The notes beneath the pieces were generated by a model. It was not told the origin of the DNA, did no database searches, and saw nothing but the letters and a program-made list of their open reading frames with translations. DNA of 64,000 bases from Bacteroidota bacterium (GTDB lineage Bacteria > Bacteroidota > Ignavibacteria > Ignavibacteriales > Ignavibacteriaceae). The number at the start of each line of letters is the position of its first letter. Position 1 is the first letter of the stretch. The position numbers were made by a program, and so were the translations under genes. Location: the NCBI GenBank assembly GCA_022564295.1, contig JADFLR010000006.1:62001-126000 (forward strand), given 5' to 3'. Below are positions 1 to 64,000 of the stretch, piece by piece.

Positions 1-1190
1 ACTTTGCTTAGTATCAGCATTCCAATCACAAAAAATACACCAACAGATAAAATTGCTATCCTTTGACTTCCTGAAAGAAAACTGACCAAACCGAATACCA
101 GTGGGCCTACTACTGCTGAACTTTTACCAAAGAAAGAATAAAAACCAAAGAACTCTGTTTTTTTATCTTCGGGTGTAAGTTTAGTCATCATACTTCTGCT
201 TGTAGATTGACTTGAACCCATTGATGCGCCGGCAAGTAAACCAACAAAATAAAATCCAAATTTATCGTAAATAAAAAATGCAAGAGCAACAGTTATCAGC
301 CACATAAACAAGGTTATCATAATTGTTCTTTTCTGCCCAATAGAGTCCGCAATTATTCCAAAAACCACCGAGCCGGCAATAGCTGTTGTTTGAACTGTTA
401 AAAAGAAAATCAATAGTTCAGAATCGCTAAAACCTAAAGTGGTACTTGCATAAATACCTGAAAAGAAAATGATTGTATTAACGCCTTCGATATAAAAGAA
501 ATAAGCTAATAGAAATAATGCGAGATTTTTATAGTTTTTTAGATGCGAGATAGTTGACCATACTCTTTTCAATCCTATTATATGATATGGTTCGGTTTTA
601 ACTATTTTTTTTCTTGAATCGCGGATGAAGATGAAAAACGGAAGAGAGAAAACCAAAAAGAAAAGTGCAGCAACGGGAAAAGTTTCTTTTATCATATCGC
701 TTTGAATGAAAGGATAAACAATGGCAAGCGTAGCCAATGAACCGAGATAACCCATTCCAAAACCGTATCCGCTTACTCTTCCGTAATTTTTAGGCACTGT
801 TACTTCGGGAAGAAAAGCATCGTAGAAAACCAAACCCGCTTCAAAACCAATATTTGCTATAATGAATAAAATTAGTCCTAAAACAATTTGCCCCGGACCC
901 ACAAAGAACAAGGATGCAGTAGCAGTAATGCACATTATTGTAAAGAATAAAAGGAATCTTTTTTTACCTGCAGAAAAGTCGGCAATCGCTCCTAAAATAG
1001 GAGAGATTAGAGCCGTTACTATCATCGAAATTGAAGTACCAAAACTCCAATATAAATCACCAATCGGTTTTCCATCGGCTACTATGTTTTTGAAATAAAC
1101 GGCGAAAAGAAAAGTAACAACTACAATTGAAAATGATGTATTGGCAAAATCAAATAACGTCCATATAAAAATCTTCTTTTTGTTTTGCAT
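1..1190 (-). CDS. UMF1/Atg22-type MFS transporter, C-terminus cut by window edge
   Basis: The reading frame is open from an ATG at 1188-1190 to the left edge, so about 396 residues are visible and the C-terminus is missing. The N-terminus reads WTLFDFANTSFS, the sequence typical of UMF1-family MFS permeases (BtlA/Atg22-like), followed by a motif-A-like loop GAIADFSAGKKR. About ten hydrophobic segments separated by short charged loops follow, with a central cytoplasmic loop around the DSRKK sequence. It is presumably an inner-membrane permease; the substrate cannot be read from sequence. It starts 3 bases after the nusB stop codon, so the two are probably cotranscribed. Confidence 0.8.
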   Translation of the reverse strand, partial: MQNKKKIFIWTLFDFANTSFSIVVVTFLFAVYFKNIVADGKPIGDLYWSFGTSISMIVTALISPILGAIADFSAGKKRFLLFFTIMCITATASLFFVGPGQIVLGLILFIIANIGFEAGLVFYDAFLPEVTVPKNYGRVSGYGFGMGYLGSLATLAIVYPFIQSDMIKETFPVAALFFLVFSLPFFIFIRDSRKKIVKTEPYHIIGLKRVWSTISHLKNYKNLALFLLAYFFYIEGVNTIIFFSGIYASTTLGFSDSELLIFFLTVQTTAIAGSVVFGIIADSIGQKRTIMITLFMWLITVALAFFIYDKFGFYFVGLLAGASMGSSQSTSRSMMTKLTPEDKKTEFFGFYSFFGKSSAVVGPLVFGLVSFLSGSQRIAILSVGVFFVIGMLILSK

Positions 1191-1193
1191 CAA

Positions 1194-1676
1194 CTACTTA
1201 TTATCCGGCTTCTTCGTAATTGATTCCTCAACCAAACCCCTTCCCTCCTTTTTTAATTTGCCGGATTTTCTTTCATTTGAAAGGATTACATCCAATATTC
1301 CGTTAATAAATTTTCCGCTGCCAGCAGTACTGTATTCTTTTGCAATTTCAATTGATTCATTTATCGAAACCTTTGGTGGAATATCGGGAAAGTAAAGCAT
1401 TTCACAGATTCCCATTCGTAGTAATATTTTATCAATCAATGCAATCCTACTCATCTCCCAGTTGGCAACGCGCTCTTTTATCATTTCATCCAGCTCATCC
1501 TGATGAATACGTATTTTGTTTATCAACTCATTACCAAATTTCAGGTCAACTTCACTTTCATTTTCTTTAAATATTTCATCAATTAAAAACTGCAATGATT
1601 CATCATTCATCTCATAGGCGAATAAAACCTGTAGAACTTTTTCCCTTATTAGCCTTCTTTTAAATTTTTGCTTCAC
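1194..1676 (-). CDS. nusB: Transcription antitermination protein NusB
   Basis: A 160-residue all-helical protein beginning RRLIREKVLQVLFAYEM, the conserved NusB N-terminal helix, with IALIDKILLRMGICEML and PPKVSINESIEIAKEYS in the second half, all standard NusB signatures. NusB binds boxA RNA with NusE (ribosomal protein S10) and prevents premature termination in rRNA operons. The start codon is GTG (1674-1676); no ATG gives a better N-terminus. The C-terminal 20 residues are a basic tail beyond the usual domain. The MFS gene follows with a 3-base gap. Confidence 0.93.
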   Translation of the reverse strand: MKQKFKRRLIREKVLQVLFAYEMNDESLQFLIDEIFKENESEVDLKFGNELINKIRIHQDELDEMIKERVANWEMSRIALIDKILLRMGICEMLYFPDIPPKVSINESIEIAKEYSTAGSGKFINGILDVILSNERKSGKLKKEGRGLVEESITKKPDNK

Positions 1677-1731
1677 TTTTTATTTACTTGATCCTAGTAA
1701 TAAGTTTAAAGTTAAGTTAGTTACAGAAACG

Positions 1732-2772
1732 TTATAAAGCAAAACTCCAAAACACAATAAGTGCAATACTTTCGCGCAATTGCATGTAAAACTTCTTTTT
1801 ATAATTCAGATGACTTGGTGAAGCAGCAACTTTAATGTTGATATTAAAAAATTTACTTATTTCAATGATTCTCACTAAATGATATGCATCCGAAACAACA
1901 ATAACATCATTAATATTTTCTTCATCAATTAAATACTTTTTGATATATTTTAATTGCTCGCTTGTTGAAGTAGTTAGAGATTCATACCTAACTTTCTCCA
2001 TATCCATGCCTTTTTTTCTTGCATACTCAAGAGCAACTTCAGCTTCACTCATTTCGCCGGGAGCGTTGCTTCCGGTAAGTAATATGCCGCCAACAAATTT
2101 ATTAGTATATAATTCAATTCCTCTATCAACTCTTCCCGAGAGACTGGGGCTTGGTTGATTATCTGACCAAACAGCAGCACCGAGAACTACAGCCACGTTT
2201 CTATCACCTTTTGTGAGTGACCAATGATCGGATGAGTACTCTCTTGTTTGTATAAAAATAAAAGTCATTGCTAAAAAAAATAAAATCATTGCAATTGCGT
2301 TATATAATGATCTCAATAGCACTACTCTATTTGAACGTAGAACTATTAACCAAACAAATGAAATAGAAATAAACATAATAAACTGATAGAGGGTAAACAA
2401 AGCAGCTTCAATTACTTTATCTCCAGGTTGTCCAAGCATATAAAGTTCGAATGAAGGTATTTCAACTAAAGTGAGTAAGTATGTAATGAATAATGTTAGT
2501 GTGGAGATAAAAATCAAAATTATTAAAGATGTGATCTCATTTTGTTTTCTTTTAAAATAAAATATTATTCCGATAATCAAACAAAGTATAACTAATAGAT
2601 TAAAAATGTTACCAATATTTTTAAAAGAAAATTCATTTAATGTTAAACCCTGATTTAGATATTTAATGTAGTACAAAAATATCAATTGCAAGATCAACAC
2701 AAATGAAAAGAAAAGCGGATATATTATTGGATAATTTTTTTTCATATGGTTATAATTATAAATTAAGGTCAT
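1732..2772 (-). CDS. SanA/YdcF-like (DUF218) membrane protein
   Basis: 346 residues. The first ~180 contain five or six hydrophobic segments; the remainder is a DUF218 domain with VVLGAAVW near its start, the GGILLTGSNAPGEMSEAEVALEYA segment and VIVVSDAYHLVR near the end, as in SanA, ElyC and YdcF. Such proteins are linked to envelope integrity and peptidoglycan or polyprenyl-phosphate metabolism, but the reaction is not established. An internal ATG ten codons in (2743-2745), directly before the first membrane helix, is a reasonable alternative start. No clear Shine-Dalgarno precedes either start. Confidence 0.8.
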   Translation of the reverse strand: MTLIYNYNHMKKNYPIIYPLFFSFVLILQLIFLYYIKYLNQGLTLNEFSFKNIGNIFNLLVILCLIIGIIFYFKRKQNEITSLIILIFISTLTLFITYLLTLVEIPSFELYMLGQPGDKVIEAALFTLYQFIMFISISFVWLIVLRSNRVVLLRSLYNAIAMILFFLAMTFIFIQTREYSSDHWSLTKGDRNVAVVLGAAVWSDNQPSPSLSGRVDRGIELYTNKFVGGILLTGSNAPGEMSEAEVALEYARKKGMDMEKVRYESLTTSTSEQLKYIKKYLIDEENINDVIVVSDAYHLVRIIEISKFFNINIKVAASPSHLNYKKKFYMQLRESIALIVFWSFAL

Positions 2773-3042
2773 ATGGAACTCGCATTGTAATCATTCCTTT
2801 GTTTGTAAATGATTTTTTATGCTCGTTTCATGTTGAATATTGAAACAATGTTTAAACGAAAAGTTAAAACCACAAACTTAAAACTGCCTTCAATAGGCAG
2901 GCATACGACTACTAGTTTATTTTACTTTACCACAAGAATCGCATAAAGAGGTGATTAAAACCCATTGTAAATTACATCAAATTTTCCAGATAATAAAAAT
3001 TTATCAACAGTTATAATTAGATAATACCATTATCGGGAAAAA

Positions 3043-3570
3043 TTATATTTTATCCTTGCTGAAAATATTTTCCCATACTCTTCTGCTTAAAATAACAACA
3101 TCATCAAGAGTAGAATAAAAAGTAGGGATGACAATTAAGGTTAATACCGTTGCAAAAGCCAACCCGAATATTACTGCAATACCCATTGACATCCAGAATT
3201 CAGCACTTTCACCGGAATCGCTAAAAGTGAGTGAATATATATCAAAACCAACACCGAATGTTAAAGGAAGTAATCCAAGTATAGTGGTTATTGCCGTAAG
3301 TGTAACTGGGCGAAACCTTCTTAAACCGGCTCTGATAATTGCTTCCCGCCGGTCAATTCCTCTGCGTCTTAATACATTTATGTAATCAATTAAAACAATA
3401 TTATTGTTTACAACTACCCCGGCTAAACTTATTACACCTATGCCTGTCATAATAATTCCGAACGGCATAGCGTAAACAATAAGTCCAATAAATACTCCGA
3501 TTAAGGAAATAATTACAGCGCTCATGATTATTAAGGGCTGGCTGAGTGAATTAATCAAAAGAAAGGCGTC
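3043..3570 (-). pseudogene. RND efflux permease, C-terminal fragment (5' end lost)
   Basis: The reading frame encodes only the last ~175 residues of an AcrB/HAE-type RND permease, which is normally over 1000 residues. Visible are the TM10-TM12 region with GVISLAGVVVNNNIVLIDYIN and RRFRPVTLTAITTILGLLPL, both hallmarks of the C-terminal membrane half. Homology runs upstream of the first possible start (TTG at 3556-3558) to the in-frame stop at 3571-3573, which lies inside the tonB terminator hairpin. There is no upstream RND sequence: tonB follows immediately. It is therefore a decapitated remnant, not a small functional protein. Confidence 0.85.
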
Positions 3571-3584
3571 TTAATGACGCCTTT
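3562..3584 (-). terminator. Intrinsic terminator of tonB
   Basis: A perfect 9-bp stem, AAAGGCGTC paired with GACGCCTTT around a 5-base loop, lies 8 bases after the tonB stop codon. In the minus direction it continues into CTTTTG, a short U tract. The stem is symmetric enough to work in both directions. It abuts, and partly forms, the broken end of the RND fragment. Confidence 0.8.
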
Positions 3585-3591
3585 ATAAAAA

Positions 3592-4236
3592 TTACTTCAA
3601 TTTAAATACAATTGGAATGGATACCTGAACTTTTACAGGTTTTCCTCTTTGTTTACCGGGTGTAAATCTGGTTTTCAATACGGCATTGAGTGCTGCTTCA
3701 TCGCAACCAGCACCAATTCCTTTAATAACTTGTGCTTTTGTTACTTCACCTTGTTCATTAACAAATGCTAATATATAAACCTTACCTTCAACTCCGGCTC
3801 TTTTTGCAATTTCGGGATAAACAATTTTTTCCTGAATTGCTTTGATTCCTCCAATTGGTGCAGGCATTTCTTCAACTGCAACAAAATAAGTAGGTTCTTC
3901 TTCTATCTCTTCCTTCGGCGGAGGAGGAGCTTCAATTTCAGCTTCAAAATCAATCTCTGTGTCTTCTATTTCAATATCCTCCAATACATCGTCAGAAGGG
4001 GCTTCAATTGGAATTGGTGGTTTTGGAGGAGGTGGAGGTCGGTTCTCCTGCTTTGTCTGTTGAATATCTTCAACTGTAAAAAGTTCCTGAGGTCCTTCCA
4101 ATGCCATTCCTTTATCTTCAAGGTGTGGGAAAAATTTAAATGCGAAAATTAATATCGCTAAAGATATAATAATAGAAATTTTCATCGCCCTTTTATACGT
4201 GGCTCTCAGGTCTGCCATTGGTTTTTTGAATCTCAT
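3592..4236 (-). CDS. tonB: Energy transducer TonB
   Basis: 214 residues with the canonical layout: a short cytoplasmic N-terminus, one membrane anchor (about 17-37), a proline-rich then acidic periplasmic spacer (PPPPPKPP and later PPPPKEE), and a C-terminal TonB domain from about residue 125 containing YPEIAKRAGVEGKVYI and TRFTPGKQRGKPVKV. TonB passes energy from ExbB/ExbD to outer-membrane receptors; exbBD are not in this window. The ATG at 4234-4236 has a GGAG nine bases upstream. The spacer alternates PP and EIE blocks, as is common in this phylum. Confidence 0.9.
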   Translation of the reverse strand: MRFKKPMADLRATYKRAMKISIIISLAILIFAFKFFPHLEDKGMALEGPQELFTVEDIQQTKQENRPPPPPKPPIPIEAPSDDVLEDIEIEDTEIDFEAEIEAPPPPKEEIEEEPTYFVAVEEMPAPIGGIKAIQEKIVYPEIAKRAGVEGKVYILAFVNEQGEVTKAQVIKGIGAGCDEAALNAVLKTRFTPGKQRGKPVKVQVSIPIVFKLK

Positions 4237-4352
4237 TGAATGACTCCGATTTTAATCGATAACAACTTACTAAATGATAAATATTTTGTCAATAAATTTT
4301 CTGGTTATTTTACATTTAAAATTTTAAATAGTTCCCGAATTCAAAAACAAAA

Positions 4353-4772
4353 TTACTCAATAAAATTGTTTGCCGGTTTCGGGAAATATTCGAACTTTTT
4401 AAGCAGGTAATAAACAAGCAAAACACCTGCTGCTGCTCCTAAAGAATCTGCAACCCAATCCAGGAATTCGCTGTTTCTGCCGGGTACAAAACTTTGATGA
4501 ATTTCATCCACTAAACCATAAAATGAGCTAATAATTACAGCAGCTGCAGTAAAATACTTTTTAAATAATAAAACCTTGTTTTGATAAAGTAATGTTAAAC
4601 TTAATAATACCGATAATCCAAAAAAGGCACAAAAATGTTTTATTTTATCACTTACAGCAAATGAGGGTACATGTGCAGCAGGCAAAGATGTAGCAGTAAA
4701 TAGAAAAATCCAATAAATAATTAGAGGAATATATACTAAATATACTTTCCTCTTCTCTAAATATTCAAACAA
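4353..4772 (-). CDS. VanZ-like membrane protein
   Basis: 139 residues with four predicted helices. The segment SDKIKHFCAFFGLSVLLSL is the VanZ family's DK..HF..F core, and GLVDEIHQSFVPGR(N)SEFLDWVADSLGA is its second signature. VanZ-like proteins are small inner-membrane proteins named for a teicoplanin-resistance factor; their general role is unknown. The start overlaps the 3' end of nnr by 8 bases, so the gene is translationally linked to it. Confidence 0.85.
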   Translation of the reverse strand: MFEYLEKRKVYLVYIPLIIYWIFLFTATSLPAAHVPSFAVSDKIKHFCAFFGLSVLLSLTLLYQNKVLLFKKYFTAAAVIISSFYGLVDEIHQSFVPGRNSEFLDWVADSLGAAAGVLLVYYLLKKFEYFPKPANNFIE

Positions 4773-6318
4773 TGGAATTCCTTAAAAAATTAATGGTGTT
4801 CGGAAGATAATTTAACAATTCACCAGCCATTAATGAATATTCGGTTTTGCTGGCAACAAGCAGATCAGCCGTTAGACTGTGAATATAAACTGCTGAAACA
4901 ACCACCCTTTCAATATCATCATGTTGCGAAAGCAACCCGGCAATTGTTCCTGTTAAAACATCACCCGTTCCAAATTTAGCTAACGAAGGATTTCCTGATG
5001 AGTTTATTAATGCATCGCCGTTCGGAGTAAATATAATTGTGGGAGCACCTTTGAGAACTAAATACGCTCCCGTTTTGTTTACAAAATTACGCCCGTATTT
5101 AAGTACATCTTGCTTAAGAAGGGAAACAGATAGACCGATAAGATCTGCAAATTCTCCCATATGCGGTGTTAATACTGAATTCTTAAGATTAATATTATTA
5201 TACCTGTTTTTGTTTAGAGCAAAAACAGCATCTGCATCAATTATAATATTTCTGAAGTTTCTTTCCTTAAGTACTTTTATTACAGCGTTTTGTATTTTTT
5301 CACTTCTACTTATTCCGGGTCCGATTGTTACAACATCTGCCCATTTAATTTTCGGTAGCAACTCATCTACATTTTTCTCTGATAAGAAGCCGTTATTATC
5401 ATCTTCATAAGTTTGAACCACAACTTCGCCAAGTTTTTTTTGTATCAAATTTCGTATTGATTTTGGGAAGGCAAGGATAGATGCTCCCGCACCAATTTTT
5501 AGTGCAGCTTTTGATGTAAGAACTGCTGCTCCCGGGAAAGTTTCAGAACCGCAAATATTTAATACTTTACCCGCTGAGTATTTGTGAATGTTTTTTGCTT
5601 TTTTAGGCAAACCGATAAGTGCATCTTCAGGTTCAATCAGGTATTCCATTGTGTTTAATGTTTCAAGAAAATTATCCGAAATGCCTATACTTCCCCTTAC
5701 AATTTCACCCGCATAAGAATAACCATCGCCAAAAAATAATCCTTTCTTAAATCCGCCCAAAGTAATAGTTAAATCGGAATGAAATATATCTTCACCGTAT
5801 CCTTTATCTACATCCAAGCCTGTTGGAATATCAATGGCAACTTTAAATTTCTGCAGCCCGTTTAATGAATGAACGATAGATAAAAACGGTTCGCGTAGTT
5901 TTCCTTTTGTCCCACTGCCAAGAAGTGCATCACAAACTAAATCGTAGTTTTTTAGTGATGATAAAGTTTTTATGGATTTATATTTTGTAATTAAGAGATT
6001 CGAATGTGATTTTTCCATCTTCTTCAAAACAGAAAAATTTATTCTGCAATCGGGAGTCATCTCATTTTGACTTCCAAGATAGATTACTTTTACTTTATAA
6101 CCGGCATTTACAAAATGCCTTGCAGCAGCAAATCCATCCCCGCCGTTATTTCCTTTTCCGCAAACAAATCCAATGGAATTACTATCAAATGAATAAATTA
6201 TCTTTTCAAATATCTCTCTTGAAGCATTCTCCATCAACACAATACCCGGCAAGCCAAGCTTGCTGATAGCATAATCATCAATTCTACGTATTTGTTTTGT
6301 GGAATATAGAGGTATCAT
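4765..6318 (-). CDS. nnr: Bifunctional NAD(P)H-hydrate epimerase / ADP-dependent dehydratase
   Basis: 517 residues combining two metabolite-repair enzymes. The N-terminal YjeF epimerase domain (about 1-215) carries GKGNNGGDG at 54-62 and interconverts R- and S-NAD(P)HX. The C-terminal ribokinase-fold dehydratase (about 230-510) has GPGISRSE, LTPHMGEFADL and GTGDVLTGTIAG, the last being its nucleotide-binding and catalytic motif; it restores NAD(P)H from S-NAD(P)HX. The length matches bacterial fused Nnr proteins. It lies upstream of the vanZ-like gene, overlapping it, and 41 bases downstream of nuoN, so it could be read through from the nuo operon. Confidence 0.93.
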   Translation of the reverse strand: MIPLYSTKQIRRIDDYAISKLGLPGIVLMENASREIFEKIIYSFDSNSIGFVCGKGNNGGDGFAAARHFVNAGYKVKVIYLGSQNEMTPDCRINFSVLKKMEKSHSNLLITKYKSIKTLSSLKNYDLVCDALLGSGTKGKLREPFLSIVHSLNGLQKFKVAIDIPTGLDVDKGYGEDIFHSDLTITLGGFKKGLFFGDGYSYAGEIVRGSIGISDNFLETLNTMEYLIEPEDALIGLPKKAKNIHKYSAGKVLNICGSETFPGAAVLTSKAALKIGAGASILAFPKSIRNLIQKKLGEVVVQTYEDDNNGFLSEKNVDELLPKIKWADVVTIGPGISRSEKIQNAVIKVLKERNFRNIIIDADAVFALNKNRYNNINLKNSVLTPHMGEFADLIGLSVSLLKQDVLKYGRNFVNKTGAYLVLKGAPTIIFTPNGDALINSSGNPSLAKFGTGDVLTGTIAGLLSQHDDIERVVVSAVYIHSLTADLLVASKTEYSLMAGELLNYLPNTINFLRNSIV

Positions 6319-6359
6319 TTATTATCGATTATTTGCTAAGAAAATATAATTAATTTCTT

Positions 6360-7787
6360 TTATAAAAATTTAGTGACCAAATCTATAAAAGAACCCGGTG
6401 CCAATCCAAGAATTATTACAAAAACAACTGCAATTACAACTGCAATTATTTCACTTGCTGTATAAGAAACTTTATCTTCAGTTTCAGAGGATTTAAAGTA
6501 CATGATAACAACAAGTCTTAGATAAAAATAAACACTAATCATACTTGAAAGTATTCCAACCATTGCGAGCCATGTTAAATCGGATTTGATAGCTGCAATG
6601 AATACATAATACTTTCCGAAAAATCCTGCAAATGGTGGAATACCTGCAAGTGCAAACATAATAAGTGCAAATAAACCTGCAATAAACGGACTTCGGGTTC
6701 CAAGACCTGCATACGAATCTAAATCGAGATTTGTTTCTTCCTTACCTTCGAGAATTGAAACAATTCCGAATGCTGCGAGATTCATAAAGGAGTAAGCAGC
6801 AAGATAGAAGATAATTCCTGCAACGCCATCAATATTTCCTGAAGCCAGACCAATTAGCATATAACCTGCATGTGCAATTGATGAATATGCAAGCATTCTT
6901 TTAATATCGGTTTGCATTATTGCAACAATACTACCGAACAGCATTGAAAATACAGCAATTGCAGAAAGATAAGGTGTAAATAAATGACCGTGTGGACCGC
7001 CAAATAATGCAGCAAAAGTAACTATTAGCGCACTAAATCCGGCAGCTTTTCCAGCAGTTGAAAATAAGCCCGCTACTGTTGTGGGAGAACCTTGATAAAC
7101 ATCCGGCACCCACATATGAAATGGAAATGCAGCGATCTTAAATGAAAACCCGATTAGAAAAAGTAGCACACCAGTAAGAAATAATACATTGCCGCTAAGT
7201 GCACTGAAGTTTAAACTGATAGCATCAATAGATGTTGTGGTTGCTTTACCGTAAATGAGAGCAATTCCGTAAACTAAAAATCCTGTTGCAAACGCACCAA
7301 GCAAAAAGTATTTAAGTGATGCTTCATTTGCGGAAGAACGATTCCTGTTAAATCCGGCAAGAACGTAAAAGGAAATTGACATTACTTCCAACCCGAGGAA
7401 AATTACTATCAAATCTTTAGCACCAGCCATTAACATCATACCAAGCACAGAGGTTTGAATAATTATATAATACTCACCATAATAAGCACCATACTTTTTT
7501 ATATAGTTGATTGAAAGTAGACAAACAATAGCAGCAGTAATATTGAATATCAACCAGAATATATTAACCACTCCGCCGGTAGCTAACATATTCTGTAAAA
7601 CTATTGAGGTTCTTCCAACTTCCACGAGTGAATAAATACCGACAAATAGAAATCCGATAATGGAAAGCCATGGTAAAATTTTCTCACTGCTCTCTGAATA
7701 CATTTCGATAATAAGTGAAACGAGAATAAGCCCGCCGATAATTATCAGCGGTAAAATGTTGTAAAACTCTTGTATGTTGTTTAGCAT
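6360..7787 (-). CDS. nuoN: NADH-quinone oxidoreductase subunit N
   Basis: 475 residues, about 14 membrane helices, an antiporter-like (Mrp-type) proton-translocating subunit of complex I. Diagnostic stretches are FLGLEVMSISFYVLAGF, the FKIAAFPFHMWVPDVYQGSP signature with its discontinuous-helix region, and MQTDIKRMLAYSSIAHAGYM. It is the last nuo gene of the operon, separated from nuoM by an NhaD-type antiporter gene and a small unknown orf. The start lies 2 bases after the orf's stop codon. Confidence 0.95.
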   Translation of the reverse strand: MLNNIQEFYNILPLIIIGGLILVSLIIEMYSESSEKILPWLSIIGFLFVGIYSLVEVGRTSIVLQNMLATGGVVNIFWLIFNITAAIVCLLSINYIKKYGAYYGEYYIIIQTSVLGMMLMAGAKDLIVIFLGLEVMSISFYVLAGFNRNRSSANEASLKYFLLGAFATGFLVYGIALIYGKATTTSIDAISLNFSALSGNVLFLTGVLLFLIGFSFKIAAFPFHMWVPDVYQGSPTTVAGLFSTAGKAAGFSALIVTFAALFGGPHGHLFTPYLSAIAVFSMLFGSIVAIMQTDIKRMLAYSSIAHAGYMLIGLASGNIDGVAGIIFYLAAYSFMNLAAFGIVSILEGKEETNLDLDSYAGLGTRSPFIAGLFALIMFALAGIPPFAGFFGKYYVFIAAIKSDLTWLAMVGILSSMISVYFYLRLVVIMYFKSSETEDKVSYTASEIIAVVIAVVFVIILGLAPGSFIDLVTKFL

Positions 7788-7789
7788 AA

Positions 7790-8155
7790 TTACTCTAAAA
7801 AGATAATATCGTGATCACTTTCTTCAATATTTACTTTGTGTTTTCCTTCAAGATACAATGACAATTTAATATGATTTTTGAAATCGAAAATATCTTTCCC
7901 TTTTTCAACTATAACCATTTTAACTGCTTCGTATTTTGACAGTGTATCTTTTATATCTTTATATTCGAGAAAATAGACATCTGTAAAATCTTCTTTTTCC
8001 CTGATGAAAATTCCTTTGGAGTTTGTAGAGAAATCGGTAATTATATTATCTGATACAATTACTTTAAGAAAATGGGCTTTAAAAGGAAGAATAATTCTGT
8101 TGTAATAATGAAGCCCGTATAATTTTTTACTTAAAACTTCTTCTATTGAATGCAT
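7790..8155 (-). CDS. Small protein of unknown function in the nuo operon
   Basis: No family recognised. About 121 residues, soluble and mixed alpha/beta, with no signal peptide or membrane segment. A longer reading from a TTG at 8197 would overlap nhaD by 26 bases; the ATG at 8153-8155 (MHSIEEVLSK) leaves a 16-base gap after nhaD and is preferred. Beta-strand-like segments (FLKVIVSD, KMVIVEKG) and a negatively charged C-terminus are visible. Its tight packing between nhaD and nuoN implies cotranscription with the complex I genes; a role in assembly or regulation would be speculation. Confidence 0.6.
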   Translation of the reverse strand: MHSIEEVLSKKLYGLHYYNRIILPFKAHFLKVIVSDNIITDFSTNSKGIFIREKEDFTDVYFLEYKDIKDTLSKYEAVKMVIVEKGKDIFDFKNHIKLSLYLEGKHKVNIEESDHDIIFLE

Positions 8156-8171
8156 AATACTTATCTCATAA

Positions 8172-9605
8172 TTATCTAAAGAAAATTGCCCAAACAATAA
8201 TAAAAATAGGAATTAAAATAGGAATAGAATACTTAAACATATAGCTGAAGAAACTCGGCATCTTAATTCCCGCGCGTTCACAAATTGATTTAACCATAAA
8301 ATTCGGTCCATTACCTATGTAAGTCATCGCACCAAAAAATACTGCAGCTACAGAAATAGCTCTTAAATAAATTATATCGTGATGTACAAATTCCAAAACA
8401 TCTGCTTTTACATTTATATCGAGATTATATTTTCCCATTGCAGCACTTAAAAAGTTCAGATAAGTTGGTGCATTATCGAGGAAACCAGACAACGCTCCTG
8501 TAGCCCAATAAAAAACTCCCGCGGTTAATTTATCAGCGAGTAAATTTGCTTCGTGAGCAATAAGCTGTAATGCCGGAATCATAGTTATAAAAATTCCAAT
8601 AAAAAGATATGCAACTTCTTTAATCGGTTCAAAGTCAAATTCGTTGGCTTTTAATATTTCCTGATCAGCACCTTTATACGCAAAGAACATCACTGAAAAC
8701 ATTATTATCTCACGAATACCAAAAGGTAACGGAGCTAAACTTGGGACCCAACTAAAAACGTTGGGATCGATAAATACCGATAAAATAATTATTACAAGAT
8801 AGCCAACATTCTTCATCCCTTTAAATTCTATCTTGCCCGTAAATTCTTCTTCGTTATTATTGTTTCCTTTATTAAAAGAATCGAACACATAAAAAACAAA
8901 TAACAATAAAAGTAATGTTGGAAGCCATATATACCAAACATTTCCAAACACCCAGAAGAATGGAACACCACGTAAGAATCCTAAAAACAAAGGCGGATCT
9001 CCAATAGGAGTTAAAGCTCCGCCAATATTACTTACTATAAATATAAAGAATATAATATGATACGGTTTTATACGGTTCCGGTTCATTTTAATGTATGGTC
9101 GTATCAGAAGCATTGAAGCACCGGTTGTACCGATGACATTTGAAATTACAGCACCGAATAGCAGGAATAAAACATTAACAAATGGTGTTGCCCTTTTATT
9201 CACTCTTACAAATATCCCACCCGCTGCAACAAATAATGAACCCAATAAGGCAATGAACGAAAGATATTCAGCGAGAGAGTGAAGTAAGCTGTGCGAATCA
9301 TTTAACACAGCTAAATAATAGATAACTGTGATGGTACCCAGCGCAATTGCAACCTTTGGATAATGGCGTTCCCAAAAGTGGTGGTAAAATATAGGACCGG
9401 TTGCAATCATCAAAAGAAGAGTTACAAATGGAATTACCATAAATAATTCCGGCAATTCATGTTCCTCTCCTGTCTCTTCAGATAATGTAACTGTTGTTAC
9501 GGTATCCTGAATTGCAATATCATTGTTCCCGCCAAAAACATTTTCGCCAAGAAGAAAGATGATGCAAAATGATAATGCTATTAGTATGATTTGATTTTTT
9601 CTCAT
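8172..9605 (-). CDS. nhaD: NhaD-type Na+/H+ antiporter
   Basis: 477 residues of the ion-transporter (ArsB/NhaD/CitM) superfamily. An N-terminal signal-like helix and periplasmic stretch are followed by about 11-12 membrane helices. Diagnostic motifs are GGALTPIGDPPLFLGFL and SGFLDNAPTYLNF, both NhaD signatures in the re-entrant hairpins. NhaD exports Na+ or Li+ in exchange for H+. It lies between nuoM and nuoN, 8 bases after the nuoM stop codon at 9613, in the same direction; nuo operons do not normally encode it. Coupling to the complex I proton gradient is an inference from position. Confidence 0.88.
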   Translation of the reverse strand: MRKNQIILIALSFCIIFLLGENVFGGNNDIAIQDTVTTVTLSEETGEEHELPELFMVIPFVTLLLMIATGPIFYHHFWERHYPKVAIALGTITVIYYLAVLNDSHSLLHSLAEYLSFIALLGSLFVAAGGIFVRVNKRATPFVNVLFLLFGAVISNVIGTTGASMLLIRPYIKMNRNRIKPYHIIFFIFIVSNIGGALTPIGDPPLFLGFLRGVPFFWVFGNVWYIWLPTLLLLLFVFYVFDSFNKGNNNNEEEFTGKIEFKGMKNVGYLVIIILSVFIDPNVFSWVPSLAPLPFGIREIIMFSVMFFAYKGADQEILKANEFDFEPIKEVAYLFIGIFITMIPALQLIAHEANLLADKLTAGVFYWATGALSGFLDNAPTYLNFLSAAMGKYNLDINVKADVLEFVHHDIIYLRAISVAAVFFGAMTYIGNGPNFMVKSICERAGIKMPSFFSYMFKYSIPILIPIFIIVWAIFFR

Positions 9606-9612
9606 CCTGTAT

Positions 9613-11136
9613 CTACTTCAATTCCGCTTTGGGAAGTTCAAGAACTTGTTCAATTATTTTATCTGAAGTTTTTTCGGAAACATTCAGGAAGGAACTGGGA
9701 TAAATGCCAATCCAAACTATAAATATTACTATTGGAACTAAAACAAATATTTCTCTTTTATTCAAATCCGTAAGATCATCGAGTTTGGGATTAATAACTT
9801 TACCAAAAACAACTCGCTTGTACATCCACAGTAAATACACAGCCGCAAAAATTACTCCGGTTGATGCAAACACAGTATACCACCAGCTGTTCAAAACCGT
9901 AGATTTAAATGAACCGAGTAAAATTAAAAATTCACCAACAAACCCATTTAATCCTGGCAAACCGATTGATGATAGTGAAACTACTAAAAGAAAGAACGAG
10001 AATACCGGAACAAGTTTTGCTATTCCTCCATAGTAAGATATTTCCCTTGTATGTGTTCTTTCGTAAAGCATTCCAACCAGTAAGAAAAGTGCGCCTGTTG
10101 ATAACCCATGGTTAATCATTTGGATAATTGCACCTTGCATGGATTCCTGTGTCATAGCAAAAATACCAAGCACAACAAATCCAAGGTGAGCTACCGAAGA
10201 ATAAGCCACAAGTTTTTTCATATCAGTTTGAACCATGGCAACCAGGGCGCCGTAAATAATCCCAATTACTGCAAGGATTGACATGAAAGATGCAAAGTGT
10301 AACGATGCAGCAGGGAACAAAGGCAGATTGTATCTTAATAAACCATATGTACCCATCTTAAGCAGAACGCCTGCAAGAATAACACTACCGGCAGTTGGCG
10401 CCTCAACGTGAGCATCGGGAAGCCAGGTGTGAAAAGGAAATAACGGTATCTTTATTGCAAAGCTAAGTGCAAATGCAATGAACAAATAATTTTGAATCGA
10501 TAGATCGAAAAGCGGCGCAACGCTGTATAACTCAACCAGGTCTGTTGTGAATTTTCCAAGATAATTTGATGCATGTATTGCAAGCCAGATAATTGCAACC
10601 AACATAACCAGGCTGCCTGCCATCGTATATATAAAAAACTTAACTGCTGCATAAATTCTTTCCTGCCCGCCCCAAATTCCTATAATAAAATACATAGGGA
10701 TGAGCATTGCTTCCCAGAAGAAATAAAAGAGGAAGAGATCTAAAGAAACAAAAACACCAAGCATTCCTAATTCAAGGAAGAGCATAAAAAAGGTAAACTC
10801 TTTTACTTTTTTGTTAATGCTCGTCCAGCTTGAAATTAAAGTTAAAGGCGTAAGAAAGGTTGTGAGAACAAGGAGCAGCAGTGCCATTCCATCAATTCCA
10901 ACTTGATAGTGAATATTAAGATTTTCAATCCACTTAAATTTATGTACGAATTGGAAAGATGAATTAGATGAATCAAAATTAAAATAGATAACAAGCGATA
11001 AAAGAAAAGTAATTACAGAAATACCAAGTCCAAAATACCTGATAAGATTTTCTTTTTTTGCTTTGATAAAAAGCAGCACTATCGATCCTATAAACGGAAT
11101 GAGTAATAAATATGTTAGTAGTAAACTGTTTTCCAT
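9613..11136 (-). CDS. nuoM: NADH-quinone oxidoreductase subunit M
   Basis: 507 residues, about 14 membrane helices, the middle antiporter-like proton channel of complex I. Visible signatures include FYFFWEAMLIPMYFIIGIWG with the conserved helix-5 glutamate, IKIPLFPFHTWLPDAHVEAP, and MVQTDMKKLVAYSSVAHLGF with the conserved lysine. The start is 4 bases after the nuoL stop codon. Length and motif order match the standard NuoM family, and nothing is disrupted. Confidence 0.96.
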   Translation of the reverse strand: MENSLLLTYLLLIPFIGSIVLLFIKAKKENLIRYFGLGISVITFLLSLVIYFNFDSSNSSFQFVHKFKWIENLNIHYQVGIDGMALLLLVLTTFLTPLTLISSWTSINKKVKEFTFFMLFLELGMLGVFVSLDLFLFYFFWEAMLIPMYFIIGIWGGQERIYAAVKFFIYTMAGSLVMLVAIIWLAIHASNYLGKFTTDLVELYSVAPLFDLSIQNYLFIAFALSFAIKIPLFPFHTWLPDAHVEAPTAGSVILAGVLLKMGTYGLLRYNLPLFPAASLHFASFMSILAVIGIIYGALVAMVQTDMKKLVAYSSVAHLGFVVLGIFAMTQESMQGAIIQMINHGLSTGALFLLVGMLYERTHTREISYYGGIAKLVPVFSFFLLVVSLSSIGLPGLNGFVGEFLILLGSFKSTVLNSWWYTVFASTGVIFAAVYLLWMYKRVVFGKVINPKLDDLTDLNKREIFVLVPIVIFIVWIGIYPSSFLNVSEKTSDKIIEQVLELPKAELK

Positions 11137-11140
11137 ATTT

Positions 11141-13081
11141 TTATAAGCTTAATATAATCCAGAAAAATGCTAAGAGAATGCCTATCATCATTACCAAAGC
11201 ATACGATTGAACAATCCCTGTCTGCATCTTTCTAATTAATGATGAAACAATACTAATAGACTTTGCTAAACCGTTAACCAATCCATCAATAATTTTGTTA
11301 TCGAATATCTTCCATAAAAATGATCTTGAGGAATTTACGATTGGATTAATAACTGTAGCATCATAAACTTCATCAATATAATATTTATTCCACAACGTGG
11401 TATAAATTGATTTGAACCTTTCAACAGTGTTGGCTGCTATTGAAGGTCGTTTGAGATAAATATATGCAGCTGCTGAAATTCCGCCGAGAGCACCTGCAAC
11501 TGAAATTGCCATCAACAAGTATTCTTCAAAGTGAGAATGAGCTCCAAAGTAACTGAGTTTTAAATTGGCTGATTTGAAGATTGGTGATAACCAGGAATGA
11601 AATACATTTCCATGAGCACCTGAGAATATTTCGGGGATACCGATAAACCCGCCAATTGCGGAGAGAACTGCGAGTACGATTAACGGTACAGTCATCAACT
11701 TTGGTGATTCGTGCGGATGAGTTTGCTTTTCATCAAAGCGCGGCTTTCCATCGAAAGTTAAAAAGTATAATCTGAACATATAGAAAGCAGTCATTATAGC
11801 CGTGATAACTCCAATCAGCCAGAAAACAAAACCAAGATTTGTGTATGAGAACCAAAGGATTTCATCCTTACTGAAAAACCCTGAGAAAGGAGGAATGCCT
11901 GATATAGCCATAGCAGCGACTAAAAATGTTCCATAGGTTATTGGCAAATATTTTTTCAATCCGCCGTAATGCTGTATATTCTGCTGTTCGTGCATCGCGT
12001 GAATAACCGAACCCGCACCAAGAAAGAGTAATGCTTTGAAAAAGGCATGAGTCATAAGATGAAAAATCCCTGCTGAAAAAGCACCTGCACCCATTGCCAG
12101 AAACATATAACCCAACTGGCTGATGGTGGAATAAGCAAGAACCTTTTTAATATCGTTTTGAACCAAACCAATTGTTGCTGCAAAGAAGGCAGTGAAAACA
12201 CCGATCACTGCGACTATCATCATTGTGGTTGGAGCCATTGCATAAAGTACAGAAGTCCTCGCAACCATATAAACGCCTGCTGTAACCATAGTTGCGGCAT
12301 GAATTAATGCTGAAACAGGAGTCGGACCTGCCATTGCATCCGGCAGCCAAACGAATAAAGGAATTTGTGCTGATTTTCCCGTTGCGCCAACAAATAAAAG
12401 TAATGTTATAAGCATGAAAATATGTTCCGGAACATCAAACGAAACCGCTCTTGAAAAAACTTCTGAGAATTTTAATGAATCGAAAAAGAGATATATAAGA
12501 AACATTGCGAGTAGAAAACCAACATCACCAATCCTGTTAACAACAAATGCTTTTAATCCTGCTGCGGATGTAGTACTTTTTTCAAAATCTTTATCGTACC
12601 AAAACCCTATCAGCAGATATGAGCAGAGACCAACGCCTTCCCAACCGAGAAACATCAATACAAAATTATCTGCCATTATGAGATTCATCATAGCGAAGAT
12701 GAAGAGATTAAGATATGCAAAAAATCTCCAGAAAGCTTTATCGCCATGCATATAACCAATTGAATATACGTGGATGATAAAACCAACACCTGTTACCACT
12801 AAAGCCATTATTAGAGAAAGTTGATCGACCTGGTATGCAAAGCTGACATCCAAAGTACCAACTTTCATCCAGGTAAATAAATTAACAAAATTTGTTCTCT
12901 GATCTGCAGGAAGTGAAAGTGTTTCGAAGAATGCCCCGACGACGATAAGAAAAGATATCCCAATTGCCCCGCTGCCGATCAATCCTATTACCTTTTCATT
13001 TTTAATCTTTGTACCAAATATTCCGTTTATTAAGAATCCTAACAACGGAAGAAATACAGCAAGATAAATTAGATCAATCAT
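11141..13081 (-). CDS. nuoL: NADH-quinone oxidoreductase subunit L
   Basis: 646 residues: the distal antiporter-like subunit of complex I plus the long C-terminal lateral helix. Recognisable are FLGWEGVGLCSYLLIGFW (helix 5 glutamate), SAQIPLFVWLPDAMAGPTPV, ALIHAATMVTAGVYMVAR and the VLAYSTISQLGYM lysine region. The C-terminal ~130 residues (from about 515) form the final helices and traverse helix, including KYYIDEVYDATVINP. It is placed between nuoK and nuoM as in classic nuo operons. Confidence 0.96.
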   Translation of the reverse strand: MIDLIYLAVFLPLLGFLINGIFGTKIKNEKVIGLIGSGAIGISFLIVVGAFFETLSLPADQRTNFVNLFTWMKVGTLDVSFAYQVDQLSLIMALVVTGVGFIIHVYSIGYMHGDKAFWRFFAYLNLFIFAMMNLIMADNFVLMFLGWEGVGLCSYLLIGFWYDKDFEKSTTSAAGLKAFVVNRIGDVGFLLAMFLIYLFFDSLKFSEVFSRAVSFDVPEHIFMLITLLLFVGATGKSAQIPLFVWLPDAMAGPTPVSALIHAATMVTAGVYMVARTSVLYAMAPTTMMIVAVIGVFTAFFAATIGLVQNDIKKVLAYSTISQLGYMFLAMGAGAFSAGIFHLMTHAFFKALLFLGAGSVIHAMHEQQNIQHYGGLKKYLPITYGTFLVAAMAISGIPPFSGFFSKDEILWFSYTNLGFVFWLIGVITAIMTAFYMFRLYFLTFDGKPRFDEKQTHPHESPKLMTVPLIVLAVLSAIGGFIGIPEIFSGAHGNVFHSWLSPIFKSANLKLSYFGAHSHFEEYLLMAISVAGALGGISAAAYIYLKRPSIAANTVERFKSIYTTLWNKYYIDEVYDATVINPIVNSSRSFLWKIFDNKIIDGLVNGLAKSISIVSSLIRKMQTGIVQSYALVMMIGILLAFFWIILSL

Positions 13082-13103
13082 AAAAAAATATAATTTTTAC
13101 TTA

Positions 13104-13409
13104 TTACCACTTGAAAATATTAATTTCATCCAGGTTTACAGTAAGTTTGTTTCGGAACAGTGCAATAATAATTGCAAGACCAATAGCAGCTTCCGCAGCA
13201 GCCACAGCCATTACAAAAAACACAAATATCTGTCCGATTGAATTACCGAGATATGATGAAAATGTAATTAGAGTTAAATTTGCCGAATTAAGCATCAGTT
13301 CAATAGACATAAAAACTATAATGGCATTCCTTCTGATTAAAACACCGACTATACCTGTCATAAAAAGTGCAGCGCTTAAAATAAGGTAATATTCTATTGG
13401 AATTTGCAT
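13104..13409 (-). CDS. nuoK: NADH-quinone oxidoreductase subunit K
   Basis: 101 residues with three membrane helices, the standard NuoK size. The signature [13 protein letters not shown] includes the glutamate in helix 2 that is needed for proton translocation, and [19 protein letters not shown] holds the second conserved glutamate in helix 3. It sits 22 bases upstream of nuoL and 4 bases downstream of nuoJ, so it is cotranscribed with both. Confidence 0.95.
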
Positions 13410-13413
13410 AAGC

Positions 13414-13929
13414 TTATTTGAATTTCTTTTTTGCTAAAACCAATGCCCCTATTGCAGCCGATAAGAGTAAATAACCAACCGCTTCAAATGGAAGTACATA
13501 TTTTGTAAAAAGTTCTCTTCCGATTTGTTCGATTGTTCCTGCTTTAACACTTGCTGCCACTTCCCTGCTAACACCTTCGGAAGGTTTGGAGAACAAAATT
13601 ATGTATGCAATCTGAAGAAAAACCAGCACGGCAATAGCCACAGCAAATATTTTTAACTGAGGTTTGTATTCTAAAAATCTTTTTTCGTGTTCGGGATTGA
13701 TGAGCATAATTACAAACAGGAAGAAAACCATGATTGCGCCTGCATAAATAATAACCTGCGCAACAGCAATGAATTGAGCATTAAGCGTTAAATAAAGTCC
13801 TGCAAGTGAACCAAAATTAACTACAAGAAAAAGTGCTGAGATAACCGGATTAACTCTTGTTACCATCAGGATTCCCGACACAAGACAAACAAGTGCAAAA
13901 ATTACAAAAAGTACAATTTCTAAAGTCAT
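13414..13929 (-). CDS. nuoJ: NADH-quinone oxidoreductase subunit J
   Basis: 171 residues with five predicted helices. The [20 protein letters not shown] stretch is the NuoJ helix-3 region with the pi-bulge that gates proton transfer. It is the first nuo gene of this operon; nuoA-I (the peripheral arm and nuoH) are absent from the window, so complex I genes are split between loci here. It follows asnS by 20 bases, and the promoter before asnS probably drives the whole set. Confidence 0.94.
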
Positions 13930-13949
13930 CGTTTAAAAGTTATTATTTA

Positions 13950-15245
13950 TTAAGGAGTATTTCTGTAAATCATTCTTGGAAATGGAATTGCTTCTCTCAG
14001 ATGATCAAGTCCGCAAATCCAGCTAACAGTTCTTTCTAATCCCAATCCAAAACCAGCATGAGGAACCGTACCGTATCTTCTTAAATCTAAATACCATTCA
14101 AAAGCTTCCTGCGGAAGATTGTGTTCTTTTATTCTTTCCAATAGTTGGTCGAGATCATCTTCCCTTTGGCTTCCGCCTATTATTTCACCGTATCCTTCAG
14201 GAGCAAGTACATCCATTGCAAGTGCTATCTTCGGGTTTTCAGGATCGCGTTTCATGTAAAATGCTTTTATTTCGGCGGGATAACGATGTACAATTACAGG
14301 TCTGTCAAACTGATTCGAAATAATTGTTTCATCTGCGCCGCTAATGTCTTTTCCCCATTCCAGCTTAACATTATTTTTCTTTAAGATTTCAATTGCTTCA
14401 TCGTAACTGATTCTTGGCAAAGGTTTTTTAACATTTTCTAATTTCGAAGTATCACGTTCTAAAATACCAAGTTCATTTTTCATTTCCTTCAGAACAGTCT
14501 GAACAATGTATTCCAAAAATGATTCAGCTAAATCCATATTATCATTCAAATCAAAAAAAGCAGCTTCAGGTTCAACCATCCAAAATTCGGTTAAGTGTCT
14601 TCTTGTTTTTGATTTCTCTGCTCTGAATGTCGGACCAAAAGTATAAACTTTGCCGAGAGCCATTGCACCTGCTTCTGCGTAAAGCTGTCCCGATTGCGTG
14701 AGATATGCACTCCCAAGATCAAAATATTTAGTTTCAAAAAGAGTTGATGTACCCTCAACTGCATTTGGTGTAAGGATGGGCGTGTCCATTAAAGTGAAAC
14801 CTCTGTCATCAAAGAAATCTCTTATTGCTTTAACAATTCGATGCCTTATCTTTAAAATAGCAACTTGCTTTTTAGAACGCAGCCATAAATGTCTGTTATC
14901 AAGAAGAAATTCTATTCCGTGATCTTTTGGTGTGATGGGATAGTTATTTGCGTTTTGTATTATAGTTAAACCCTTAGCATCAAGCTCATAACCTCCTGCA
15001 GCACGGGGTTCTTCTTTAACTTTGCCGGTGACTTCTATGGAAGATTCCTGTCCAGTTCTATCAGCGGCATCAAAAGTATCTTCGGTTACGTTACCCTTAA
15101 AATACACACACTGAAGATAGCCGGTACCATCTCTAAGTATTACAAATCTTACTTTTCCGCCTGATCTTTTATTGAAGAGCCAACCTCGAAGTGTTACCTC
15201 CTGCCCTATATAATTTTTGAGGTCGCTAATATGAATAATTTGCAT
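13950..15245 (-). CDS. asnS: Asparaginyl-tRNA synthetase
   Basis: 431 residues from the ATG at 15243-15245 ([17 protein letters not shown]); a TTG 12 codons upstream is less likely because the OB-fold anticodon-binding domain begins at the ATG. The class II core follows: motif 2 region [21 protein letters not shown] and motif 3 [15 protein letters not shown] near the C-terminus. The motif-2 sequence [13 protein letters not shown] and the AsnRS-like length separate it from AspRS. It charges tRNA-Asn. It heads the operon that continues into nuoJKLM, an unusual partner for complex I genes. Confidence 0.94.
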
Positions 15246-15278
15246 TAAATACCGGATTTTTATCAAAAATTTAATTGA

Positions 15279-15309
15279 CAAATATAATTAGAGGCATAGT
15301 AAAAGCAAA
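15279..15309 (-). promoter_or_regulatory. Putative Bacteroidota-type promoter for asnS-nuo operon
   Basis: Read on the minus strand, TTTG (15306-15309) is followed after 19 bases by TATATTTG (15279-15286), which fits the -33 TTTG / -7 TAnnTTTG promoter consensus of Bacteroidota. The -7 element lies about 34 bases before the asnS ATG, leaving a short leader. No other element of this type was found in the 310 bases upstream of asnS. Confidence 0.5.
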
Positions 15310-15556
15310 ATAGAAGTTGATTGTTGAATGGTTGTGATTGAATGTCTGAATGATTGAATGGTTTAATTGCTGAAATGTTATACTGTTAGTACTCTATATA
15401 TTGAAAAATAATTTAGTTTGTGAAGAGTACAAGAATCCCACCTATTCTTATCGGAAGATAAACCATTCGTTTCTTCAATTCAAAAGTTACATCCACTTTA
15501 ATATTCTCATTCTTAGTAGGAGATTTAGCGGTGGGTAAAAATAATTTCTTAGAAAA
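15310..15556. other. Intergenic region with low-complexity repeats
   Basis: About 250 bases between the asnS promoter and the KTSC stop codon. At 15315-15375 degenerate units resembling TTGAATG(G)TT recur. Further on, a CCCACC at about 15438 and a GGTGGG at about 15530 could bracket a long imperfect stem. An in-frame extension after the KTSC stop runs 47 codons but shows no start site or family. No RNA gene was seen. Confidence 0.4.
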
Positions 15557-15769
15557 TTAACACCTACTTTCCCGATAGTGCCCTTTAATATTCGCATTAA
15601 TAAATTTTCCTTTAGAATCAGCACTTCTCAGATCTTCAAAAATATATTTTGGCACATCTAAATACTGCCAGCACTGAGCATTACTTCTATATTCCAAATA
15701 TAAAATTTCATTTTCTTCATCATACCAGTAACTTGTAATCATTTTTGAATCAACATATTCTCTTTCCAT
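15557..15769 (-). CDS. KTSC-domain small protein coupled to SIR2-HerA
   Basis: 70 residues matching the KTSC domain: a first strand region (DSKMITSYWYDEENEILYLEY), then WQYLDVPKYIFEDLRSADSKGKFIN and NIKGHYR, which correspond to the family's Y.Y..VP...f..l..A.S.GkfiN..Ik..Y pattern. The family's function is not established; it also occurs fused to other enzymes, possibly as a nucleic-acid or protein-binding module. Its ATG is 10 bases after the HerA stop codon, and the AAGGA ribosome site overlaps that stop (TAAGGA), so translation is coupled. It is probably the third member of the SIR2-HerA module. Confidence 0.75.
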   Translation of the reverse strand: MEREYVDSKMITSYWYDEENEILYLEYRSNAQCWQYLDVPKYIFEDLRSADSKGKFINANIKGHYRESRC

Positions 15770-15779
15770 TGTGCATTCC

Positions 15780-17543
15780 TTAATATTTTATCTGTTTTTG
15801 TTCTCTTGATGCTGTAACAACTTTTTTATATTCATTTCCCTCTAATTCAAATGACTTTTTCCAGCATTCGACTAATTTAGGATCACTACTGCTTGGTCTC
15901 GGTTCCATTAATTCTATTCTTACTCGAGTAGGGATATTAATTGCTTCGCCAATTCTTAAAGATGGAAGTAGCTCTATAAGTGTGTTCATATTATTGGGAG
16001 CGGAAGATTGAACAGTATTTTTATCACTGCTATTAGTTAATCGTAAAGCTATAAAAGTACCAACTTGTGCCAGAATAGTTTCGGAAATTTCCGATGGCCG
16101 TTGAGTAATAACCATGGCACCGATACCAAACTTTCTTCCTTCTTTATAGATCTTTTCTACTGCTTTACGGGAATATCCATAAATAAAAGTTGAACTTTCA
16201 TTTTTTGGTAAATATGAATGTGCTTCCTCGAATACCATGAGCAAAGGTCTGTTTCTTCCCGTATATTTTTCGAATCTTCCCCAATACATTGAATCAAATA
16301 TGATTCTTGTTATCAATCCGACAGAAATATCTATTAATTCAAAAGGAACTTCATTAAGATCAAGAATGGTCAAGCGATGTTCGTTATCAATCCAATTTTT
16401 TATTAGTTCATCTAAATCTTTCTTTTCTCCAAAATAATCTCCCGGATTAAACATAAAATCATATCTATTATCTTTGAATCTAGCTAATATCTTCTTTTCG
16501 TATAAATACATTGTATCTTTTTTAGGTTTATAAGGAGCAACATTTCCCATTTTATAGGGTTCAAATTCTGCAGGTATTAATTTTTTGGGATATCCTTCTT
16601 TGATTAACATTTCTGTTTCAGTTGTTTGTTTATCTTCTTGCCCTTCACTATATGTAGCAACTAACTCTCTATTAAAGTCATACCACATTTGATGAATATC
16701 GAAAGGAATCGGAGAGTCTGCGGTAATGAATTCTTCCTTTACCTTTCCTGATAATAATTTATCACGATTTATCTTTTTTAATTCTACAATTTTTTCTCGA
16801 AGTCTTTTATCTGGAGATAATTCTTGTCCTTCTTTTCTTCCTACAAGAAAGAAAGAAAGTTCGTCAAAATTCATAGCCCAAAAAGGAATGAACAATGGAT
16901 TTGTCGAATCATTTATTTTAAATACTTTAGCTTTATCTTTGAAAGCCGCAGCATATTCCCCGTGTGTATCAACTAATACTATTCTTGCACCGTGATAATC
17001 ATTCAAAATACTTTTAATCACACAAACAGTCGTATTAGATTTTCCACTACCTGTTGAACCTAATATTGCCGAATGTCTTAAAACAAAATTGTGTAAATCA
17101 ACATAAATTGATAAATTTTCGGAAGAGGAGTGTTTACCTATTTCAATATTTCCATCCTCTTTTTCTCCATAAATTACTTTTAAATCTTCTTCTGTAACTA
17201 AATGTACTTCATCATTAATTGTTGGATAAGTACCAATTCCCTTTTCAAATTTTTTCTCACCTAATTTTTCCCCAATTAGTTGAACTTGTAGGAATCTTGA
17301 TCCATAATTTGGTTCATAAGTAACGTTCTCAATTGATGTCGGTGTATTACTGACAGATGAGACTATTCCAAAAAGAATTAGATTTCCTATTGGTATTTTA
17401 ACAAAAGTTCCTATCTGCCCAATTTTATATAATTTACCCTCAATTATTGGTGCTGCAGATGGTATATCTTTAGAAATTTCAACTTCAATAGAATTACTGT
17501 TTACATTAATTACACTGCCAAGATATGTAATATCAGTTTTCAA
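15780..17543 (-). CDS. herA: HerA-like ATPase of a SIR2-HerA defence module
   Basis: 587 residues of the HerA/FtsK superfamily (DUF87). An N-terminal beta-barrel HAS-type domain (about 1-110) precedes the motor domain: Walker A GSTGSGKS at 162-169, LVDTHGEY just after it, Walker B LLMVFEEAH at 434-442, and ITQRPSEIS, the downstream motif with arginine and glutamine sensors. HerA proteins form hexameric DNA translocases. In SIR2-HerA systems the hexamer scaffolds a SIR2 NADase that depletes NAD during phage infection. The start is TTG (17541-17543), with GGAG seven bases upstream and a 4-base overlap with the SIR2 gene's stop. Confidence 0.88.
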   Translation of the reverse strand: MKTDITYLGSVINVNSNSIEVEISKDIPSAAPIIEGKLYKIGQIGTFVKIPIGNLILFGIVSSVSNTPTSIENVTYEPNYGSRFLQVQLIGEKLGEKKFEKGIGTYPTINDEVHLVTEEDLKVIYGEKEDGNIEIGKHSSSENLSIYVDLHNFVLRHSAILGSTGSGKSNTTVCVIKSILNDYHGARIVLVDTHGEYAAAFKDKAKVFKINDSTNPLFIPFWAMNFDELSFFLVGRKEGQELSPDKRLREKIVELKKINRDKLLSGKVKEEFITADSPIPFDIHQMWYDFNRELVATYSEGQEDKQTTETEMLIKEGYPKKLIPAEFEPYKMGNVAPYKPKKDTMYLYEKKILARFKDNRYDFMFNPGDYFGEKKDLDELIKNWIDNEHRLTILDLNEVPFELIDISVGLITRIIFDSMYWGRFEKYTGRNRPLLMVFEEAHSYLPKNESSTFIYGYSRKAVEKIYKEGRKFGIGAMVITQRPSEISETILAQVGTFIALRLTNSSDKNTVQSSAPNNMNTLIELLPSLRIGEAINIPTRVRIELMEPRPSSSDPKLVECWKKSFELEGNEYKKVVTASREQKQIKY

Positions 17544-18730
17544 ACTGAGACTCCTTTATCAAACATTTCTTTACGACCTGTACAAAAAAGAAAAAATTGT
17601 ACCAATTTATTAAAATCCCCAAGTTCTAATTTTTTATTTGAATCATCCCAAAAGTTTTTAATCAAATCAGGTGTGTCCTTATCAATCATCGGTTCATTCC
17701 ATTCATACAGATTGCCACCGATGATAACTTTTTTTGGTCCGTATGCAGTTATATTCATGTACATATTTTCCGAATCAACAATTTTTTGTAAGTCTTTATC
17801 ATCATAAAAGAAGCAAATTATATGAATTCTATTATTAAACTTAGCTCCATTATAAAAAATTTCATTAATGTGCTCATCTGACCATGAGTATCCACTTATT
17901 ATAAATAAACCCTCACCATTTTGAAGAAAATATTTAAGTCTATCAAAGTAAGCTATAAAAGGTTGTTTCCTTGAAGAATCATATTTTTCTCTTGAGGGAT
18001 ATATTACCAATTCATTATCAGGATAACTACTTTTAGCCGACGAGCTAACCCGTATGATTCTTTCAGATTTACCTTCTTTAATCCAAAACCACCCTAACGA
18101 ACCATGTAATTTCCATAATCGTATCCAACTTCTTGGCGGAGACTCTAAATGATTATTGGTTTCTAAACTTGATGGGTAAAAGAATGGTTCATCAGCCCCA
18201 ATAAAACCATCGAAGAACGGTATTTTTAACTTTTCAAAAGATTTTTCAAAAACCAGATCATAATTTATAGTGAATATTTCTTTAGTAAAATCTCTATTTA
18301 ACCAATTTAACCATGAAGAAAATTTTAATGTTGTTTTAAGATCGGACTTCTTTTCATCAGCTATAATTATTTCATAAATATTATTACAAATATTTTTATC
18401 TAGACTTGCGGCAATACTCCCTTTAATTGAGTCAAATTCTTTGTCTTCTTTATCAATGGTAATCTGTCTAATTAACCTTAAATGATTAAGAACATGTTCT
18501 ACATTTGGTGTATTAGGTTTAGCAAATTCTTGTAAGTCAATTAATAGTTTTTCATAGATTGTTTTTTCATCTAGAGATAATTTGTCTTTTACTTTTTGTG
18601 TTAATGTTTTTATATCTGAAATTCCTATTGCTTTTGAAGTACCTGAACCAAGAAAAAATCCCATTCTTTTAGAATAGGATAATTGATTCCTCAGTTCATT
18701 TAGTTCTTTGTTAAGATCTAATTTATCCAC
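17540..18730 (-). CDS. SIR2-domain protein, probable NADase effector
   Basis: 396 residues. SIR2 Rossmann-fold motifs are in order: GFFLGSGTSKA at 24-34 (the GAG-like NAD loop), TINYD at 154-158 and the catalytic-type WKLHGSLGW with His at 209. Near the C-terminus GLFIISGYSWSDEHINEI is the last NAD-binding loop seen in defence SIR2 proteins. It lacks the zinc cysteines of sirtuin deacetylases, which agrees with NAD hydrolysis rather than deacetylation. The start is GTG (18728-18730) with AGGA six bases upstream. It is the first gene of the SIR2-HerA-KTSC operon. Confidence 0.87.
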   Translation of the reverse strand: MDKLDLNKELNELRNQLSYSKRMGFFLGSGTSKAIGISDIKTLTQKVKDKLSLDEKTIYEKLLIDLQEFAKPNTPNVEHVLNHLRLIRQITIDKEDKEFDSIKGSIAASLDKNICNNIYEIIIADEKKSDLKTTLKFSSWLNWLNRDFTKEIFTINYDLVFEKSFEKLKIPFFDGFIGADEPFFYPSSLETNNHLESPPRSWIRLWKLHGSLGWFWIKEGKSERIIRVSSSAKSSYPDNELVIYPSREKYDSSRKQPFIAYFDRLKYFLQNGEGLFIISGYSWSDEHINEIFYNGAKFNNRIHIICFFYDDKDLQKIVDSENMYMNITAYGPKKVIIGGNLYEWNEPMIDKDTPDLIKNFWDDSNKKLELGDFNKLVQFFLFCTGRKEMFDKGVSV

Positions 18731-18760
18731 AAAAAATCCTCACTTTATTTTAAGTTTAAA

Positions 18761-18768
18761 CAAAAATA
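18761..18768 (-). promoter_or_regulatory. Possible -7 element for SIR2-HerA-KTSC
   Basis: TATTTTTG on the minus strand fits the Bacteroidota -7 consensus TAnnTTTG and lies about 30 bases before the SIR2 GTG. A TTG occurs upstream, but only 14 bases away, shorter than the usual spacing. The rest of the 213-base gap holds a short inverted pair, CACTCCC and GGGAGTG (about 18806-18845). Confidence 0.3.
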
Positions 18769-18943
18769 ATATATAGATTTTTCAACACGCCTTACCCTCG
18801 CATTCGGCACTCCCCCCAGTAAATCAGTGGAAATTTGGGAGTGTATCTAGTAAGTATCTCAGCCTACCACTTACAATCAGTGTTAAAATATGAAAGAATT
18901 TAATTAAATAGAAATAATTTCTGAAAAAAATTAGTAGTACATT

Positions 18944-20833
18944 CTATTTATTGCTCGAACCCAAATTTATTTTCTTACCTATTAAAAACACAATAGCAAC
19001 TATAACCAGCCCTATCAATCCTAAAGATAAATACGGTGATAAACCAAATGCTGTTGGTATATCGCCTAAAAGCATACACACAACAGCAATTAGTATAGCA
19101 TATGGTAATTGTGTTCTTACGTGATCAACATGATTGCAGCCGGAAGCCATAGAACTTAGAATTGTTGTATCGGAAATAGGTGAGCAATGATCGCCGAATA
19201 CAGCTCCGGCTAAAACAGAACTAATAACTCCTTGCAGAATTAATGTGTTTTCAATTGCATCTAAACCGTATAAACCGGAAACTGAGTGGGACAAAGGAAT
19301 TACGATGGGCATAAGGATAGCCATAGTTCCCCAGCTTGTTCCTGTTGCAAAACTGGTTAATCCTGCTACAAGAAAAATTATTACCGGCAAAAAGTGCGGA
19401 CTGATATTATCACCAATCAAACTTACAATATAGTCTGCTGTTTTCATCTCAACGGTTATTGCACCGATTGACCACGCGAGTGTTAAAATTATTACGGCAA
19501 GCAGCATCGAGCGTAAACCGAAAAACCATGCATCGATGGTTTCACTTAAACTCATAATTTTTTGAGAGAGGATCATAACGGCTGCAACAATGCATGCAAA
19601 AAAGCTGCTCCATAATAATGCAAGATACGAATCGGAATTACTAATTATTTCGCGAATACCATATTCCGAAATTCCCTGTTCTTGTAAAGAATTTATACCT
19701 GTATAAATCAGCCCGATTATTGTCCCAAAGATTATTACAAGAATAGGAATAATACCGTTATACCATTTTGCTTTATCTTCATTTCCAAATATCTCGGATG
19801 TATGAGTTAAATCGGTTTTAGCTTTATCCTCACCGTTAAATAACTTTCCTTCAACTAACGCTCTTCTTTCCGCTTTGTACATCGGACCAAAATCCCGCTG
19901 TAAGTACGAAATAAGAAAAACAAAGAACAGCATTACAATTGGATAAAATCTGTATGGAATTGTTGCTAAAAATGTTGCATAAGCATTAGCATCTGAGCCA
20001 ATCATAGTTAATCCATCTTGTATTAAACCAACTTCATAACCTATCCATGAACTGATAATAAATATACTTGCAACGGGTGCTGCAGTGGCATCAACGATAA
20101 AGGCTAGTTTTTCTCTTGAGATTTTCATCTTATCAGTAACCGGTCGCATTAAATTTCCAACAATTAGCGTGTTTGCATAATCATCAAAAAAGATAACCAA
20201 ACCCGAAAGCCAGGCAGAAATCATTGTTGATTTTCTATTCTTTGCAAATTTTGTAATAACATTTGCTATTCCTCTTGTTCCACCGCTTTTTGATATTAAT
20301 CCAATCACACCGCCAAAAAATAAAGTAAATACTATTATCTGAATATGGGAAACATCTGATATGGAATTGATGATATATTTATCAACTAAACGTAATAAAC
20401 CAGTGAGTGGATTATAATCATATATAAAAACTGCCCCAACGTAAATTCCTAACATCAATGAAAGAATTACCTGCCTGAAAATTAATGCGAATAAAATTGC
20501 AATCAAGGGAGGAATGATGCTTAACAAACCGGGGAACACTCTTACAGAAACCTTTTTAACATTGAATTGGGGTAATATTATATTAAAATTTCCGGTTCCA
20601 TTAATAACAAGAGAAGTATCAATTTTACCATCGGAAGCATTAAGCACAACTTCATCTTTATAAGAATCATTTTGAATAATAACATTAACCGATGATACGC
20701 TGTCAGGAATACCGGAAACAACAAACGAGAATTCAATTCCCTCCAATGCAGTTGAAGAAACCGAAACTGATTGCGGAAATAAAGAACTGCTTATAAAAAG
20801 TATTACAGAATATAATATGAGAAGTTTTTTCAA
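18944..20833 (-). CDS. NhaC-family Na+/H+ antiporter with periplasmic N-terminal domain
   Basis: 629 residues. A signal peptide (about 1-22) and a ~75-residue beta-rich extracytoplasmic domain precede the first transport helix at about 103 (GLLSIIPPLIAILFALIF). The transporter core has about 11 helices with FFDDYANTLIVGNLMRPVTD and ATAAPVASIFIISSWIG, and later SFATGTSWGTMAILMPIVIPL and AGAVFGDHCSPISDTTILSS, the NhaC-type signatures. It should exchange Na+ for H+, or a malate/lactate pair as in MleN. The added N-terminal domain is unusual for NhaC. The start is TTG, with an A-rich leader and no close ATG. Confidence 0.87.
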   Translation of the reverse strand: MKKLLILYSVILFISSSLFPQSVSVSSTALEGIEFSFVVSGIPDSVSSVNVIIQNDSYKDEVVLNASDGKIDTSLVINGTGNFNIILPQFNVKKVSVRVFPGLLSIIPPLIAILFALIFRQVILSLMLGIYVGAVFIYDYNPLTGLLRLVDKYIINSISDVSHIQIIVFTLFFGGVIGLISKSGGTRGIANVITKFAKNRKSTMISAWLSGLVIFFDDYANTLIVGNLMRPVTDKMKISREKLAFIVDATAAPVASIFIISSWIGYEVGLIQDGLTMIGSDANAYATFLATIPYRFYPIVMLFFVFLISYLQRDFGPMYKAERRALVEGKLFNGEDKAKTDLTHTSEIFGNEDKAKWYNGIIPILVIIFGTIIGLIYTGINSLQEQGISEYGIREIISNSDSYLALLWSSFFACIVAAVMILSQKIMSLSETIDAWFFGLRSMLLAVIILTLAWSIGAITVEMKTADYIVSLIGDNISPHFLPVIIFLVAGLTSFATGTSWGTMAILMPIVIPLSHSVSGLYGLDAIENTLILQGVISSVLAGAVFGDHCSPISDTTILSSMASGCNHVDHVRTQLPYAILIAVVCMLLGDIPTAFGLSPYLSLGLIGLVIVAIVFLIGKKINLGSSNK

Positions 20834-20935
20834 TTTTTTTTCAGATGAGATTAAAAATCATATATTAGAAATCATATTAAATTAAATATAACTCCTTGCA
20901 GAAATAATTCAAAAATAATTATTATTTTTGTTTTT

Positions 20936-21282
20936 ATAGATGAGTTCACTTAACAGAACTAATGAAAACCGTTAAAACGGTTCAAGTCTTTTTTTGGTTT
21001 TCACTAACTCACGACTTAAGAGTCTGTTGCAGAACTATTTTATGTCAATCTGAATCCCGATTTGCCTGCGTGAAGCAAGTTTATCGGGATGAAGAATCTC
21101 ACATTTATTAAGGTTGAGATTCTTCATTTCGTAACGCTCCATTCAGAATGACAATTCAGACTTGTACAGCACAGACTTAAATCGTGGGCTAATAAGAACT
21201 TAACAAAATGATTAACCGTTTCAACAGTTTATAAGTTTTTTATTCCTACAAATAATTGTTTTTTTAAGTGACCTCATAGATG
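20936..21282. mobile_element. MITE-like element with terminal inverted repeats, carrying a nested palindrome
   Basis: A gene-free, nested palindromic element. Its left end GAGTTCACTTAA (20942-20953) and right end TTAAGTGACCTC (21264-21275) are inverted copies matching at 11 of 12 positions. The pentamer-rich direct repeat ATAGAT(G) flanks both ends (20936-20942 and 21276-21282), as expected of a target-site duplication. Inner segments also pair: CACGACTTAAGAGTCTGT near 21009 against the complement of the region near 21175, and AACCGTT copies on both arms. A second, unrelated palindrome (21044-21152) occupies the centre. No transposase is encoded, so movement would need a related insertion sequence elsewhere. 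Confidence 0.65.
21044..21152. repeat. Palindromic repeat of the GTCAtnCTGAA-ended family, nested
   Basis: Begins GTCAATCTGAAT and ends ATTCAGAATGAC. The centre has GAAGAATCTCA and its complement TGAGATTCTTC around a short AT-rich loop. Its ends resemble those of the repeats at 36843, 38130, 48355 and 59950. It lies inside the MITE-like element, implying sequential insertion. Confidence 0.65.
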
Positions 21283-21296
21283 TAACCTGAAATGCT

Positions 21297-22454
21297 ATGT
21301 ATAAAAATCTATTAATAATATTATTTGCGCTACTTTTTCTTTATTCCTGTTCTGAAGAACCAAAGGAAGAAGAGCCGGAAAAGATTAATGGAAAGATATT
21401 AAACAAACTTGTTGAAGATGCTCTTTGGGGCAGCGAAAAAGCCAACTACCAGTTATCCGGTTTTGTAAAATCAGATACTCCTCCGCCTGATGAATATAAC
21501 CAGCTTAAAATTGACAGCGCTGTTACTAAAGAAGGCATAAAATTTTATTCGATTCTTATCGAATATCCCAACCCGCTTCATAATGCGTTAGCTGTTTATG
21601 ATGAAAATCTTTTATTATATCTTCTTGATAGTTCTCTCAACGGAAATATTGTAACTGAATGGAAGAACATATCCGGTAAACTTTATTTAATCGCATCTGA
21701 AAATTTTGTATCGAAAGACCTTCTTAAACTTTCAAGATTATCACTTTACAGGATGATTAATGGGAGATTCTATCTGGTATTCCACTCATTTACAAAATTA
21801 GATAAAGCAGGTAAAATTTATCAGCAATCAATTGAGAACATTGACGATAATAACATAGTTACAATATTGTCCTCTAATCAAAAAACGAAATTAGATAACA
21901 AAAAAGATACTTTTAATTTTAATTCTTCTAAGCATAAGTATATAAGTGAGAAAGATGTATTTACAAACTTTGTACTTAATGAAATAAAGAGTGCAAAATG
22001 GACTATAGAAAAACCGGAATTGAAATTAGAAACGATAAAGAAGAAAGAGCAAACTATTGAATACGCTCCTGTTGAATTGAACGGTTATCAGGTTACACTT
22101 AACTTTGATTGGAACAATCCGATTGGTATAGCAGTTACCGATCATTTGATAAGCAGGTTGGAAGGAGTACTTTATATTAACGATAAAATCGGGGCAACAA
22201 TTACCATCATTCAATTACCGGAAGGAAGTACTGCTTCCCAGTTCGTAAAATATAAATTTGGTAAACCAACTAAAGGTGATTACCGTGTACGCTCAACAGA
22301 AATAATTGAATCGGGGAAAAATTATATTCAGTTTTTCGAGCATTCGTGTGCAAATAAAACTTTTATTCTTCTTCTCCAAACTCCGAAATACACTCATAAT
22401 AAAAATAAACATATCTATAAAGAAATCGCCACGTCATTTTTTGTTGAGTGTTGA
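21297..22454 (+). CDS. Lipoprotein of unknown function
   Basis: 385 residues with a lipoprotein signal peptide: a hydrophobic stretch to residue 14 followed by LYSC, with Cys18 as the lipidation site, then an acidic linker SEEPKEEEPEK. No known domain is recognised in the rest, which is mixed alpha/beta and lacks further membrane segments. It was probably sorted to the periplasmic side of a membrane. Its start lies only 15 bases beyond the MITE-like element, so the native promoter may have been displaced or supplied by that element. It overlaps the next gene by one base (TGATG). Confidence 0.75.
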   Translation: MYKNLLIILFALLFLYSCSEEPKEEEPEKINGKILNKLVEDALWGSEKANYQLSGFVKSDTPPPDEYNQLKIDSAVTKEGIKFYSILIEYPNPLHNALAVYDENLLLYLLDSSLNGNIVTEWKNISGKLYLIASENFVSKDLLKLSRLSLYRMINGRFYLVFHSFTKLDKAGKIYQQSIENIDDNNIVTILSSNQKTKLDNKKDTFNFNSSKHKYISEKDVFTNFVLNEIKSAKWTIEKPELKLETIKKKEQTIEYAPVELNGYQVTLNFDWNNPIGIAVTDHLISRLEGVLYINDKIGATITIIQLPEGSTASQFVKYKFGKPTKGDYRVRSTEIIESGKNYIQFFEHSCANKTFILLLQTPKYTHNKNKHIYKEIATSFFVEC

Positions 22455-22756
22455 TGTATAAACTACTTTTCTTTTTACATAAAACTGATGATGAAGATGT
22501 TATTCAATTTTTTAAAGATAATACCGTTAAAAAATTAGAGAAATTAATCGGGGAAGATGTTGGTATTGCCTATGTCGAAAGCAACCTGCTTCTGGAACAA
22601 AAGTTTACTTATTATTGTGAGATATCGGTATCCTCCAAAGAGGAAATGGATAGGATAATGCACAGCAAAGCCGGAAAGGAATTAAATAAAAGTTTGATGG
22701 ATTTTCATAAAAACATAACAGTTATTGCTGTAAATTATAATCAAGAAAAGAAATGA
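22454..22756 (+). CDS. Small conserved-looking protein of unknown function
   Basis: 100 residues from the ATG at 22454, which shares its A with the TGA of the lipoprotein gene; a GTG two codons earlier is unlikely. Strand-helix-strand spacing (YKLLFFLHK, KLEKLIGEDVG, YYCEISVSS, ITVIAVNY) suggests a ferredoxin-like, dimeric alpha/beta-barrel fold, such as EthD or antibiotic-monooxygenase-type proteins, but no catalytic motif is visible. It overlaps sixA by 4 bases (ATGA), so the three genes form a coupled operon. Confidence 0.65.
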   Translation: MYKLLFFLHKTDDEDVIQFFKDNTVKKLEKLIGEDVGIAYVESNLLLEQKFTYYCEISVSSKEEMDRIMHSKAGKELNKSLMDFHKNITVIAVNYNQEKK

Positions 22757-23223
22757 ATATTTTTCTAATAAGGCACGGTAAAGCTGAACCCGCATCCCAA
22801 GGGAAAAAAGATATTGACAGAGAACTTACAGAAGAAGGCATAAGTATAATTAAACGATCAGTCGGGTTCTGGAAAAATGGAATAATAAGTTTCGATTTTA
22901 TAGTTACATCTCCTTTTAAAAGAGCCGTTCAAACTGCAGAAATTATTGCTGAATTGATGAATTATAAAAACGATTTAATTAAAGACAGCGCTTTATCACC
23001 GGGCAGCAGCACCCGTTCTGTAATTCAATTAGCGGAAGCGCTAAACGCTGATAACATTGCTTTCGTAGGACATCAGCCGGATATGAGTTATCACATTTCT
23101 TCTTTAGTTTGTAACTCACAATTGAACTTAAAATTCTCTCCGGTATCAATTGCAAAAGTATCATTCAATGGAAAGCCCAAACCGGGGAAAGGAATATTAG
23201 AATTTTTATTGCCGCCCTTATAA
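22753..23223 (+). CDS. sixA: SixA-type phosphohistidine phosphatase
   Basis: 156 residues of the histidine phosphatase superfamily. The RHG motif (IRHGKAEP at residues 7-14) supplies the phospho-accepting histidine; VTSPFKRAVQTAEII holds the second phosphate-binding arginine, and FVGHQPDMS carries the second catalytic histidine. It is the short SixA form, which lacks the alpha-helical insertions of phosphoglycerate mutases. SixA dephosphorylates histidines on HPt or PTS-type proteins. A large HPt-containing hybrid kinase lies at 24396-27857, but there is no proof that it is the partner. Confidence 0.85.
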   Translation: MNIFLIRHGKAEPASQGKKDIDRELTEEGISIIKRSVGFWKNGIISFDFIVTSPFKRAVQTAEIIAELMNYKNDLIKDSALSPGSSTRSVIQLAEALNADNIAFVGHQPDMSYHISSLVCNSQLNLKFSPVSIAKVSFNGKPKPGKGILEFLLPPL

Positions 23224-23225
23224 AC

Positions 23226-23318
23226 AAAAAAAGGGCAACCGGCTACACAAACATCATACCTACCGCTGCTTCTTTCCAGACCTGACGGAGTTTAGTAATC
23301 AAATGTTAACCGGCGCCC
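23226..23318 (-). ncRNA. ffs: Signal recognition particle RNA, small bacterial type
   Basis: The minus strand contains GTCAGGTCTGGAAAGAAGCAGC less its final bases within 20 (starts GTCAGGTCTGGAAAGAAGCA), the universally conserved SRP RNA helix 8 with its GGAA tetraloop and asymmetric loops that bind Ffh. The flanks GGGC...CCGGTTA-ACA and TGT-TAGCCGG..GCCC pair into the stem, and a run of seven T closes the gene at 23226-23232. The body is about 86 nucleotides, the size of the short 4.5S-type RNA. It lies between the convergent sixA and methyltransferase genes and is transcribed with the latter's direction. Confidence 0.9.
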
Positions 23319-23390
23319 AATATTTATATAACGGCTTACAAACATTTCATTTTTTCCAATTTAAATCAAGCGCTGGCATTAAAGTTAATT

Positions 23391-24332
23391 TTATTTTTTC
23401 TTCTTCTGTTCTCTTAAAGTATTCCGTTGCCAAAACACACCATGGTTGTAACCCTGAATTTCTTGATTAACTCCAGCCATTTGCAATCTTTTTTCTGCGG
23501 CACAGCAATAATACTCATCCACTTCAATACCGACAAAATTACGCTCAAGTTTTTTTGCCGTAACGGCAGTAGTTCCCGAACCTAAAAACGGGTCAAACAC
23601 TAAATCATTTTTTTTACTGCTTGCAAGAATTATTTTAGCTAAAAGTTTTTCCGGTTTTTGTGTGGGATGGTTTGTGTTTTCAGGCATAGACCAAAACGGA
23701 ACAGAAATATCGGTCCATAGATTCGATGGCGATGTATCGCGGTAATTAATTATTCCGCTTTTCCAATCCTTTGGAGTTCCCTTTTCATCTCTGTAAGGTG
23801 CGAGCACTTTTCTTCTTAATTTTACTTCTTCAATATTAAAAGTAAAGTTCTTTCCTATAGTAAAATACCATATATCTTCTGAGCAGTTTTTCCAGTTGCT
23901 TTGGGCACCTCTTCCTTTTTCTCTTTCCCAGGTTATCCTGTTTCTTACCGTAAGATATTCCATTCCAACATTTAAAATTGCATTTGATGATTTCCAATCG
24001 CCGCAAATATAAACTGAAGCAGAGTCCTTTAATATTCTCACAAGTTTTGAGAACCAACTTTCGAACCAATTTTCATATTTTTCTAAATCCATACTTCTAA
24101 ATGAAACAAGGTTGAATTTTTTATTAAGATTATAAGGTGGATCAATAAACATCAGATCGACAAAATTATCGGGAAGGTATTCAATTGCTTCTTCCAGGTT
24201 TTGATTAACGATTTTATTTTTTATCTGTTTGATGTTTGCTTTTTTATCAAGCCTGATCAACTTACTTTTATGTAAATCAATCTCTTCATCAGAAAGAGTA
24301 AGCGTTTTATTTAGTGATTTTTTAATTTTCAC
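23391..24332 (-). CDS. Orphan beta-class DNA methyltransferase (N6-adenine or N4-cytosine)
   Basis: 313 residues. The catalytic motif IV DPPYNL (about residues 64-69) comes before the AdoMet-binding motif I DPFLGSGTT (about 249-257), the order that defines beta-class enzymes such as HinfI and CcrM methylases. HPTQKPEKLLAKIIL is the motif X region. DPPY favours adenine-N6 methylation. The target sequence cannot be read out. No restriction gene adjoins it (ffs on one side, a histidine kinase on the other), so it is probably an orphan, regulatory or epigenetic methylase. The start codon is GTG (24330-24332). Confidence 0.87.
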   Translation of the reverse strand: MKIKKSLNKTLTLSDEEIDLHKSKLIRLDKKANIKQIKNKIVNQNLEEAIEYLPDNFVDLMFIDPPYNLNKKFNLVSFRSMDLEKYENWFESWFSKLVRILKDSASVYICGDWKSSNAILNVGMEYLTVRNRITWEREKGRGAQSNWKNCSEDIWYFTIGKNFTFNIEEVKLRRKVLAPYRDEKGTPKDWKSGIINYRDTSPSNLWTDISVPFWSMPENTNHPTQKPEKLLAKIILASSKKNDLVFDPFLGSGTTAVTAKKLERNFVGIEVDEYYCCAAEKRLQMAGVNQEIQGYNHGVFWQRNTLREQKKKK

Positions 24333-24395
24333 TCTTTATTATCTATTAAATGTTATTAGATCGAAAAAATGGCGGGTAAATATAACGGACAAATA

Positions 24396-27300
24396 TCAAT
24401 ATTTAATGTTGTGATACTTTTCTTTTAATTTCTTTAACTCTTTTACTACTTTATAAATATGGTCGTGAAGATTTGCATTCAGATCCTGAACCTTGTCATC
24501 AAGTATTTTGTTTGCAGCCGCAATTTCCAATTCGAAACAAAAATTAGAAATGCCTTCTAAACCAAGTGTTAAAGCGCTTCCTTTAAGCTTATGCGTATAG
24601 AATTTTAAATTTGCAAAATCATTATTTTTAATTGCCTCGTCAATCTCCGCAACAAGTATGGGTAAATCGCGTATATAAATTTCAAATAATTCTATCAGGA
24701 AATTAATATCTGCACTTGTTTGTATTTCATTTATAAAAGTTATATTACTTTCATTAATAATTTCCGACTCAACAAACTCATCCTTAATTTTTTCAAGTTT
24801 AACTTCCACTTCATCAGATATTATTTTCTGCCATTTATCCAATAGAGCTCTTAAATCTTCAACACTTATAGGTTTGTTTAAATAATCATCCATACCGGCA
24901 TTTAAGCAAATTTCCCGGTCGTTCTTCATAGTGTCAGCGGTCATTGCAATTATCTTAGGATTTATTTTGGCACCAGAGACCTCGCGAATCCTTTTTGTTG
25001 CATCAATACCACCCATTTTGGGCATTAAAATATCCATAAATATTAAATCATAATCTTTCAGCTTAGCATTTTCTACGGCTTCAAGACCATTGTTTACAAC
25101 ATCAGCTTTATACCCTATTTTTTCTAAAATTTTTAATGCTACTTTCTGATTTACAATATTATCTTCCACGAGCAATATACTTAGCGGTGATACTTTGGGA
25201 GGAGAAACAAAAGCGTCTACACTAAACCTTTCTTTATAGAATTGTTCGGTTTCTATTCCTCCTCCAAAAAGTTTTGCTAATGTTAGATGTAATGATTTTC
25301 TTCTTACCGGTTTAGTAAGTATTTGTACAAAATTGTCGTCCAGATTATTGATTCCATCAATATGTTTCCCCATTTGAGAAAATAAAAGTATAGGAATCTG
25401 TTTCGTATCTTTTTCTCTCAGTAGTTTTATCAATTCGGGGGTGTTAACATTTGAATATTGAATATCAATAAGAACACAATCAATACTTTCTTTATTAATT
25501 GTAGAAAGGAATTCTTCATGACCATTAGGGTAATTTATGGGCAACATACCCCAGTTTTTAAATTGCTCTTCTAAAATATTTAATCTCGTTTGATTTTCAA
25601 CCAGTAAAATAATTCTTTTATTTTCAAATACAGTAAGAGCGGCATAGTGATAAAAATTTGATATATCCTCTACTGCATCAGCGATTAAATCAAAATAAAA
25701 TGTTGTTCCTTTCCCCTCATCACTTTCGACTGACATGCTGCCGCTCATTTTTTCAACAAGCTTTTTGCTTATCACCAACCCAAGTCCGGTACCACCGTAA
25801 TTTCTTGAAGTGGATGAATCAACCTGACTGAAAGGAATGAATAATCTATCCATCTTTTCTTTAGGAATACCAATGCCAGTATCTTTTACGGCAAAGCTAA
25901 GATTGTATCTATTCTGTTCTAACATTTCTGCTGATACTGAAACAAACACCTCACCTTTTTCCGTAAACTTAATAGCATTGCCGATTAGGTTTAACAGGAT
26001 TTGTCTTAACCTCGTTACATCACCACTAATTACAGAAGGCGTACCACGATTAAAATGATAAATCAGTTCAATATTTTTTTCAACAGCTTTCGATGCTAAC
26101 AGTTCAAATGAATCCTCAACACATTCCCGCAAATCAAACGGTTGATTTTCAAGTTCAAGTTTTTCAGATTCAATTTTTGAAAAATCAAGTATATCATTTA
26201 TTATTGCTAATAGCTGCTCTCCGCTCAAACGAATAGTCTGAATAAAATCTTTTTGTATATCATCAAGCACAGTATCTAATAGCAAGCCGGTCATTCCAAT
26301 CACTCCGTTCATTGGAGTTCTTATCTCATGGCTCATAAGTGCAAGGAATTCACTTTTAGCCCTTGTAGCATTTCTTGCTTCTTTAACTGCTTTATCCAGT
26401 TCTTTATTATTCTGCAGAAGAATTTCTCTGAAAAGATTTCTTTTTATTACCGCTCCTATTGTTGATGCCATTGTAACAAGGATTGATTCTTCGTTATCGC
26501 TCCAAGTTCGGTGGGTTTCCATTTCATCAAAACCTATAAAACCCCAATAATTCCCGTCAATCATAATAGGAACAAGTATGATAGATTTAATATTTTTATC
26601 AATAAAATTTTCTCTGTAACTATCTGGCAGATCTTTTATAACATACTTAAGTGTTTTGCCTTTAGAGAAGCTTTCATAAAACTGAAGTGTAGCAAAACGT
26701 GAATATGAAATTTTATAAAACTCGAGATTTCTAATTTGTGACGCGGTTCCTTCCGACGCCCATTCATATACCAAACTAAAATACATCTCACCAGTATCTT
26801 TATTTACCTGATGCTGAAATATATATACCCTCTCAACATCGGCAGCTTTGCCAAGAATACTTAATGCTTCATTAAATCCTTCGCCCTCCACTCTAGAAGT
26901 CATTAAAGCTTTTGTTGCATCTGCAATTCCCTGAAGCAGCTTATCTTTTTTCTGTATTAAATCTTCATTCCCTTTTCGAGTGGTTATATCACTAAAAATA
27001 CTGCACAGATACTTTTTACCTCTAATACTTTGAATAAATGAATTAGAAACTTCAAATTCTTTCTTGTTGCCATTCCATAAATGAGCAGTTGTTTCATACT
27101 TTGTTACTAAACTTTCGGAATTGAATTTATTTAAATACTCACTTAATATTTTTGTTCCGTGTTCCTCATCATAAATGGATGAAATAGGTTGTCCCTCAAT
27201 TTCAAATCGTGATTTGCTAATCATTTTTGCATAAGCTTCGTTACACATGTAAACAATTCCAGTTTCATCGGTCAGGCGCATTCCGTCGTAGGAGTTTTCC

Positions 27301-27857
27301 CAAATTGTTTTAAATGTATTTTCGGATGAACGAAGTTTCTCTTCTGCAATCAGTCTTCCCGAAATATCTCGTATAGTACCCTGCCCCATTCGTTTACCGT
27401 ATACCTCAACAAGTCGTCCCGTTACTTCAACAGGAATTCTAGAACCGTTTTTATGAATGATATCGGCATTAAATACTATTATGTCTTTCTCACGCAGCAG
27501 CTTAGCCATTGATTTAAATGCGGAAGATAATTTCTCCTTCGGTATAAATTCAGCAAATGATTTACCAACAATTTCATCAACTTTGTAACCAAAAAGGTCC
27601 TGGCACGAAGGACTGATATACAGCAGCTTACCTGTTTTTGAAATTCTGAATAATACATCGAGGGAAGAAATGGTTAGCTGTCTAAGGTCTGTGTTCTCAC
27701 GAATAAGTTCAAAAAAGGATTCACTTAAATTACTTAAAAGGTTTTGATACTTTTCACTTAGAATATTTTGTTTAATTAGTTCATCAAGCAGATTTCTAAG
27801 TTCTTCTACTTCATCAACTTTTATTGATAAGCTATTTTCAGCGATTGAGTTAGTCAC
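24396..27857 (-). CDS. Hybrid histidine kinase: PAS-PAS-GAF-HisKA-HATPase-REC-REC-HPt
   Basis: 1153 residues, no membrane segment, so a cytoplasmic sensor. A short coiled coil leads to two PAS domains (about 60-300, with LYISPSCQDLFGY and VYMCNEAYAKMIS) and a GAF domain (about 310-470). HisKA follows with SHEIRTPMNG (His near 510), then HATPase with NLIGNAIKFT, GTGLGLVISKKLVE. A first receiver domain (about 750-870) is degenerate: LIDIQYS replaces the usual phospho-site surroundings. The second is intact (VEDN, FMDILMPKMGG, Asp near 942). An HPt domain ends the protein (THKLKGSALTLG, His near 1088). The whole multistep relay is in one chain, like BarA/ArcB types. Confidence 0.9.
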   Translation of the reverse strand: MTNSIAENSLSIKVDEVEELRNLLDELIKQNILSEKYQNLLSNLSESFFELIRENTDLRQLTISSLDVLFRISKTGKLLYISPSCQDLFGYKVDEIVGKSFAEFIPKEKLSSAFKSMAKLLREKDIIVFNADIIHKNGSRIPVEVTGRLVEVYGKRMGQGTIRDISGRLIAEEKLRSSENTFKTIWENSYDGMRLTDETGIVYMCNEAYAKMISKSRFEIEGQPISSIYDEEHGTKILSEYLNKFNSESLVTKYETTAHLWNGNKKEFEVSNSFIQSIRGKKYLCSIFSDITTRKGNEDLIQKKDKLLQGIADATKALMTSRVEGEGFNEALSILGKAADVERVYIFQHQVNKDTGEMYFSLVYEWASEGTASQIRNLEFYKISYSRFATLQFYESFSKGKTLKYVIKDLPDSYRENFIDKNIKSIILVPIMIDGNYWGFIGFDEMETHRTWSDNEESILVTMASTIGAVIKRNLFREILLQNNKELDKAVKEARNATRAKSEFLALMSHEIRTPMNGVIGMTGLLLDTVLDDIQKDFIQTIRLSGEQLLAIINDILDFSKIESEKLELENQPFDLRECVEDSFELLASKAVEKNIELIYHFNRGTPSVISGDVTRLRQILLNLIGNAIKFTEKGEVFVSVSAEMLEQNRYNLSFAVKDTGIGIPKEKMDRLFIPFSQVDSSTSRNYGGTGLGLVISKKLVEKMSGSMSVESDEGKGTTFYFDLIADAVEDISNFYHYAALTVFENKRIILLVENQTRLNILEEQFKNWGMLPINYPNGHEEFLSTINKESIDCVLIDIQYSNVNTPELIKLLREKDTKQIPILLFSQMGKHIDGINNLDDNFVQILTKPVRRKSLHLTLAKLFGGGIETEQFYKERFSVDAFVSPPKVSPLSILLVEDNIVNQKVALKILEKIGYKADVVNNGLEAVENAKLKDYDLIFMDILMPKMGGIDATKRIREVSGAKINPKIIAMTADTMKNDREICLNAGMDDYLNKPISVEDLRALLDKWQKIISDEVEVKLEKIKDEFVESEIINESNITFINEIQTSADINFLIELFEIYIRDLPILVAEIDEAIKNNDFANLKFYTHKLKGSALTLGLEGISNFCFELEIAAANKILDDKVQDLNANLHDHIYKVVKELKKLKEKYHNIKY

Positions 27858-28089
27858 TCTGATGTTAGTTTATATAAAATTTCTTAATGAATTATTATGT
27901 GAATATAATTTAACACTTTTATTTTAAAATAAATACTTCCAACCTATTATATGAAAATCAGTTATAGAATTTTATGGTTTAAAACTCATAATCTCCCAAT
28001 TTAAATGCAACTAAAAACTCCTTGCTTCACTAAACTCATTTATCTAATTTTCGTTTCCATTTATTAACATTATTAAACGGGAGAATATA

Positions 28090-29271
28090 TTGAGCAGAGC
28101 CATAGTTAGCTTACCCGGCGACGGAATTGGAAAAACAGTTTTACCGGAAGCAATAAAAGTATTAGATTCTGCTGGTTTTGAAGCAGATTACATTCACGGA
28201 GATATTGGTTGGGAATTCTGGTGCAAAGAAGGAAATGCTTTGCCGCAAGGAACAATCGATCTTCTGGAAGAACATAAAATCGGGCTCTTCGGAGCAATAA
28301 CGAGTAAACCCAAAGATGCCGCAGCTAAAGAACTTGATCCGTCTTTGCAAGATAATGGTTTTGTATATTTCAGTCCGATCGTTGGCTTACGGCAGCATTT
28401 CAACCTTGATAAATGTATTCGACCCTGCCGGTCATTTAAAGGTAACCCTCTTAATTTTATAAGAAGAACTGCCGATGGTGGCTTTGAGGAACCTCTGGTT
28501 AATGCAGTAATATTCAGACAAAATACTGAGGGTTTGTATTCAGGAGTTGAATGGACAAATCCGCCAAAGTTGGTGAGAGATGCTCTTGAGACCCATCCTA
28601 AAATGAAAAAGTTTAAAGATGTTCCAAGTGAAGATCTGGCAATTTCAACAAGAATTGTATCAAGAGAAGGTTGCCGCAGAATAATTACCGCAGCGTTTGA
28701 ATATGCAAAGAAATTTGGTTATTCAAATGTTACAGTTTGTGAAAAACCAAATGTGCTTAGAGAAACTTCAGGGATGATGTTTAAAGAAGCAAAAGAGATT
28801 GCTAAAAATTATCCCGAGATTCAATTCTGGGATACAAATATTGATGCACAAATGATGTGGTTGACTAAAAATCCGGAAATTTACGGAGTACTTGTTTCTG
28901 AGAATATGTTTGGTGATATAATCAGTGATGGTTTTGCAGGATTGGTTGGTGGTTTGGGATTCGCATGCAGTGCAAACATTGGCGAAGAAGTAGGAGTGTT
29001 TGAACCGACGCATGGTTCAGCTCCAAAGTATGCGGAATTAAATCCCTCAATAGTGAATCCGATTGCAATGATATTAAGCGCTTGCATGATGCTCGATCAT
29101 ATAGGTGAAACTGAAAGAGCAGCTATGATCAGAAATGCCATTTCAAAAGTTATTGAAGAAGGAAAAGTTAAATCCTACGATATGATGAAACTGCGTGGTG
29201 GTGCTGATGCAATAAATAAAGGTGCTGCAACAACACAACAAATCACGGATGAAGTAATTAAGAATTTGTGA
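28090..29271 (+). CDS. Isocitrate/isopropylmalate-family dehydrogenase, probable isocitrate dehydrogenase
   Basis: 393 residues of the beta-decarboxylating dehydrogenase family. GDGIGKTVLPEA opens the protein, FRQNTEGLYSG is the substrate-phosphate loop region, and LVSENMFGDIISDGFAGLVGG carries the metal-binding aspartates. HGSAPKYAELNPSIVNPIAMI is the cofactor region. The gene is followed by an aconitase and citrate lyase genes, which favours isocitrate as substrate over isopropylmalate. The start is TTG (28090-28092), with GGGAG about eight bases upstream. Coenzyme preference was not deduced. Confidence 0.8.
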   Translation: MSRAIVSLPGDGIGKTVLPEAIKVLDSAGFEADYIHGDIGWEFWCKEGNALPQGTIDLLEEHKIGLFGAITSKPKDAAAKELDPSLQDNGFVYFSPIVGLRQHFNLDKCIRPCRSFKGNPLNFIRRTADGGFEEPLVNAVIFRQNTEGLYSGVEWTNPPKLVRDALETHPKMKKFKDVPSEDLAISTRIVSREGCRRIITAAFEYAKKFGYSNVTVCEKPNVLRETSGMMFKEAKEIAKNYPEIQFWDTNIDAQMMWLTKNPEIYGVLVSENMFGDIISDGFAGLVGGLGFACSANIGEEVGVFEPTHGSAPKYAELNPSIVNPIAMILSACMMLDHIGETERAAMIRNAISKVIEEGKVKSYDMMKLRGGADAINKGAATTQQITDEVIKNL

Positions 29272-29309
29272 AACGTCAATGGTGAAACGTCAATGGTGAA
29301 ATGTCAAAC
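29268..29309. repeat. Three-copy 14-bp tandem repeat
   Basis: Two identical units GTGAAACGTCAATG (29268-29281, 29282-29295) and a third with two or three changes (29296-29309). The first unit contains the TGA stop of the dehydrogenase gene. It may be a replication-slippage array with no evident regulatory role. Confidence 0.8.
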
Positions 29310-29343
29310 GTTAGACTTTTTACATTTGACGAAAGGAAAAATC

Positions 29344-29877
29344 ATGAAAGAAAAAGTAAAAAATATCTGGCCCGAAATAAACTGGATTAAGGATGAAGAA
29401 TTAAAAACCAAAGTCCTTGATTGCTGGATCTATGCAATTGAAAACAGCGTTTTAACTGTTGAAGACCTTGAAGTGATTCCATTCTCACTGTTGATAAAAG
29501 ATTGCAATGTTACTTTTATGAATCACAAACGCACATGCGTTCAGTTATCTGTTGAAATTGCAAAAAAGATGAAGGATAATTTTGGGAATGAAATTCAGAT
29601 TGATATGGATTTACTTATCGCCGGTGCAATTTTAATTGATGTAGGTAAACTTATAGAATACAATAAAGTTGATGGTAAATTAACAACAAGCAAAGCAGGA
29701 AAATTATTAAGGCATCCGTTCAGCGGTGTTGCAATTGCTGATAGATTTGGATTGCCTCACGAAGTACAGCACATTATTGCTTATCACGCAAAGGAAGGTG
29801 ATCTGGCGAAGCGTAGTGTTGAAGCTATTATTGTGCATCATGCTGATTTTGTTTCATTTGAACCATTTAAAGCGTAA
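29344..29877 (+). CDS. HD-superfamily protein with altered HD motif
   Basis: 177 residues from the ATG at 29344, preceded by AAAGG; an upstream in-frame ATG at 29293 falls among the tandem repeats and is rejected. The helical HD fold is recognisable: NHKRTCVQLSVEIAKK (first His), LIAGAILIDVGKLIEY, HPFSGVAIADRFGLP, and AIIVHHADFVSF. The central doublet, normally LHDxGK, reads LIDVGK, so the metal-binding histidine is isoleucine. The protein may be a non-hydrolysing regulator or bind metal differently. It lies between the dehydrogenase and the aconitase genes in one direction. Confidence 0.75.
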   Translation: MKEKVKNIWPEINWIKDEELKTKVLDCWIYAIENSVLTVEDLEVIPFSLLIKDCNVTFMNHKRTCVQLSVEIAKKMKDNFGNEIQIDMDLLIAGAILIDVGKLIEYNKVDGKLTTSKAGKLLRHPFSGVAIADRFGLPHEVQHIIAYHAKEGDLAKRSVEAIIVHHADFVSFEPFKA

Positions 29878-29884
29878 AGCAATA

Positions 29885-29950
29885 GCACGCAGATTACGCT
29901 GATCCGGCTGATCAGCGCAGATCAGTAAAATCTGTGTCATCTGCGTTCTA
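29885..29950. repeat. Interspersed repeat, copy A (CGCAGAT...ATCTGCG)
   Basis: A 66-base segment with inverted ends ACGCAGATTA...and CATCTGCGTT and an inner GATC-rich palindrome (CTGATC...GATCAG). The TCTGTGTCATCTGCGTTCTA end recurs, in inverse orientation, at 34547. It separates the HD-domain and aconitase genes. Confidence 0.7.
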
Positions 29951-29980
29951 TTTTATAAATAACATTTGACGGAGAATAAG

Positions 29981-31969
29981 ATGTCTCAAACATTAATAGA
30001 AAAAATTGCCCAAAAATATGCAGTCGGTTTATCATCCGATCACGATGTTCATGCAGGGGATTATATTATGATACGACCGACTTATGTAATGACACATGAT
30101 AACACCGGAGCAGTAATTCCAAAGTTCAAATCCATCGGTGCAACACAACTCTTTAATCCAAGGCAAGTCGTACATACCTTAGATCACGACATTCAAAACA
30201 AAAGTGAAAAAAATTTAGAAAAGTACAGAAAGATCGAGGCATTTTCAAAAGAAATGGGCGCCGATTTTTATCCTGCCGGTAGAGGAATCGGTCACCAGAT
30301 TATGTGCGAAGAAGGTTATGCCTGGCCGGGTACTATGGTAGTTGCATCCGATAGTCATTCCAATATGTACGGCGGTTTGGGATGTTTGGGAACTCCGATT
30401 GTGCGTACGGATGCAGCAACAATCTGGGCAACGGGCAAAACGTGGTGGAAAGTCCCGCCGATTGCTAAAGTAGAATTTTTGGGCAGCTTGCATAAAGGTG
30501 TAACCGGCAAAGATGTGATTATCGCTTTATGCGGTTATTTCAATAACGATGAAGTTTTAAACCATGCGATTGAATTTATTGGTGAGGGTATAAAACATCT
30601 TTCGCTTAATGAAAGACTTACAATTGCGAATATGACCACAGAATGGGGTGCACTCGCAGGTGTCTATCCTATTGATGAAGTTACTGTTGATTGGTTGAAC
30701 AAAAGAAAGATATTTATTGAAGAAAGAGGTTTGGAAGGTGTTCCTTCTGATGAGGATGGAAAAGGAAAACATCCAAGAATAAATGAAGAAAGTATTTCCG
30801 AATTATGGAAATCCATGGCTTCACCAGAAAATAATATCATCAAAGCAGATGAAGATGCTTTTTATTCGAAAGAAATAATAATTGATCTCTCATCAATTGA
30901 ACCTTATGTATCAGGACCAAACTCGGTAAAGGTTATGACAAAAATTTCCGAGTTGAAAAAGAAAAACATAAAAATAGATAAAGCATATCTCGTTTCCTGC
31001 GTAAACAGCCGAGTTGAAGATATAAAACAAGCCGCGGAAGTTATAAGCGGAAAAAAAGTAGCTGATGGAGTTGAGTTTTACGTTGCTGCTGCATCAAGCG
31101 AAGTACAAACAGAATGTGAAAGACTGGGCTACTGGCAATCTCTTCTTGATGCAGGTGCAAAACCGCTTCCACCGGGATGCGGTCCGTGTATTGGTTTAGG
31201 TGTGGGATTGCTCGAAGATGGTGAAGTAGGAATTTCTGCAACAAACAGAAACTTCAAAGGAAGAATGGGTTCACCGACTGCTAAGGCATATTTGGCTTCC
31301 CCTGCTGTTGTTGCCGCATCTGCTGTTTCCGGTAAGATTGATTATGATTGGCAGAATGAAATTCTATCTATTAAAGGTGAAATTAAAGTGAACACAAAAT
31401 CTGGTGCTGATAAACCAAAGGTAAAAATCCTTGATGGTTTTCCTGAACTGATTGAAGGTGATTTGATATTCTGTCATCAGGATAATCTGAATACAGATGG
31501 AATTTACCCCGGTAAATACACTTACATAGATGACTTCACTCCGGAACAGCAAGCTGAAGTTGTTATGGAAAATTACGATCCTGAATTTAGTATGATTGCA
31601 AAGAAGGGAGACATCATTTCCGGTGGTTTCAATTTTGGAACCGGCAGTTCCCGCGAGCAAGCCGCTACATCACTTAAGTATAAAGGCATTGCTTGTATTA
31701 TCGCCGGATCATTCAGCGAAACATATAAACGGAATGCAATCAACAACGGTTTTTTGGTAATTGAATGCCCGGAACTCATCAACGATTTGAAAAAACAATT
31801 CGGAACTGAAAAATTAACAGTTCAAACAAATAAAAAAATAAGAATAGATTTTAAAAATTCTTCAATCTCTTTTGATGATAAGCAATACTCCATTGATCCT
31901 GTTGGTGAAGCAGCACAGGAGATAATCATTGCCGGTGGGTTGGAGAGTTGGGTGAAAGGTAAACTCTAA
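29981..31969 (+). CDS. Aconitase, homoaconitase (Lys4)-like subtype
   Basis: 662 residues from the ATG at 29981 with GGAG upstream; a TTG five codons earlier is less likely. The dehydratase domain holds PTYVMTHDNTGAV, SDSHSNMYGGLGCLGTPI and TWWKVPPIAKVEFLG, the last typical of Lys4-type homoaconitases. Cluster cysteines are visible in LVSCVNSR and PPGCGPCIGLG. The C-terminal swivel domain (from about 490) contains GSSREQAATSLKYKGI. It should interconvert citrate and isocitrate, or a homologous acid, through a [4Fe-4S] cluster. Placement beside the isocitrate-type dehydrogenase and citrate lyase favours citrate. Confidence 0.85.
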   Translation: MSQTLIEKIAQKYAVGLSSDHDVHAGDYIMIRPTYVMTHDNTGAVIPKFKSIGATQLFNPRQVVHTLDHDIQNKSEKNLEKYRKIEAFSKEMGADFYPAGRGIGHQIMCEEGYAWPGTMVVASDSHSNMYGGLGCLGTPIVRTDAATIWATGKTWWKVPPIAKVEFLGSLHKGVTGKDVIIALCGYFNNDEVLNHAIEFIGEGIKHLSLNERLTIANMTTEWGALAGVYPIDEVTVDWLNKRKIFIEERGLEGVPSDEDGKGKHPRINEESISELWKSMASPENNIIKADEDAFYSKEIIIDLSSIEPYVSGPNSVKVMTKISELKKKNIKIDKAYLVSCVNSRVEDIKQAAEVISGKKVADGVEFYVAAASSEVQTECERLGYWQSLLDAGAKPLPPGCGPCIGLGVGLLEDGEVGISATNRNFKGRMGSPTAKAYLASPAVVAASAVSGKIDYDWQNEILSIKGEIKVNTKSGADKPKVKILDGFPELIEGDLIFCHQDNLNTDGIYPGKYTYIDDFTPEQQAEVVMENYDPEFSMIAKKGDIISGGFNFGTGSSREQAATSLKYKGIACIIAGSFSETYKRNAINNGFLVIECPELINDLKKQFGTEKLTVQTNKKIRIDFKNSSISFDDKQYSIDPVGEAAQEIIIAGGLESWVKGKL

Positions 31970-32040
31970 TTGTTGTATTGCTTGATTGTTTAATTGCTTT
32001 ATGAAATTATTTATAAGATATATACTTAAGTAATAATTCT

Positions 32041-34527
32041 ATGACAGAACCCAAAGAATTTATTAATAAACTTAGAGAAGATATAGAAGATTCTAATGAA
32101 ATTGTCTTAAAATCTTTATCTGGTGCAATTGATAGATTGCAGAAAGCTTTTCCAAGGTATGAAAGTTTTTTAATGGAATTTCTTCAAAATGCAGATGATG
32201 AAAATAGTAGTAGTTTTATAGTTCACCTAAAAGATGACTCTCTCATTATATCTAATGATGGAAATCCATTTTCAGAAAGAAATATTCAAAGTCTATGTTC
32301 AGTCGCCGATTCAGATAAATTATTGGATAATTATATCGGGTATCTTGGGGTGGGCTTCAAGTCAGTATTTCTAATTTCAGATTTAGTCCAAGTATCTTCC
32401 TATCCTTATAATTTTAGTTTTTCTAAGTCTCATTGGGTTAAAAATAAATTCCCTTGGCAAATCACCCCAATTTGGGAAGGTGATTTCATTGAAACTCCTG
32501 ATAATTCCAAAACAAATTATTTTATCAAAATAAAATCTGAATCTTTCATTAAGCAAATTCAACAAGAGTTAACAACCTCTCATATTAATAATCGTATTTT
32601 ATTATTTTTAAAAAATATAAAGTCAATAACTTTTATTGATGATGTAAATAGTAATAAACGTGAATTTAGCAAATCCCTTATAGAAAAAACTGATAATTAT
32701 GCAATTTGGTCAATAACTGAAGGTGAAACATGCGAAAAATGGTTGGTTATAAAAGAAGAATATATAGTGCCAAATGAAGTAAAGAAGGATCAAATAACAA
32801 TCGATTGGGAAAGAGCAGAGGTGAAGGTTCGGGAACTTTCAGCAGTTTTTAAGCTTAATGATTTACATAATATAATTCCTGTATTTAAGGCAACAGCTCA
32901 TATAGGTGTTTTTAGTTTTATTCCACTTAGAGAAGTTGAAAGCGGTCTTAAATTTTTAGTTCAGGGAGATTTCATTACCAATCTTGGCAGAGGTGATATT
33001 GATAGAGATTGTTTATGGAATAACTGGATTGCAAATCAAATATTTAATTTAATAATCAATAAATGTATTCCTATTTTCAAAACAAATGATAAATGGAAAT
33101 ATAATTTTACAAATATTTTATACCCATTTGATCCTTCAACTGGTCATACTCTGTTCATTGAAAAAATACTTAAGCCAATAAAAGCCTTCTTAGAAGAAGA
33201 AGATGTTTTTCTTACAGAGAAAAATGGATATAAGAAAAAAGACAATGTGATTTGGTTAGATGCTGCTTTTATAGATTTATTAACAGACGATGATACCTCT
33301 TTTCTATTCCCTAATAAAAAATTATTAAATAGAAATTGCAATACTTATTTAAATGAATATCAAGATAAAATTTATCCTTCTGAATATAACCCTTTTGCTT
33401 ATGATAAGTTTGGTAAAGAATTGTTTGAATATAAAGCATCATTAAAAGATTCAGACTGGTTTAATAATTTTTATGCCTACATGTTAAAAAAGTATAACAA
33501 ATCTTATTTTCATCAATATTCTCAACATAATGTTAAACACGATTCTTTCTGGAATGATTTAGCTTCAACAAAAAAAGAGTTTATACTAACCGAAGATTTT
33601 TCTCTATCCTCACCCCATAATTCCTACACTAATCCAGATAATTTGGAAATTCCTCCTCTAATTAAAAAGACATTGAAAGTGGTTAACACAAACTTATTAA
33701 TTAACCCTAATTTCGAAGCATTTAAGAAATATTTAATTCACACTCGATTTATTCATAAAAACAAATCAGAATGTTTTAAAAAAATAAATCATCAGTTGAT
33801 CACTAATACTTTATTAGAGAACGAAGCCTTAAAATTAACGGAAGCTGATTGGATTAGTAAAAACGAAGATGAAAAAGTTAAATTTATTCTCGTTCTAATT
33901 TCATTACTTAATAAAATTAAATTTGATGATTACAATTTTTTAACTCTTCCATCCAAATCCGGCACATGGTTAAATCCCAAAGAACTTTTTCTATCCTCAG
34001 AATATGACCCGGAAACTCATCATTTAGAAAAAATTAAAGACGAGGGTTTTTTAGATTTAAGAGTCGAATTCTTGTCTCCTGTTTTCATCACTAAAGCAGA
34101 AACTATTAATAAAAGTCAACTAAGAAAATTTTTTAGAAATTTAGGTGTAGATGACCAAAAAAAAGAAAAAAAATTTACAGAGCGAATAGCAGTCCTTAAG
34201 GTATTAAAATATGAATTAGATGAAGGAAGAATAGCTCGTGAGCTTGGTGGTTCTGAAAAACCCGGTTATGATATAGAATCGACTAATGGATCAATAAAAA
34301 GGTTGATAGAAGTAAAAGGAAGCAGAGATTCAAAACCTAATATTTTTTTGACATCTGGTGAATATACAACATTGTTCAATAATCCAGATAAGTATTATGT
34401 TTATGTTGTTTCCGAAGCAAGTAAATCACCGATAATTCATATTATCCCTGGAAAAAATCTTTTAGAAATAGATGAAACCAATGTGACTTTTGATTTTAAT
34501 AAATGGTATCCTAAAAAACTTAATTGA
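32041..34527 (+). CDS. Sacsin-like GHKL ATPase with C-terminal DUF3883 domain
   Basis: 828 residues. The N-terminal Hsp90/MORC-type ATPase has its N-box ESFLMEFLQNADDE (43-55), G1 ISNDGNPF (70-77) and G2 YIGYLGVGFKSVF (98-110). A long middle (about 250-700) is helical and unrecognised. The C-terminus (about 715-825) is a DUF3883 (NO VEIN-type) domain with GYDIES and LIEVKGSR, the D...E.K pattern of PD-(D/E)XK nuclease folds. Such pairs are common in phage-defence islands, where the ATPase may sense and the nuclease may cleave DNA. Its function here is inferred. It stands alone, breaking the aconitase-prpD gene order, and its codon choice is strongly A+T-rich. Confidence 0.8.
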   Translation: MTEPKEFINKLREDIEDSNEIVLKSLSGAIDRLQKAFPRYESFLMEFLQNADDENSSSFIVHLKDDSLIISNDGNPFSERNIQSLCSVADSDKLLDNYIGYLGVGFKSVFLISDLVQVSSYPYNFSFSKSHWVKNKFPWQITPIWEGDFIETPDNSKTNYFIKIKSESFIKQIQQELTTSHINNRILLFLKNIKSITFIDDVNSNKREFSKSLIEKTDNYAIWSITEGETCEKWLVIKEEYIVPNEVKKDQITIDWERAEVKVRELSAVFKLNDLHNIIPVFKATAHIGVFSFIPLREVESGLKFLVQGDFITNLGRGDIDRDCLWNNWIANQIFNLIINKCIPIFKTNDKWKYNFTNILYPFDPSTGHTLFIEKILKPIKAFLEEEDVFLTEKNGYKKKDNVIWLDAAFIDLLTDDDTSFLFPNKKLLNRNCNTYLNEYQDKIYPSEYNPFAYDKFGKELFEYKASLKDSDWFNNFYAYMLKKYNKSYFHQYSQHNVKHDSFWNDLASTKKEFILTEDFSLSSPHNSYTNPDNLEIPPLIKKTLKVVNTNLLINPNFEAFKKYLIHTRFIHKNKSECFKKINHQLITNTLLENEALKLTEADWISKNEDEKVKFILVLISLLNKIKFDDYNFLTLPSKSGTWLNPKELFLSSEYDPETHHLEKIKDEGFLDLRVEFLSPVFITKAETINKSQLRKFFRNLGVDDQKKEKKFTERIAVLKVLKYELDEGRIARELGGSEKPGYDIESTNGSIKRLIEVKGSRDSKPNIFLTSGEYTTLFNNPDKYYVYVVSEASKSPIIHIIPGKNLLEIDETNVTFDFNKWYPKKLN

Positions 34528-34546
34528 ATAATTTGTAAAACATCAA

Positions 34547-34626
34547 TAGAACGCAGATGACACAGATTATTTATGATCAGTGCAGATCATAATCAATCAT
34601 AACAATCAGCGTTGCATTGTGTTCTC
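34547..34626. repeat. Interspersed repeat, copy B, inverted relative to copy A
   Basis: Begins TAGAACGCAGATGACACAGA, the exact complement of the end of copy A (29931-29953). GATCAG and GATCAT palindromes follow and the segment ends in GCGTTGCATTGTGTTCT. It lies just after the GHKL/DUF3883 gene, so copies A and B bracket the aconitase and that gene as an inverted pair 4.6 kb apart. Confidence 0.7.
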
Positions 34627-34640
34627 ATATAGGATTAAAT

Positions 34641-34742
34641 ATGCAAAAATCAATCTCACGCCAAATAGCAGAATTCGCAATCAAACTTAAGTACGAAGAC
34701 CTACCTGAAGAAGTTATTCACGTAATTACAAATTCTTTATGA
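34641..34742 (+). pseudogene. Duplicated 5' fragment of prpD
   Basis: The first 33 codons of an MmgE/PrpD gene: 66 bases differ from the intact gene start at 35401 at only five positions, all synonymous, and the protein match continues to about residue 30 (KLKYEDLP.EVI). A TGA at 34740-34742 ends it. Its ATG keeps the AGGATTAAAT leader, whereas the intact prpD has no comparable ribosome site. The TGA overlaps the ATG of the ORF6N gene (34739). The synonymous pattern shows it came from a related prpD allele rather than from a very recent tandem copy. Confidence 0.85.
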
Positions 34743-35260
34743 AAGCAAAATCAGTAATACCAACAGAAAATGCAATAAATAAAATCCTTATCATCAGAAA
34801 TCAAAAAGTGATTCTTGATAGAGACCTGGCATTGCTATATAAAGTTGAAACACGCGCATTGAAACAAGCTGTTAAAAGGAATATTAAAAGATTTCCACCT
34901 GATTTTATGTTTGTTCTATTCAAAAAGGAAATTGATCTATTGGTATCACAAAATGTGATACCATCTAAAAGTTACCTTGGTGGTGCAAATCCAATGGCAT
35001 TTACCGAACAAAGTGTTGCAATGCTTTCTTCTGTTCTGAAAAGTGAAAGAGCTATTGAAGTCAATATTCTAATAATGCGGGCTTTTGTAAAACTTCGAGA
35101 AATTATTTCAACACATAAAAAAGTTGAGGAAAAGCTTAAAGAAATTGAAAGCAAACTAAAAGAACACGATGATCAAATTGTTCAGATAATTCAAGTAATA
35201 AATCAACTAATTACGCCGCCTGCTTCTCCCAAAAAGAAAATAGGTTTTAGTATTGATTAA
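34739..35260 (+). CDS. ORF6N-domain (KilA-N-like) protein
   Basis: 173 residues. The ORF6N domain occupies about residues 10-100: IRNQKVILDRDLALLYKVET, VKRNIKRFPPDFMFVL and AFTEQSVAMLSSVLKSERAIEVN, all standard for the family. A C-terminal coiled coil (about 115-150) follows, then a basic tail. The family is shared by phages and Bacteroidota mobile islands; it is thought to bind DNA, but its role is unknown. Its ATG overlaps the TGA of the captured prpD fragment (ATGA), so ribosomes starting on the prpD leader could re-initiate here. Confidence 0.88.
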   Translation: MKAKSVIPTENAINKILIIRNQKVILDRDLALLYKVETRALKQAVKRNIKRFPPDFMFVLFKKEIDLLVSQNVIPSKSYLGGANPMAFTEQSVAMLSSVLKSERAIEVNILIMRAFVKLREIISTHKKVEEKLKEIESKLKEHDDQIVQIIQVINQLITPPASPKKKIGFSID

Positions 35261-35297
35261 TTATAATAAATTGCAGCATAAATGATTTAAAAACTGC

Positions 35298-35345
35298 TAT
35301 CACAAAACGTGATACCATCAAAAATTGGAAATCACAAACTGTGAT
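35298..35345. repeat. Short inverted repeats related to a site inside the ORF6N gene
   Basis: Two palindromes lie between ORF6N and prpD: TATCACAAAACGTGATA (35298-35314) and ATCACAAACTGTGAT (35331-35345). The same pattern TATCACAAAATGTGATA occurs within the ORF6N coding region (34944-34960). In both cases CCATC(T/A)AAAA follows, so the downstream block may be a decayed copy of the ORF6N gene (it would read LLSQNVIPSK). An operator role is another possibility. Confidence 0.6.
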
Positions 35346-35400
35346 GTCCAAACAAGAGAAAAATATTTTAAATAAAAAAACAATTCGACAATAAAATATT

Positions 35401-36834
35401 ATGCAAAAATCAATCTCAAGACAAATAGCAGAATTCGCAATCAAACTTAAATATGAGGACCTACCTTCAGAAGTAATTAATGAAGTAAAAAGATATCTTT
35501 ACGATTCAATCGGATGTGCCTACGGCGGTTATCACACAAAGGATGTTAACATTTTAAGAGATATCTACAAAGATATGGCGGGAAAAGAAGAAGCAACCCT
35601 CATCGGGTTCGGTGATAAAATTCCTGCTGTAAACGCAACTCTTGTTAATTCATTAATGATACGCGCTTTGGATTTCAATGATATCTACTGGAAAGAAGAT
35701 CCATCCCATCCATCTGATATAATTCCCGCTGCATTTTCAGTTGGTGAAATGGTTGACGCATCAATGAAAGAGGTAATTACAGCAATTGTTCTTGCTTACG
35801 AATTTGAACAAAGATTATGTTTGTTCGCAACTCCGGGTGTGCGTGAACGCAAATGGCATCACGCCACATTAACACAGTTTGTTTCTCCGATTGTTGCAGG
35901 AAAACTCTTAGGTTTAAATGAAGATCAAATGGTAAATGCAATTGGAATAAACGGAAGCCATAATCATACAATCGGATGCCCCACAGCAGGTAAATTAACT
36001 ATGATGAAAAACACCGTTGATCCAATGGCAGTACAGAGCGGAGTGTTTGCAGCGTTGATGGCTCAAAAAGGTTATAGCGGAACGGAAGCAGTCTTTGAAG
36101 GGAAAGAAGGATTTATGGATACTTTTCTAGGCTGGAATGCAAAGAATCAAGAAGTGAATTCTGTGCAGATTGAAGGCAGAGATGGATTAAGCAAATGGGG
36201 TTGGAATATTGATGCTTTAGTTAGTGGATTGGGTGAAAGTTATAAAATTATGGAATGCAGTATGAAAACATTTCCTACAGAAGCATTAACTCACACTCAT
36301 CTATCGGCAACATTAAATGTTGTAACAACAAACAACATCAGTTATGATCAGATAGAATCCGTTACATTAACTACGTTGGCACAAGCTTATGATATCCTTT
36401 TCGATCCGCACAAATACAGACCAGAATCCCGTGAGACAGCAGATCACTCACTCCCCTATTGTATTGCCGTAGCTTTGGTTGATCATAAAATTACCACACA
36501 GTCATTCAGTGATGAGAAATTAAAAGACCCGCGAATCTGGGAAGTGATTGATAAAATAAAAGGCGAGCCGTCCGAAGAATTTGAAAAGATGTTCCCGGCA
36601 AAGCAGCCATCAAAAGTTGTTGTAAAAACCAAAGATGGAAAAGAATATTCAGAATATCTTGAATATCCGAAGGGTGATCCAAGAGAACCGATGACGATGG
36701 AAGATCTTGAGAATAAGTTCAATTCATTATCAGCCAAACTGTTAACAGATAGGAGACAAAAAGAAATTAAAGAGATGATATTCAGTTGTGAGAACATGAC
36801 AATAAAAGATTTTATGAATAAATTAATTGTTTAA
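35401..36834 (+). CDS. MmgE/PrpD-family protein (2-methylcitrate dehydratase-like)
   Basis: 477 residues, the usual length of the iron-free PrpD family. RALDFNDIYWKEDPSHPSDI is the active-site region with the conserved D/H and SHPSD motif; GINGSHNHTIGCPTAGKL, MMKNTVDPMA and the C-terminal ADHSLPYCIAVAL are further signatures. PrpD dehydrates 2-methylcitrate and can act on citrate. Citrate lyase genes lie directly downstream, so action on citrate-type acids is likely. No Shine-Dalgarno is visible before the ATG, because the native leader remains with the upstream fragment at 34641. Confidence 0.87.
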   Translation: MQKSISRQIAEFAIKLKYEDLPSEVINEVKRYLYDSIGCAYGGYHTKDVNILRDIYKDMAGKEEATLIGFGDKIPAVNATLVNSLMIRALDFNDIYWKEDPSHPSDIIPAAFSVGEMVDASMKEVITAIVLAYEFEQRLCLFATPGVRERKWHHATLTQFVSPIVAGKLLGLNEDQMVNAIGINGSHNHTIGCPTAGKLTMMKNTVDPMAVQSGVFAALMAQKGYSGTEAVFEGKEGFMDTFLGWNAKNQEVNSVQIEGRDGLSKWGWNIDALVSGLGESYKIMECSMKTFPTEALTHTHLSATLNVVTTNNISYDQIESVTLTTLAQAYDILFDPHKYRPESRETADHSLPYCIAVALVDHKITTQSFSDEKLKDPRIWEVIDKIKGEPSEEFEKMFPAKQPSKVVVKTKDGKEYSEYLEYPKGDPREPMTMEDLENKFNSLSAKLLTDRRQKEIKEMIFSCENMTIKDFMNKLIV

Positions 36835-36842
36835 TTCATTCC

Positions 36843-36922
36843 GTCATTGCGATCCTGACTTTAGTCGGGAGAGGCAATCCATTCAATTAAGATTGCTTCG
36901 TCTCTTTACTCCTCGCAATGAC
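36843..36922. repeat. Palindromic repeat, GTCATTGCGA...TCGCAATGAC
   Basis: An 80-base palindromic element whose ends GTCATTGCGA and TCGCAATGAC are perfect inverted copies, with an inner pair GCAATC/GATTGC. It lies in the gap between prpD and the citDE fusion and may fold in the transcript. It is the GTCAT-ended class also seen elsewhere in the window. Confidence 0.75.
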
Positions 36923-36946
36923 TAATAGTTTACATTTGAGAAAAAT

Positions 36947-38164
36947 ATGAGTAATAAAAAATCATCAGCTGGCAATAGAGGTGATAAAATCCGCTCCGAT
37001 TGTTATGTAGAACTCGAGTTGAAAACTTCGGGCGGAATAAAAATCAACCTGAAGAGCAAAGTTAAATCTATGTACGGCGAGTCTATTCGTTTGCTGATAA
37101 AGGATATCTTCAAAACTTTTAAGATCCGTAACGCTTCTGTTTTTGTTGAAGATTACGGTGCGCTTCCGTTTACAATTGCTGCAAGAGTTGAATCTGCAAT
37201 CAAAAATATTTTTCCTGAAACGGAAAAAGAATTTTTACTACCGTTCAATAATAAATCACTTTACAAAACTACAAAAGATCGTTTACGCAGGAGCAGGTTA
37301 TATCTCCCCGGCAACGAGCCAAAGTATTTTATTAATGCTGGATTGCACAAACCGGATGGAGTAATTCTTGATCTCGAAGATAGTGTGGCTCCTGCTTCAA
37401 AACACGATGCAAAATTTTTAGTCCGCAATGCTTTACGAAGTGTGGATTTTTCTAGTTGCGAAAGAATGGTGAGAATTAATCAATTGCCTTCCGGATTGGA
37501 AGATTTAAAATTTATTGTCCCGCACAACATCCATATTATCATAATCCCTAAAGTGGAGTACGCTGAACAGATAAAACAGGTGGGGGAATTAGTTTTAAAG
37601 ATTAAAAAGGAAAAGAATATTAAAAACGATATTTTCTTTATGCCTATTATTGAAAGTGCGTTAGGAGTTATCAATGCTTACAAGATTGCCTCTGCATCAA
37701 TTAATAATTGCTCACTTGCTATAGGTTTGGAAGATTATACAGCAGACATCGGTACGCAGCGGACAGAGGAAGGCAGAGAAAGTTTGTTTGCAAGGAACAT
37801 GGTTGTTAATGCAGCACGTGCAGCAGGTATTCAGCCTATAGATACGGTTTATTCTGATGTAACAAATATGGAAGGATTGAGAGAGAGTGTAATCGAAGCT
37901 AAATCACTCGGATTTGAAGGGAAAGGTTGTATTCATCCAAGGCAGATTGAAGTTGTTCACAAAGCTTTTGCACCCACCGAACAGGAAATTGACAAAGCAA
38001 AAAAAATTGTTGCGGCATTTAAAGAAGCCGGGGATAAAGGTTTGGGTGTAGTATCCATCGGCAGTAAAATGATCGATCTTCCGGTTGTTAAAAGAGCACA
38101 AAACACTTTAAAGTTAGCTAAATTAAGTGGTCATGCTGAACTTGTTTCAGCATCTAATATATAA
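36947..38164 (+). CDS. citE: Citrate lyase: acyl-carrier (CitD)-beta subunit (CitE) fusion
   Basis: 405 residues. Residues ~1-95 match CitD, the acyl-carrier subunit: the SSAG start, GGIKINLKSKVKSMYGE and VEDYGALPFTIAARVESA; Ser17 in IRSDC aligns with the serine that carries the phosphoribosyl-dephospho-CoA group. From about 113 CitE (HpcH/HpaI aldolase fold) begins: RLYLPGNEPKYF, GVILDLEDSVAP with acidic metal ligands, GLEDYTADIG and GKGCIHPRQI. It cleaves citryl-thioester into acetyl-thioester and oxaloacetate. CitD and CitE are normally separate. The last 12 residues, SGHAELVSASNI, are encoded by the repeat at 38130. Confidence 0.85.
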   Translation: MSNKKSSAGNRGDKIRSDCYVELELKTSGGIKINLKSKVKSMYGESIRLLIKDIFKTFKIRNASVFVEDYGALPFTIAARVESAIKNIFPETEKEFLLPFNNKSLYKTTKDRLRRSRLYLPGNEPKYFINAGLHKPDGVILDLEDSVAPASKHDAKFLVRNALRSVDFSSCERMVRINQLPSGLEDLKFIVPHNIHIIIIPKVEYAEQIKQVGELVLKIKKEKNIKNDIFFMPIIESALGVINAYKIASASINNCSLAIGLEDYTADIGTQRTEEGRESLFARNMVVNAARAAGIQPIDTVYSDVTNMEGLRESVIEAKSLGFEGKGCIHPRQIEVVHKAFAPTEQEIDKAKKIVAAFKEAGDKGLGVVSIGSKMIDLPVVKRAQNTLKLAKLSGHAELVSASNI

Positions 38165-38195
38165 TGAAGATTCCGAACCAAGTTCGGAATGACTG
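38130..38195. repeat. Palindromic repeat providing the end of the citDE fusion
   Basis: GTCATGCTGAACTTGTTTCA and its partner TTCGGAATGAC flank an inner second hairpin (GATTCCGAACC...GTTCGGAAT). The first arm is translated as HAELVSAS at the C-terminus of the CitD-CitE protein, and the stop codon TAA comes right after it. The rest fills the gap to citF. Confidence 0.75.
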
Positions 38196-38213
38196 TAAGA
38201 AAGATTATACACT

Positions 38214-39800
38214 ATGAATTTAATTAAAAACGCAGCAGGCAGATTAGTCCCAACATTAGTGAATGGGAAAAAACAAATTCCTTTTAGAGGTGTTAATAAA
38301 TATAAACCCCTAGGCAGCAAAACCGTACCGACTATACGCAGTTGTATTGATTATCCATGGGATGGGAACAAAGTACAGAAAAATTTGAGGGAAGCATTAA
38401 AAAAAGCCGGGCTGAAAAACGGAATGACAATTTCCACTCATCATCATCTGCGGAACGGCGATGCTTTAACCAATCTTCTTTTCGATACAATTAAAAAGAT
38501 GGGTGTGAAAAACATAATGTGGTATCCATCCGCTTCATTTCCGGTTCATTCACATTTAATAAAATACCTAGAAGACGGAACTATTCATCACATTGAAGGA
38601 AGTATGAACGGACCTTTGGGCAAATTTGCTTCACTAGGTAAGATGAAAGGTACAGGAGTGCTTCGTTCGCACGGCGGAAGATACCAGGCAGTTCAGGATG
38701 GCGAGATACATATTGATATCGCAATTATTGCTGCACCGCAAGCTGATCCATTTGGAAATGCAAACGGATTGGATGGTCCTGCAGCATGTGGATTGCTCGG
38801 TTTTGCTTTAGCCGATTCATTATACGCTGAAAGAGTTATAGTGGTTACAGATAGTCTTGTTCAGTTTCCCTGCGTCCCATGGCAAATACAAGGCAACAAT
38901 GTAGATTACGTTGTTGAAATAGATTCACTTGGCGATTCATCAAAAATTGTTTCGGGTACCACGCAGGTTACAAAATCACCTGATAGATTATTGATTGCAG
39001 AGTACGTTGCAGATTTTATTGAAGCAGCGGGAATAATGAAAGACGGTTTTTCACTTCAAGCCGGAGCAGGCGGAACTAATCTTGCCTTTGCAGTTTTCTT
39101 AAAAGAAAAGATGAAAGCAAAAGGAGTGAAAGCCAGATTTATGCGCGGCGGCAGCACGAAGTACCTTGTTGAGATGCTTGAAGAAGGTTTAACAGATTTT
39201 ATTCTTGACGGACAAACTTTTGACCTTGAAGGTGTAAGAAGTATGCGCGAAAATCCAAATCATGTAAACACTTCACCATTTACCAGCTATAATTTTCACG
39301 GCAAAGGAAATTTCGCTTCAATGGTTGATGTTGCAGTTTTAGGTGCAACGGAAGTTGATGTGAATTTTAACGGCAACGTTGTTACACACTCTGATGGTTA
39401 TCTGCTTCACGGTATTGGCGGATGGCAGAACTGTCTTTATTCAAAATGTACAATACTTGCTATTCCATCTTTTAGAGATAGAATACCGGTCATAGTTGAT
39501 GAAGTTACAACTCTTGTTGGTCCTGGTGAATTGATTGATGTTATAATTACTGAAAGAGGAATTGCTATTAATCCGAAAAGAAAAGATTTAATGAAAGCAG
39601 TAAAAAAATCCGGTTTGCCGATCCGCAAGATTGAAGAAATCAAAAATGAAGTGGATGATATATGCGGAGGGCAGCCTGCAAAACCGAAGATTAATAAGAA
39701 TAAAGTGATAGCTATTGTAAAGTGGGTTGATGGTACTGTGATTGATTCTGTTTTTCAGGTAATCAATGTGGAGTCCACCTCTAAGGTGGGCTCCACATAA
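38214..39800 (+). CDS. citF: Citrate lyase alpha subunit (citrate:acetyl-ACP transferase)
   Basis: 528 residues with the two CoA-transferase lobes of CitF. HHHLRNGDALTNLLF and MWYPSASFPVHSHL lie near the start; GSMNGPLGKFASLGKMKGTGVLRSHGGR less its last residues, PQADPFGNANGLDG and LQAGAGGTNLAFAVFLKE follow. CitF exchanges acetyl for citryl on the acyl-carrier domain. With the CitD-CitE fusion upstream it makes a full lyase; the ligase (CitC) and prosthetic-group genes (CitG/CitX) are not in the window. The last residues VESTSKVGST are encoded by a hairpin (39767-39797). Confidence 0.92.
   Translation: MNLIKNAAGRLVPTLVNGKKQIPFRGVNKYKPLGSKTVPTIRSCIDYPWDGNKVQKNLREALKKAGLKNGMTISTHHHLRNGDALTNLLFDTIKKMGVKNIMWYPSASFPVHSHLIKYLEDGTIHHIEGSMNGPLGKFASLGKMKGTGVLRSHGGRYQAVQDGEIHIDIAIIAAPQADPFGNANGLDGPAACGLLGFALADSLYAERVIVVTDSLVQFPCVPWQIQGNNVDYVVEIDSLGDSSKIVSGTTQVTKSPDRLLIAEYVADFIEAAGIMKDGFSLQAGAGGTNLAFAVFLKEKMKAKGVKARFMRGGSTKYLVEMLEEGLTDFILDGQTFDLEGVRSMRENPNHVNTSPFTSYNFHGKGNFASMVDVAVLGATEVDVNFNGNVVTHSDGYLLHGIGGWQNCLYSKCTILAIPSFRDRIPVIVDEVTTLVGPGELIDVIITERGIAINPKRKDLMKAVKKSGLPIRKIEEIKNEVDDICGGQPAKPKINKNKVIAIVKWVDGTVIDSVFQVINVESTSKVGST
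39767..39797. repeat. Hairpin at the convergent citF/acs ends
   Basis: TGTGGAGTCCACC and GGTGGGCTCCACA pair at 12 of 13 positions around a TCTAA loop. The hairpin is translated as the C-terminal tail of CitF; the TAA follows within 3 bases and the acs stop codon lies 5 bases further. It may double as a bidirectional terminator between the convergent genes, although the usual T tract is absent. Confidence 0.7.
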
Positions 39801-39801
39801 A

Positions 39802-41691
39802 TTATTCAGCCAACGTTGATATATTACCAGGATCCACACCAAGTGCTTTTGCTTTTAACACTCTTCTCATAATCTTACCGCTTCTTGTTTTAGGAAGCGA
39901 ATCAACTACTTCAATATGTTCCGGTTTTGCTATGGGACCCATTTCGTGTCCGACATGTTTTCTTAACTCTTCAACAAGAGTATCAGTTCGTTTGTAGCCG
40001 GAACGCAAAATAACATAAGCATGTATTGCATTTCCCTTTATTTCGTGAGGTAATGCAATTGCCGCAGCTTCTACCACAGCAGGATGGCTAACCAACGCAC
40101 TTTCAATCTCTGCACTGCCTAAGCGATAACCGGATACTTTTATTACATCATCAACCCTTCCGATAATCCAATAATAACCGTCCTCATCTCTTTTTGCAGA
40201 ATCGCCGGTTAAATACATTCCATCATATTTACTCCAGTACTGTTCTACATATCTGTCAGGGTCATTCCAAATTGTTCTAAGCATAGCAGGCCAGGGATTT
40301 TTAATTACGAGAAAACCTTCTTCATTTGCTTTTACCGGATTTCCTTCCTCATCTAAAATATCCATTTGTAATCCGGGAAATGGCAGTGTACCTGAACCAG
40401 GTTTCAAAGGAGTACAAGGCATTGGAGTTATCATAAACATTCCGGTTTCAGTCTGCCACCATGTATCCATTATCGGGCATTTTTCATTTCCTATAACCTT
40501 ATAATACCATTTCCATGCTTCAGGATTTATCGGTTCGCCAACTGTACCTAATAATCTTAACGTAGACAGATCGTGACGTTTTGGCCATGCTTCACCAAAA
40601 CGCATTAATCCTCTTATTGCTGTTGGTGCTGTGTATAGAATGTTTATACCATATTTTTCAATCATCTGCCACCATCGGCTTGGATAAGGATATGTTGGAG
40701 CACCTTCGTACATAAAAGAAGTTACCCCGTTTAACAAAGGACCATAAACAATGTAACTGTGCCCCGTAATCCATCCCGGATCGGCAGCACACCAAAATCT
40801 ATCTTCTTCGTGAATATCAAAAACATATTTAAGCGTTGTATAAGTTCCAACCATATAACCGCCGTGCACATGCAGTATTGCTTTTGGCTTACCCGTTGTT
40901 CCTGAAGTGTAAAGAAGAAATAACGGATCTTCGGCATCCATCATTTCCACATTTTCATCGTTACTTGCAATCGGCAGCGACATAAGATCGTGATACCACA
41001 TATCTCTTCCCGGTTCCATATTTATATCGTGTCCTGTTCTTTTAATAACCACAACGCTCGAAACTGTTGCAGCACGCTGTAATGCCTCGTCTGAAATTTG
41101 TTTAAGTTCAATAATCTTTCCACGCTGGTATGCACCGTCACATGTAATCAATACTTTTGATTCACTGTCATCAATTCTTTCATGTAGTGCTTCAACGGAA
41201 AAACCGCCGTAAACTACCGAGTGAACTGCTCCGATACGCGCGCAAGCAAGCATAGCAATAGCAAGTTCCGGCACTCTTCCCATATAGATTGTAACTCTAT
41301 CTCCTTTATGTACACCGAGACTTTTTAAAACATTGGCAAACTTGTTTACATCCCTGTGCAATGCAAAATATGAAAATGATTTAAACTCTCCGTCTTCACC
41401 TTCCCAAATTAATGCGAGCTTGTTACGTCTTGCTGAATCAAGATGAACATCGAGACAGTTGTAACAAATATTTGTTTTACCATCAGTAAACCATTTAAAG
41501 AACGGTTTATTTGAATCATCTAATACTTTATTCCATTTCTGGAACCAATGCAATTCTTCTGCTTCTTTTGCCCAAAATCCTTCATAGTCTCTTTCAGCAA
41601 AATTGTAAAGCTCATCGCATTTTGCATTAGCATTATTTATTACTTCTTCGGTAGGATGGTAAACATCGCCGGAAAGTTTTTTATTAGACAT
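39802..41691 (-). CDS. acs: Acetyl-CoA synthetase, AMP-forming
   Basis: 629 residues, the usual Acs length. LLYTSGTTGKPKAILHVHGG is the P-loop-like A3 motif, DTWWQTETGMFMITPM the A5 substrate region, YLTGDSAKRDEDGYYWIIGR the A7/A8 hinge, and LPKTRSGKIMRR holds the catalytic lysine of A10 that is subject to acetylation. It activates acetate to acetyl-CoA with ATP. It faces citF head-to-head at the 3' end, so acetate from citrate cleavage could be recaptured here; independent roles in acetate growth are equally possible. Confidence 0.95.
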   Translation of the reverse strand: MSNKKLSGDVYHPTEEVINNANAKCDELYNFAERDYEGFWAKEAEELHWFQKWNKVLDDSNKPFFKWFTDGKTNICYNCLDVHLDSARRNKLALIWEGEDGEFKSFSYFALHRDVNKFANVLKSLGVHKGDRVTIYMGRVPELAIAMLACARIGAVHSVVYGGFSVEALHERIDDSESKVLITCDGAYQRGKIIELKQISDEALQRAATVSSVVVIKRTGHDINMEPGRDMWYHDLMSLPIASNDENVEMMDAEDPLFLLYTSGTTGKPKAILHVHGGYMVGTYTTLKYVFDIHEEDRFWCAADPGWITGHSYIVYGPLLNGVTSFMYEGAPTYPYPSRWWQMIEKYGINILYTAPTAIRGLMRFGEAWPKRHDLSTLRLLGTVGEPINPEAWKWYYKVIGNEKCPIMDTWWQTETGMFMITPMPCTPLKPGSGTLPFPGLQMDILDEEGNPVKANEEGFLVIKNPWPAMLRTIWNDPDRYVEQYWSKYDGMYLTGDSAKRDEDGYYWIIGRVDDVIKVSGYRLGSAEIESALVSHPAVVEAAAIALPHEIKGNAIHAYVILRSGYKRTDTLVEELRKHVGHEMGPIAKPEHIEVVDSLPKTRSGKIMRRVLKAKALGVDPGNISTLAE

Positions 41692-41873
41692 TTAATTTCT
41701 CCAATTATTAATAACAAACTCATCTTATTTATTTTTATTTTTTCTGAAAAAAGGATAAATAGATTTGCGTATGAAGTTAAGAGTTGTAAAACCGATAATC
41801 AAGTTTGAGAAATGATAAATATTTCTCTACAAATTATTTCCCGATAATAATTTTCCAGTTTAATAACATCAAA

Positions 41874-43481
41874 TTAATTAGCTTTTGGTCCGGCTGCAAC
41901 TAACGCTTTACCTTCATCGTTATCTGTATACTGTTCAAAATTCTTGATAAACAATTCAGCAAGTTCTTTAGCTTTCTTATACCATTCAGAAGGATCTTCA
42001 TAAGTATCGCGGGGATCCAGGATTACAGGGTCAACACCCGGGAGTGCAGTTGGTGTTTCCAGGTTGAATATAGGTATGGTTTTAGTTTCAGCAGTGTCAA
42101 TCGAACCATCCAGGATTGCATCTATAATGCAGCGTGTATCTTTAATCGATATTCTCTTTCCTGTTCCGTTCCAACCTGTATTTACTAAATACGCTTTAGT
42201 TTTATGAGCATTCATTTTCTTAACCAGTTCATCGCCATATTTTGTTGGATGAAGAGAAAGGAAAGCTTTACCAAAGCAAGCAGAAAAAGTTGGCTGCGGT
42301 GATGTTACTCCCCGCTCGGTACCTGCTAACTTGGCTGTAAATCCTGATAAAAAATGATACTTTGTTTGATCGGGTGATAGCTTGGAAACTGGCGGCATTA
42401 CACCAAATGCATCAGCAGTTAAAAAAATTACTTTATTCGCATGACCACCTTTTGAAACTGGTTTAACGATATTTTCAATATGATATATAGGATATGAAAC
42501 ACGTGTGTTCTGAGTAACCGAGCCGTCAGTAAAATCTATTTTACCGTTTTCATCGACAGTAACATTTTCCAGCAAAGCATTTCTTTTAATTGCATCATAA
42601 ATATCCGGTTCAGAATCTTTATCGAGGTTAATAGTTTTAGCGTAGCATCCACCTTCAAAATTAAATATACCATCATCGTCCCAGCCATGTTCGTCATCCC
42701 CTATCAATGCTCTTTTAGGATCGGTTGAAAGAGTTGTTTTGCCGGTACCACTTAATCCGAAGAAAATTGCTACATCTCCATCTTTACCCTGGTTAGCGGA
42801 GCAATGCATTGATGCAATACTCTTTAACGGCAGGTAATAGTTCATCATTGCAAAAATTCCTTTTTTCATCTCTCCACCGTACCACGTTCCTCCAATAACC
42901 TGCATTTTTTCAGTTAGATTAAACACGGTAAAAACTTCAGAGTTCATACCATGTTCTTTCCATTTTGGATTACTGGTTTTAGAACCATTTAAAACAACGA
43001 AATCGGGCTCCCCATAATTTTCAAGTTCCTCTTTAGCAGGTCTTAAAAACATATTGGCAACAAAGTGTGCCTGCCAGGCAACTTCAGTAATAAATCTTAC
43101 TTTTAAACGTGAATCTTCATTTGCGCCGCAATAAGTATCAACGACAAAAAGTTCCTTTCCTGATAATTGTTTTTGAACTATTGCTTTAAGATCGTTCCAA
43201 ACCTCCTGGGTAATAGGCTTGTTATCGTTTTTAGCTTTCTCCGAAGTCCACCATATTGTATCCCTGGTAGCATCATCCATAACTATATATTTATCTTTGG
43301 GTGAACGCCCCGTATATTCCCCGGTCAAAACATTCAAAGCGCCTAATTCAGTTTGATAGGATTTTTCAAAACCTTCCAAGCTTTCGTTAGTCTCAAAATC
43401 ATAAATCTCATCGTATGATGGATTACGAATAACTTTCTTAATATTTAAAATACCATATTTTGATAAGTCGATAGTAGGCAT
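41874..43481 (-). CDS. pckA: ATP-dependent phosphoenolpyruvate carboxykinase
   Basis: 535 residues, typical for the ATP family. [20 protein letters not shown] is the kinase P-loop, [20 protein letters not shown] the metal-binding region, and [12 protein letters not shown] the oxaloacetate-binding arginine motif. The enzyme interconverts oxaloacetate and PEP. It is expected to draw on oxaloacetate from citrate lyase or the TCA cycle. It is transcribed separately from acs, with 183 bases between; its upstream gap to the response regulator-kinase gene is 305 bases. Confidence 0.95.
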
Positions 43482-43786
43482 ATTTGCTCACTTGTTTTTT
43501 AATAATAAAGTTCATTACAGTTTTTCTTTTGATAATATATTGAACACAGATAATGTTTTAGTATTTATTAAAAGTAATAATTTGAAAGATTAAATTTAAG
43601 TATTTTTTAGATATTTTGAATTAATTTTCATTCTTCTTTAAATTACATTTTTATTTATTGGATCAACTTATTGTAACATACTTAATCTACACTGGTTAAT
43701 TTTTATATAATTTTATTATATTTCTTATAACGGTAAGTTATATTAGTGAATAAAAAAAATTATACACGACTAAAACATAGATCCTT
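43482..43786. other. A+T-rich divergent promoter region
   Basis: 305 bases between divergent pckA and the REC-histidine kinase gene, strongly A+T-rich. A long TATA/TTTTA tract lies at 43700-43730. No inverted repeats with strong arms, no RNA-like stem and no TAnnTTTG element were found. Both genes are presumed to have promoters here. Confidence 0.5.
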
Positions 43787-44869
43787 TTGGAAAATATATT
43801 AATAATTGAAGATGAACATCTTATCCTCGAAGCTATAGCTGAGTACCTTCAGCTTGAAGGATATGAATGCACTACAGCTATTAACGGAGAAGAAGGGATT
43901 CAGAAAGCAATAGATGAAACACCCGATTTAATAGTCTGTGATATTAAAATGCCCGGTTTTAGCGGTCACGAAGTGCTTCAAGACTTAAGAGCTAATCCAC
44001 GTACCTCAACTATACCATTTATATTTTTAAGTGCGTTGGTGGATAAAAGTGATCTGCGAAAGGGTATGATACTCGGTGCGGATGACTATCTTACAAAACC
44101 ATTCCAGCCGGAAGATTTACTTAACTCTATTAAGACCCGGCTTGAAAAACATTCGGTAATTAAAAAACGAATGGAAACGTTAAGAGATTCCATAGCTCAT
44201 GCTCTTCCCCACGAACTGCAGACACCTTTAGTTACTATTATGGGTTATGCAGAAATGCTTTCCGAAAAATTCAAAGAAAGCTCTGATGATGAAGCATGGG
44301 AATTTTCCGAAGCGATTCACCAGGCAGGTGTAAGGTTAAACCGGCTTATAAGGAATTTTATCTTTTATGAAAAGTTACAACTGATGAGTAATGATTCACA
44401 ATCAATAGCACATTTAAAAGGAGTTACTGAGATAACACCTGATTTGGTTATTGATACTTCGTATAAAGTTGCTGACAGATTTAACAGAAAAGATGATATA
44501 GATATAAGTGCAGAAAAATCTGTAATCAGTGTTCCGGTGACTTATTTTATAATATTAATTGAAGAACTCTTAGATAATGCTTTTAAATTTTCTAAAACGG
44601 ATACAAAAGTTACGCTTTCCGGTAATAAAAAGGATGAATATTACCAGTTAATTATCATCGATAAAGGAAGAGGAATGACAGAAGAACAATTAGCAAACAT
44701 CAGTGCGTATCTTCAATTTGAAAGAGATAAGTATGAACAGCAGGGAATGGGTCTCGGGCTGACAATATCAATGAAGACGGCAGAAATTTATGGCGGGACG
44801 CTAAAAATAAATAGTAAGTATGGAGAGTATACTGAAGTAATCGTTTCCCTGCCTTTGGTAAAAATGTAA
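43787..44869 (+). CDS. Response regulator-histidine kinase fusion (REC-HisKA-HATPase)
   Basis: 360 residues with the receiver domain first: IEDE, CDIKMPG (phospho-Asp52), FLSA and LTKPF (Lys104). HisKA follows with HALPHELQTPLVTI (His142), then a HATPase with EELLDNAFKFS, DKGRGM and GMGLGLTIS. There is no membrane or sensory domain, so the input must be phosphorylation of the REC domain by another kinase. The start is TTG (43787-43789): the beta-1 strand follows immediately and no ATG is available. The hybrid kinase at 24396 is a possible upstream partner, untested. Confidence 0.85.
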   Translation: MENILIIEDEHLILEAIAEYLQLEGYECTTAINGEEGIQKAIDETPDLIVCDIKMPGFSGHEVLQDLRANPRTSTIPFIFLSALVDKSDLRKGMILGADDYLTKPFQPEDLLNSIKTRLEKHSVIKKRMETLRDSIAHALPHELQTPLVTIMGYAEMLSEKFKESSDDEAWEFSEAIHQAGVRLNRLIRNFIFYEKLQLMSNDSQSIAHLKGVTEITPDLVIDTSYKVADRFNRKDDIDISAEKSVISVPVTYFIILIEELLDNAFKFSKTDTKVTLSGNKKDEYYQLIIIDKGRGMTEEQLANISAYLQFERDKYEQQGMGLGLTISMKTAEIYGGTLKINSKYGEYTEVIVSLPLVKM

Positions 44870-44871
44870 AT

Positions 44872-45591
44872 TTAATGATTCAGCATACCATTTAAATTCA
44901 GTTCTATTTTCTCTTCGCAATAAAACGGTTCGCCAAATTTCTTACCAATCTGAAAGCCATAAAATTTTGCTCTTGCAGCCACATAATCAATAAATTCAGG
45001 ACTGCTTATAAATGTTTCCGGTTCATTACTCTCCGGATTGTGAAACTGCGTTGAGTAAGCCCAAACCGATTTCATTTTAGTTTCAAAAAAGTTGCTGATG
45101 TCCACTATAAATGAGGGTTCAAAAGTGTATGTCTGCATGTAATAAAAAAGTTTTGCAGGGCGATATGCACGTTGGTCAATTTTTTTTTCAGAAGTTTTGA
45201 TTTTTTCTAATCCCGAAACAAACATTGCACGTTTTATTAACTTACTTACACTAATATGATCAGGGTGCCTGTCGTTAAAATAAGGTGCAAATACTATCTT
45301 AGGTCTATATCTTCTCATCAGTATAACAACTTTTCTGATATTACCATTCGATATTTCGATATCACCATCCGGAATAAGAAGGTTTTCTCTTACTGATGTT
45401 TTAAGTATTTTGGCAGCTTCTAAAGCTTCTTTCTGTCTTATCTCCGCATTTCCTCTTGTACCCATCTCCCCCCGTGTTAAGTCAATAATTCCAAGACTAA
45501 TCCCATCATCTGTAAACCTGGCAATCGTACCGCCCATCGATAATTCAGCATCGTCAGGATGTGCAGCAAAAACCAATACATCAATAGTCAT
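44872..45591 (-). CDS. bshB1: BshB1-like GlcNAc-malate deacetylase (PIG-L/LmbE family)
   Basis: 239 residues. AAHPDDAELSMGG is the zinc-binding motif, LTRGEMGTRGNAEIR and FNDRHPDHISVSKLI are typical of BshB1, which removes acetyl from N-acetylglucosaminyl-malate in bacillithiol synthesis. No other bsh gene is nearby, so a general PIG-L deacetylase function stays possible. The gene is convergent with the REC-kinase gene, only 2 bases apart. Confidence 0.85.
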   Translation of the reverse strand: MTIDVLVFAAHPDDAELSMGGTIARFTDDGISLGIIDLTRGEMGTRGNAEIRQKEALEAAKILKTSVRENLLIPDGDIEISNGNIRKVVILMRRYRPKIVFAPYFNDRHPDHISVSKLIKRAMFVSGLEKIKTSEKKIDQRAYRPAKLFYYMQTYTFEPSFIVDISNFFETKMKSVWAYSTQFHNPESNEPETFISSPEFIDYVAARAKFYGFQIGKKFGEPFYCEEKIELNLNGMLNH

Positions 45592-45808
45592 TTAATATTC
45601 GCCTTATATATTTTAGATAATTTTGCGAAAATAGTATGTTTTTAAGTAGTTACGCAAAAATTCAATACCGTTTTGAAATAATTGTTTGAAGAAATAATTC
45701 AGTAACTTTTGAAAAAAAATATTTTTATTTTATTATCATAATACTTATTTTAAAGTAAATACAACAGAAGTTTAACTTTTTCTTAATAAATATTAGGAGT
45801 TTGTTTTA

Positions 45809-47365
45809 ATGAAGTATATAATATGTACAATTTTTATGGTTTGTTTGCTAACCATTACAATTTTCAGCCAAGAATATTGGTGGGTGCGAAATCAATCGGG
45901 TAGTAGTTTAGGAGGCCCTATTGATTACATGACAAATAATACAGATATAGTTTATTATGGATCAGACAATAAAATATATAAAAGTGTTGACCGTGGAGAA
46001 ACATTCTCACAGACCGGAATTAATGTCCCTGGTTCTTCAGAAATTAAAAACATTATTTTAGATGATTTTAATCCGGGTACGTTTTTAGTAGCAATTGAAT
46101 CTTCCCCAAACGATAAAATTTATAAAACTACAGATGATGGACAATCCTGGGTGTTAACTCTTAATGAAGGTCAGATGTCATTTTTCGGAATTCCTATGAC
46201 TCCAGACCCGAGCAATCCAAATTCTATTTACACTATGGTAAATACCAACTTTAAACATTCAACTGATTTTGGAGATACATGGACAACAATCGCTAGTAAT
46301 TTTGGACCTCAGGGACCACCTTGTGATATTGAAGTTTTCCCCAATTCGGATGTCATTCTAATTGGTGATAACTTTACAGGCATTTATAAAAGTACTGACA
46401 AAGGGCTTACCTGGGCAGCTAAATATAATACATCTGGTGAAATCCCTACAATATCAGTTAGTATTACAAATCCTGGTGTTGCCTGGGCAACTAAATGGAG
46501 TGGCGGTGGTGGATTATTAAAATCAACTGATTATGGAGAAACCTGGGCTCTACAGCCTGGTTTTACTGGAATAAATATGTGGGGTGTTCATATTCAGCCA
46601 ACTGACGGGAATATAATTATTGTTAATAGTTATAGCACGGCGCCAGGTAGTTGGAGATCAATAGATGCGGGTTTAACCTGGACAGCAATTAACATACCTT
46701 CTCAAGGCTATCAAGTTGTTTCAGTTGATTCTATGACACAATTTGCTGCACAAGGTAACGGTTTTTATAAATTATATTCCGATTTATTTATTCCTGTTGA
46801 GTTAACTTCTTTTTCTGCTGAAGCTTCAGAAAACGAAATCGTTTTAAATTGGACGACAGCAACCGAGTTAAATAACCAGGGCTTTGAAATTGAGAGAAGA
46901 AGCGCTGAAAGTCAATATATAACTATAGGATATATAGATGGTTATGGTACAACAACCGAACCCCGGGAATATACTTTTATAGATAATTTATCTTTAACAG
47001 GAACATTTTTCTATAGATTAAAACAAATCGATTTTGGCGGCATGTATGAATACTCTGACGAAATTGAAGTTGATGTCATTGGTCCCATATCATTCATTCT
47101 TGAACAGAATTATCCGAATCCGTTCAACCCTTCTACATCAATCAAATTCTCTATCCCGGTTGATTCAAATGTAAAATTGAAATTATTTAATATACTCGGG
47201 CAGGAAGTAGCTGAATTATTAAATTCGGAAATTGCTGCAGGAATTCATCACGTTGATTTTAATGCAAGCAGCTTATCAAGCGGAACTTATTTTTATGTTC
47301 TAGAGGCAATTGGAAATAACGGCAGTACTTTTACAGATACCAGGAAAATGATCCTCCTCCGTTAG
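45809..47365 (+). CDS. T9SS cargo with BNR/sortilin-type repeats
   Basis: 518 residues. A signal peptide (about 1-20, ending near IFSQ) precedes repeated S.D.G.TW motifs (KSVDRGETF, KTTDDGQSW, KSTDKGLTW, KSTDYGETW, RSIDAGLTW), a beta-propeller fold similar to BNR/Vps10 proteins. A short fibronectin-like segment leads to the type A sorting domain, NYPNPFNPSTSIKF through TDTRKMILLR. It would be exported by T9SS and anchored at the surface. AGGAG lies upstream of the ATG. Substrate or function is unknown. Confidence 0.87.
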   Translation: MKYIICTIFMVCLLTITIFSQEYWWVRNQSGSSLGGPIDYMTNNTDIVYYGSDNKIYKSVDRGETFSQTGINVPGSSEIKNIILDDFNPGTFLVAIESSPNDKIYKTTDDGQSWVLTLNEGQMSFFGIPMTPDPSNPNSIYTMVNTNFKHSTDFGDTWTTIASNFGPQGPPCDIEVFPNSDVILIGDNFTGIYKSTDKGLTWAAKYNTSGEIPTISVSITNPGVAWATKWSGGGGLLKSTDYGETWALQPGFTGINMWGVHIQPTDGNIIIVNSYSTAPGSWRSIDAGLTWTAINIPSQGYQVVSVDSMTQFAAQGNGFYKLYSDLFIPVELTSFSAEASENEIVLNWTTATELNNQGFEIERRSAESQYITIGYIDGYGTTTEPREYTFIDNLSLTGTFFYRLKQIDFGGMYEYSDEIEVDVIGPISFILEQNYPNPFNPSTSIKFSIPVDSNVKLKLFNILGQEVAELLNSEIAAGIHHVDFNASSLSSGTYFYVLEAIGNNGSTFTDTRKMILLR

Positions 47366-47401
47366 ACTTGCCCATCTCTGGCTGGACTACGGCGGACAAG
47401 T
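47366..47401. repeat. Short interspersed palindrome ACTTG...CAAGT
   Basis: Starts ACTTGCCC and ends GGACAAGT, with CGCCGTAGTCCAGCCAGAG (complement sense) between. It abuts the TAG stop codon of the T9SS gene. It looks like a low-copy interspersed repeat, but only one copy is seen here. Confidence 0.45.
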
Positions 47402-47432
47402 GTTGATGAAATAGTATAATACTTTCTCTTTA

Positions 47433-47470
47433 AGCACGGTTAAACTAAATTAGTTCACCGTGCTTTTTTT
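47433..47470 (+). terminator. Intrinsic terminator after the BNR/T9SS gene
   Basis: AGCACGGT and ACCGTGCT form an 8-bp stem that extends with TAAACTA/TAGTT after a one-base mismatch; the downstream strand continues into seven T. Its position between the two T9SS genes separates their transcripts. Confidence 0.88.
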
Positions 47471-47493
47471 ATTTTAAATTTAAGGGCAATAAA

Positions 47494-48321
47494 ATGAAAA
47501 TAAATTTACTACTTATTACTACTTTTTTATCTGTAATTATTTTCGCTAATATAAATTTTGAAACCGGGCATGTAGGACTTACCCGTTTAAATGGCGAAGG
47601 CTGCCAATGCCATGGGGTAAAATTTACTGACTCTGTACATGTTTGGATAGAAGGACCGGACAGTTTATTTGTAAGCGATACGGTTGAGTATAAAATTTTA
47701 ATGACCGGCGGACCCGCAGTAACCGGAGGTTTTAACATTGCAATTAGATACGGTGCCATAGATTCAGTCGATACATTAAGTCATCGAAAGTTATTCTCAG
47801 AAGATTTTCCGCTGGAATTAACACACACAATGCCGAACGCTTTTATAAATGATACCGTGTTCTGGAAATTTAAATATACGGCACCGGATAGTTCTGTTGT
47901 TGATACAATTTACTCTGTGGCGAATAGTGTTAACGGAGATGGCATCCCGTTTAATGATCAATGGAATTTCGGTGCGAATTTTCCTGTAAGCGTTATAGAT
48001 ATTCCTGTAACAGTTGAGAATGAAATTCTACCATCTCAATTTCAACTCTCACAAAATTATCCAAACCCATTTAATCCATCAACAACTATCAGGTTTACAA
48101 TTACTGAAAGTGGTTTGGTTACACTAAAAGTTTATGATATTTTAGCTAATGAAGTTACATCCTTGGTTAACGAAGAAAAATCCGCGGGAGTGTACGAAGT
48201 CGAGTTTGATGGTAATGGATTAACGAGTGGGATTTATTTTTACCGGCTTCAAGCGGGAGATCCTTCGACAGGCTCAGGACAGAGTTTCATTGATGTGAAG
48301 AAAATGATCCTTCTCAAATGA
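47494..48321 (+). CDS. Choice-of-anchor V-type T9SS protein with repeat-derived insertion
   Basis: 275 residues: a signal peptide (about 1-18), then GEGCQCHG, which resembles the haem-like CH motif of the choice-of-anchor V (Reeler-like) family although here spaced C-x-C-H (Cys37, Cys39, His40) rather than CxxCH; beta-rich domain to about 175; then the sorting domain NYPNPFNPSTTIRF ... VKKMILLK. Within that domain DPSTGSGQ interrupts the usual RLQAG(S)FIDVKK motif; its DNA (48259-48282) is the repeat CCTTCGACAGGCTCAGGACA. Secretion and surface anchoring are expected, but the insertion might weaken the strand it disrupts. Confidence 0.8.
   Translation: MKINLLLITTFLSVIIFANINFETGHVGLTRLNGEGCQCHGVKFTDSVHVWIEGPDSLFVSDTVEYKILMTGGPAVTGGFNIAIRYGAIDSVDTLSHRKLFSEDFPLELTHTMPNAFINDTVFWKFKYTAPDSSVVDTIYSVANSVNGDGIPFNDQWNFGANFPVSVIDIPVTVENEILPSQFQLSQNYPNPFNPSTTIRFTITESGLVTLKVYDILANEVTSLVNEEKSAGVYEVEFDGNGLTSGIYFYRLQAGDPSTGSGQSFIDVKKMILLK
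48259..48282 (+). repeat. 24-base repeat insertion coding DPSTGSGQ
   Basis: In-frame GATCCTTCGACAGGCTCAGG plus ACAG, containing the complement of CCTGAGCCTGTCGAAGG, a common interspersed sequence in Bacteroidota-like genomes. It divides the sorting domain of the preceding protein without a frameshift. Confidence 0.7.
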
Positions 48322-48354
48322 TAAAATATTCCGTCAGTGTCCAAATTTCATGGT

Positions 48355-48420
48355 GTTATCCTGAACTTGATTCGGGATCTTATTTTTTCAAGGAGATGCT
48401 GAAATAAATTCAGCATGACA
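48355..48420. repeat. Palindromic repeat with two hairpins
   Basis: Left hairpin ATCCTGAACTTGATTCGGGAT and right hairpin ATGCTGAAATAAATTCAGCAT, ending ATGACA. Same GTCAT-CTGAA class as the repeats at 38130 and 59950. It occupies the 3' gap between two convergent genes. Confidence 0.7.
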
Positions 48421-48537
48421 TCTTCTCGCTTTTGAGACAACCTCTTTATTAACTATTTTGATAAACTTTTATTCCTGAAATCAAATCTAAGTTTACCAAA
48501 GCTAACCCATAAGTTTTTTCAATTATGAGTTCTTACC

Positions 48538-49449
48538 TTATCGCTCTCTTGAAACATCAATACTTAACACAACTGCATAGTGGTCAGATATGTTTTGATC
48601 GAAGAATACTATTTCGTCAGGATCATTATCTTTTATAACATCGATGTACTCTTTGCTGCCCACCAATTGTTTTGCCGATTGGATCTCAGCTAAAAGCCCA
48701 GGCGATGAGTAAAACCTGTCGAATCTCTGACCGAGAATATCTTCGTAAATAGCAGTTTTTTCTGCATCATAAAGATATTTGTAATCGATATCCTTAAGCG
48801 ACTGGTAAACATACGATTCACCAAAGTAAACATTGGTGTCGCCCGATATTAAAACGTCGCTGTCCAACGTGTTTGTTTCTAACCACGCAGATAAATCTTC
48901 AAAATTATTTTCTCTTTTGTCCCTTGAGTCAGCGCCACTAAAAGCTTTTAAATGAACGTTTATAAAATCAAATTTCAAATCAGCATTTGTTCCTTTGGCT
49001 TGCACTGTTATTAAAAACGGTTTTCTTATATGTCTATAAGACGATCCGGGATTTATTGTATGCGGGTTTGTAACATCCCACATATCTTTCTTATAAAGAA
49101 AAGCAAGCCGTTGATTTTTATTCCTGCCGTCAAGTACATATTCCCATTTATCCGCTTCATTTGAAATAGATTTATTAAGTGTATCAACAATTTGATCTAA
49201 GTAAAAACATTTTGGCTCATCTGATATGGAATGAGTGGCGCCGATTTCCTGCAAAGCAAACAGGGTTGCTTCAGTCCTTAAAATATAATCAGCATACAGA
49301 TTAACATTCTCAATTGCGTCTAACTGGTTATAGGAATTTGTACCTAACCATTTCATATTCCAGGTAGCAATTTTTCTTATGTTTTCCTGCGCAATAACAT
49401 TAAAAACAATAGAAAAGAGAATGGCAAGAATGACTAATAACTTTTTCAT
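48538..49449 (-). CDS. Secreted endonuclease/exonuclease/phosphatase-family protein
   Basis: 303 residues from the ATG at 49447-49449, seven bases after GGAGG; a TTG five codons upstream is rejected. A signal peptide (about 1-20, ending VIAQ) precedes an EEP fold: ATWNMKWLG, LFALQEIG with the catalytic glutamate, DFINVHLKA with His, SGDTNVY and SDHYAVVLS with the final Asp-His pair. It is probably a periplasmic or secreted nuclease or phosphatase. No T9SS domain is present. It lies beside the Gabija pair, but with its own promoter-ribosome site, so a joint function is not indicated. Confidence 0.86.
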   Translation of the reverse strand: MKKLLVILAILFSIVFNVIAQENIRKIATWNMKWLGTNSYNQLDAIENVNLYADYILRTEATLFALQEIGATHSISDEPKCFYLDQIVDTLNKSISNEADKWEYVLDGRNKNQRLAFLYKKDMWDVTNPHTINPGSSYRHIRKPFLITVQAKGTNADLKFDFINVHLKAFSGADSRDKRENNFEDLSAWLETNTLDSDVLISGDTNVYFGESYVYQSLKDIDYKYLYDAEKTAIYEDILGQRFDRFYSSPGLLAEIQSAKQLVGSKEYIDVIKDNDPDEIVFFDQNISDHYAVVLSIDVSRER

Positions 49450-49628
49450 TTTATGTTCCTCCAAATAGTTTTATTTAGGTACTAACGATTAAGTTCTCCA
49501 GTAATTTAGATCGCAGCGGAAAAAGTCAGGTGCGCGATTTGTTAGGTGTTTTTTAATTTTCATTCTTTCTATAACGTTCTTAATAAACACCCGATTAATT
49601 GCGTTTATTTTTTATTGGCCGCACGTGC

Positions 49629-51407
49629 TTATTCATTCAATTCTTGTTCTGTCACAATTTTTATATCCTCGCCAAACTTTTCTCTGAATTCATCATCAGA
49701 AAGGTCTTCGGGAAAAGCCATTGCCAATAGGTGTTTTGGTCTTGACATGGCAACATATATTATCCTTTGTTTCTCTGAAGGAAAAGCATCATGATTGTTT
49801 ATAATATCCTCAAAAGTGATATTATCCTTGTGCTTATTAGCATTAAAAAATATCAAAATAGCTTCTAGTGATTTACCTTTGACCTGATGAACAGTGGTAA
49901 TCGGGATTTTACTTTCAGAATAAGGTTTTTTAAAATGATTTTCAACAGGCTCCACAAGAATCGCTTTATCAAAATACTTGGAATTTCGATTCTTTAAATC
50001 AAAATCTACTTCATTTTTAATATCAAGTTTGTTTTTCAGGAAAGCTTGCGTTTGGCTCGTCCAATCTGTTATAGATAGGTCGAATTTTGGTAAATCATGT
50101 AAGGTTTCCAACAGCAGGGCATTGAACAAATGGTCATCCTTTAAACTATTCTCCAATTCCTTTGATTCATGAAATCCTGCGTCAGGATATTTCAGTTTTA
50201 CTGTTATTGTCCGAATCGTCTTAATTGCAGCTTTAATTTCATTTCCCAAATATTGATTCTTGACTTCAATTATAAGATAAGGAATCCAACTTTTCCACGG
50301 CTTTTGCTCAGCCTCCTTACCCAGCATTTGATTTTTCAAAGCGTTACCTCTGACCACAATTTGATTGTTTGTCAATCCATAATTCTGGCATTGTTTGTCA
50401 AAATGTTGAACGATTATAGCCGAGTTCGTGTCGGTATACTTGTACACTACAATTGGAATTTCTCTGTCTTCCTCGCAAGCGGAATCAATTTTTGGATCCG
50501 TTTCTTTTCTAATCAAAGAAAAGCACTCGATGATTCGTTGTGGTGATCTGTGGTCATCTGATAAATCCAAGCCCTGCCAATTTTCAGTATCGGCATATTT
50601 TTCTAAGAAAAGTTGTGGATCTGCATCTCTCCATTCATATAGACTTTGATATGGATCGCCAACAAATTCAATGTTTTTTAGACCATCTTCCACCAATTTT
50701 TCAAATAGCGCGTATTGTACTTCTGAATTGTCTTGGGCTTCATCTACAATTAAATGCGGAAACCGTAATGCTAACCAATTACCAATTTTAGGATATTCTG
50801 TAAGTAGGTGCAAAGCGATGTATGCGGAATCGCCAGTTGTAATCAGACCATTTTTAATTTGCCATGATTTGATCTGCTTGCAGTAGTCATCAAACACTTC
50901 CGGTTTTACTTTGTCTTCAGCCGGTCTATATCCATTCGAAGAGAATGTACCATCACTTTCAAAGCGAATACTGCTTGGAGGATAGGCAAAACAAAATGGC
51001 TTTCCGTCCAGACCTTTGAAACGATACTTGGGCTTCCATGCATCATCAATAAAGCTGTTGTCATCAAGAATCTTAGGACGTTTAAAGTTTTTGTTCATCA
51101 AGTAGTAGAACTGCAGTGTTATATACTGATTGATAAAACTATCAATGGTAGAAATCTTATGAGGAAATCGTAAGATATTTCCGCTAAGCTGTTTATATTT
51201 TTCATTTATCTCGTCTTTCGCGGTATTTGTGAATGATAAACATGCCACACCAGAATATTTACCATACAGCGAATCGTATTCTTTTTGGAGCTTAATTAGC
51301 TTTTTTGCTATTGCTATTGTTTTTCCGCTGCCAGGGCATGCATTCAAAACAACTTTTCCTTTTGCGGCCAGGAACGCTTCACGCTGTTTGTTCATTTTAA
51401 ATTCCAT
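49629..51407 (-). CDS. gajB: GajB-like UvrD/Rep-family helicase (Gabija)
   Basis: 592 residues. SF1A helicase motifs appear in order: Walker A NACPGSGKT (22-30), ACLSFTNTAKDEI, VDEAQD (221-226), FVGDPYQSLYEWR, TVHQVKGKSLEAI and IYVAMSRPKHLLAM. The protein starts 5 bases after the GajA-like gene's stop codon, in the same direction, forming the two-gene layout of Gabija. In Gabija the GajB ATPase assists GajA, whose nuclease is released when nucleotides are depleted. At 592 residues it is longer than the better-known ~500-residue GajB proteins. Confidence 0.85.
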   Translation of the reverse strand: MEFKMNKQREAFLAAKGKVVLNACPGSGKTIAIAKKLIKLQKEYDSLYGKYSGVACLSFTNTAKDEINEKYKQLSGNILRFPHKISTIDSFINQYITLQFYYLMNKNFKRPKILDDNSFIDDAWKPKYRFKGLDGKPFCFAYPPSSIRFESDGTFSSNGYRPAEDKVKPEVFDDYCKQIKSWQIKNGLITTGDSAYIALHLLTEYPKIGNWLALRFPHLIVDEAQDNSEVQYALFEKLVEDGLKNIEFVGDPYQSLYEWRDADPQLFLEKYADTENWQGLDLSDDHRSPQRIIECFSLIRKETDPKIDSACEEDREIPIVVYKYTDTNSAIIVQHFDKQCQNYGLTNNQIVVRGNALKNQMLGKEAEQKPWKSWIPYLIIEVKNQYLGNEIKAAIKTIRTITVKLKYPDAGFHESKELENSLKDDHLFNALLLETLHDLPKFDLSITDWTSQTQAFLKNKLDIKNEVDFDLKNRNSKYFDKAILVEPVENHFKKPYSESKIPITTVHQVKGKSLEAILIFFNANKHKDNITFEDIINNHDAFPSEKQRIIYVAMSRPKHLLAMAFPEDLSDDEFREKFGEDIKIVTEQELNE

Positions 51408-51412
51408 CGCAA

Positions 51413-53335
51413 CTACTTTAGATGTGTTAATCCTTGTAATATGTATGGGGGTACAGTAAAGGAGGTTTTCGCTTGTTCAAGATTGCTAAGAATGTGAATG
51501 GAAAAGTCTTGTGCAAACTCAGCCTTTGCTGGCAGCGCTTTCCATAGTAGAATCGCTACTTTTCGTTTCTCCTCACCAGTCATTTGGTCATTTGCAAAAG
51601 TCTGCGTGTACTCAATGATTCTTTCCGTCTTAGCTGAGTAATTGGTATCCATAAAAGCGAACAGAAAATTGTCTTTGAGGTGTGTTCGGTCGTTATTAAT
51701 GTTGTGCAGTGCAAGCTCATATTCAAAGGTTTTAAATGCTGTTTGGATATTGATGTTGGTAACATTATTTGCCACAGAAGTCAAGTTGGCAACGCGAGTT
51801 ACGGATGCGCCGGTTTGAATATTTGTATCAAGCTCATTAAGCTTTGTATAATTGTCTTCTAATAGCCTATCAAAAGCATAATCCTTTCCTTTGGATTCGG
51901 GAAAGCGATCATCATCGGTCAAAATAGTTATCTGCTTATTAATCCTCTTACGTGGATTGGAGGAATTGAATAGGTACATAAAGGGATAAAAAGATGTTCC
52001 ACGCACGTTGACTAATTCTATTCTATAATCTTCCAACCGGTAATCTTCCAATGCAGTAAAAGCAGAAATCAATAGTTCTTCGGAGATTCCTTCTACATAC
52101 AATCCTGCTTTTGCGTAGAAAAGCTGCGATTTGGTTACATCAATATATCGCTCCAGCTTTTTTTGTCGGAACTCAAGATCTGCTTTGGTCAAAGTAACAT
52201 TTTGAGCGGTATCCTCAATCAAATTTTCGCCAATTCGATCCTTGAACTGATTGCTTAACCTGTATGCCCCATTGTCATCCAACAGAACAAGGTTTTCCAA
52301 TGGTACCTTAGAAGTCAACGTTGGTGAATGTGTAGTAATGAAAAGTTGGCTGTTCTCTGATGTGATTGCTTGTTTCAGAAAATTGTAAAGACTCAGCTGC
52401 AATTGCGGATGCAGATGGGCCTCAGGTTCTTCGATTAGGAGCGCATAATGCGGTGTGCTGTTGTCTACAATCTGCTCTTTTATGTCTCCAAGTACCGTTG
52501 CGATATAGATTAGGTTATTGAATCCCAAACTATTTTGCCATAGATGAAAGCCTTCGTCTTTCAAGGTTTGCCGATTATGAGGAAGGAAGGGTTTTATAGC
52601 ATTGACAATGTATTCTGTTTTCGACTGCTCAATTTGCAATCCAATTTTGTTCTCCGGAAATTTTTTGAAAATACCGGAAAGGTTTTCGTTGACGCCCTTC
52701 CTTGTTTCTTTTACTTCATTCCTTTCTAAGAGCTGATCATTAGCAGTACGCATTATTTGTTCAATCTCTACCTCTGTTTCATTTCGTTCTATGTACCTCT
52801 TGATAACTCGCCCTAAAATGTTTCCTCGTGTGTTTAGTAAGTCACGTGTACTATCTCGTAGAGCACCTAAGTAATAATGCTGGAACAATTCAAACGTTTT
52901 ATACTCAGCCTTTTGGCCGTCAATATCACCTGTGTTGTATGTAAACTGCGGATATTTCCCACCTTTATCTTCATAGCTAATTGTAATTTTTGCATAGTCA
53001 TTCTCTGAGTTGTCAGGGTCAATTACCATGTATTCATAAAAGGCTCCTTTTTGGGCTGTTGACAACCCTCGAAATTCGTATGCAATTTCAATTAATGTTG
53101 CTTTATCAATCGTTTGTACATCATTTTCGGTTGTTACCTTTTCATGGAAATCATCGAAAGAAACGGATATTTCTCTTATCGGTTCACCGAGGTTATATAA
53201 CAATCTAATGGCATCAATTACTGCGGATTTACAGCTTCCATTTTCACCAATTATGATATTGATTTTCGGTTCAAAGTCAATTTCGACTTTTTCAATTCCT
53301 CTATAATGTTTTATTAAAAGTTTAGATAAATACAT
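51413..53335 (-). CDS. gajA: GajA-like OLD-family ATPase-TOPRIM nuclease (Gabija)
   Basis: 640 residues. The N-terminal ABC-type ATPase has Walker A GENGSCKS at 30-37, in which Cys35 replaces the usual Gly before Lys, and Walker B LLIEEPEAHLHPQ near 299-311, followed by TTHSPTL. The C-terminal TOPRIM domain has LYVEGISEELLI (Glu415) and ILTDDD (474-476), the metal ligands of OLD nucleases. Class 2 OLD proteins next to a UvrD-like helicase define Gabija: GajA cuts DNA at specific sites and is inhibited by nucleotides until phage replication drains them. The ATG is at 53333-53335. Confidence 0.85.
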   Translation of the reverse strand: MYLSKLLIKHYRGIEKVEIDFEPKINIIIGENGSCKSAVIDAIRLLYNLGEPIREISVSFDDFHEKVTTENDVQTIDKATLIEIAYEFRGLSTAQKGAFYEYMVIDPDNSENDYAKITISYEDKGGKYPQFTYNTGDIDGQKAEYKTFELFQHYYLGALRDSTRDLLNTRGNILGRVIKRYIERNETEVEIEQIMRTANDQLLERNEVKETRKGVNENLSGIFKKFPENKIGLQIEQSKTEYIVNAIKPFLPHNRQTLKDEGFHLWQNSLGFNNLIYIATVLGDIKEQIVDNSTPHYALLIEEPEAHLHPQLQLSLYNFLKQAITSENSQLFITTHSPTLTSKVPLENLVLLDDNGAYRLSNQFKDRIGENLIEDTAQNVTLTKADLEFRQKKLERYIDVTKSQLFYAKAGLYVEGISEELLISAFTALEDYRLEDYRIELVNVRGTSFYPFMYLFNSSNPRKRINKQITILTDDDRFPESKGKDYAFDRLLEDNYTKLNELDTNIQTGASVTRVANLTSVANNVTNINIQTAFKTFEYELALHNINNDRTHLKDNFLFAFMDTNYSAKTERIIEYTQTFANDQMTGEEKRKVAILLWKALPAKAEFAQDFSIHILSNLEQAKTSFTVPPYILQGLTHLK

Positions 53336-53487
53336 TTAATTATTTTGAGATTGTTGTTCACATTGCGTTCAACTAATGTATAAATTCATTGTTCTTATTA
53401 CTCTATATTAGCGGGAAAAACACACTGTACTTATCCACACTATACACATAAAATATTATTAATCCACAAGATTACTGTTTCTACTTT

Positions 53488-55599
53488 TTACTTAATCAAT
53501 ATTAATTTCTTTGTATCACTAAAGGTTCCAGCTTGCATTCGGTAGAAATAAACCCCACTCGAAAGATTACTTCCAAAAAAATCAATCTCATAATTGCCAA
53601 TTGGTTGTTCTTCATTAACCAATGTTGTAACCTCATTGCCAAGTATATCATAAACTTTTATAATTACCACACCTTCGTTGGGTATTGAGTATTTTATTTT
53701 TGTAGTTGGATTAAATGGATTTGGATAGTTGGATTCAAGGCTATAAGAGCCTGGCAATCTTGAGTTTTTGTCTGGTTCTAATGCAGTATAAATATCCCCT
53801 GAACTGGCCAATATGTACCATGATGTGCTGCCAGTATGTAAACGATTTATTTTGAATAGCTCATTTCCACCAGGACCAAAGAAGCCGGTGGTAACCGAGT
53901 CGTGACAGGTTTCCACGATGCCCCGTTCGTTGGCATTTTGAGCATTAACCTGGGCATCTTCAATTTCCCCCAAATACATATGTGCGTTGGAAATTTCTCC
54001 GTGTTTCCAGAATGCTAGTGCCATTTGTGCTGTTCCCTCAAACCAGACTCCATCCACATCGTCATTGAAGTCAAATCCACTGAAGGGATCTCCCACCGGG
54101 CAGGGATCAACTAGGGTATTGTTTTCAACCCAGTCCAATCCAGGAGCGTAAAAATCTCCCAGGTATAGAAAGGCAAGCGCGTGAATATTGGTAAGAGGCA
54201 CAGGAAACCGACCATTTTGATTATCCCATTGTCCTTCAACCCAAACTCTGGCATCTTCTGCCCAATTAAACCATGCGGCGTTGCCTGTGGCTTCTCCCAA
54301 CATGGTGAAAGCAGCATAAACCAGAATATTGTGCTCAACGGACTTTGAACTCAGTTCATTTTGCATGGAGTCGAATCCTTGAAATCCGGCTCGGTATCCA
54401 TCATTATCATATCTACCGCGTATCCAATTTCCCAACTCAATTGCTGCATCCACATACGTTTGTTGCGGCTTCCAATAGTTGTATTGAAGCCAGGAAGTGA
54501 TAACCCATGCCATTGAACCGGTGAAGGTGCCGGCAGCGAATTCACCCTCAAAAAATTTGGCAGAGTCGGGATCCCACCAGCCTGGAATTTTCGAATATCC
54601 GGTGAGATGATCTAGAAGATCGCCAGCCATGTAACCATTTCGTAAACGACCATCATATAATCCATTAACGACGTTAAAATAGCGATCGCTGTCCTGGGCG
54701 GTTACAAAAGCATCGCCAATCCGCATAGCTCGTTGCCAATCTTCCGAGTTAAGATCCGATGCATCCGCCATTAATGCCATCATTGCCAGAGCACTATATT
54801 CAGTAAACGCAGCGTTACGAATGGCAAAGTCCTCATCGTAATCAGCAGTATCGGAACTTGCTTCATAACTCAACAGGAAACGGGGTTCTTCCAGACGAGT
54901 CTGGCGAGTGCTGTCATTTAAAAAATACTGGATATCATCCATGTAAAATGTAATATCATTACCGCCGTTATCGTCCTTTACAACAACAAAAGCAAAGCCG
55001 CCGATCACATAACTTAAATCTTTTTCCGCTAAATTAATAGAATATCTTTCCCACATGGAATTCAGCGTGTCTCTAGAACCTGAAGGCGGCCATCTTGATT
55101 CTGAATCTCCATAGGGTCCCGTGATACCAAAAGCAAAGAATTCTACAATTTCTCCGCCATTCTCACCCTTAGCCCAAAATACAAGACTGTCCGCACCAGT
55201 CAAATCATAGCCTGCATTTGGTATTGTTCCCCAGTTTCCCTCAGGATATTGCCAGTAAATGCCTGCCCAGGATCCGCCACCTGTTTGAAATGTCGTGGTG
55301 ACCCTGATACAGGTACTTCCGGAATATGGCATCTGAAGCCAATCACCATAAAAGTCCAATTTGTTTTGCGGGAAAGGACCGGGCATCCAACCTGAGGGTA
55401 CAAAGTGATTTCCAGCGGCGTCCTGATCGGTATAAACATCAAATGCAGTGTGGAATTTGTCATGAGTAACTCGTAGAAACTGCAACGCGCTGTCCACACA
55501 AGATTCACATTGTGATTGTCCTGGCATAGGGTTAACGATTAAGATTTGGCTTGTCAGGCACACAATTGCTAAAAAAATTAAGTTTCCTCGTATCATCAT
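53488..55599 (-). CDS. T9SS-secreted protein with carbohydrate-binding-like and alpha-toroid domains
   Basis: 703 residues. A signal peptide (about 1-28) leads to a galactose-binding-like beta-sandwich (about 65-235) with the WAGIYWQYPEGNWG motif that is also present in the GH17 protein upstream. From about 240 to 600 lies a helical toroid repeated FTEYSALAMMALMADA, GTFTGSMAWVITSWLQYN, SVEHNILVYAAFTMLGEA, as in (alpha/alpha)6 glycosidases or related enzymes; no catalytic motif was identified. A type A sorting domain (NYPNPFNPTTKIKY...TKKLILIK) ends the chain. By eye the sequence is noticeably richer in G+C than its neighbours. The start overlaps the GH17 stop (ATGA). Confidence 0.82.
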   Translation of the reverse strand: MMIRGNLIFLAIVCLTSQILIVNPMPGQSQCESCVDSALQFLRVTHDKFHTAFDVYTDQDAAGNHFVPSGWMPGPFPQNKLDFYGDWLQMPYSGSTCIRVTTTFQTGGGSWAGIYWQYPEGNWGTIPNAGYDLTGADSLVFWAKGENGGEIVEFFAFGITGPYGDSESRWPPSGSRDTLNSMWERYSINLAEKDLSYVIGGFAFVVVKDDNGGNDITFYMDDIQYFLNDSTRQTRLEEPRFLLSYEASSDTADYDEDFAIRNAAFTEYSALAMMALMADASDLNSEDWQRAMRIGDAFVTAQDSDRYFNVVNGLYDGRLRNGYMAGDLLDHLTGYSKIPGWWDPDSAKFFEGEFAAGTFTGSMAWVITSWLQYNYWKPQQTYVDAAIELGNWIRGRYDNDGYRAGFQGFDSMQNELSSKSVEHNILVYAAFTMLGEATGNAAWFNWAEDARVWVEGQWDNQNGRFPVPLTNIHALAFLYLGDFYAPGLDWVENNTLVDPCPVGDPFSGFDFNDDVDGVWFEGTAQMALAFWKHGEISNAHMYLGEIEDAQVNAQNANERGIVETCHDSVTTGFFGPGGNELFKINRLHTGSTSWYILASSGDIYTALEPDKNSRLPGSYSLESNYPNPFNPTTKIKYSIPNEGVVIIKVYDILGNEVTTLVNEEQPIGNYEIDFFGSNLSSGVYFYRMQAGTFSDTKKLILIK

Positions 55600-57251
55600 T
55601 TTTCTCCTTTTCGGATATTTTGACTTAAAGAGAATTTAACTGGTATCACGTTCCCTCTGTTTCCAATTCCTGCAGTTATACCCATGAATACAATCTCATC
55701 AAGATAAATTGTACATCCATTGGGATTTTGATTGTAATTGGTAACCCAGCAGAATCCACCTATAACCATATTAAGATCTTCTCCTGTCAAATCAAGCGAG
55801 TATTCTTTCCAATCATTTGTCAATGTAAGTACTCCAGTTGATATAGGTCCGTAAGAATCTGAATAGTTAAGTGTAGGATCATTAATTCCACCTGTTTTAA
55901 ACTCTGCTTTTTCTCCTCCTTCTTTTCCCTTCACCCAAAAACTTAATTTTACTGTATCATATCCAGCTAATGAATTAGAAAGATCATAACCAGGGTAAAG
56001 GCCCCAGTTATTAACTGGAGACTGCCAATAAATTCCGCCCCACTGACCAGCAGAAGGTGTGTATGAAATTCGAATACAGCTTTCCCCAGAATAAGGATTA
56101 TTAGTATATAATTCATCTATTATGTCGGTAGGGCTTGCAAAGGTTGTATCATTACCTATTAAAGTAGCAAGTTCACCCATCCATCCACTTGATAAAAAGC
56201 TATTCAGGGGATCACATCCATCCTTATAAACATACAATGGTAGAGTCGCTTCTGTAGGATTTACTACTCTGGGTGGTCTGTTTATTCCATTTTGTGCAGA
56301 TTCAGGGATCAAATCTATTAAGTGTGGTTTTGGTGATCCATATGAAAAATATATTCCCCAATGACTCCCTGCCTCCCCTTCCAATTTGCTTTTCCATTTT
56401 TCATCAAATATCTCAAAATAAAAGTAATCAATATTATTGGTTTTAGCCATACAGATAAAATCTGAAAGATAAGACTTTTGATTCTCTTCACTTGGAATTG
56501 CATTGCCACGCACTCCTCCTTGTGAGGGCCAACCAGTTTCACCAATGACCACAGTTTTATTTGGATATTTTGCTTTTAATTCATTCCATTTCTCTAATAC
56601 GTAACTGGCTCCTTCCTCAACTGCTATGCCATCCCAATAAGGATATATATGAACTAATAGAATATCTACAGTTTGTGCTAATTGAGGGTGGTCAAGCCAA
56701 TCCTTCCATATTTCAGCTGTGGCGACGGGCAGGCTTGTTGCGCTTTTTACTTCTAAAATAAAATCGATTAGTTGTTGTTCAGAAACATTCTTTCTTAACA
56801 AAACTTCATTACCAACAATCAAACCTTTCACATGACTTAAATTCTGATTCGCTATATTTATCAAATTATTTATTTGTATTTCATTTTCACATTCATATCT
56901 TGAAATCCATGCTCCGGGATAGCAATCTATTCCATACTGTTCACATAGAACAGGTATTTGCTCCAAATTATCAGCAACTCCATACGTACGAATTTTCAAT
57001 GTCAAATTCTTAATAAACGCAAGATCTTCGGAAAGCTCACTGATAGTAGGTTGTATACCAAAATTAGGGTCTTCATTGTCTCGATGTGGTCCATAACATA
57101 ACCCTACAAACTTATCATTCGAGTCTGCTGGTGGAAACCCATTGTCAATTTTCACTGGTGACTCAGAGCACTCAAGCATTGTAAGTGAGAGAATAACAAA
57201 AAAAATAATTACTAAAGCTAGTAAAGGTCTGGTATTAAATATCTTTCCCAT
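55596..57251 (-). CDS. GH17-like beta-glucanase with truncated T9SS domain
   Basis: 551 residues. A signal peptide ending near Cys28 (LTMLEC, not a perfect lipobox) precedes a GH17 TIM barrel (about 45-330): VGNEV with the acid Glu149 and VVIGETGWPS with the nucleophile Glu238, as in beta-1,3-glucanases. A carbohydrate-binding-like domain (about 375-530) has WGGIYWQSPVNNWG, homologous to the next protein. The C-terminus reads IPVKFSLSQN then IRKGEK and stop: the first residues of a T9SS domain, cut before NPFNP. It may be secreted by another route or be periplasmic. GGAAAA precedes the ATG. Confidence 0.83.
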   Translation of the reverse strand: MGKIFNTRPLLALVIIFFVILSLTMLECSESPVKIDNGFPPADSNDKFVGLCYGPHRDNEDPNFGIQPTISELSEDLAFIKNLTLKIRTYGVADNLEQIPVLCEQYGIDCYPGAWISRYECENEIQINNLINIANQNLSHVKGLIVGNEVLLRKNVSEQQLIDFILEVKSATSLPVATAEIWKDWLDHPQLAQTVDILLVHIYPYWDGIAVEEGASYVLEKWNELKAKYPNKTVVIGETGWPSQGGVRGNAIPSEENQKSYLSDFICMAKTNNIDYFYFEIFDEKWKSKLEGEAGSHWGIYFSYGSPKPHLIDLIPESAQNGINRPPRVVNPTEATLPLYVYKDGCDPLNSFLSSGWMGELATLIGNDTTFASPTDIIDELYTNNPYSGESCIRISYTPSAGQWGGIYWQSPVNNWGLYPGYDLSNSLAGYDTVKLSFWVKGKEGGEKAEFKTGGINDPTLNYSDSYGPISTGVLTLTNDWKEYSLDLTGEDLNMVIGGFCWVTNYNQNPNGCTIYLDEIVFMGITAGIGNRGNVIPVKFSLSQNIRKGEK

Positions 57252-57286
57252 TGCTTATTTTCCTTTTTTTGTATAAGTACAAGATT

Positions 57287-58588
57287 CTATTTAGAGCCGA
57301 ACAACATGGATAAATTCAATCTTAATGATGGGAGTACATTATTCGATTGTTGGAGAGAGAACAGAGGAATATTAAAATTATCCTGATATTCCCTATAAAC
57401 CAATAAGAATTGTATACCAAATCTAATTGAATTAGTAGGAGCTCCTTCAATCTCTATACCGGCAAAAAATTCCGTTTCCTTTAACTCTCCTAAATCGAAT
57501 GATTCCTCCTTTTGCCTCTCGTTAAATCGATGCCATCCTTTTTCCGCTTCTAAAGAAATTTTATCAGGTAGCAATAAATTTGTCCCTCCCAAAAGATAGA
57601 GAATAACTTCCTCGTTTTTGCCAAAATAGAAAACCGGATACGTAATATATATCGGCAGGCTAAAACTATTTCCATCGAAGAAAGATCGGTTCTTAGACCT
57701 TACTAAATAATAAAATAATGCATCTCCTCCAGGAGCACCTTCCTTTATATAACTCTTTCTATAAAGATTTTCGCCTTCTATTATTTCCGAACCTTTTATT
57801 GCAGACGTTTGGATGGCAATATTCAAGATTCCCCAAAAACGTAAATGAATATCAATACTAATTCTATGTTTTAGGGCAACATTTACTGTATTTTCAATAA
57901 TAAGATAATTATCTGGATTATTTGGATCTAGAATATCATCTGGTCGATACTTCACATCATCCGGGTGTGGAGGGACAGTTCTTATATTACTTGGAATATT
58001 ACCGAAACTTACTTGATCACCTTTTTGATACCCAAATCCAAAGCCAACTCTTATGATTTCGTTTTTGCATAACATCTCTTTTGCCAATTGGTGAATTTTT
58101 TCACCTACATTATCTATTTCGGTTATGGGAATGTTTATGTCCTTCTCAATAATAAGTAAATTGCTTAATACATTAATAGCTTTTGATTTAAGTACAATTA
58201 TGTCATTTCCCTTTGAATCGATTTCAGTTATTATGATTGTCCTAACCTGACTGGATATATAATTTTCAATCGAGTAGACCATTGTTGATGGGTCGTTATC
58301 ATAACTAATTACATTCGAAATTCCTGTCAAGTCTGAATTAGGAAAAAATGTCAAATCAGAATTGTTCATCAATTCAAGCTGCATATCTTCCGGAAATTTT
58401 TCCGGATAATTTTTGTGGTAATACTTTTCTAAGCTATTCTTTACACCTTCAGCAATTCCTTGTGCAATGTCTGCTGATGGAAGCATTACGATTGGCGAAT
58501 TAGAACTGTTTAAGCATTGTGCAACAACCGTTTTCGATCCCAAACTGCTCAAGCAAACAAATAGGAGTATATTAGTTATTGCTTTCAT
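57287..58588 (-). CDS. Exported, probable outer-membrane beta-barrel protein of unknown function
   Basis: 433 residues, signal peptide about 1-24 (ending VVAQ). The first ~190 residues (LPSADIAQGIAEG, DIIVLKSKAINV) are mixed alpha/beta, reminiscent of periplasmic sugar- or envelope-protein modules, but no family was recognised. From about 200 on, alternating hydrophobic strands (FGFGYQKGD, NIAIQTSAIKG, LPIYITYPVFYFG, SLRLNLSMLF) and an aromatic-bearing end suggest an outer-membrane beta-barrel. It lies between the coiled-coil protein and the GH17 gene, so it may anchor or export the products of the operon. Confidence 0.6.
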   Translation of the reverse strand: MKAITNILLFVCLSSLGSKTVVAQCLNSSNSPIVMLPSADIAQGIAEGVKNSLEKYYHKNYPEKFPEDMQLELMNNSDLTFFPNSDLTGISNVISYDNDPSTMVYSIENYISSQVRTIIITEIDSKGNDIIVLKSKAINVLSNLLIIEKDINIPITEIDNVGEKIHQLAKEMLCKNEIIRVGFGFGYQKGDQVSFGNIPSNIRTVPPHPDDVKYRPDDILDPNNPDNYLIIENTVNVALKHRISIDIHLRFWGILNIAIQTSAIKGSEIIEGENLYRKSYIKEGAPGGDALFYYLVRSKNRSFFDGNSFSLPIYITYPVFYFGKNEEVILYLLGGTNLLLPDKISLEAEKGWHRFNERQKEESFDLGELKETEFFAGIEIEGAPTNSIRFGIQFLLVYREYQDNFNIPLFSLQQSNNVLPSLRLNLSMLFGSK

Positions 58589-58603
58589 TTTTTTTCTTTT
58601 ACT

Positions 58604-59356
58604 TTAATGTTTTAAATTAAACTTGGATTTATTGATAGGTAATTCGGATGTTGTCCCGTTGAAAATTATACTATCACTATATTCCCATATTCTATTTGCG
58701 TTATCTTTATATTGTATTTTTAAATTGTAAACACCTTCTTCTTCACTCAGCGTATAATTATCTTCTGTTGTTACACCTTTTAACTTGCCATTTAGAAATA
58801 TTTTGAACTTAAGTGTTTGAAATGAAAAGCCATGAAAAAGAATAGTGACCTCAAATGTTTCAACAGTTTTGGGAGGCACCCGTGATAAACTGTCAATCTT
58901 TTTGTTAAGTCTATTGTTTTCTTCTGTTAGGTTGTTAAATTCATTAGTAACGTTTTGAAGATCTTGAATCAAGGTATTGTTATTTTGCTTTAGGCTATCA
59001 ATGATATGATTGGAATGTTGAAGTTTCTGTTCTAAGATACCCATATGATCGGATAAGACATTCCGTTCGTTGCTCAAGTTCTCCTTTTCTTTATTTAGAT
59101 TCTCAATTTGTTGTTTAAGACTATCAATTCTGTCATCTAGAGTAATTCTTAAATTTTCGATGCCAATGCCTGCAGAAATACTTATGACAATAATTCCGAC
59201 TATACCGCCCCATTTTTTCCCCCAATCTATAATGCGTGACATTATCGAATGTTTAGTTTGCGTTCCATTTTCAGTGTTGGGTATCGATCTTTTGGATTCT
59301 AGTTCTGTCTTTGCTGGCTTAGTAGAATTGTCAGAATGTTCTTTAGATTTTTTCAT
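58604..59356 (-). CDS. Single-pass membrane protein with coiled coil, unknown function
   Basis: 250 residues. A polar N-terminus (about 1-48) precedes one helix (GGIVGIIVISISAGIGIENL, about 50-70), a long heptad-patterned coiled coil (about 72-160), then a C-terminal beta-rich domain with FEVTILFHGFSFQTLKFK and DSIIFNGTTSELP, which looks like a carboxypeptidase-regulatory-like or PEGA-type sandwich. It is the first gene of the four-gene operon and 15 bases from the beta-barrel gene. A tether or sensor across the periplasm is inferred. Confidence 0.6.
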   Translation of the reverse strand: MKKSKEHSDNSTKPAKTELESKRSIPNTENGTQTKHSIMSRIIDWGKKWGGIVGIIVISISAGIGIENLRITLDDRIDSLKQQIENLNKEKENLSNERNVLSDHMGILEQKLQHSNHIIDSLKQNNNTLIQDLQNVTNEFNNLTEENNRLNKKIDSLSRVPPKTVETFEVTILFHGFSFQTLKFKIFLNGKLKGVTTEDNYTLSEEEGVYNLKIQYKDNANRIWEYSDSIIFNGTTSELPINKSKFNLKH

Positions 59357-59948
59357 TGATGTACTGATATTCTATAATTGAATTATTCTTTCTTTTTTTG
59401 GCGCATAACGATGTGGCCGCTAACCGGCAGCTCAAAGAGCTTACCCGACACACCAAATAATTATTTATTTATATACATTAAAGATCGTTCAAATGAAATT
59501 TTTTCCCTTGTTATGCTAAAGCAACGTGAATAAAATTAACAAGAATGTTTTCTTTGACATTTCACAAATCCTTAAGTTCTACAATTTTATATAAGCGGAA
59601 GATTAGCTAGCACCTAACATATTATTAAACTACAAGATTGCTACTTAATTTTTCCTGTTATCCTGCAGAAATATTGGATTCAGTTTTGTTATTACTTTGA
59701 ACTTTTATTTAACTCTTTAAATAAAGTATTAACTGGTAACATTTTTTGGGGTTGGCTAATCAATACTATCAGTTCCCGCCAACTGTATCAATTTTCCCTC
59801 GCCGTGTAAAATTAGGAATTTGCGAGGTGTCTCATCGTTGCAAATGAAACATAATTCATTTAGTATATAGAAGCAATAAGAAATTCAATATTGTCCTAGA
59901 CTTAGTTTATAAGAGTATAAGGTTGATGTCATTCGGTCCCGACTTGTT
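59357..59948. other. Gene-free region
   Basis: About 590 bases with no credible reading frame. At 59401-59450 GCATAACGATG and CTAACCGGC recall the ends of intergenic cassette-like sequences, but integron attC cores are not met. The middle (59480-59740) is A+T-rich and shows no stable stem. The far end leads into the repeat at 59950. The promoter of the four-gene operon probably lies just after 59357. Confidence 0.45.
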
Positions 59949-59949
59949 A

Positions 59950-60000
59950 GGATCAGAATCTCATTAAAAAAATAAGATCCTGAAATAAATTCAGGATGAC
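59950..60000. repeat. Palindromic repeat supplying the DinB-like stop codon
   Basis: Complement sense runs GTCATCCTGAATTTATTTCA then GGATCTTATTTTTTTAATGA and GATTCTGATC. ATCCTGAA/TTCAGGAT pair as a hairpin. The TGA in it (59991-59993, minus) is the stop codon of the DinB-like gene, and the preceding ASS tail is also repeat-coded. Confidence 0.7.
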
Positions 60001-60461
60001 GCGATTAAATTTGACAACTGGAATTCGTGGCGTACCGGGTGCACCACCGCGTGCTCAAGCATTGCATCTATACAATATTCAACTCCCCATCTTGCAAGAT
60101 AAGCTTTATCGTAAAAAACTTTTTCATCCAATTCTTTTAACGGGTCTCTCCATTTTTCCAGAAGATATTCGAGATAGCTGTCTGCTTTCTTTTCTATCTC
60201 ATCCAAAGCTGGAGGAGAATCAATTCCCGGATCCGGCAAATCTAATTTTTTACAAATCCATTTTATATATCCCCTTGAGGCACGAAAAACATGAAAGAGA
60301 AGAGTCTCAATTGATCGGTAGTCCGGATCAGTTGTCTCAGGCAGTTTTACATTTAATTCCTTTGCTTGCTTCCAAACAGGCAGGAAGGAACGCATATGCT
60401 TTTCCTGTAAAAAAACCAGCACACCCGCACCACGATAACGATATTCATTAATTTGATCCAT
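59991..60461 (-). CDS. DinB/YfiT-like putative metalloenzyme
   Basis: 156 residues, four-helix bundle pattern. SIETLLFHVFRASRGYIKWI gives the first metal-type His and AMLEHAVVHPVRHEFQL supplies a cluster of histidines at the C-terminal helix, as in DinB-superfamily proteins that coordinate a divalent metal. Activity and substrate are unknown; some relatives are thiol-dependent transferases. The C-terminus (IASS and the stop) is encoded by the repeat at 59950. Confidence 0.7.
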   Translation of the reverse strand: MDQINEYRYRGAGVLVFLQEKHMRSFLPVWKQAKELNVKLPETTDPDYRSIETLLFHVFRASRGYIKWICKKLDLPDPGIDSPPALDEIEKKADSYLEYLLEKWRDPLKELDEKVFYDKAYLARWGVEYCIDAMLEHAVVHPVRHEFQLSNLIASS

Positions 60462-60670
60462 AACTTTTCCTTTATAGATTTTTATAATACTTATACATTT
60501 TCAATATCAGTAACTGTTTTCTGATAATAATTTTCTACCTGTTATTCTTCTTCCGTCCTGATTAATAAACCGGTTGTTGTAACCAATATATTAAACTTTG
60601 CAGAATTACCAACATTAGTAGAAATATATTAGATTTATTAAATAAAGGGTGGATTAAAATTCTTAACGAT

Positions 60671-63600
60671 CTATTTAATACGAATTACCATAATGGTAAT
60701 ATCATCAGCCTGGATAGCGCTTCCCATCCAGTTATCGCAAGACTTAATAAAATGATCAATTATTTCAGAAGGAGCTTTTTCCGCTACTTTAACAAATTGA
60801 TCTTTCACTCGAGGGTAATCATACATTTCTTCATTTTCATTCATTTGCTCCGGGATTCCATCAGTAAGCAACAATATTATATCACCACTTTTCACTACTT
60901 TTTCATGTATTTTATATGGAAAATTTGCCATAGCACCGAGGGGCATTCCTTTCATTACAATTTCTTCTATAACCTCAGCACTTTTGTTGTAATAATAAAT
61001 CGGAGGCATTCCTGCACTGGTAATGTAAAGCTTACTGTTTTCAAATTTTAAATAGCTGAATGACATTAATATCCTCCCCAGTTTAATTTCTTTTATCATT
61101 TTACTGCAATGGTTCATAAATTCTTTAATGCCGAGTTTAGATGAATCCGAAGTAAAGAATCCTTTCATTAACGTAACCATTGTTCCGGCTTGAAGCCCGT
61201 GTCCGGTTGCATCTCCAAAAGCAACATTTAGGATACCATTCTCCTGAACAATGAAATCATAGTAATCCCCTCCAACTTCAGTCGCTGTTCTCATAAATGC
61301 AGCAATTTCTAAATTAGGGAGTTCAGGCAATTCCTTTGGGAGCATCGAAAGTTGAAGTTGTCTAGCTTCTTCAAGTTCTTTAGTCTTTCGCTCACTCTCT
61401 ATTTCTATTGCTCGTTTTTCTGCCTCTGTGGCTTTCATTCGCAATTCGGTTTCTCGCATTTTAGCTTTCTGCTCACGTCTATCATTTTCAAATTTTCTAA
61501 TTCCTAATAATATTCCTATAAATATTATTCCATAAATGGTATAAGCAATATTAGTTCTCCACCATGGAGGGGTGACTTCAATAAATAGTGACGCACCTTT
61601 TTCATTCCACAACCCATCGCTATTCGATCCAATAACTCGAAGATTATAGTCTCCCGGTGATAAGTTCGTGAATGTAACTGTATGATTATATCCAAGTTGA
61701 ATCCAATTTTCATTAAAGCCCTCCAGCTTATACCGGTATTGATTCATAAGATTATTGTAGTAGCTTAATGCTGCAAATTCAAGACTTACAATATTATCTT
61801 TATATGTCAATAATATGCTGTCGCGTTCTGAAATACCCTTTTCAAATATTGGTTTACCTTCCTCATCATCAGTATTATATCTTATATAATCCGTGAAAAC
61901 AATTGGCGGCACATAATTATTCTCGGTAACACTATCTGGATGGAAAACGTTAAACCCATTCAGACCACCAAATAATAAGCGACCTGTTTTATGATCTCTC
62001 GCATAAGCATTCTGGTTAAATTCGTTCCCCTGTAATCCATCTTCGTAATAATAATTCTTAAAAGTTTGATCGATAGGATTAAATTTCGAGAGCCCATTAT
62101 TAGTACTTAACCAAAGGTTCCCATTTCCGTCCTCTGCTATTCCATAAACAAAATTATTCGACAATCCATCTGTCTCATTATAATTTTTAAAATTATTAGT
62201 TTCGTTAGAATATCTACTTAAGCCTTTAGTCGTGCCAAACCACATAGTACCCTTGCTATCTTTAAATACCCTAATAATGTTATTATCACTTATACTCGTC
62301 GAATCATCCGGATTATTTTTTAAATGGGCGAATGTTTGATTTTCATGATCAAAAATATTTACTCCACCACCAAACGTTCCGATCCAGAGATTGCCTGATT
62401 GATCTTTAGCTATTGACCAGGTTGCATTTGAACTTATTGAGGTAGTATCATTTTCATCAGATTGAAAGTTAGAGATCTTTCCAGTTTTTCGATCCAGTTT
62501 ATTAAGCCCACCCCCGTATGTTCCTATCCAGATATTATTATCATTGTCTTCAATCAACGCATATATACGGTTATCGGTAAGAGTGTGAGGGTCTGATGGA
62601 TTATGTATGTAATGTGTGAAAGTTTCACTCCTAGGATCGAAGGCATCCAGTCCATTGCTAAAGGTACCTAACCATAAAATGCCTGATTTATCTTCATAAA
62701 TTGATTGCACAGAATTACTGACAAGACTATTGGAGATTGCAGGATCGTGGGAATAATTTTTAAATTCCTTTCGTATATGGTCGAACTTATCCAAACCGGC
62801 GTTCCGTGTTCCAATCCAATAAACTCCATTTGCATCTACATTCATGGCAATTACATCATTGTCACTAAGACTATTTTTATTTTCCACATTATTAACATAA
62901 TGTTCAAATACTTGCGAAGAAGGATGGAAATAATTTAATCCTCCAGTATTAGTACCAATCCAAATCACGCCGCTACGATCTTCGTAAATCGAGAATATAT
63001 AATTATCATTTAAGCTTGTAGGATCGGCTGGATCATTTTTATAATTAACAAAAGAATTGCTTTGAGGATCAAATTTACATAGTCCGCCTCTAACTGTCCC
63101 GACCCATAATATTCCTCTGGAATCCTCGTAAATTGGCCAAACAAAATTATCACTAATACTGTTTGGATCAGCAGGGTCATATTTATAATGTAAAAATCTG
63201 CCTGTTTTTTCCTCCAGTTTATTAAGTCCGTCAAATGTTCCAATCCATAATGAGCCTTTGCTGTCCCGCAAAATGGAATAAACTTTATTATTACTCAAGC
63301 TGGATTTGTTATTTGGATCATGTATGAAAGTTTTAACTTCCCCAGTTTCTTTATTCTCCATTTTTAAACCGGTTTCTTGCGATAGCCCTCCGATCCATTT
63401 AATATTTGATTTATCATAATAAACTGCTAATACCGAACTCATAACTGTTTTAGATAAATCGATACTATCTGAAGATACTACAGTAAAAGATTCTTTTTTT
63501 GGATCGTATTCATGAAGGTTACCCGACTGTGTACCTATATAAATTGTTCCCGAGTCATCTTCATAAATAGAGAAGATAAAGTTATCGGTAAGACTATTCG

Positions 63601-63832
63601 GGTTTTCAGGATCATTTTTAAATACTTTAAAATTATATCCATCATATCTATTAAGCCCGTCTTGAGTGCCAAACCACATAAATCCATTTTTATCTTGAAA
63701 TATGCAAGTAACTGCACTTTGGGAGAGTCCGTCCTCTATTGTAAGGTGATTAAAACGAATATGATCCTGTGCTCCGGTGTTTACAATCAATGAAAAAGTA
63801 AACATAGATAACACTAGAAATACTTTACTCAT
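60671..63832 (-). CDS. Two-component-type beta-propeller sensor with SpoIIE phosphatase output
   Basis: 1053 residues. A signal peptide (about 1-21) is followed by about 13-14 propeller repeats of the (L/W)WIGT..GGL..(F/Y)D type (for example GSLWIGTFDGLNKL, GVIWIGTNTGGLNYF, GNLWLSTNNGLSKF), making a two-propeller periplasmic sensor. A Y_Y_Y domain (about 685-755), one transmembrane helix (about 765-790), a charged coiled coil (about 795-840) and a PP2C/SpoIIE domain (about 850-1050) follow. Metal ligands are visible in VGGDYYDF, FGDATGHG, LTDGIPEQM and QADDITIMV. It should dephosphorylate an anti-sigma antagonist, although no partner is in the window. No histidine kinase is present. Confidence 0.9.
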   Translation of the reverse strand: MSKVFLVLSMFTFSLIVNTGAQDHIRFNHLTIEDGLSQSAVTCIFQDKNGFMWFGTQDGLNRYDGYNFKVFKNDPENPNSLTDNFIFSIYEDDSGTIYIGTQSGNLHEYDPKKESFTVVSSDSIDLSKTVMSSVLAVYYDKSNIKWIGGLSQETGLKMENKETGEVKTFIHDPNNKSSLSNNKVYSILRDSKGSLWIGTFDGLNKLEEKTGRFLHYKYDPADPNSISDNFVWPIYEDSRGILWVGTVRGGLCKFDPQSNSFVNYKNDPADPTSLNDNYIFSIYEDRSGVIWIGTNTGGLNYFHPSSQVFEHYVNNVENKNSLSDNDVIAMNVDANGVYWIGTRNAGLDKFDHIRKEFKNYSHDPAISNSLVSNSVQSIYEDKSGILWLGTFSNGLDAFDPRSETFTHYIHNPSDPHTLTDNRIYALIEDNDNNIWIGTYGGGLNKLDRKTGKISNFQSDENDTTSISSNATWSIAKDQSGNLWIGTFGGGVNIFDHENQTFAHLKNNPDDSTSISDNNIIRVFKDSKGTMWFGTTKGLSRYSNETNNFKNYNETDGLSNNFVYGIAEDGNGNLWLSTNNGLSKFNPIDQTFKNYYYEDGLQGNEFNQNAYARDHKTGRLLFGGLNGFNVFHPDSVTENNYVPPIVFTDYIRYNTDDEEGKPIFEKGISERDSILLTYKDNIVSLEFAALSYYNNLMNQYRYKLEGFNENWIQLGYNHTVTFTNLSPGDYNLRVIGSNSDGLWNEKGASLFIEVTPPWWRTNIAYTIYGIIFIGILLGIRKFENDRREQKAKMRETELRMKATEAEKRAIEIESERKTKELEEARQLQLSMLPKELPELPNLEIAAFMRTATEVGGDYYDFIVQENGILNVAFGDATGHGLQAGTMVTLMKGFFTSDSSKLGIKEFMNHCSKMIKEIKLGRILMSFSYLKFENSKLYITSAGMPPIYYYNKSAEVIEEIVMKGMPLGAMANFPYKIHEKVVKSGDIILLLTDGIPEQMNENEEMYDYPRVKDQFVKVAEKAPSEIIDHFIKSCDNWMGSAIQADDITIMVIRIK

Positions 63833-63943
63833 TTATCCACTCCTAACAACACCTTAATAATTATGACGCTATAACAATATACAATAAATTGATTATTAAT
63901 ATTAAACAGCAATAATATTATCGATCTGGTGAAATGATAAAAT

Positions 63944-63975
63944 AATCCTTGACCCCAGAAATGAGGTCAAGGATT
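63944..63975 (-). terminator. Intrinsic terminator of a gene entering from the right edge
   Basis: An 11-bp perfect stem AATCCTTGACC / GGTCAAGGATT with a 10-base loop. On the minus strand it is followed by ATTTTATC, a weak U tract. It stands between the right-edge gene fragment and the propeller-sensor gene. Confidence 0.75.
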
Positions 63976-63983
63976 GTAAAGCG

Positions 63984-64000
63984 TTACTTCAATAACATTA
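63984..64000 (-). CDS. 3' end of a probable T9SS-sorted protein, cut by window edge
   Basis: Only the final codons are visible: ATG TTA TTG AAG TAA, giving MLLK and a stop. That ending matches the conserved (K)M(I/L)LLK terminus of the other type A sorting domains in the window, and an intrinsic terminator follows 8 bases on. With so few residues the identity rests on pattern resemblance only. Confidence 0.35.

Follow-up and report, generated by a model that had tools for sequence, protein, structure and literature searches.

The locus described here raises the question of how the start of one gene came to lie directly in front of another, with an intact copy of the first gene behind it. It is found in a stretch of 64,000 nucleotides (the window, always meaning this whole stretch) from a 4.07 Mb genome (G000), where the gene order on the plus strand is aconitase (29966–31969) and a sacsin/NOV_C protein (32041–34527), both assigned by Pfam, a 33-codon prpD start (34641–34742), an ORF6N gene of 173 aa (34739–35260), an intact MmgE/PrpD-family gene (35401–36834) and then citrate lyase-type genes. 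The product of the intact gene belongs to the MmgE/PrpD family according to Pfam but falls far below the NCBIfam PrpD cut-offs, and the name prpD is used loosely here. An earlier note on this DNA had described the fragment and the ATGA overlap between its stop and the start codon of ORF6N; coordinates, repeat and overlap were all confirmed, and between the fragment and prpD no plus-strand ORF of at least 30 aa other than ORF6N was found.

When comparing the fragment with the intact gene a direct repeat was seen (34640–34731 and 35400–35491, 85% identity over 92 nt), and the junction gave a local score of 125 against nt 1–150 of prpD, the maximum in 30 shuffles being 31. Within nt 1–66 there are five nucleotide differences, all of them synonymous as had been claimed, with the same residue in 22 of 22 codons (pN 0.02, pS 0.30), while from codon 23 onward the fragment is increasingly unlike prpD. 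The synonymy fits two once-functional alleles and in this respect agrees with the proposal that the fragment derives from a diverged, functional prpD, but five changes are too few to settle the matter. AGGA precedes the ATG of the fragment and the leader of the intact gene has no SD-like motif, as stated earlier; the contrast is nevertheless weak, since such motifs stand ahead of only 11 of the 42 mechanically listed window ORFs of at least 150 aa (background 8%).

The comparison covered 87 loci containing a prpD start, 68 of which have aconitase upstream; most of the records are metagenome assemblies. In the prpD tree the window is nearest to L065 (labelled Bacteroidetes bacterium), L064 (bacterium BMS3Abin03) and L066 (Ignavibacterium sp.), the closest relatives reaching 88% in prpD protein. 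L065 is the sister of the window (96/84) and has the fragment-ORF6N junction in common with it. An assembly artefact was considered and is unlikely because L065, a separate assembly, shows the same junction. The fragment of L065 has pN about equal to pS over nt 1–78 (0.23 and 0.25).

A search for empty sites in relatives, as the earlier note had advised, did yield them: 28 of the 68 aconitase-prpD loci have a gap of 135 nt or less, as estimated from tblastn ends. In L066, where the aconitase end and the native leader adjoin, positions 5906–6072 (an empty junction including the first 72 nt of its prpD) align at 78% with window positions 34545–34712, which identifies 34545–34640 as the native aconitase-prpD leader now standing before the fragment; the empty site of L126 has a similar leader. 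As the fragment carries the native leader of an empty site, it is, judging from these alignments, the original start left in its original place, the regenerated copy being the intact one that begins at 35401. The view of the fragment as captured must thus be reversed, whereas regeneration of prpD downstream of the insert holds, an intact gene following the insert here and relatives showing both empty sites and the same architecture. The leader of the intact prpD in the window is rich in AACAAT units and unlike the native one. Such a leader is also present behind ORF6N in L065, L071, L011 and L074, and L073 and L077 have it at their empty sites. A common leader precedes both fragments and the intact gene in L064, and the duplication there therefore includes the leader.

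The sacsin/NOV_C protein (828 aa) partially matches the PADLOC models of TmtA (E 1.2e-76), which we take to be the Tiamat defence protein. A single island made up of this Tiamat-like (DUF3883) gene and ORF6N was considered and rejected: the gene lies upstream of the native leader, which stands between the two, and it is therefore a second, separate insert at the same junction. Tiamat-like DNA is found at this junction in L083 as well (84% identical). In that locus both positions 660–726 and the sequence from 955 match the end of the aconitase gene of the window, as if the aconitase end had been duplicated ahead of the Tiamat-like gene.

Fragments of the prpD start, counted when above shuffled controls and kept on inspection, were found in nine of the 68 loci: the window, L064 (two copies), L065, L011, L071, L074, L010, L083 and L124. 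Eleven full junctions had scored above their 30 shuffles, from which L122 (34 vs 30) and L094 (26 vs 24), neither with tblastn support, were dropped; L010 (31 vs 28) was kept because of support from tblastn and inspection, and L071 (46 vs 33; start lost, no tblastn hit) after inspection. L129 (30 vs 28) was also above its shuffles, has no aconitase and lies outside the 68. The fragment precedes ORF6N in five of the nine loci (the ORF6N gene of L065 being broken by a stop), what reads as an ORF6N remnant in L074, RhuM in L010 and L083, DUF433/DUF5615 in the first copy of L064 and prpD itself in L124, while L088 has ORF6N and no detectable fragment. The fragment therefore belongs to the target and not to ORF6N, to which the earlier note had tied it. 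That note had also named a fragment lacking ORF6N as evidence against its reading; L124 comes close to this, but its junction holds two other minus-strand genes. Close kin in the prpD tree differ in what they carry (L010 RhuM, L071 ORF6N, L124 the fragment only, L126 and L073 short gaps), the aconitase-prpD junction being a hot spot where several such genes have inserted.

The fragments end at varying points, from about nt 53 to about nt 104 of prpD, and no constant crossover core was found at their ends, which differ between events. The two copies of the prpD start differ by at least 10% at the prpD locus. The prpD fragments of L010 (near 297) and L124 (near 5954) contain, at a similar place, a small palindrome CCCGAC..GTC(A/G)GG. 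It was also considered whether the fragment is part of a mobile ORF6N cassette, and this was rejected: when the flanks of 93 ORF6N genes were searched with a DNA profile of the prpD start, an upstream copy appeared only in the window, L011 and L064 (E up to 1e-5), all at prpD, the next upstream match being L172 with E 0.11.

The same architecture was found at another, unrelated gene. In G043 an oxidoreductase start, comprising AGGAGG and about 15 codons, has been copied ahead of a RhuM gene, and the intact oxidoreductase gene comes next; G085 is arranged in the same way. Gene ends are duplicated as well: in L063, L161, L162 and L172 the end of the upstream gene is copied behind ORF6N, and in L164 the end of a convergent neighbour is duplicated at ORF6N (65 nt, 98.5%). 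Among 14 ORF6N genes with closely flanking repeats (22 to 141 nt long), reading assigned four to prpD starts, five to gene ends and five to no called gene edge. The proposal that the island targets the prpD start is right in so far as the insert lies within that start, but it is too narrow, since gene ends and intergenic DNA are duplicated elsewhere. Two repeats appear fresh: a 36-nt repeat (100%) around an ORF6N gene of G038, present in two copies in that genome with no third copy found at up to 3 mismatches, and an 81-nt repeat (98%) around a GxxExxY gene in the window's own genome, with only two copies. These two and the prpD start represent target DNA and no dispersed family, while some other flanking repeats look dispersed. 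The GxxExxY gene flanked by the 81-nt repeat (L259, contig C9) sits between genes read as acylphosphatase-like and IspF-like.

Other arrangements were also seen. In L048/L202 ORF6N lies inside a second copy of the 3' end of the neighbouring gene, splitting that copy with a few bases lost, and in L043 several ORF6N genes follow one another as an array whose flanks are partly repeated. At the L178 site no alignment across the repeat was achieved in the nearest relative.

Tight repeats, defined as direct repeats with each copy within 250 nt of the gene, flank 14 of 89 ORF6N, 6 of 26 GxxExxY, 3 of 25 RhuM, 1 of 26 23S_rRNA_IVP and 0 of 27 ABC genes, the 30 loci of each comparison family being best-scoring matches and not a random sample; five loci contain more than one ORF6N gene and the counts are therefore not fully independent. 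Short flanks or a missing ORF led to the omission of 4 of 93 ORF6N genes and of 5, 4, 4 and 3 of 30 for RhuM, GxxExxY, IVP and ABC, respectively, and the ORF was chosen as the longest across the match, which may be wrong in a few cases (e.g. L279). In a set of 250 other genes taken from related loci, a slightly laxer rule yielded tight repeats at four, giving p values of 4e-6 for ORF6N, 6e-5 for GxxExxY, 0.018 for RhuM and 0.39 for IVP. One of these four controls is a PIN gene located at the same aconitase-prpD junction in L086, and another, in L071, reads as a REP-type transposase. Against ABC alone the excess is weak (p 0.04 for ORF6N, 0.01 for GxxExxY, 0.10 for RhuM and 0.49 for IVP), and the 23S_rRNA_IVP genes, with their single case among 26, show none. 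After collapsing the prpD hits and those at one peptidase gene, ORF6N retains 10 of 85 (p 3e-4). A looser, earlier test counting any repeat in 1000-nt flanks gave 22 of 89 ORF6N genes vs 9 of 157 other genes. Since several GxxExxY repeats read as dispersed intergenic elements, the GxxExxY class is mixed. Among the 59 searched genomes, single genomes had up to 20 matches to 23S rRNA intervening-sequence protein genes and up to 11 to GxxExxY.

The best explanation is probably an insertion with a long and variable target duplication, followed by selection that keeps the hit gene whole. In favour of this are the empty junctions, the native leader on the fragment, the junction shared with L065, the other cargo behind the prpD start, the second target gene, the excess of flanking repeats, the two fresh two-copy repeats, the failure to find prpD sequence beyond codon 35 at the occupied junctions (given below) and the PDC-S05 matches of both ORF6N and RhuM. 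A single ORF6N gene would have entered a prpD-like gene within its 5' end, with about 80–105 nt of the prpD start becoming duplicated on both sides of the insert, presumably during the insertion itself. The upstream copy, still behind its own leader, would be the original start and would now form a short ORF that runs up to the ATG of ORF6N, and the downstream copy would restore an intact prpD. The moving unit may be little more than the ORF, no recombinase gene having been recognised in the insert, and selection would retain the insertions whose duplication makes the hit gene whole again. An insert in a gene edge can be borne as long as the gene is rebuilt by the duplication, which would explain why starts are found before the cargo and ends behind it. 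Against this view, a tight repeat is found at only 14 of the 89 ORF6N genes, although decay may hide others. The lack of an excess at 23S_rRNA_IVP genes, the weak excess relative to ABC genes alone and the divergence of the two prpD copies also count against it. The fragment of the window looks too well kept for a neutral relic dating back to the divergence from L065, and this needs later recombination; its history was likely an early insertion, after which recombination renewed the fragment.

The main rival, which we consider possible rather than probable, is one-sided homologous transfer (homology-facilitated illegitimate recombination), in which a donor with ORF6N cleanly upstream of prpD is joined by homology within prpD on the right and illegitimately within the prpD start of the recipient on the left, so that the fragment would be the recipient's start and the intact start the donor's. 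The native leader on the fragment and the synonymy of all differences in 66 nt agree with this, and L088, with ORF6N and no detectable fragment, has the required donor form. In the prpD tree, moreover, the hosts lie apart, yet their ORF6N copies at prpD are mostly mutual kin (five of seven rows of one clade), suggesting that locus-specific transfer took place in addition to fresh insertion. By itself, however, such a transfer gives no account of the identical two-copy repeats around inserts elsewhere, and the prpD of the window shows a sliding identity with no clear donor tract. At the prpD locus it may act as well as target duplication, and the probabilities assigned to the two therefore overlap.

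Another reading, which we find fairly unlikely, is that the fragment persists chiefly because, as a leader ORF, it sets the translation of ORF6N, its insertion history being incidental. The overlap of the fragment stop with the ORF6N ATG in the window, the sequence TTATGAC at the same place in L065, the ATGA overlap of fragment and prpD ATG in L124 and the conserved codons of the window fragment all speak for it, and translational coupling of fragment and ORF6N is possible in the window and L065, as far as sequence alone can indicate; the fragment would then drive the translation of ORF6N. Elsewhere, however, the fragment ORF stops short of the cargo ATG, by 15 nt in L064 (second copy), 18 nt in L011, 25 nt in L083, 7 nt in L010 and 137 nt in the first copy of L064, so that coupling is not general. 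The start is furthermore lost in L071 and the codons are decayed in L065.

We tentatively offer a further idea, rather unlikely as it stands, that promoterless single-gene defence candidates spread by a recombinase-free mobility joining their start codon to an out-of-frame ATG in a duplicated host gene start, one step thereby giving the insert host translation signals and rebuilding the host gene. In G043 and G085 the homology runs exactly through the AATG of the target into the ATG of RhuM. A gapped alignment places the ORF6N start codon at prpD nt 101 in both the window and L011, a position where an out-of-frame ATG is present in 52% of 87 prpD genes; in L065 (ungapped alignment) it is two nt short of this position, and L083 and L064 do not fit. 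The pattern is thus clear only in G043/G085 and fair for the window and L011, the ends of short, diverged fragments aligning with uncertainty.

A relic of a tandem prpD duplication, the first copy of which was replaced or deleted after insertion of ORF6N, would account for a prpD start in the same orientation but is very improbable, as no prpD sequence beyond codon 35 was found at E up to 1 in 40 junctions longer than 150 nt and the same pattern occurs at another gene and at gene ends. An integrase-type island with its attachment site at the prpD start is scarcely credible, for although the gene is regenerated at one end of the insert, ORF6N is the sole plus-strand ORF of at least 30 aa there and both the fragment ends and the cargo vary.

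The inserted gene matches Pfam PF10543 (E 1.2e-28, 99.6 bits against a cut-off of 27.8) and the PADLOC PDC-S05 models (E 5.6e-55), which the RhuM cargo also matches, and it is by these matches a candidate defence gene. According to the available part of PMC12988326, such PDCs are unvalidated candidates. When compared with the genes in L071, L088, L064 and L011, values of pN 0.11–0.16 and pS 0.57–0.67 were obtained (pN/pS about 0.17–0.26), indicating that ORF6N is under purifying selection. Searches of PDB and NCBIfam with ORF6N gave nothing useful, and the structure predicted from four sequences had a pLDDT of 50.

When analysing the coding sequences, a palindrome (10-nt arms, at most 1 mismatch, loop below 8) was found in 85 of 93 ORF6N genes, the window included, vs 16 of 93 codon-shuffled copies. 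In the window it lies at 34941–34963 and folds as an RNA hairpin (z -5.4), and palindromes recur at this place across ORF6N genes. An SQ motif at residues 50–120 is present in 54 of the 93 genes; in these, 86% of the arm positions pair, vs at most 73% in 1000 shuffles, and the arms show A-T/G-C exchanges on both sides, i.e. compensating changes, with a shuffle that ignores relatedness. The palindrome could be an operator or an RNA element. Two palindromes of the same kind lie behind the ORF6N stop, in a non-coding stretch (35289–35352, plus strand) which by reading resembles an internally deleted ORF6N copy in L074.

Insertion with long and variable target duplication has been reported for restriction-modification genes (Nobusato et al. 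2000, as described in the available parts of PMC1643837 and PMC3031569). As far as these descriptions go, the present cases are alike in the long, variable duplications and the defence-linked cargo and differ in that the cargo consists of single ORF6N, RhuM or GxxExxY genes and that some repeats are gene starts ahead of the cargo ATG; the cargo is not a restriction-modification system, and the likeness covers the insertion pattern only. Homology-facilitated illegitimate recombination, discussed for Vibrio T6SS gene arrays (PMC5361080), likewise leaves parts of a resident gene beside new genes (PMC5361080, PMC2884548), but on the portions available it needs a donor with the cargo already beside the target and alone gives no identical local repeats. 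The ORF6N and RhuM cargo, both matching PDC-S05, resemble the single-gene candidates of that group, and how such genes enter genomes is not described in the part of PMC12988326 at hand. A literature search of incomplete coverage returned no report of the flanking-repeat and start-duplication pattern for ORF6N.

Gene-regenerating integrase islands restore their target gene at one end. This feature is shared by the present locus, which differs from them in its one-gene cargo, with no integrase seen and no constant core.

To our knowledge, the way in which single-gene immune candidates enter genomes is largely open. The cases described here give this entry a visible footprint, with long target duplications at genes of the ORF6N, GxxExxY and RhuM families, with starts of hit genes that were restored once the insert was in place, and with one junction where the cargo differs between close relatives. 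They extend the pattern reported for restriction-modification genes to other defence candidates and supply a sequence signature by which any genome can be searched.
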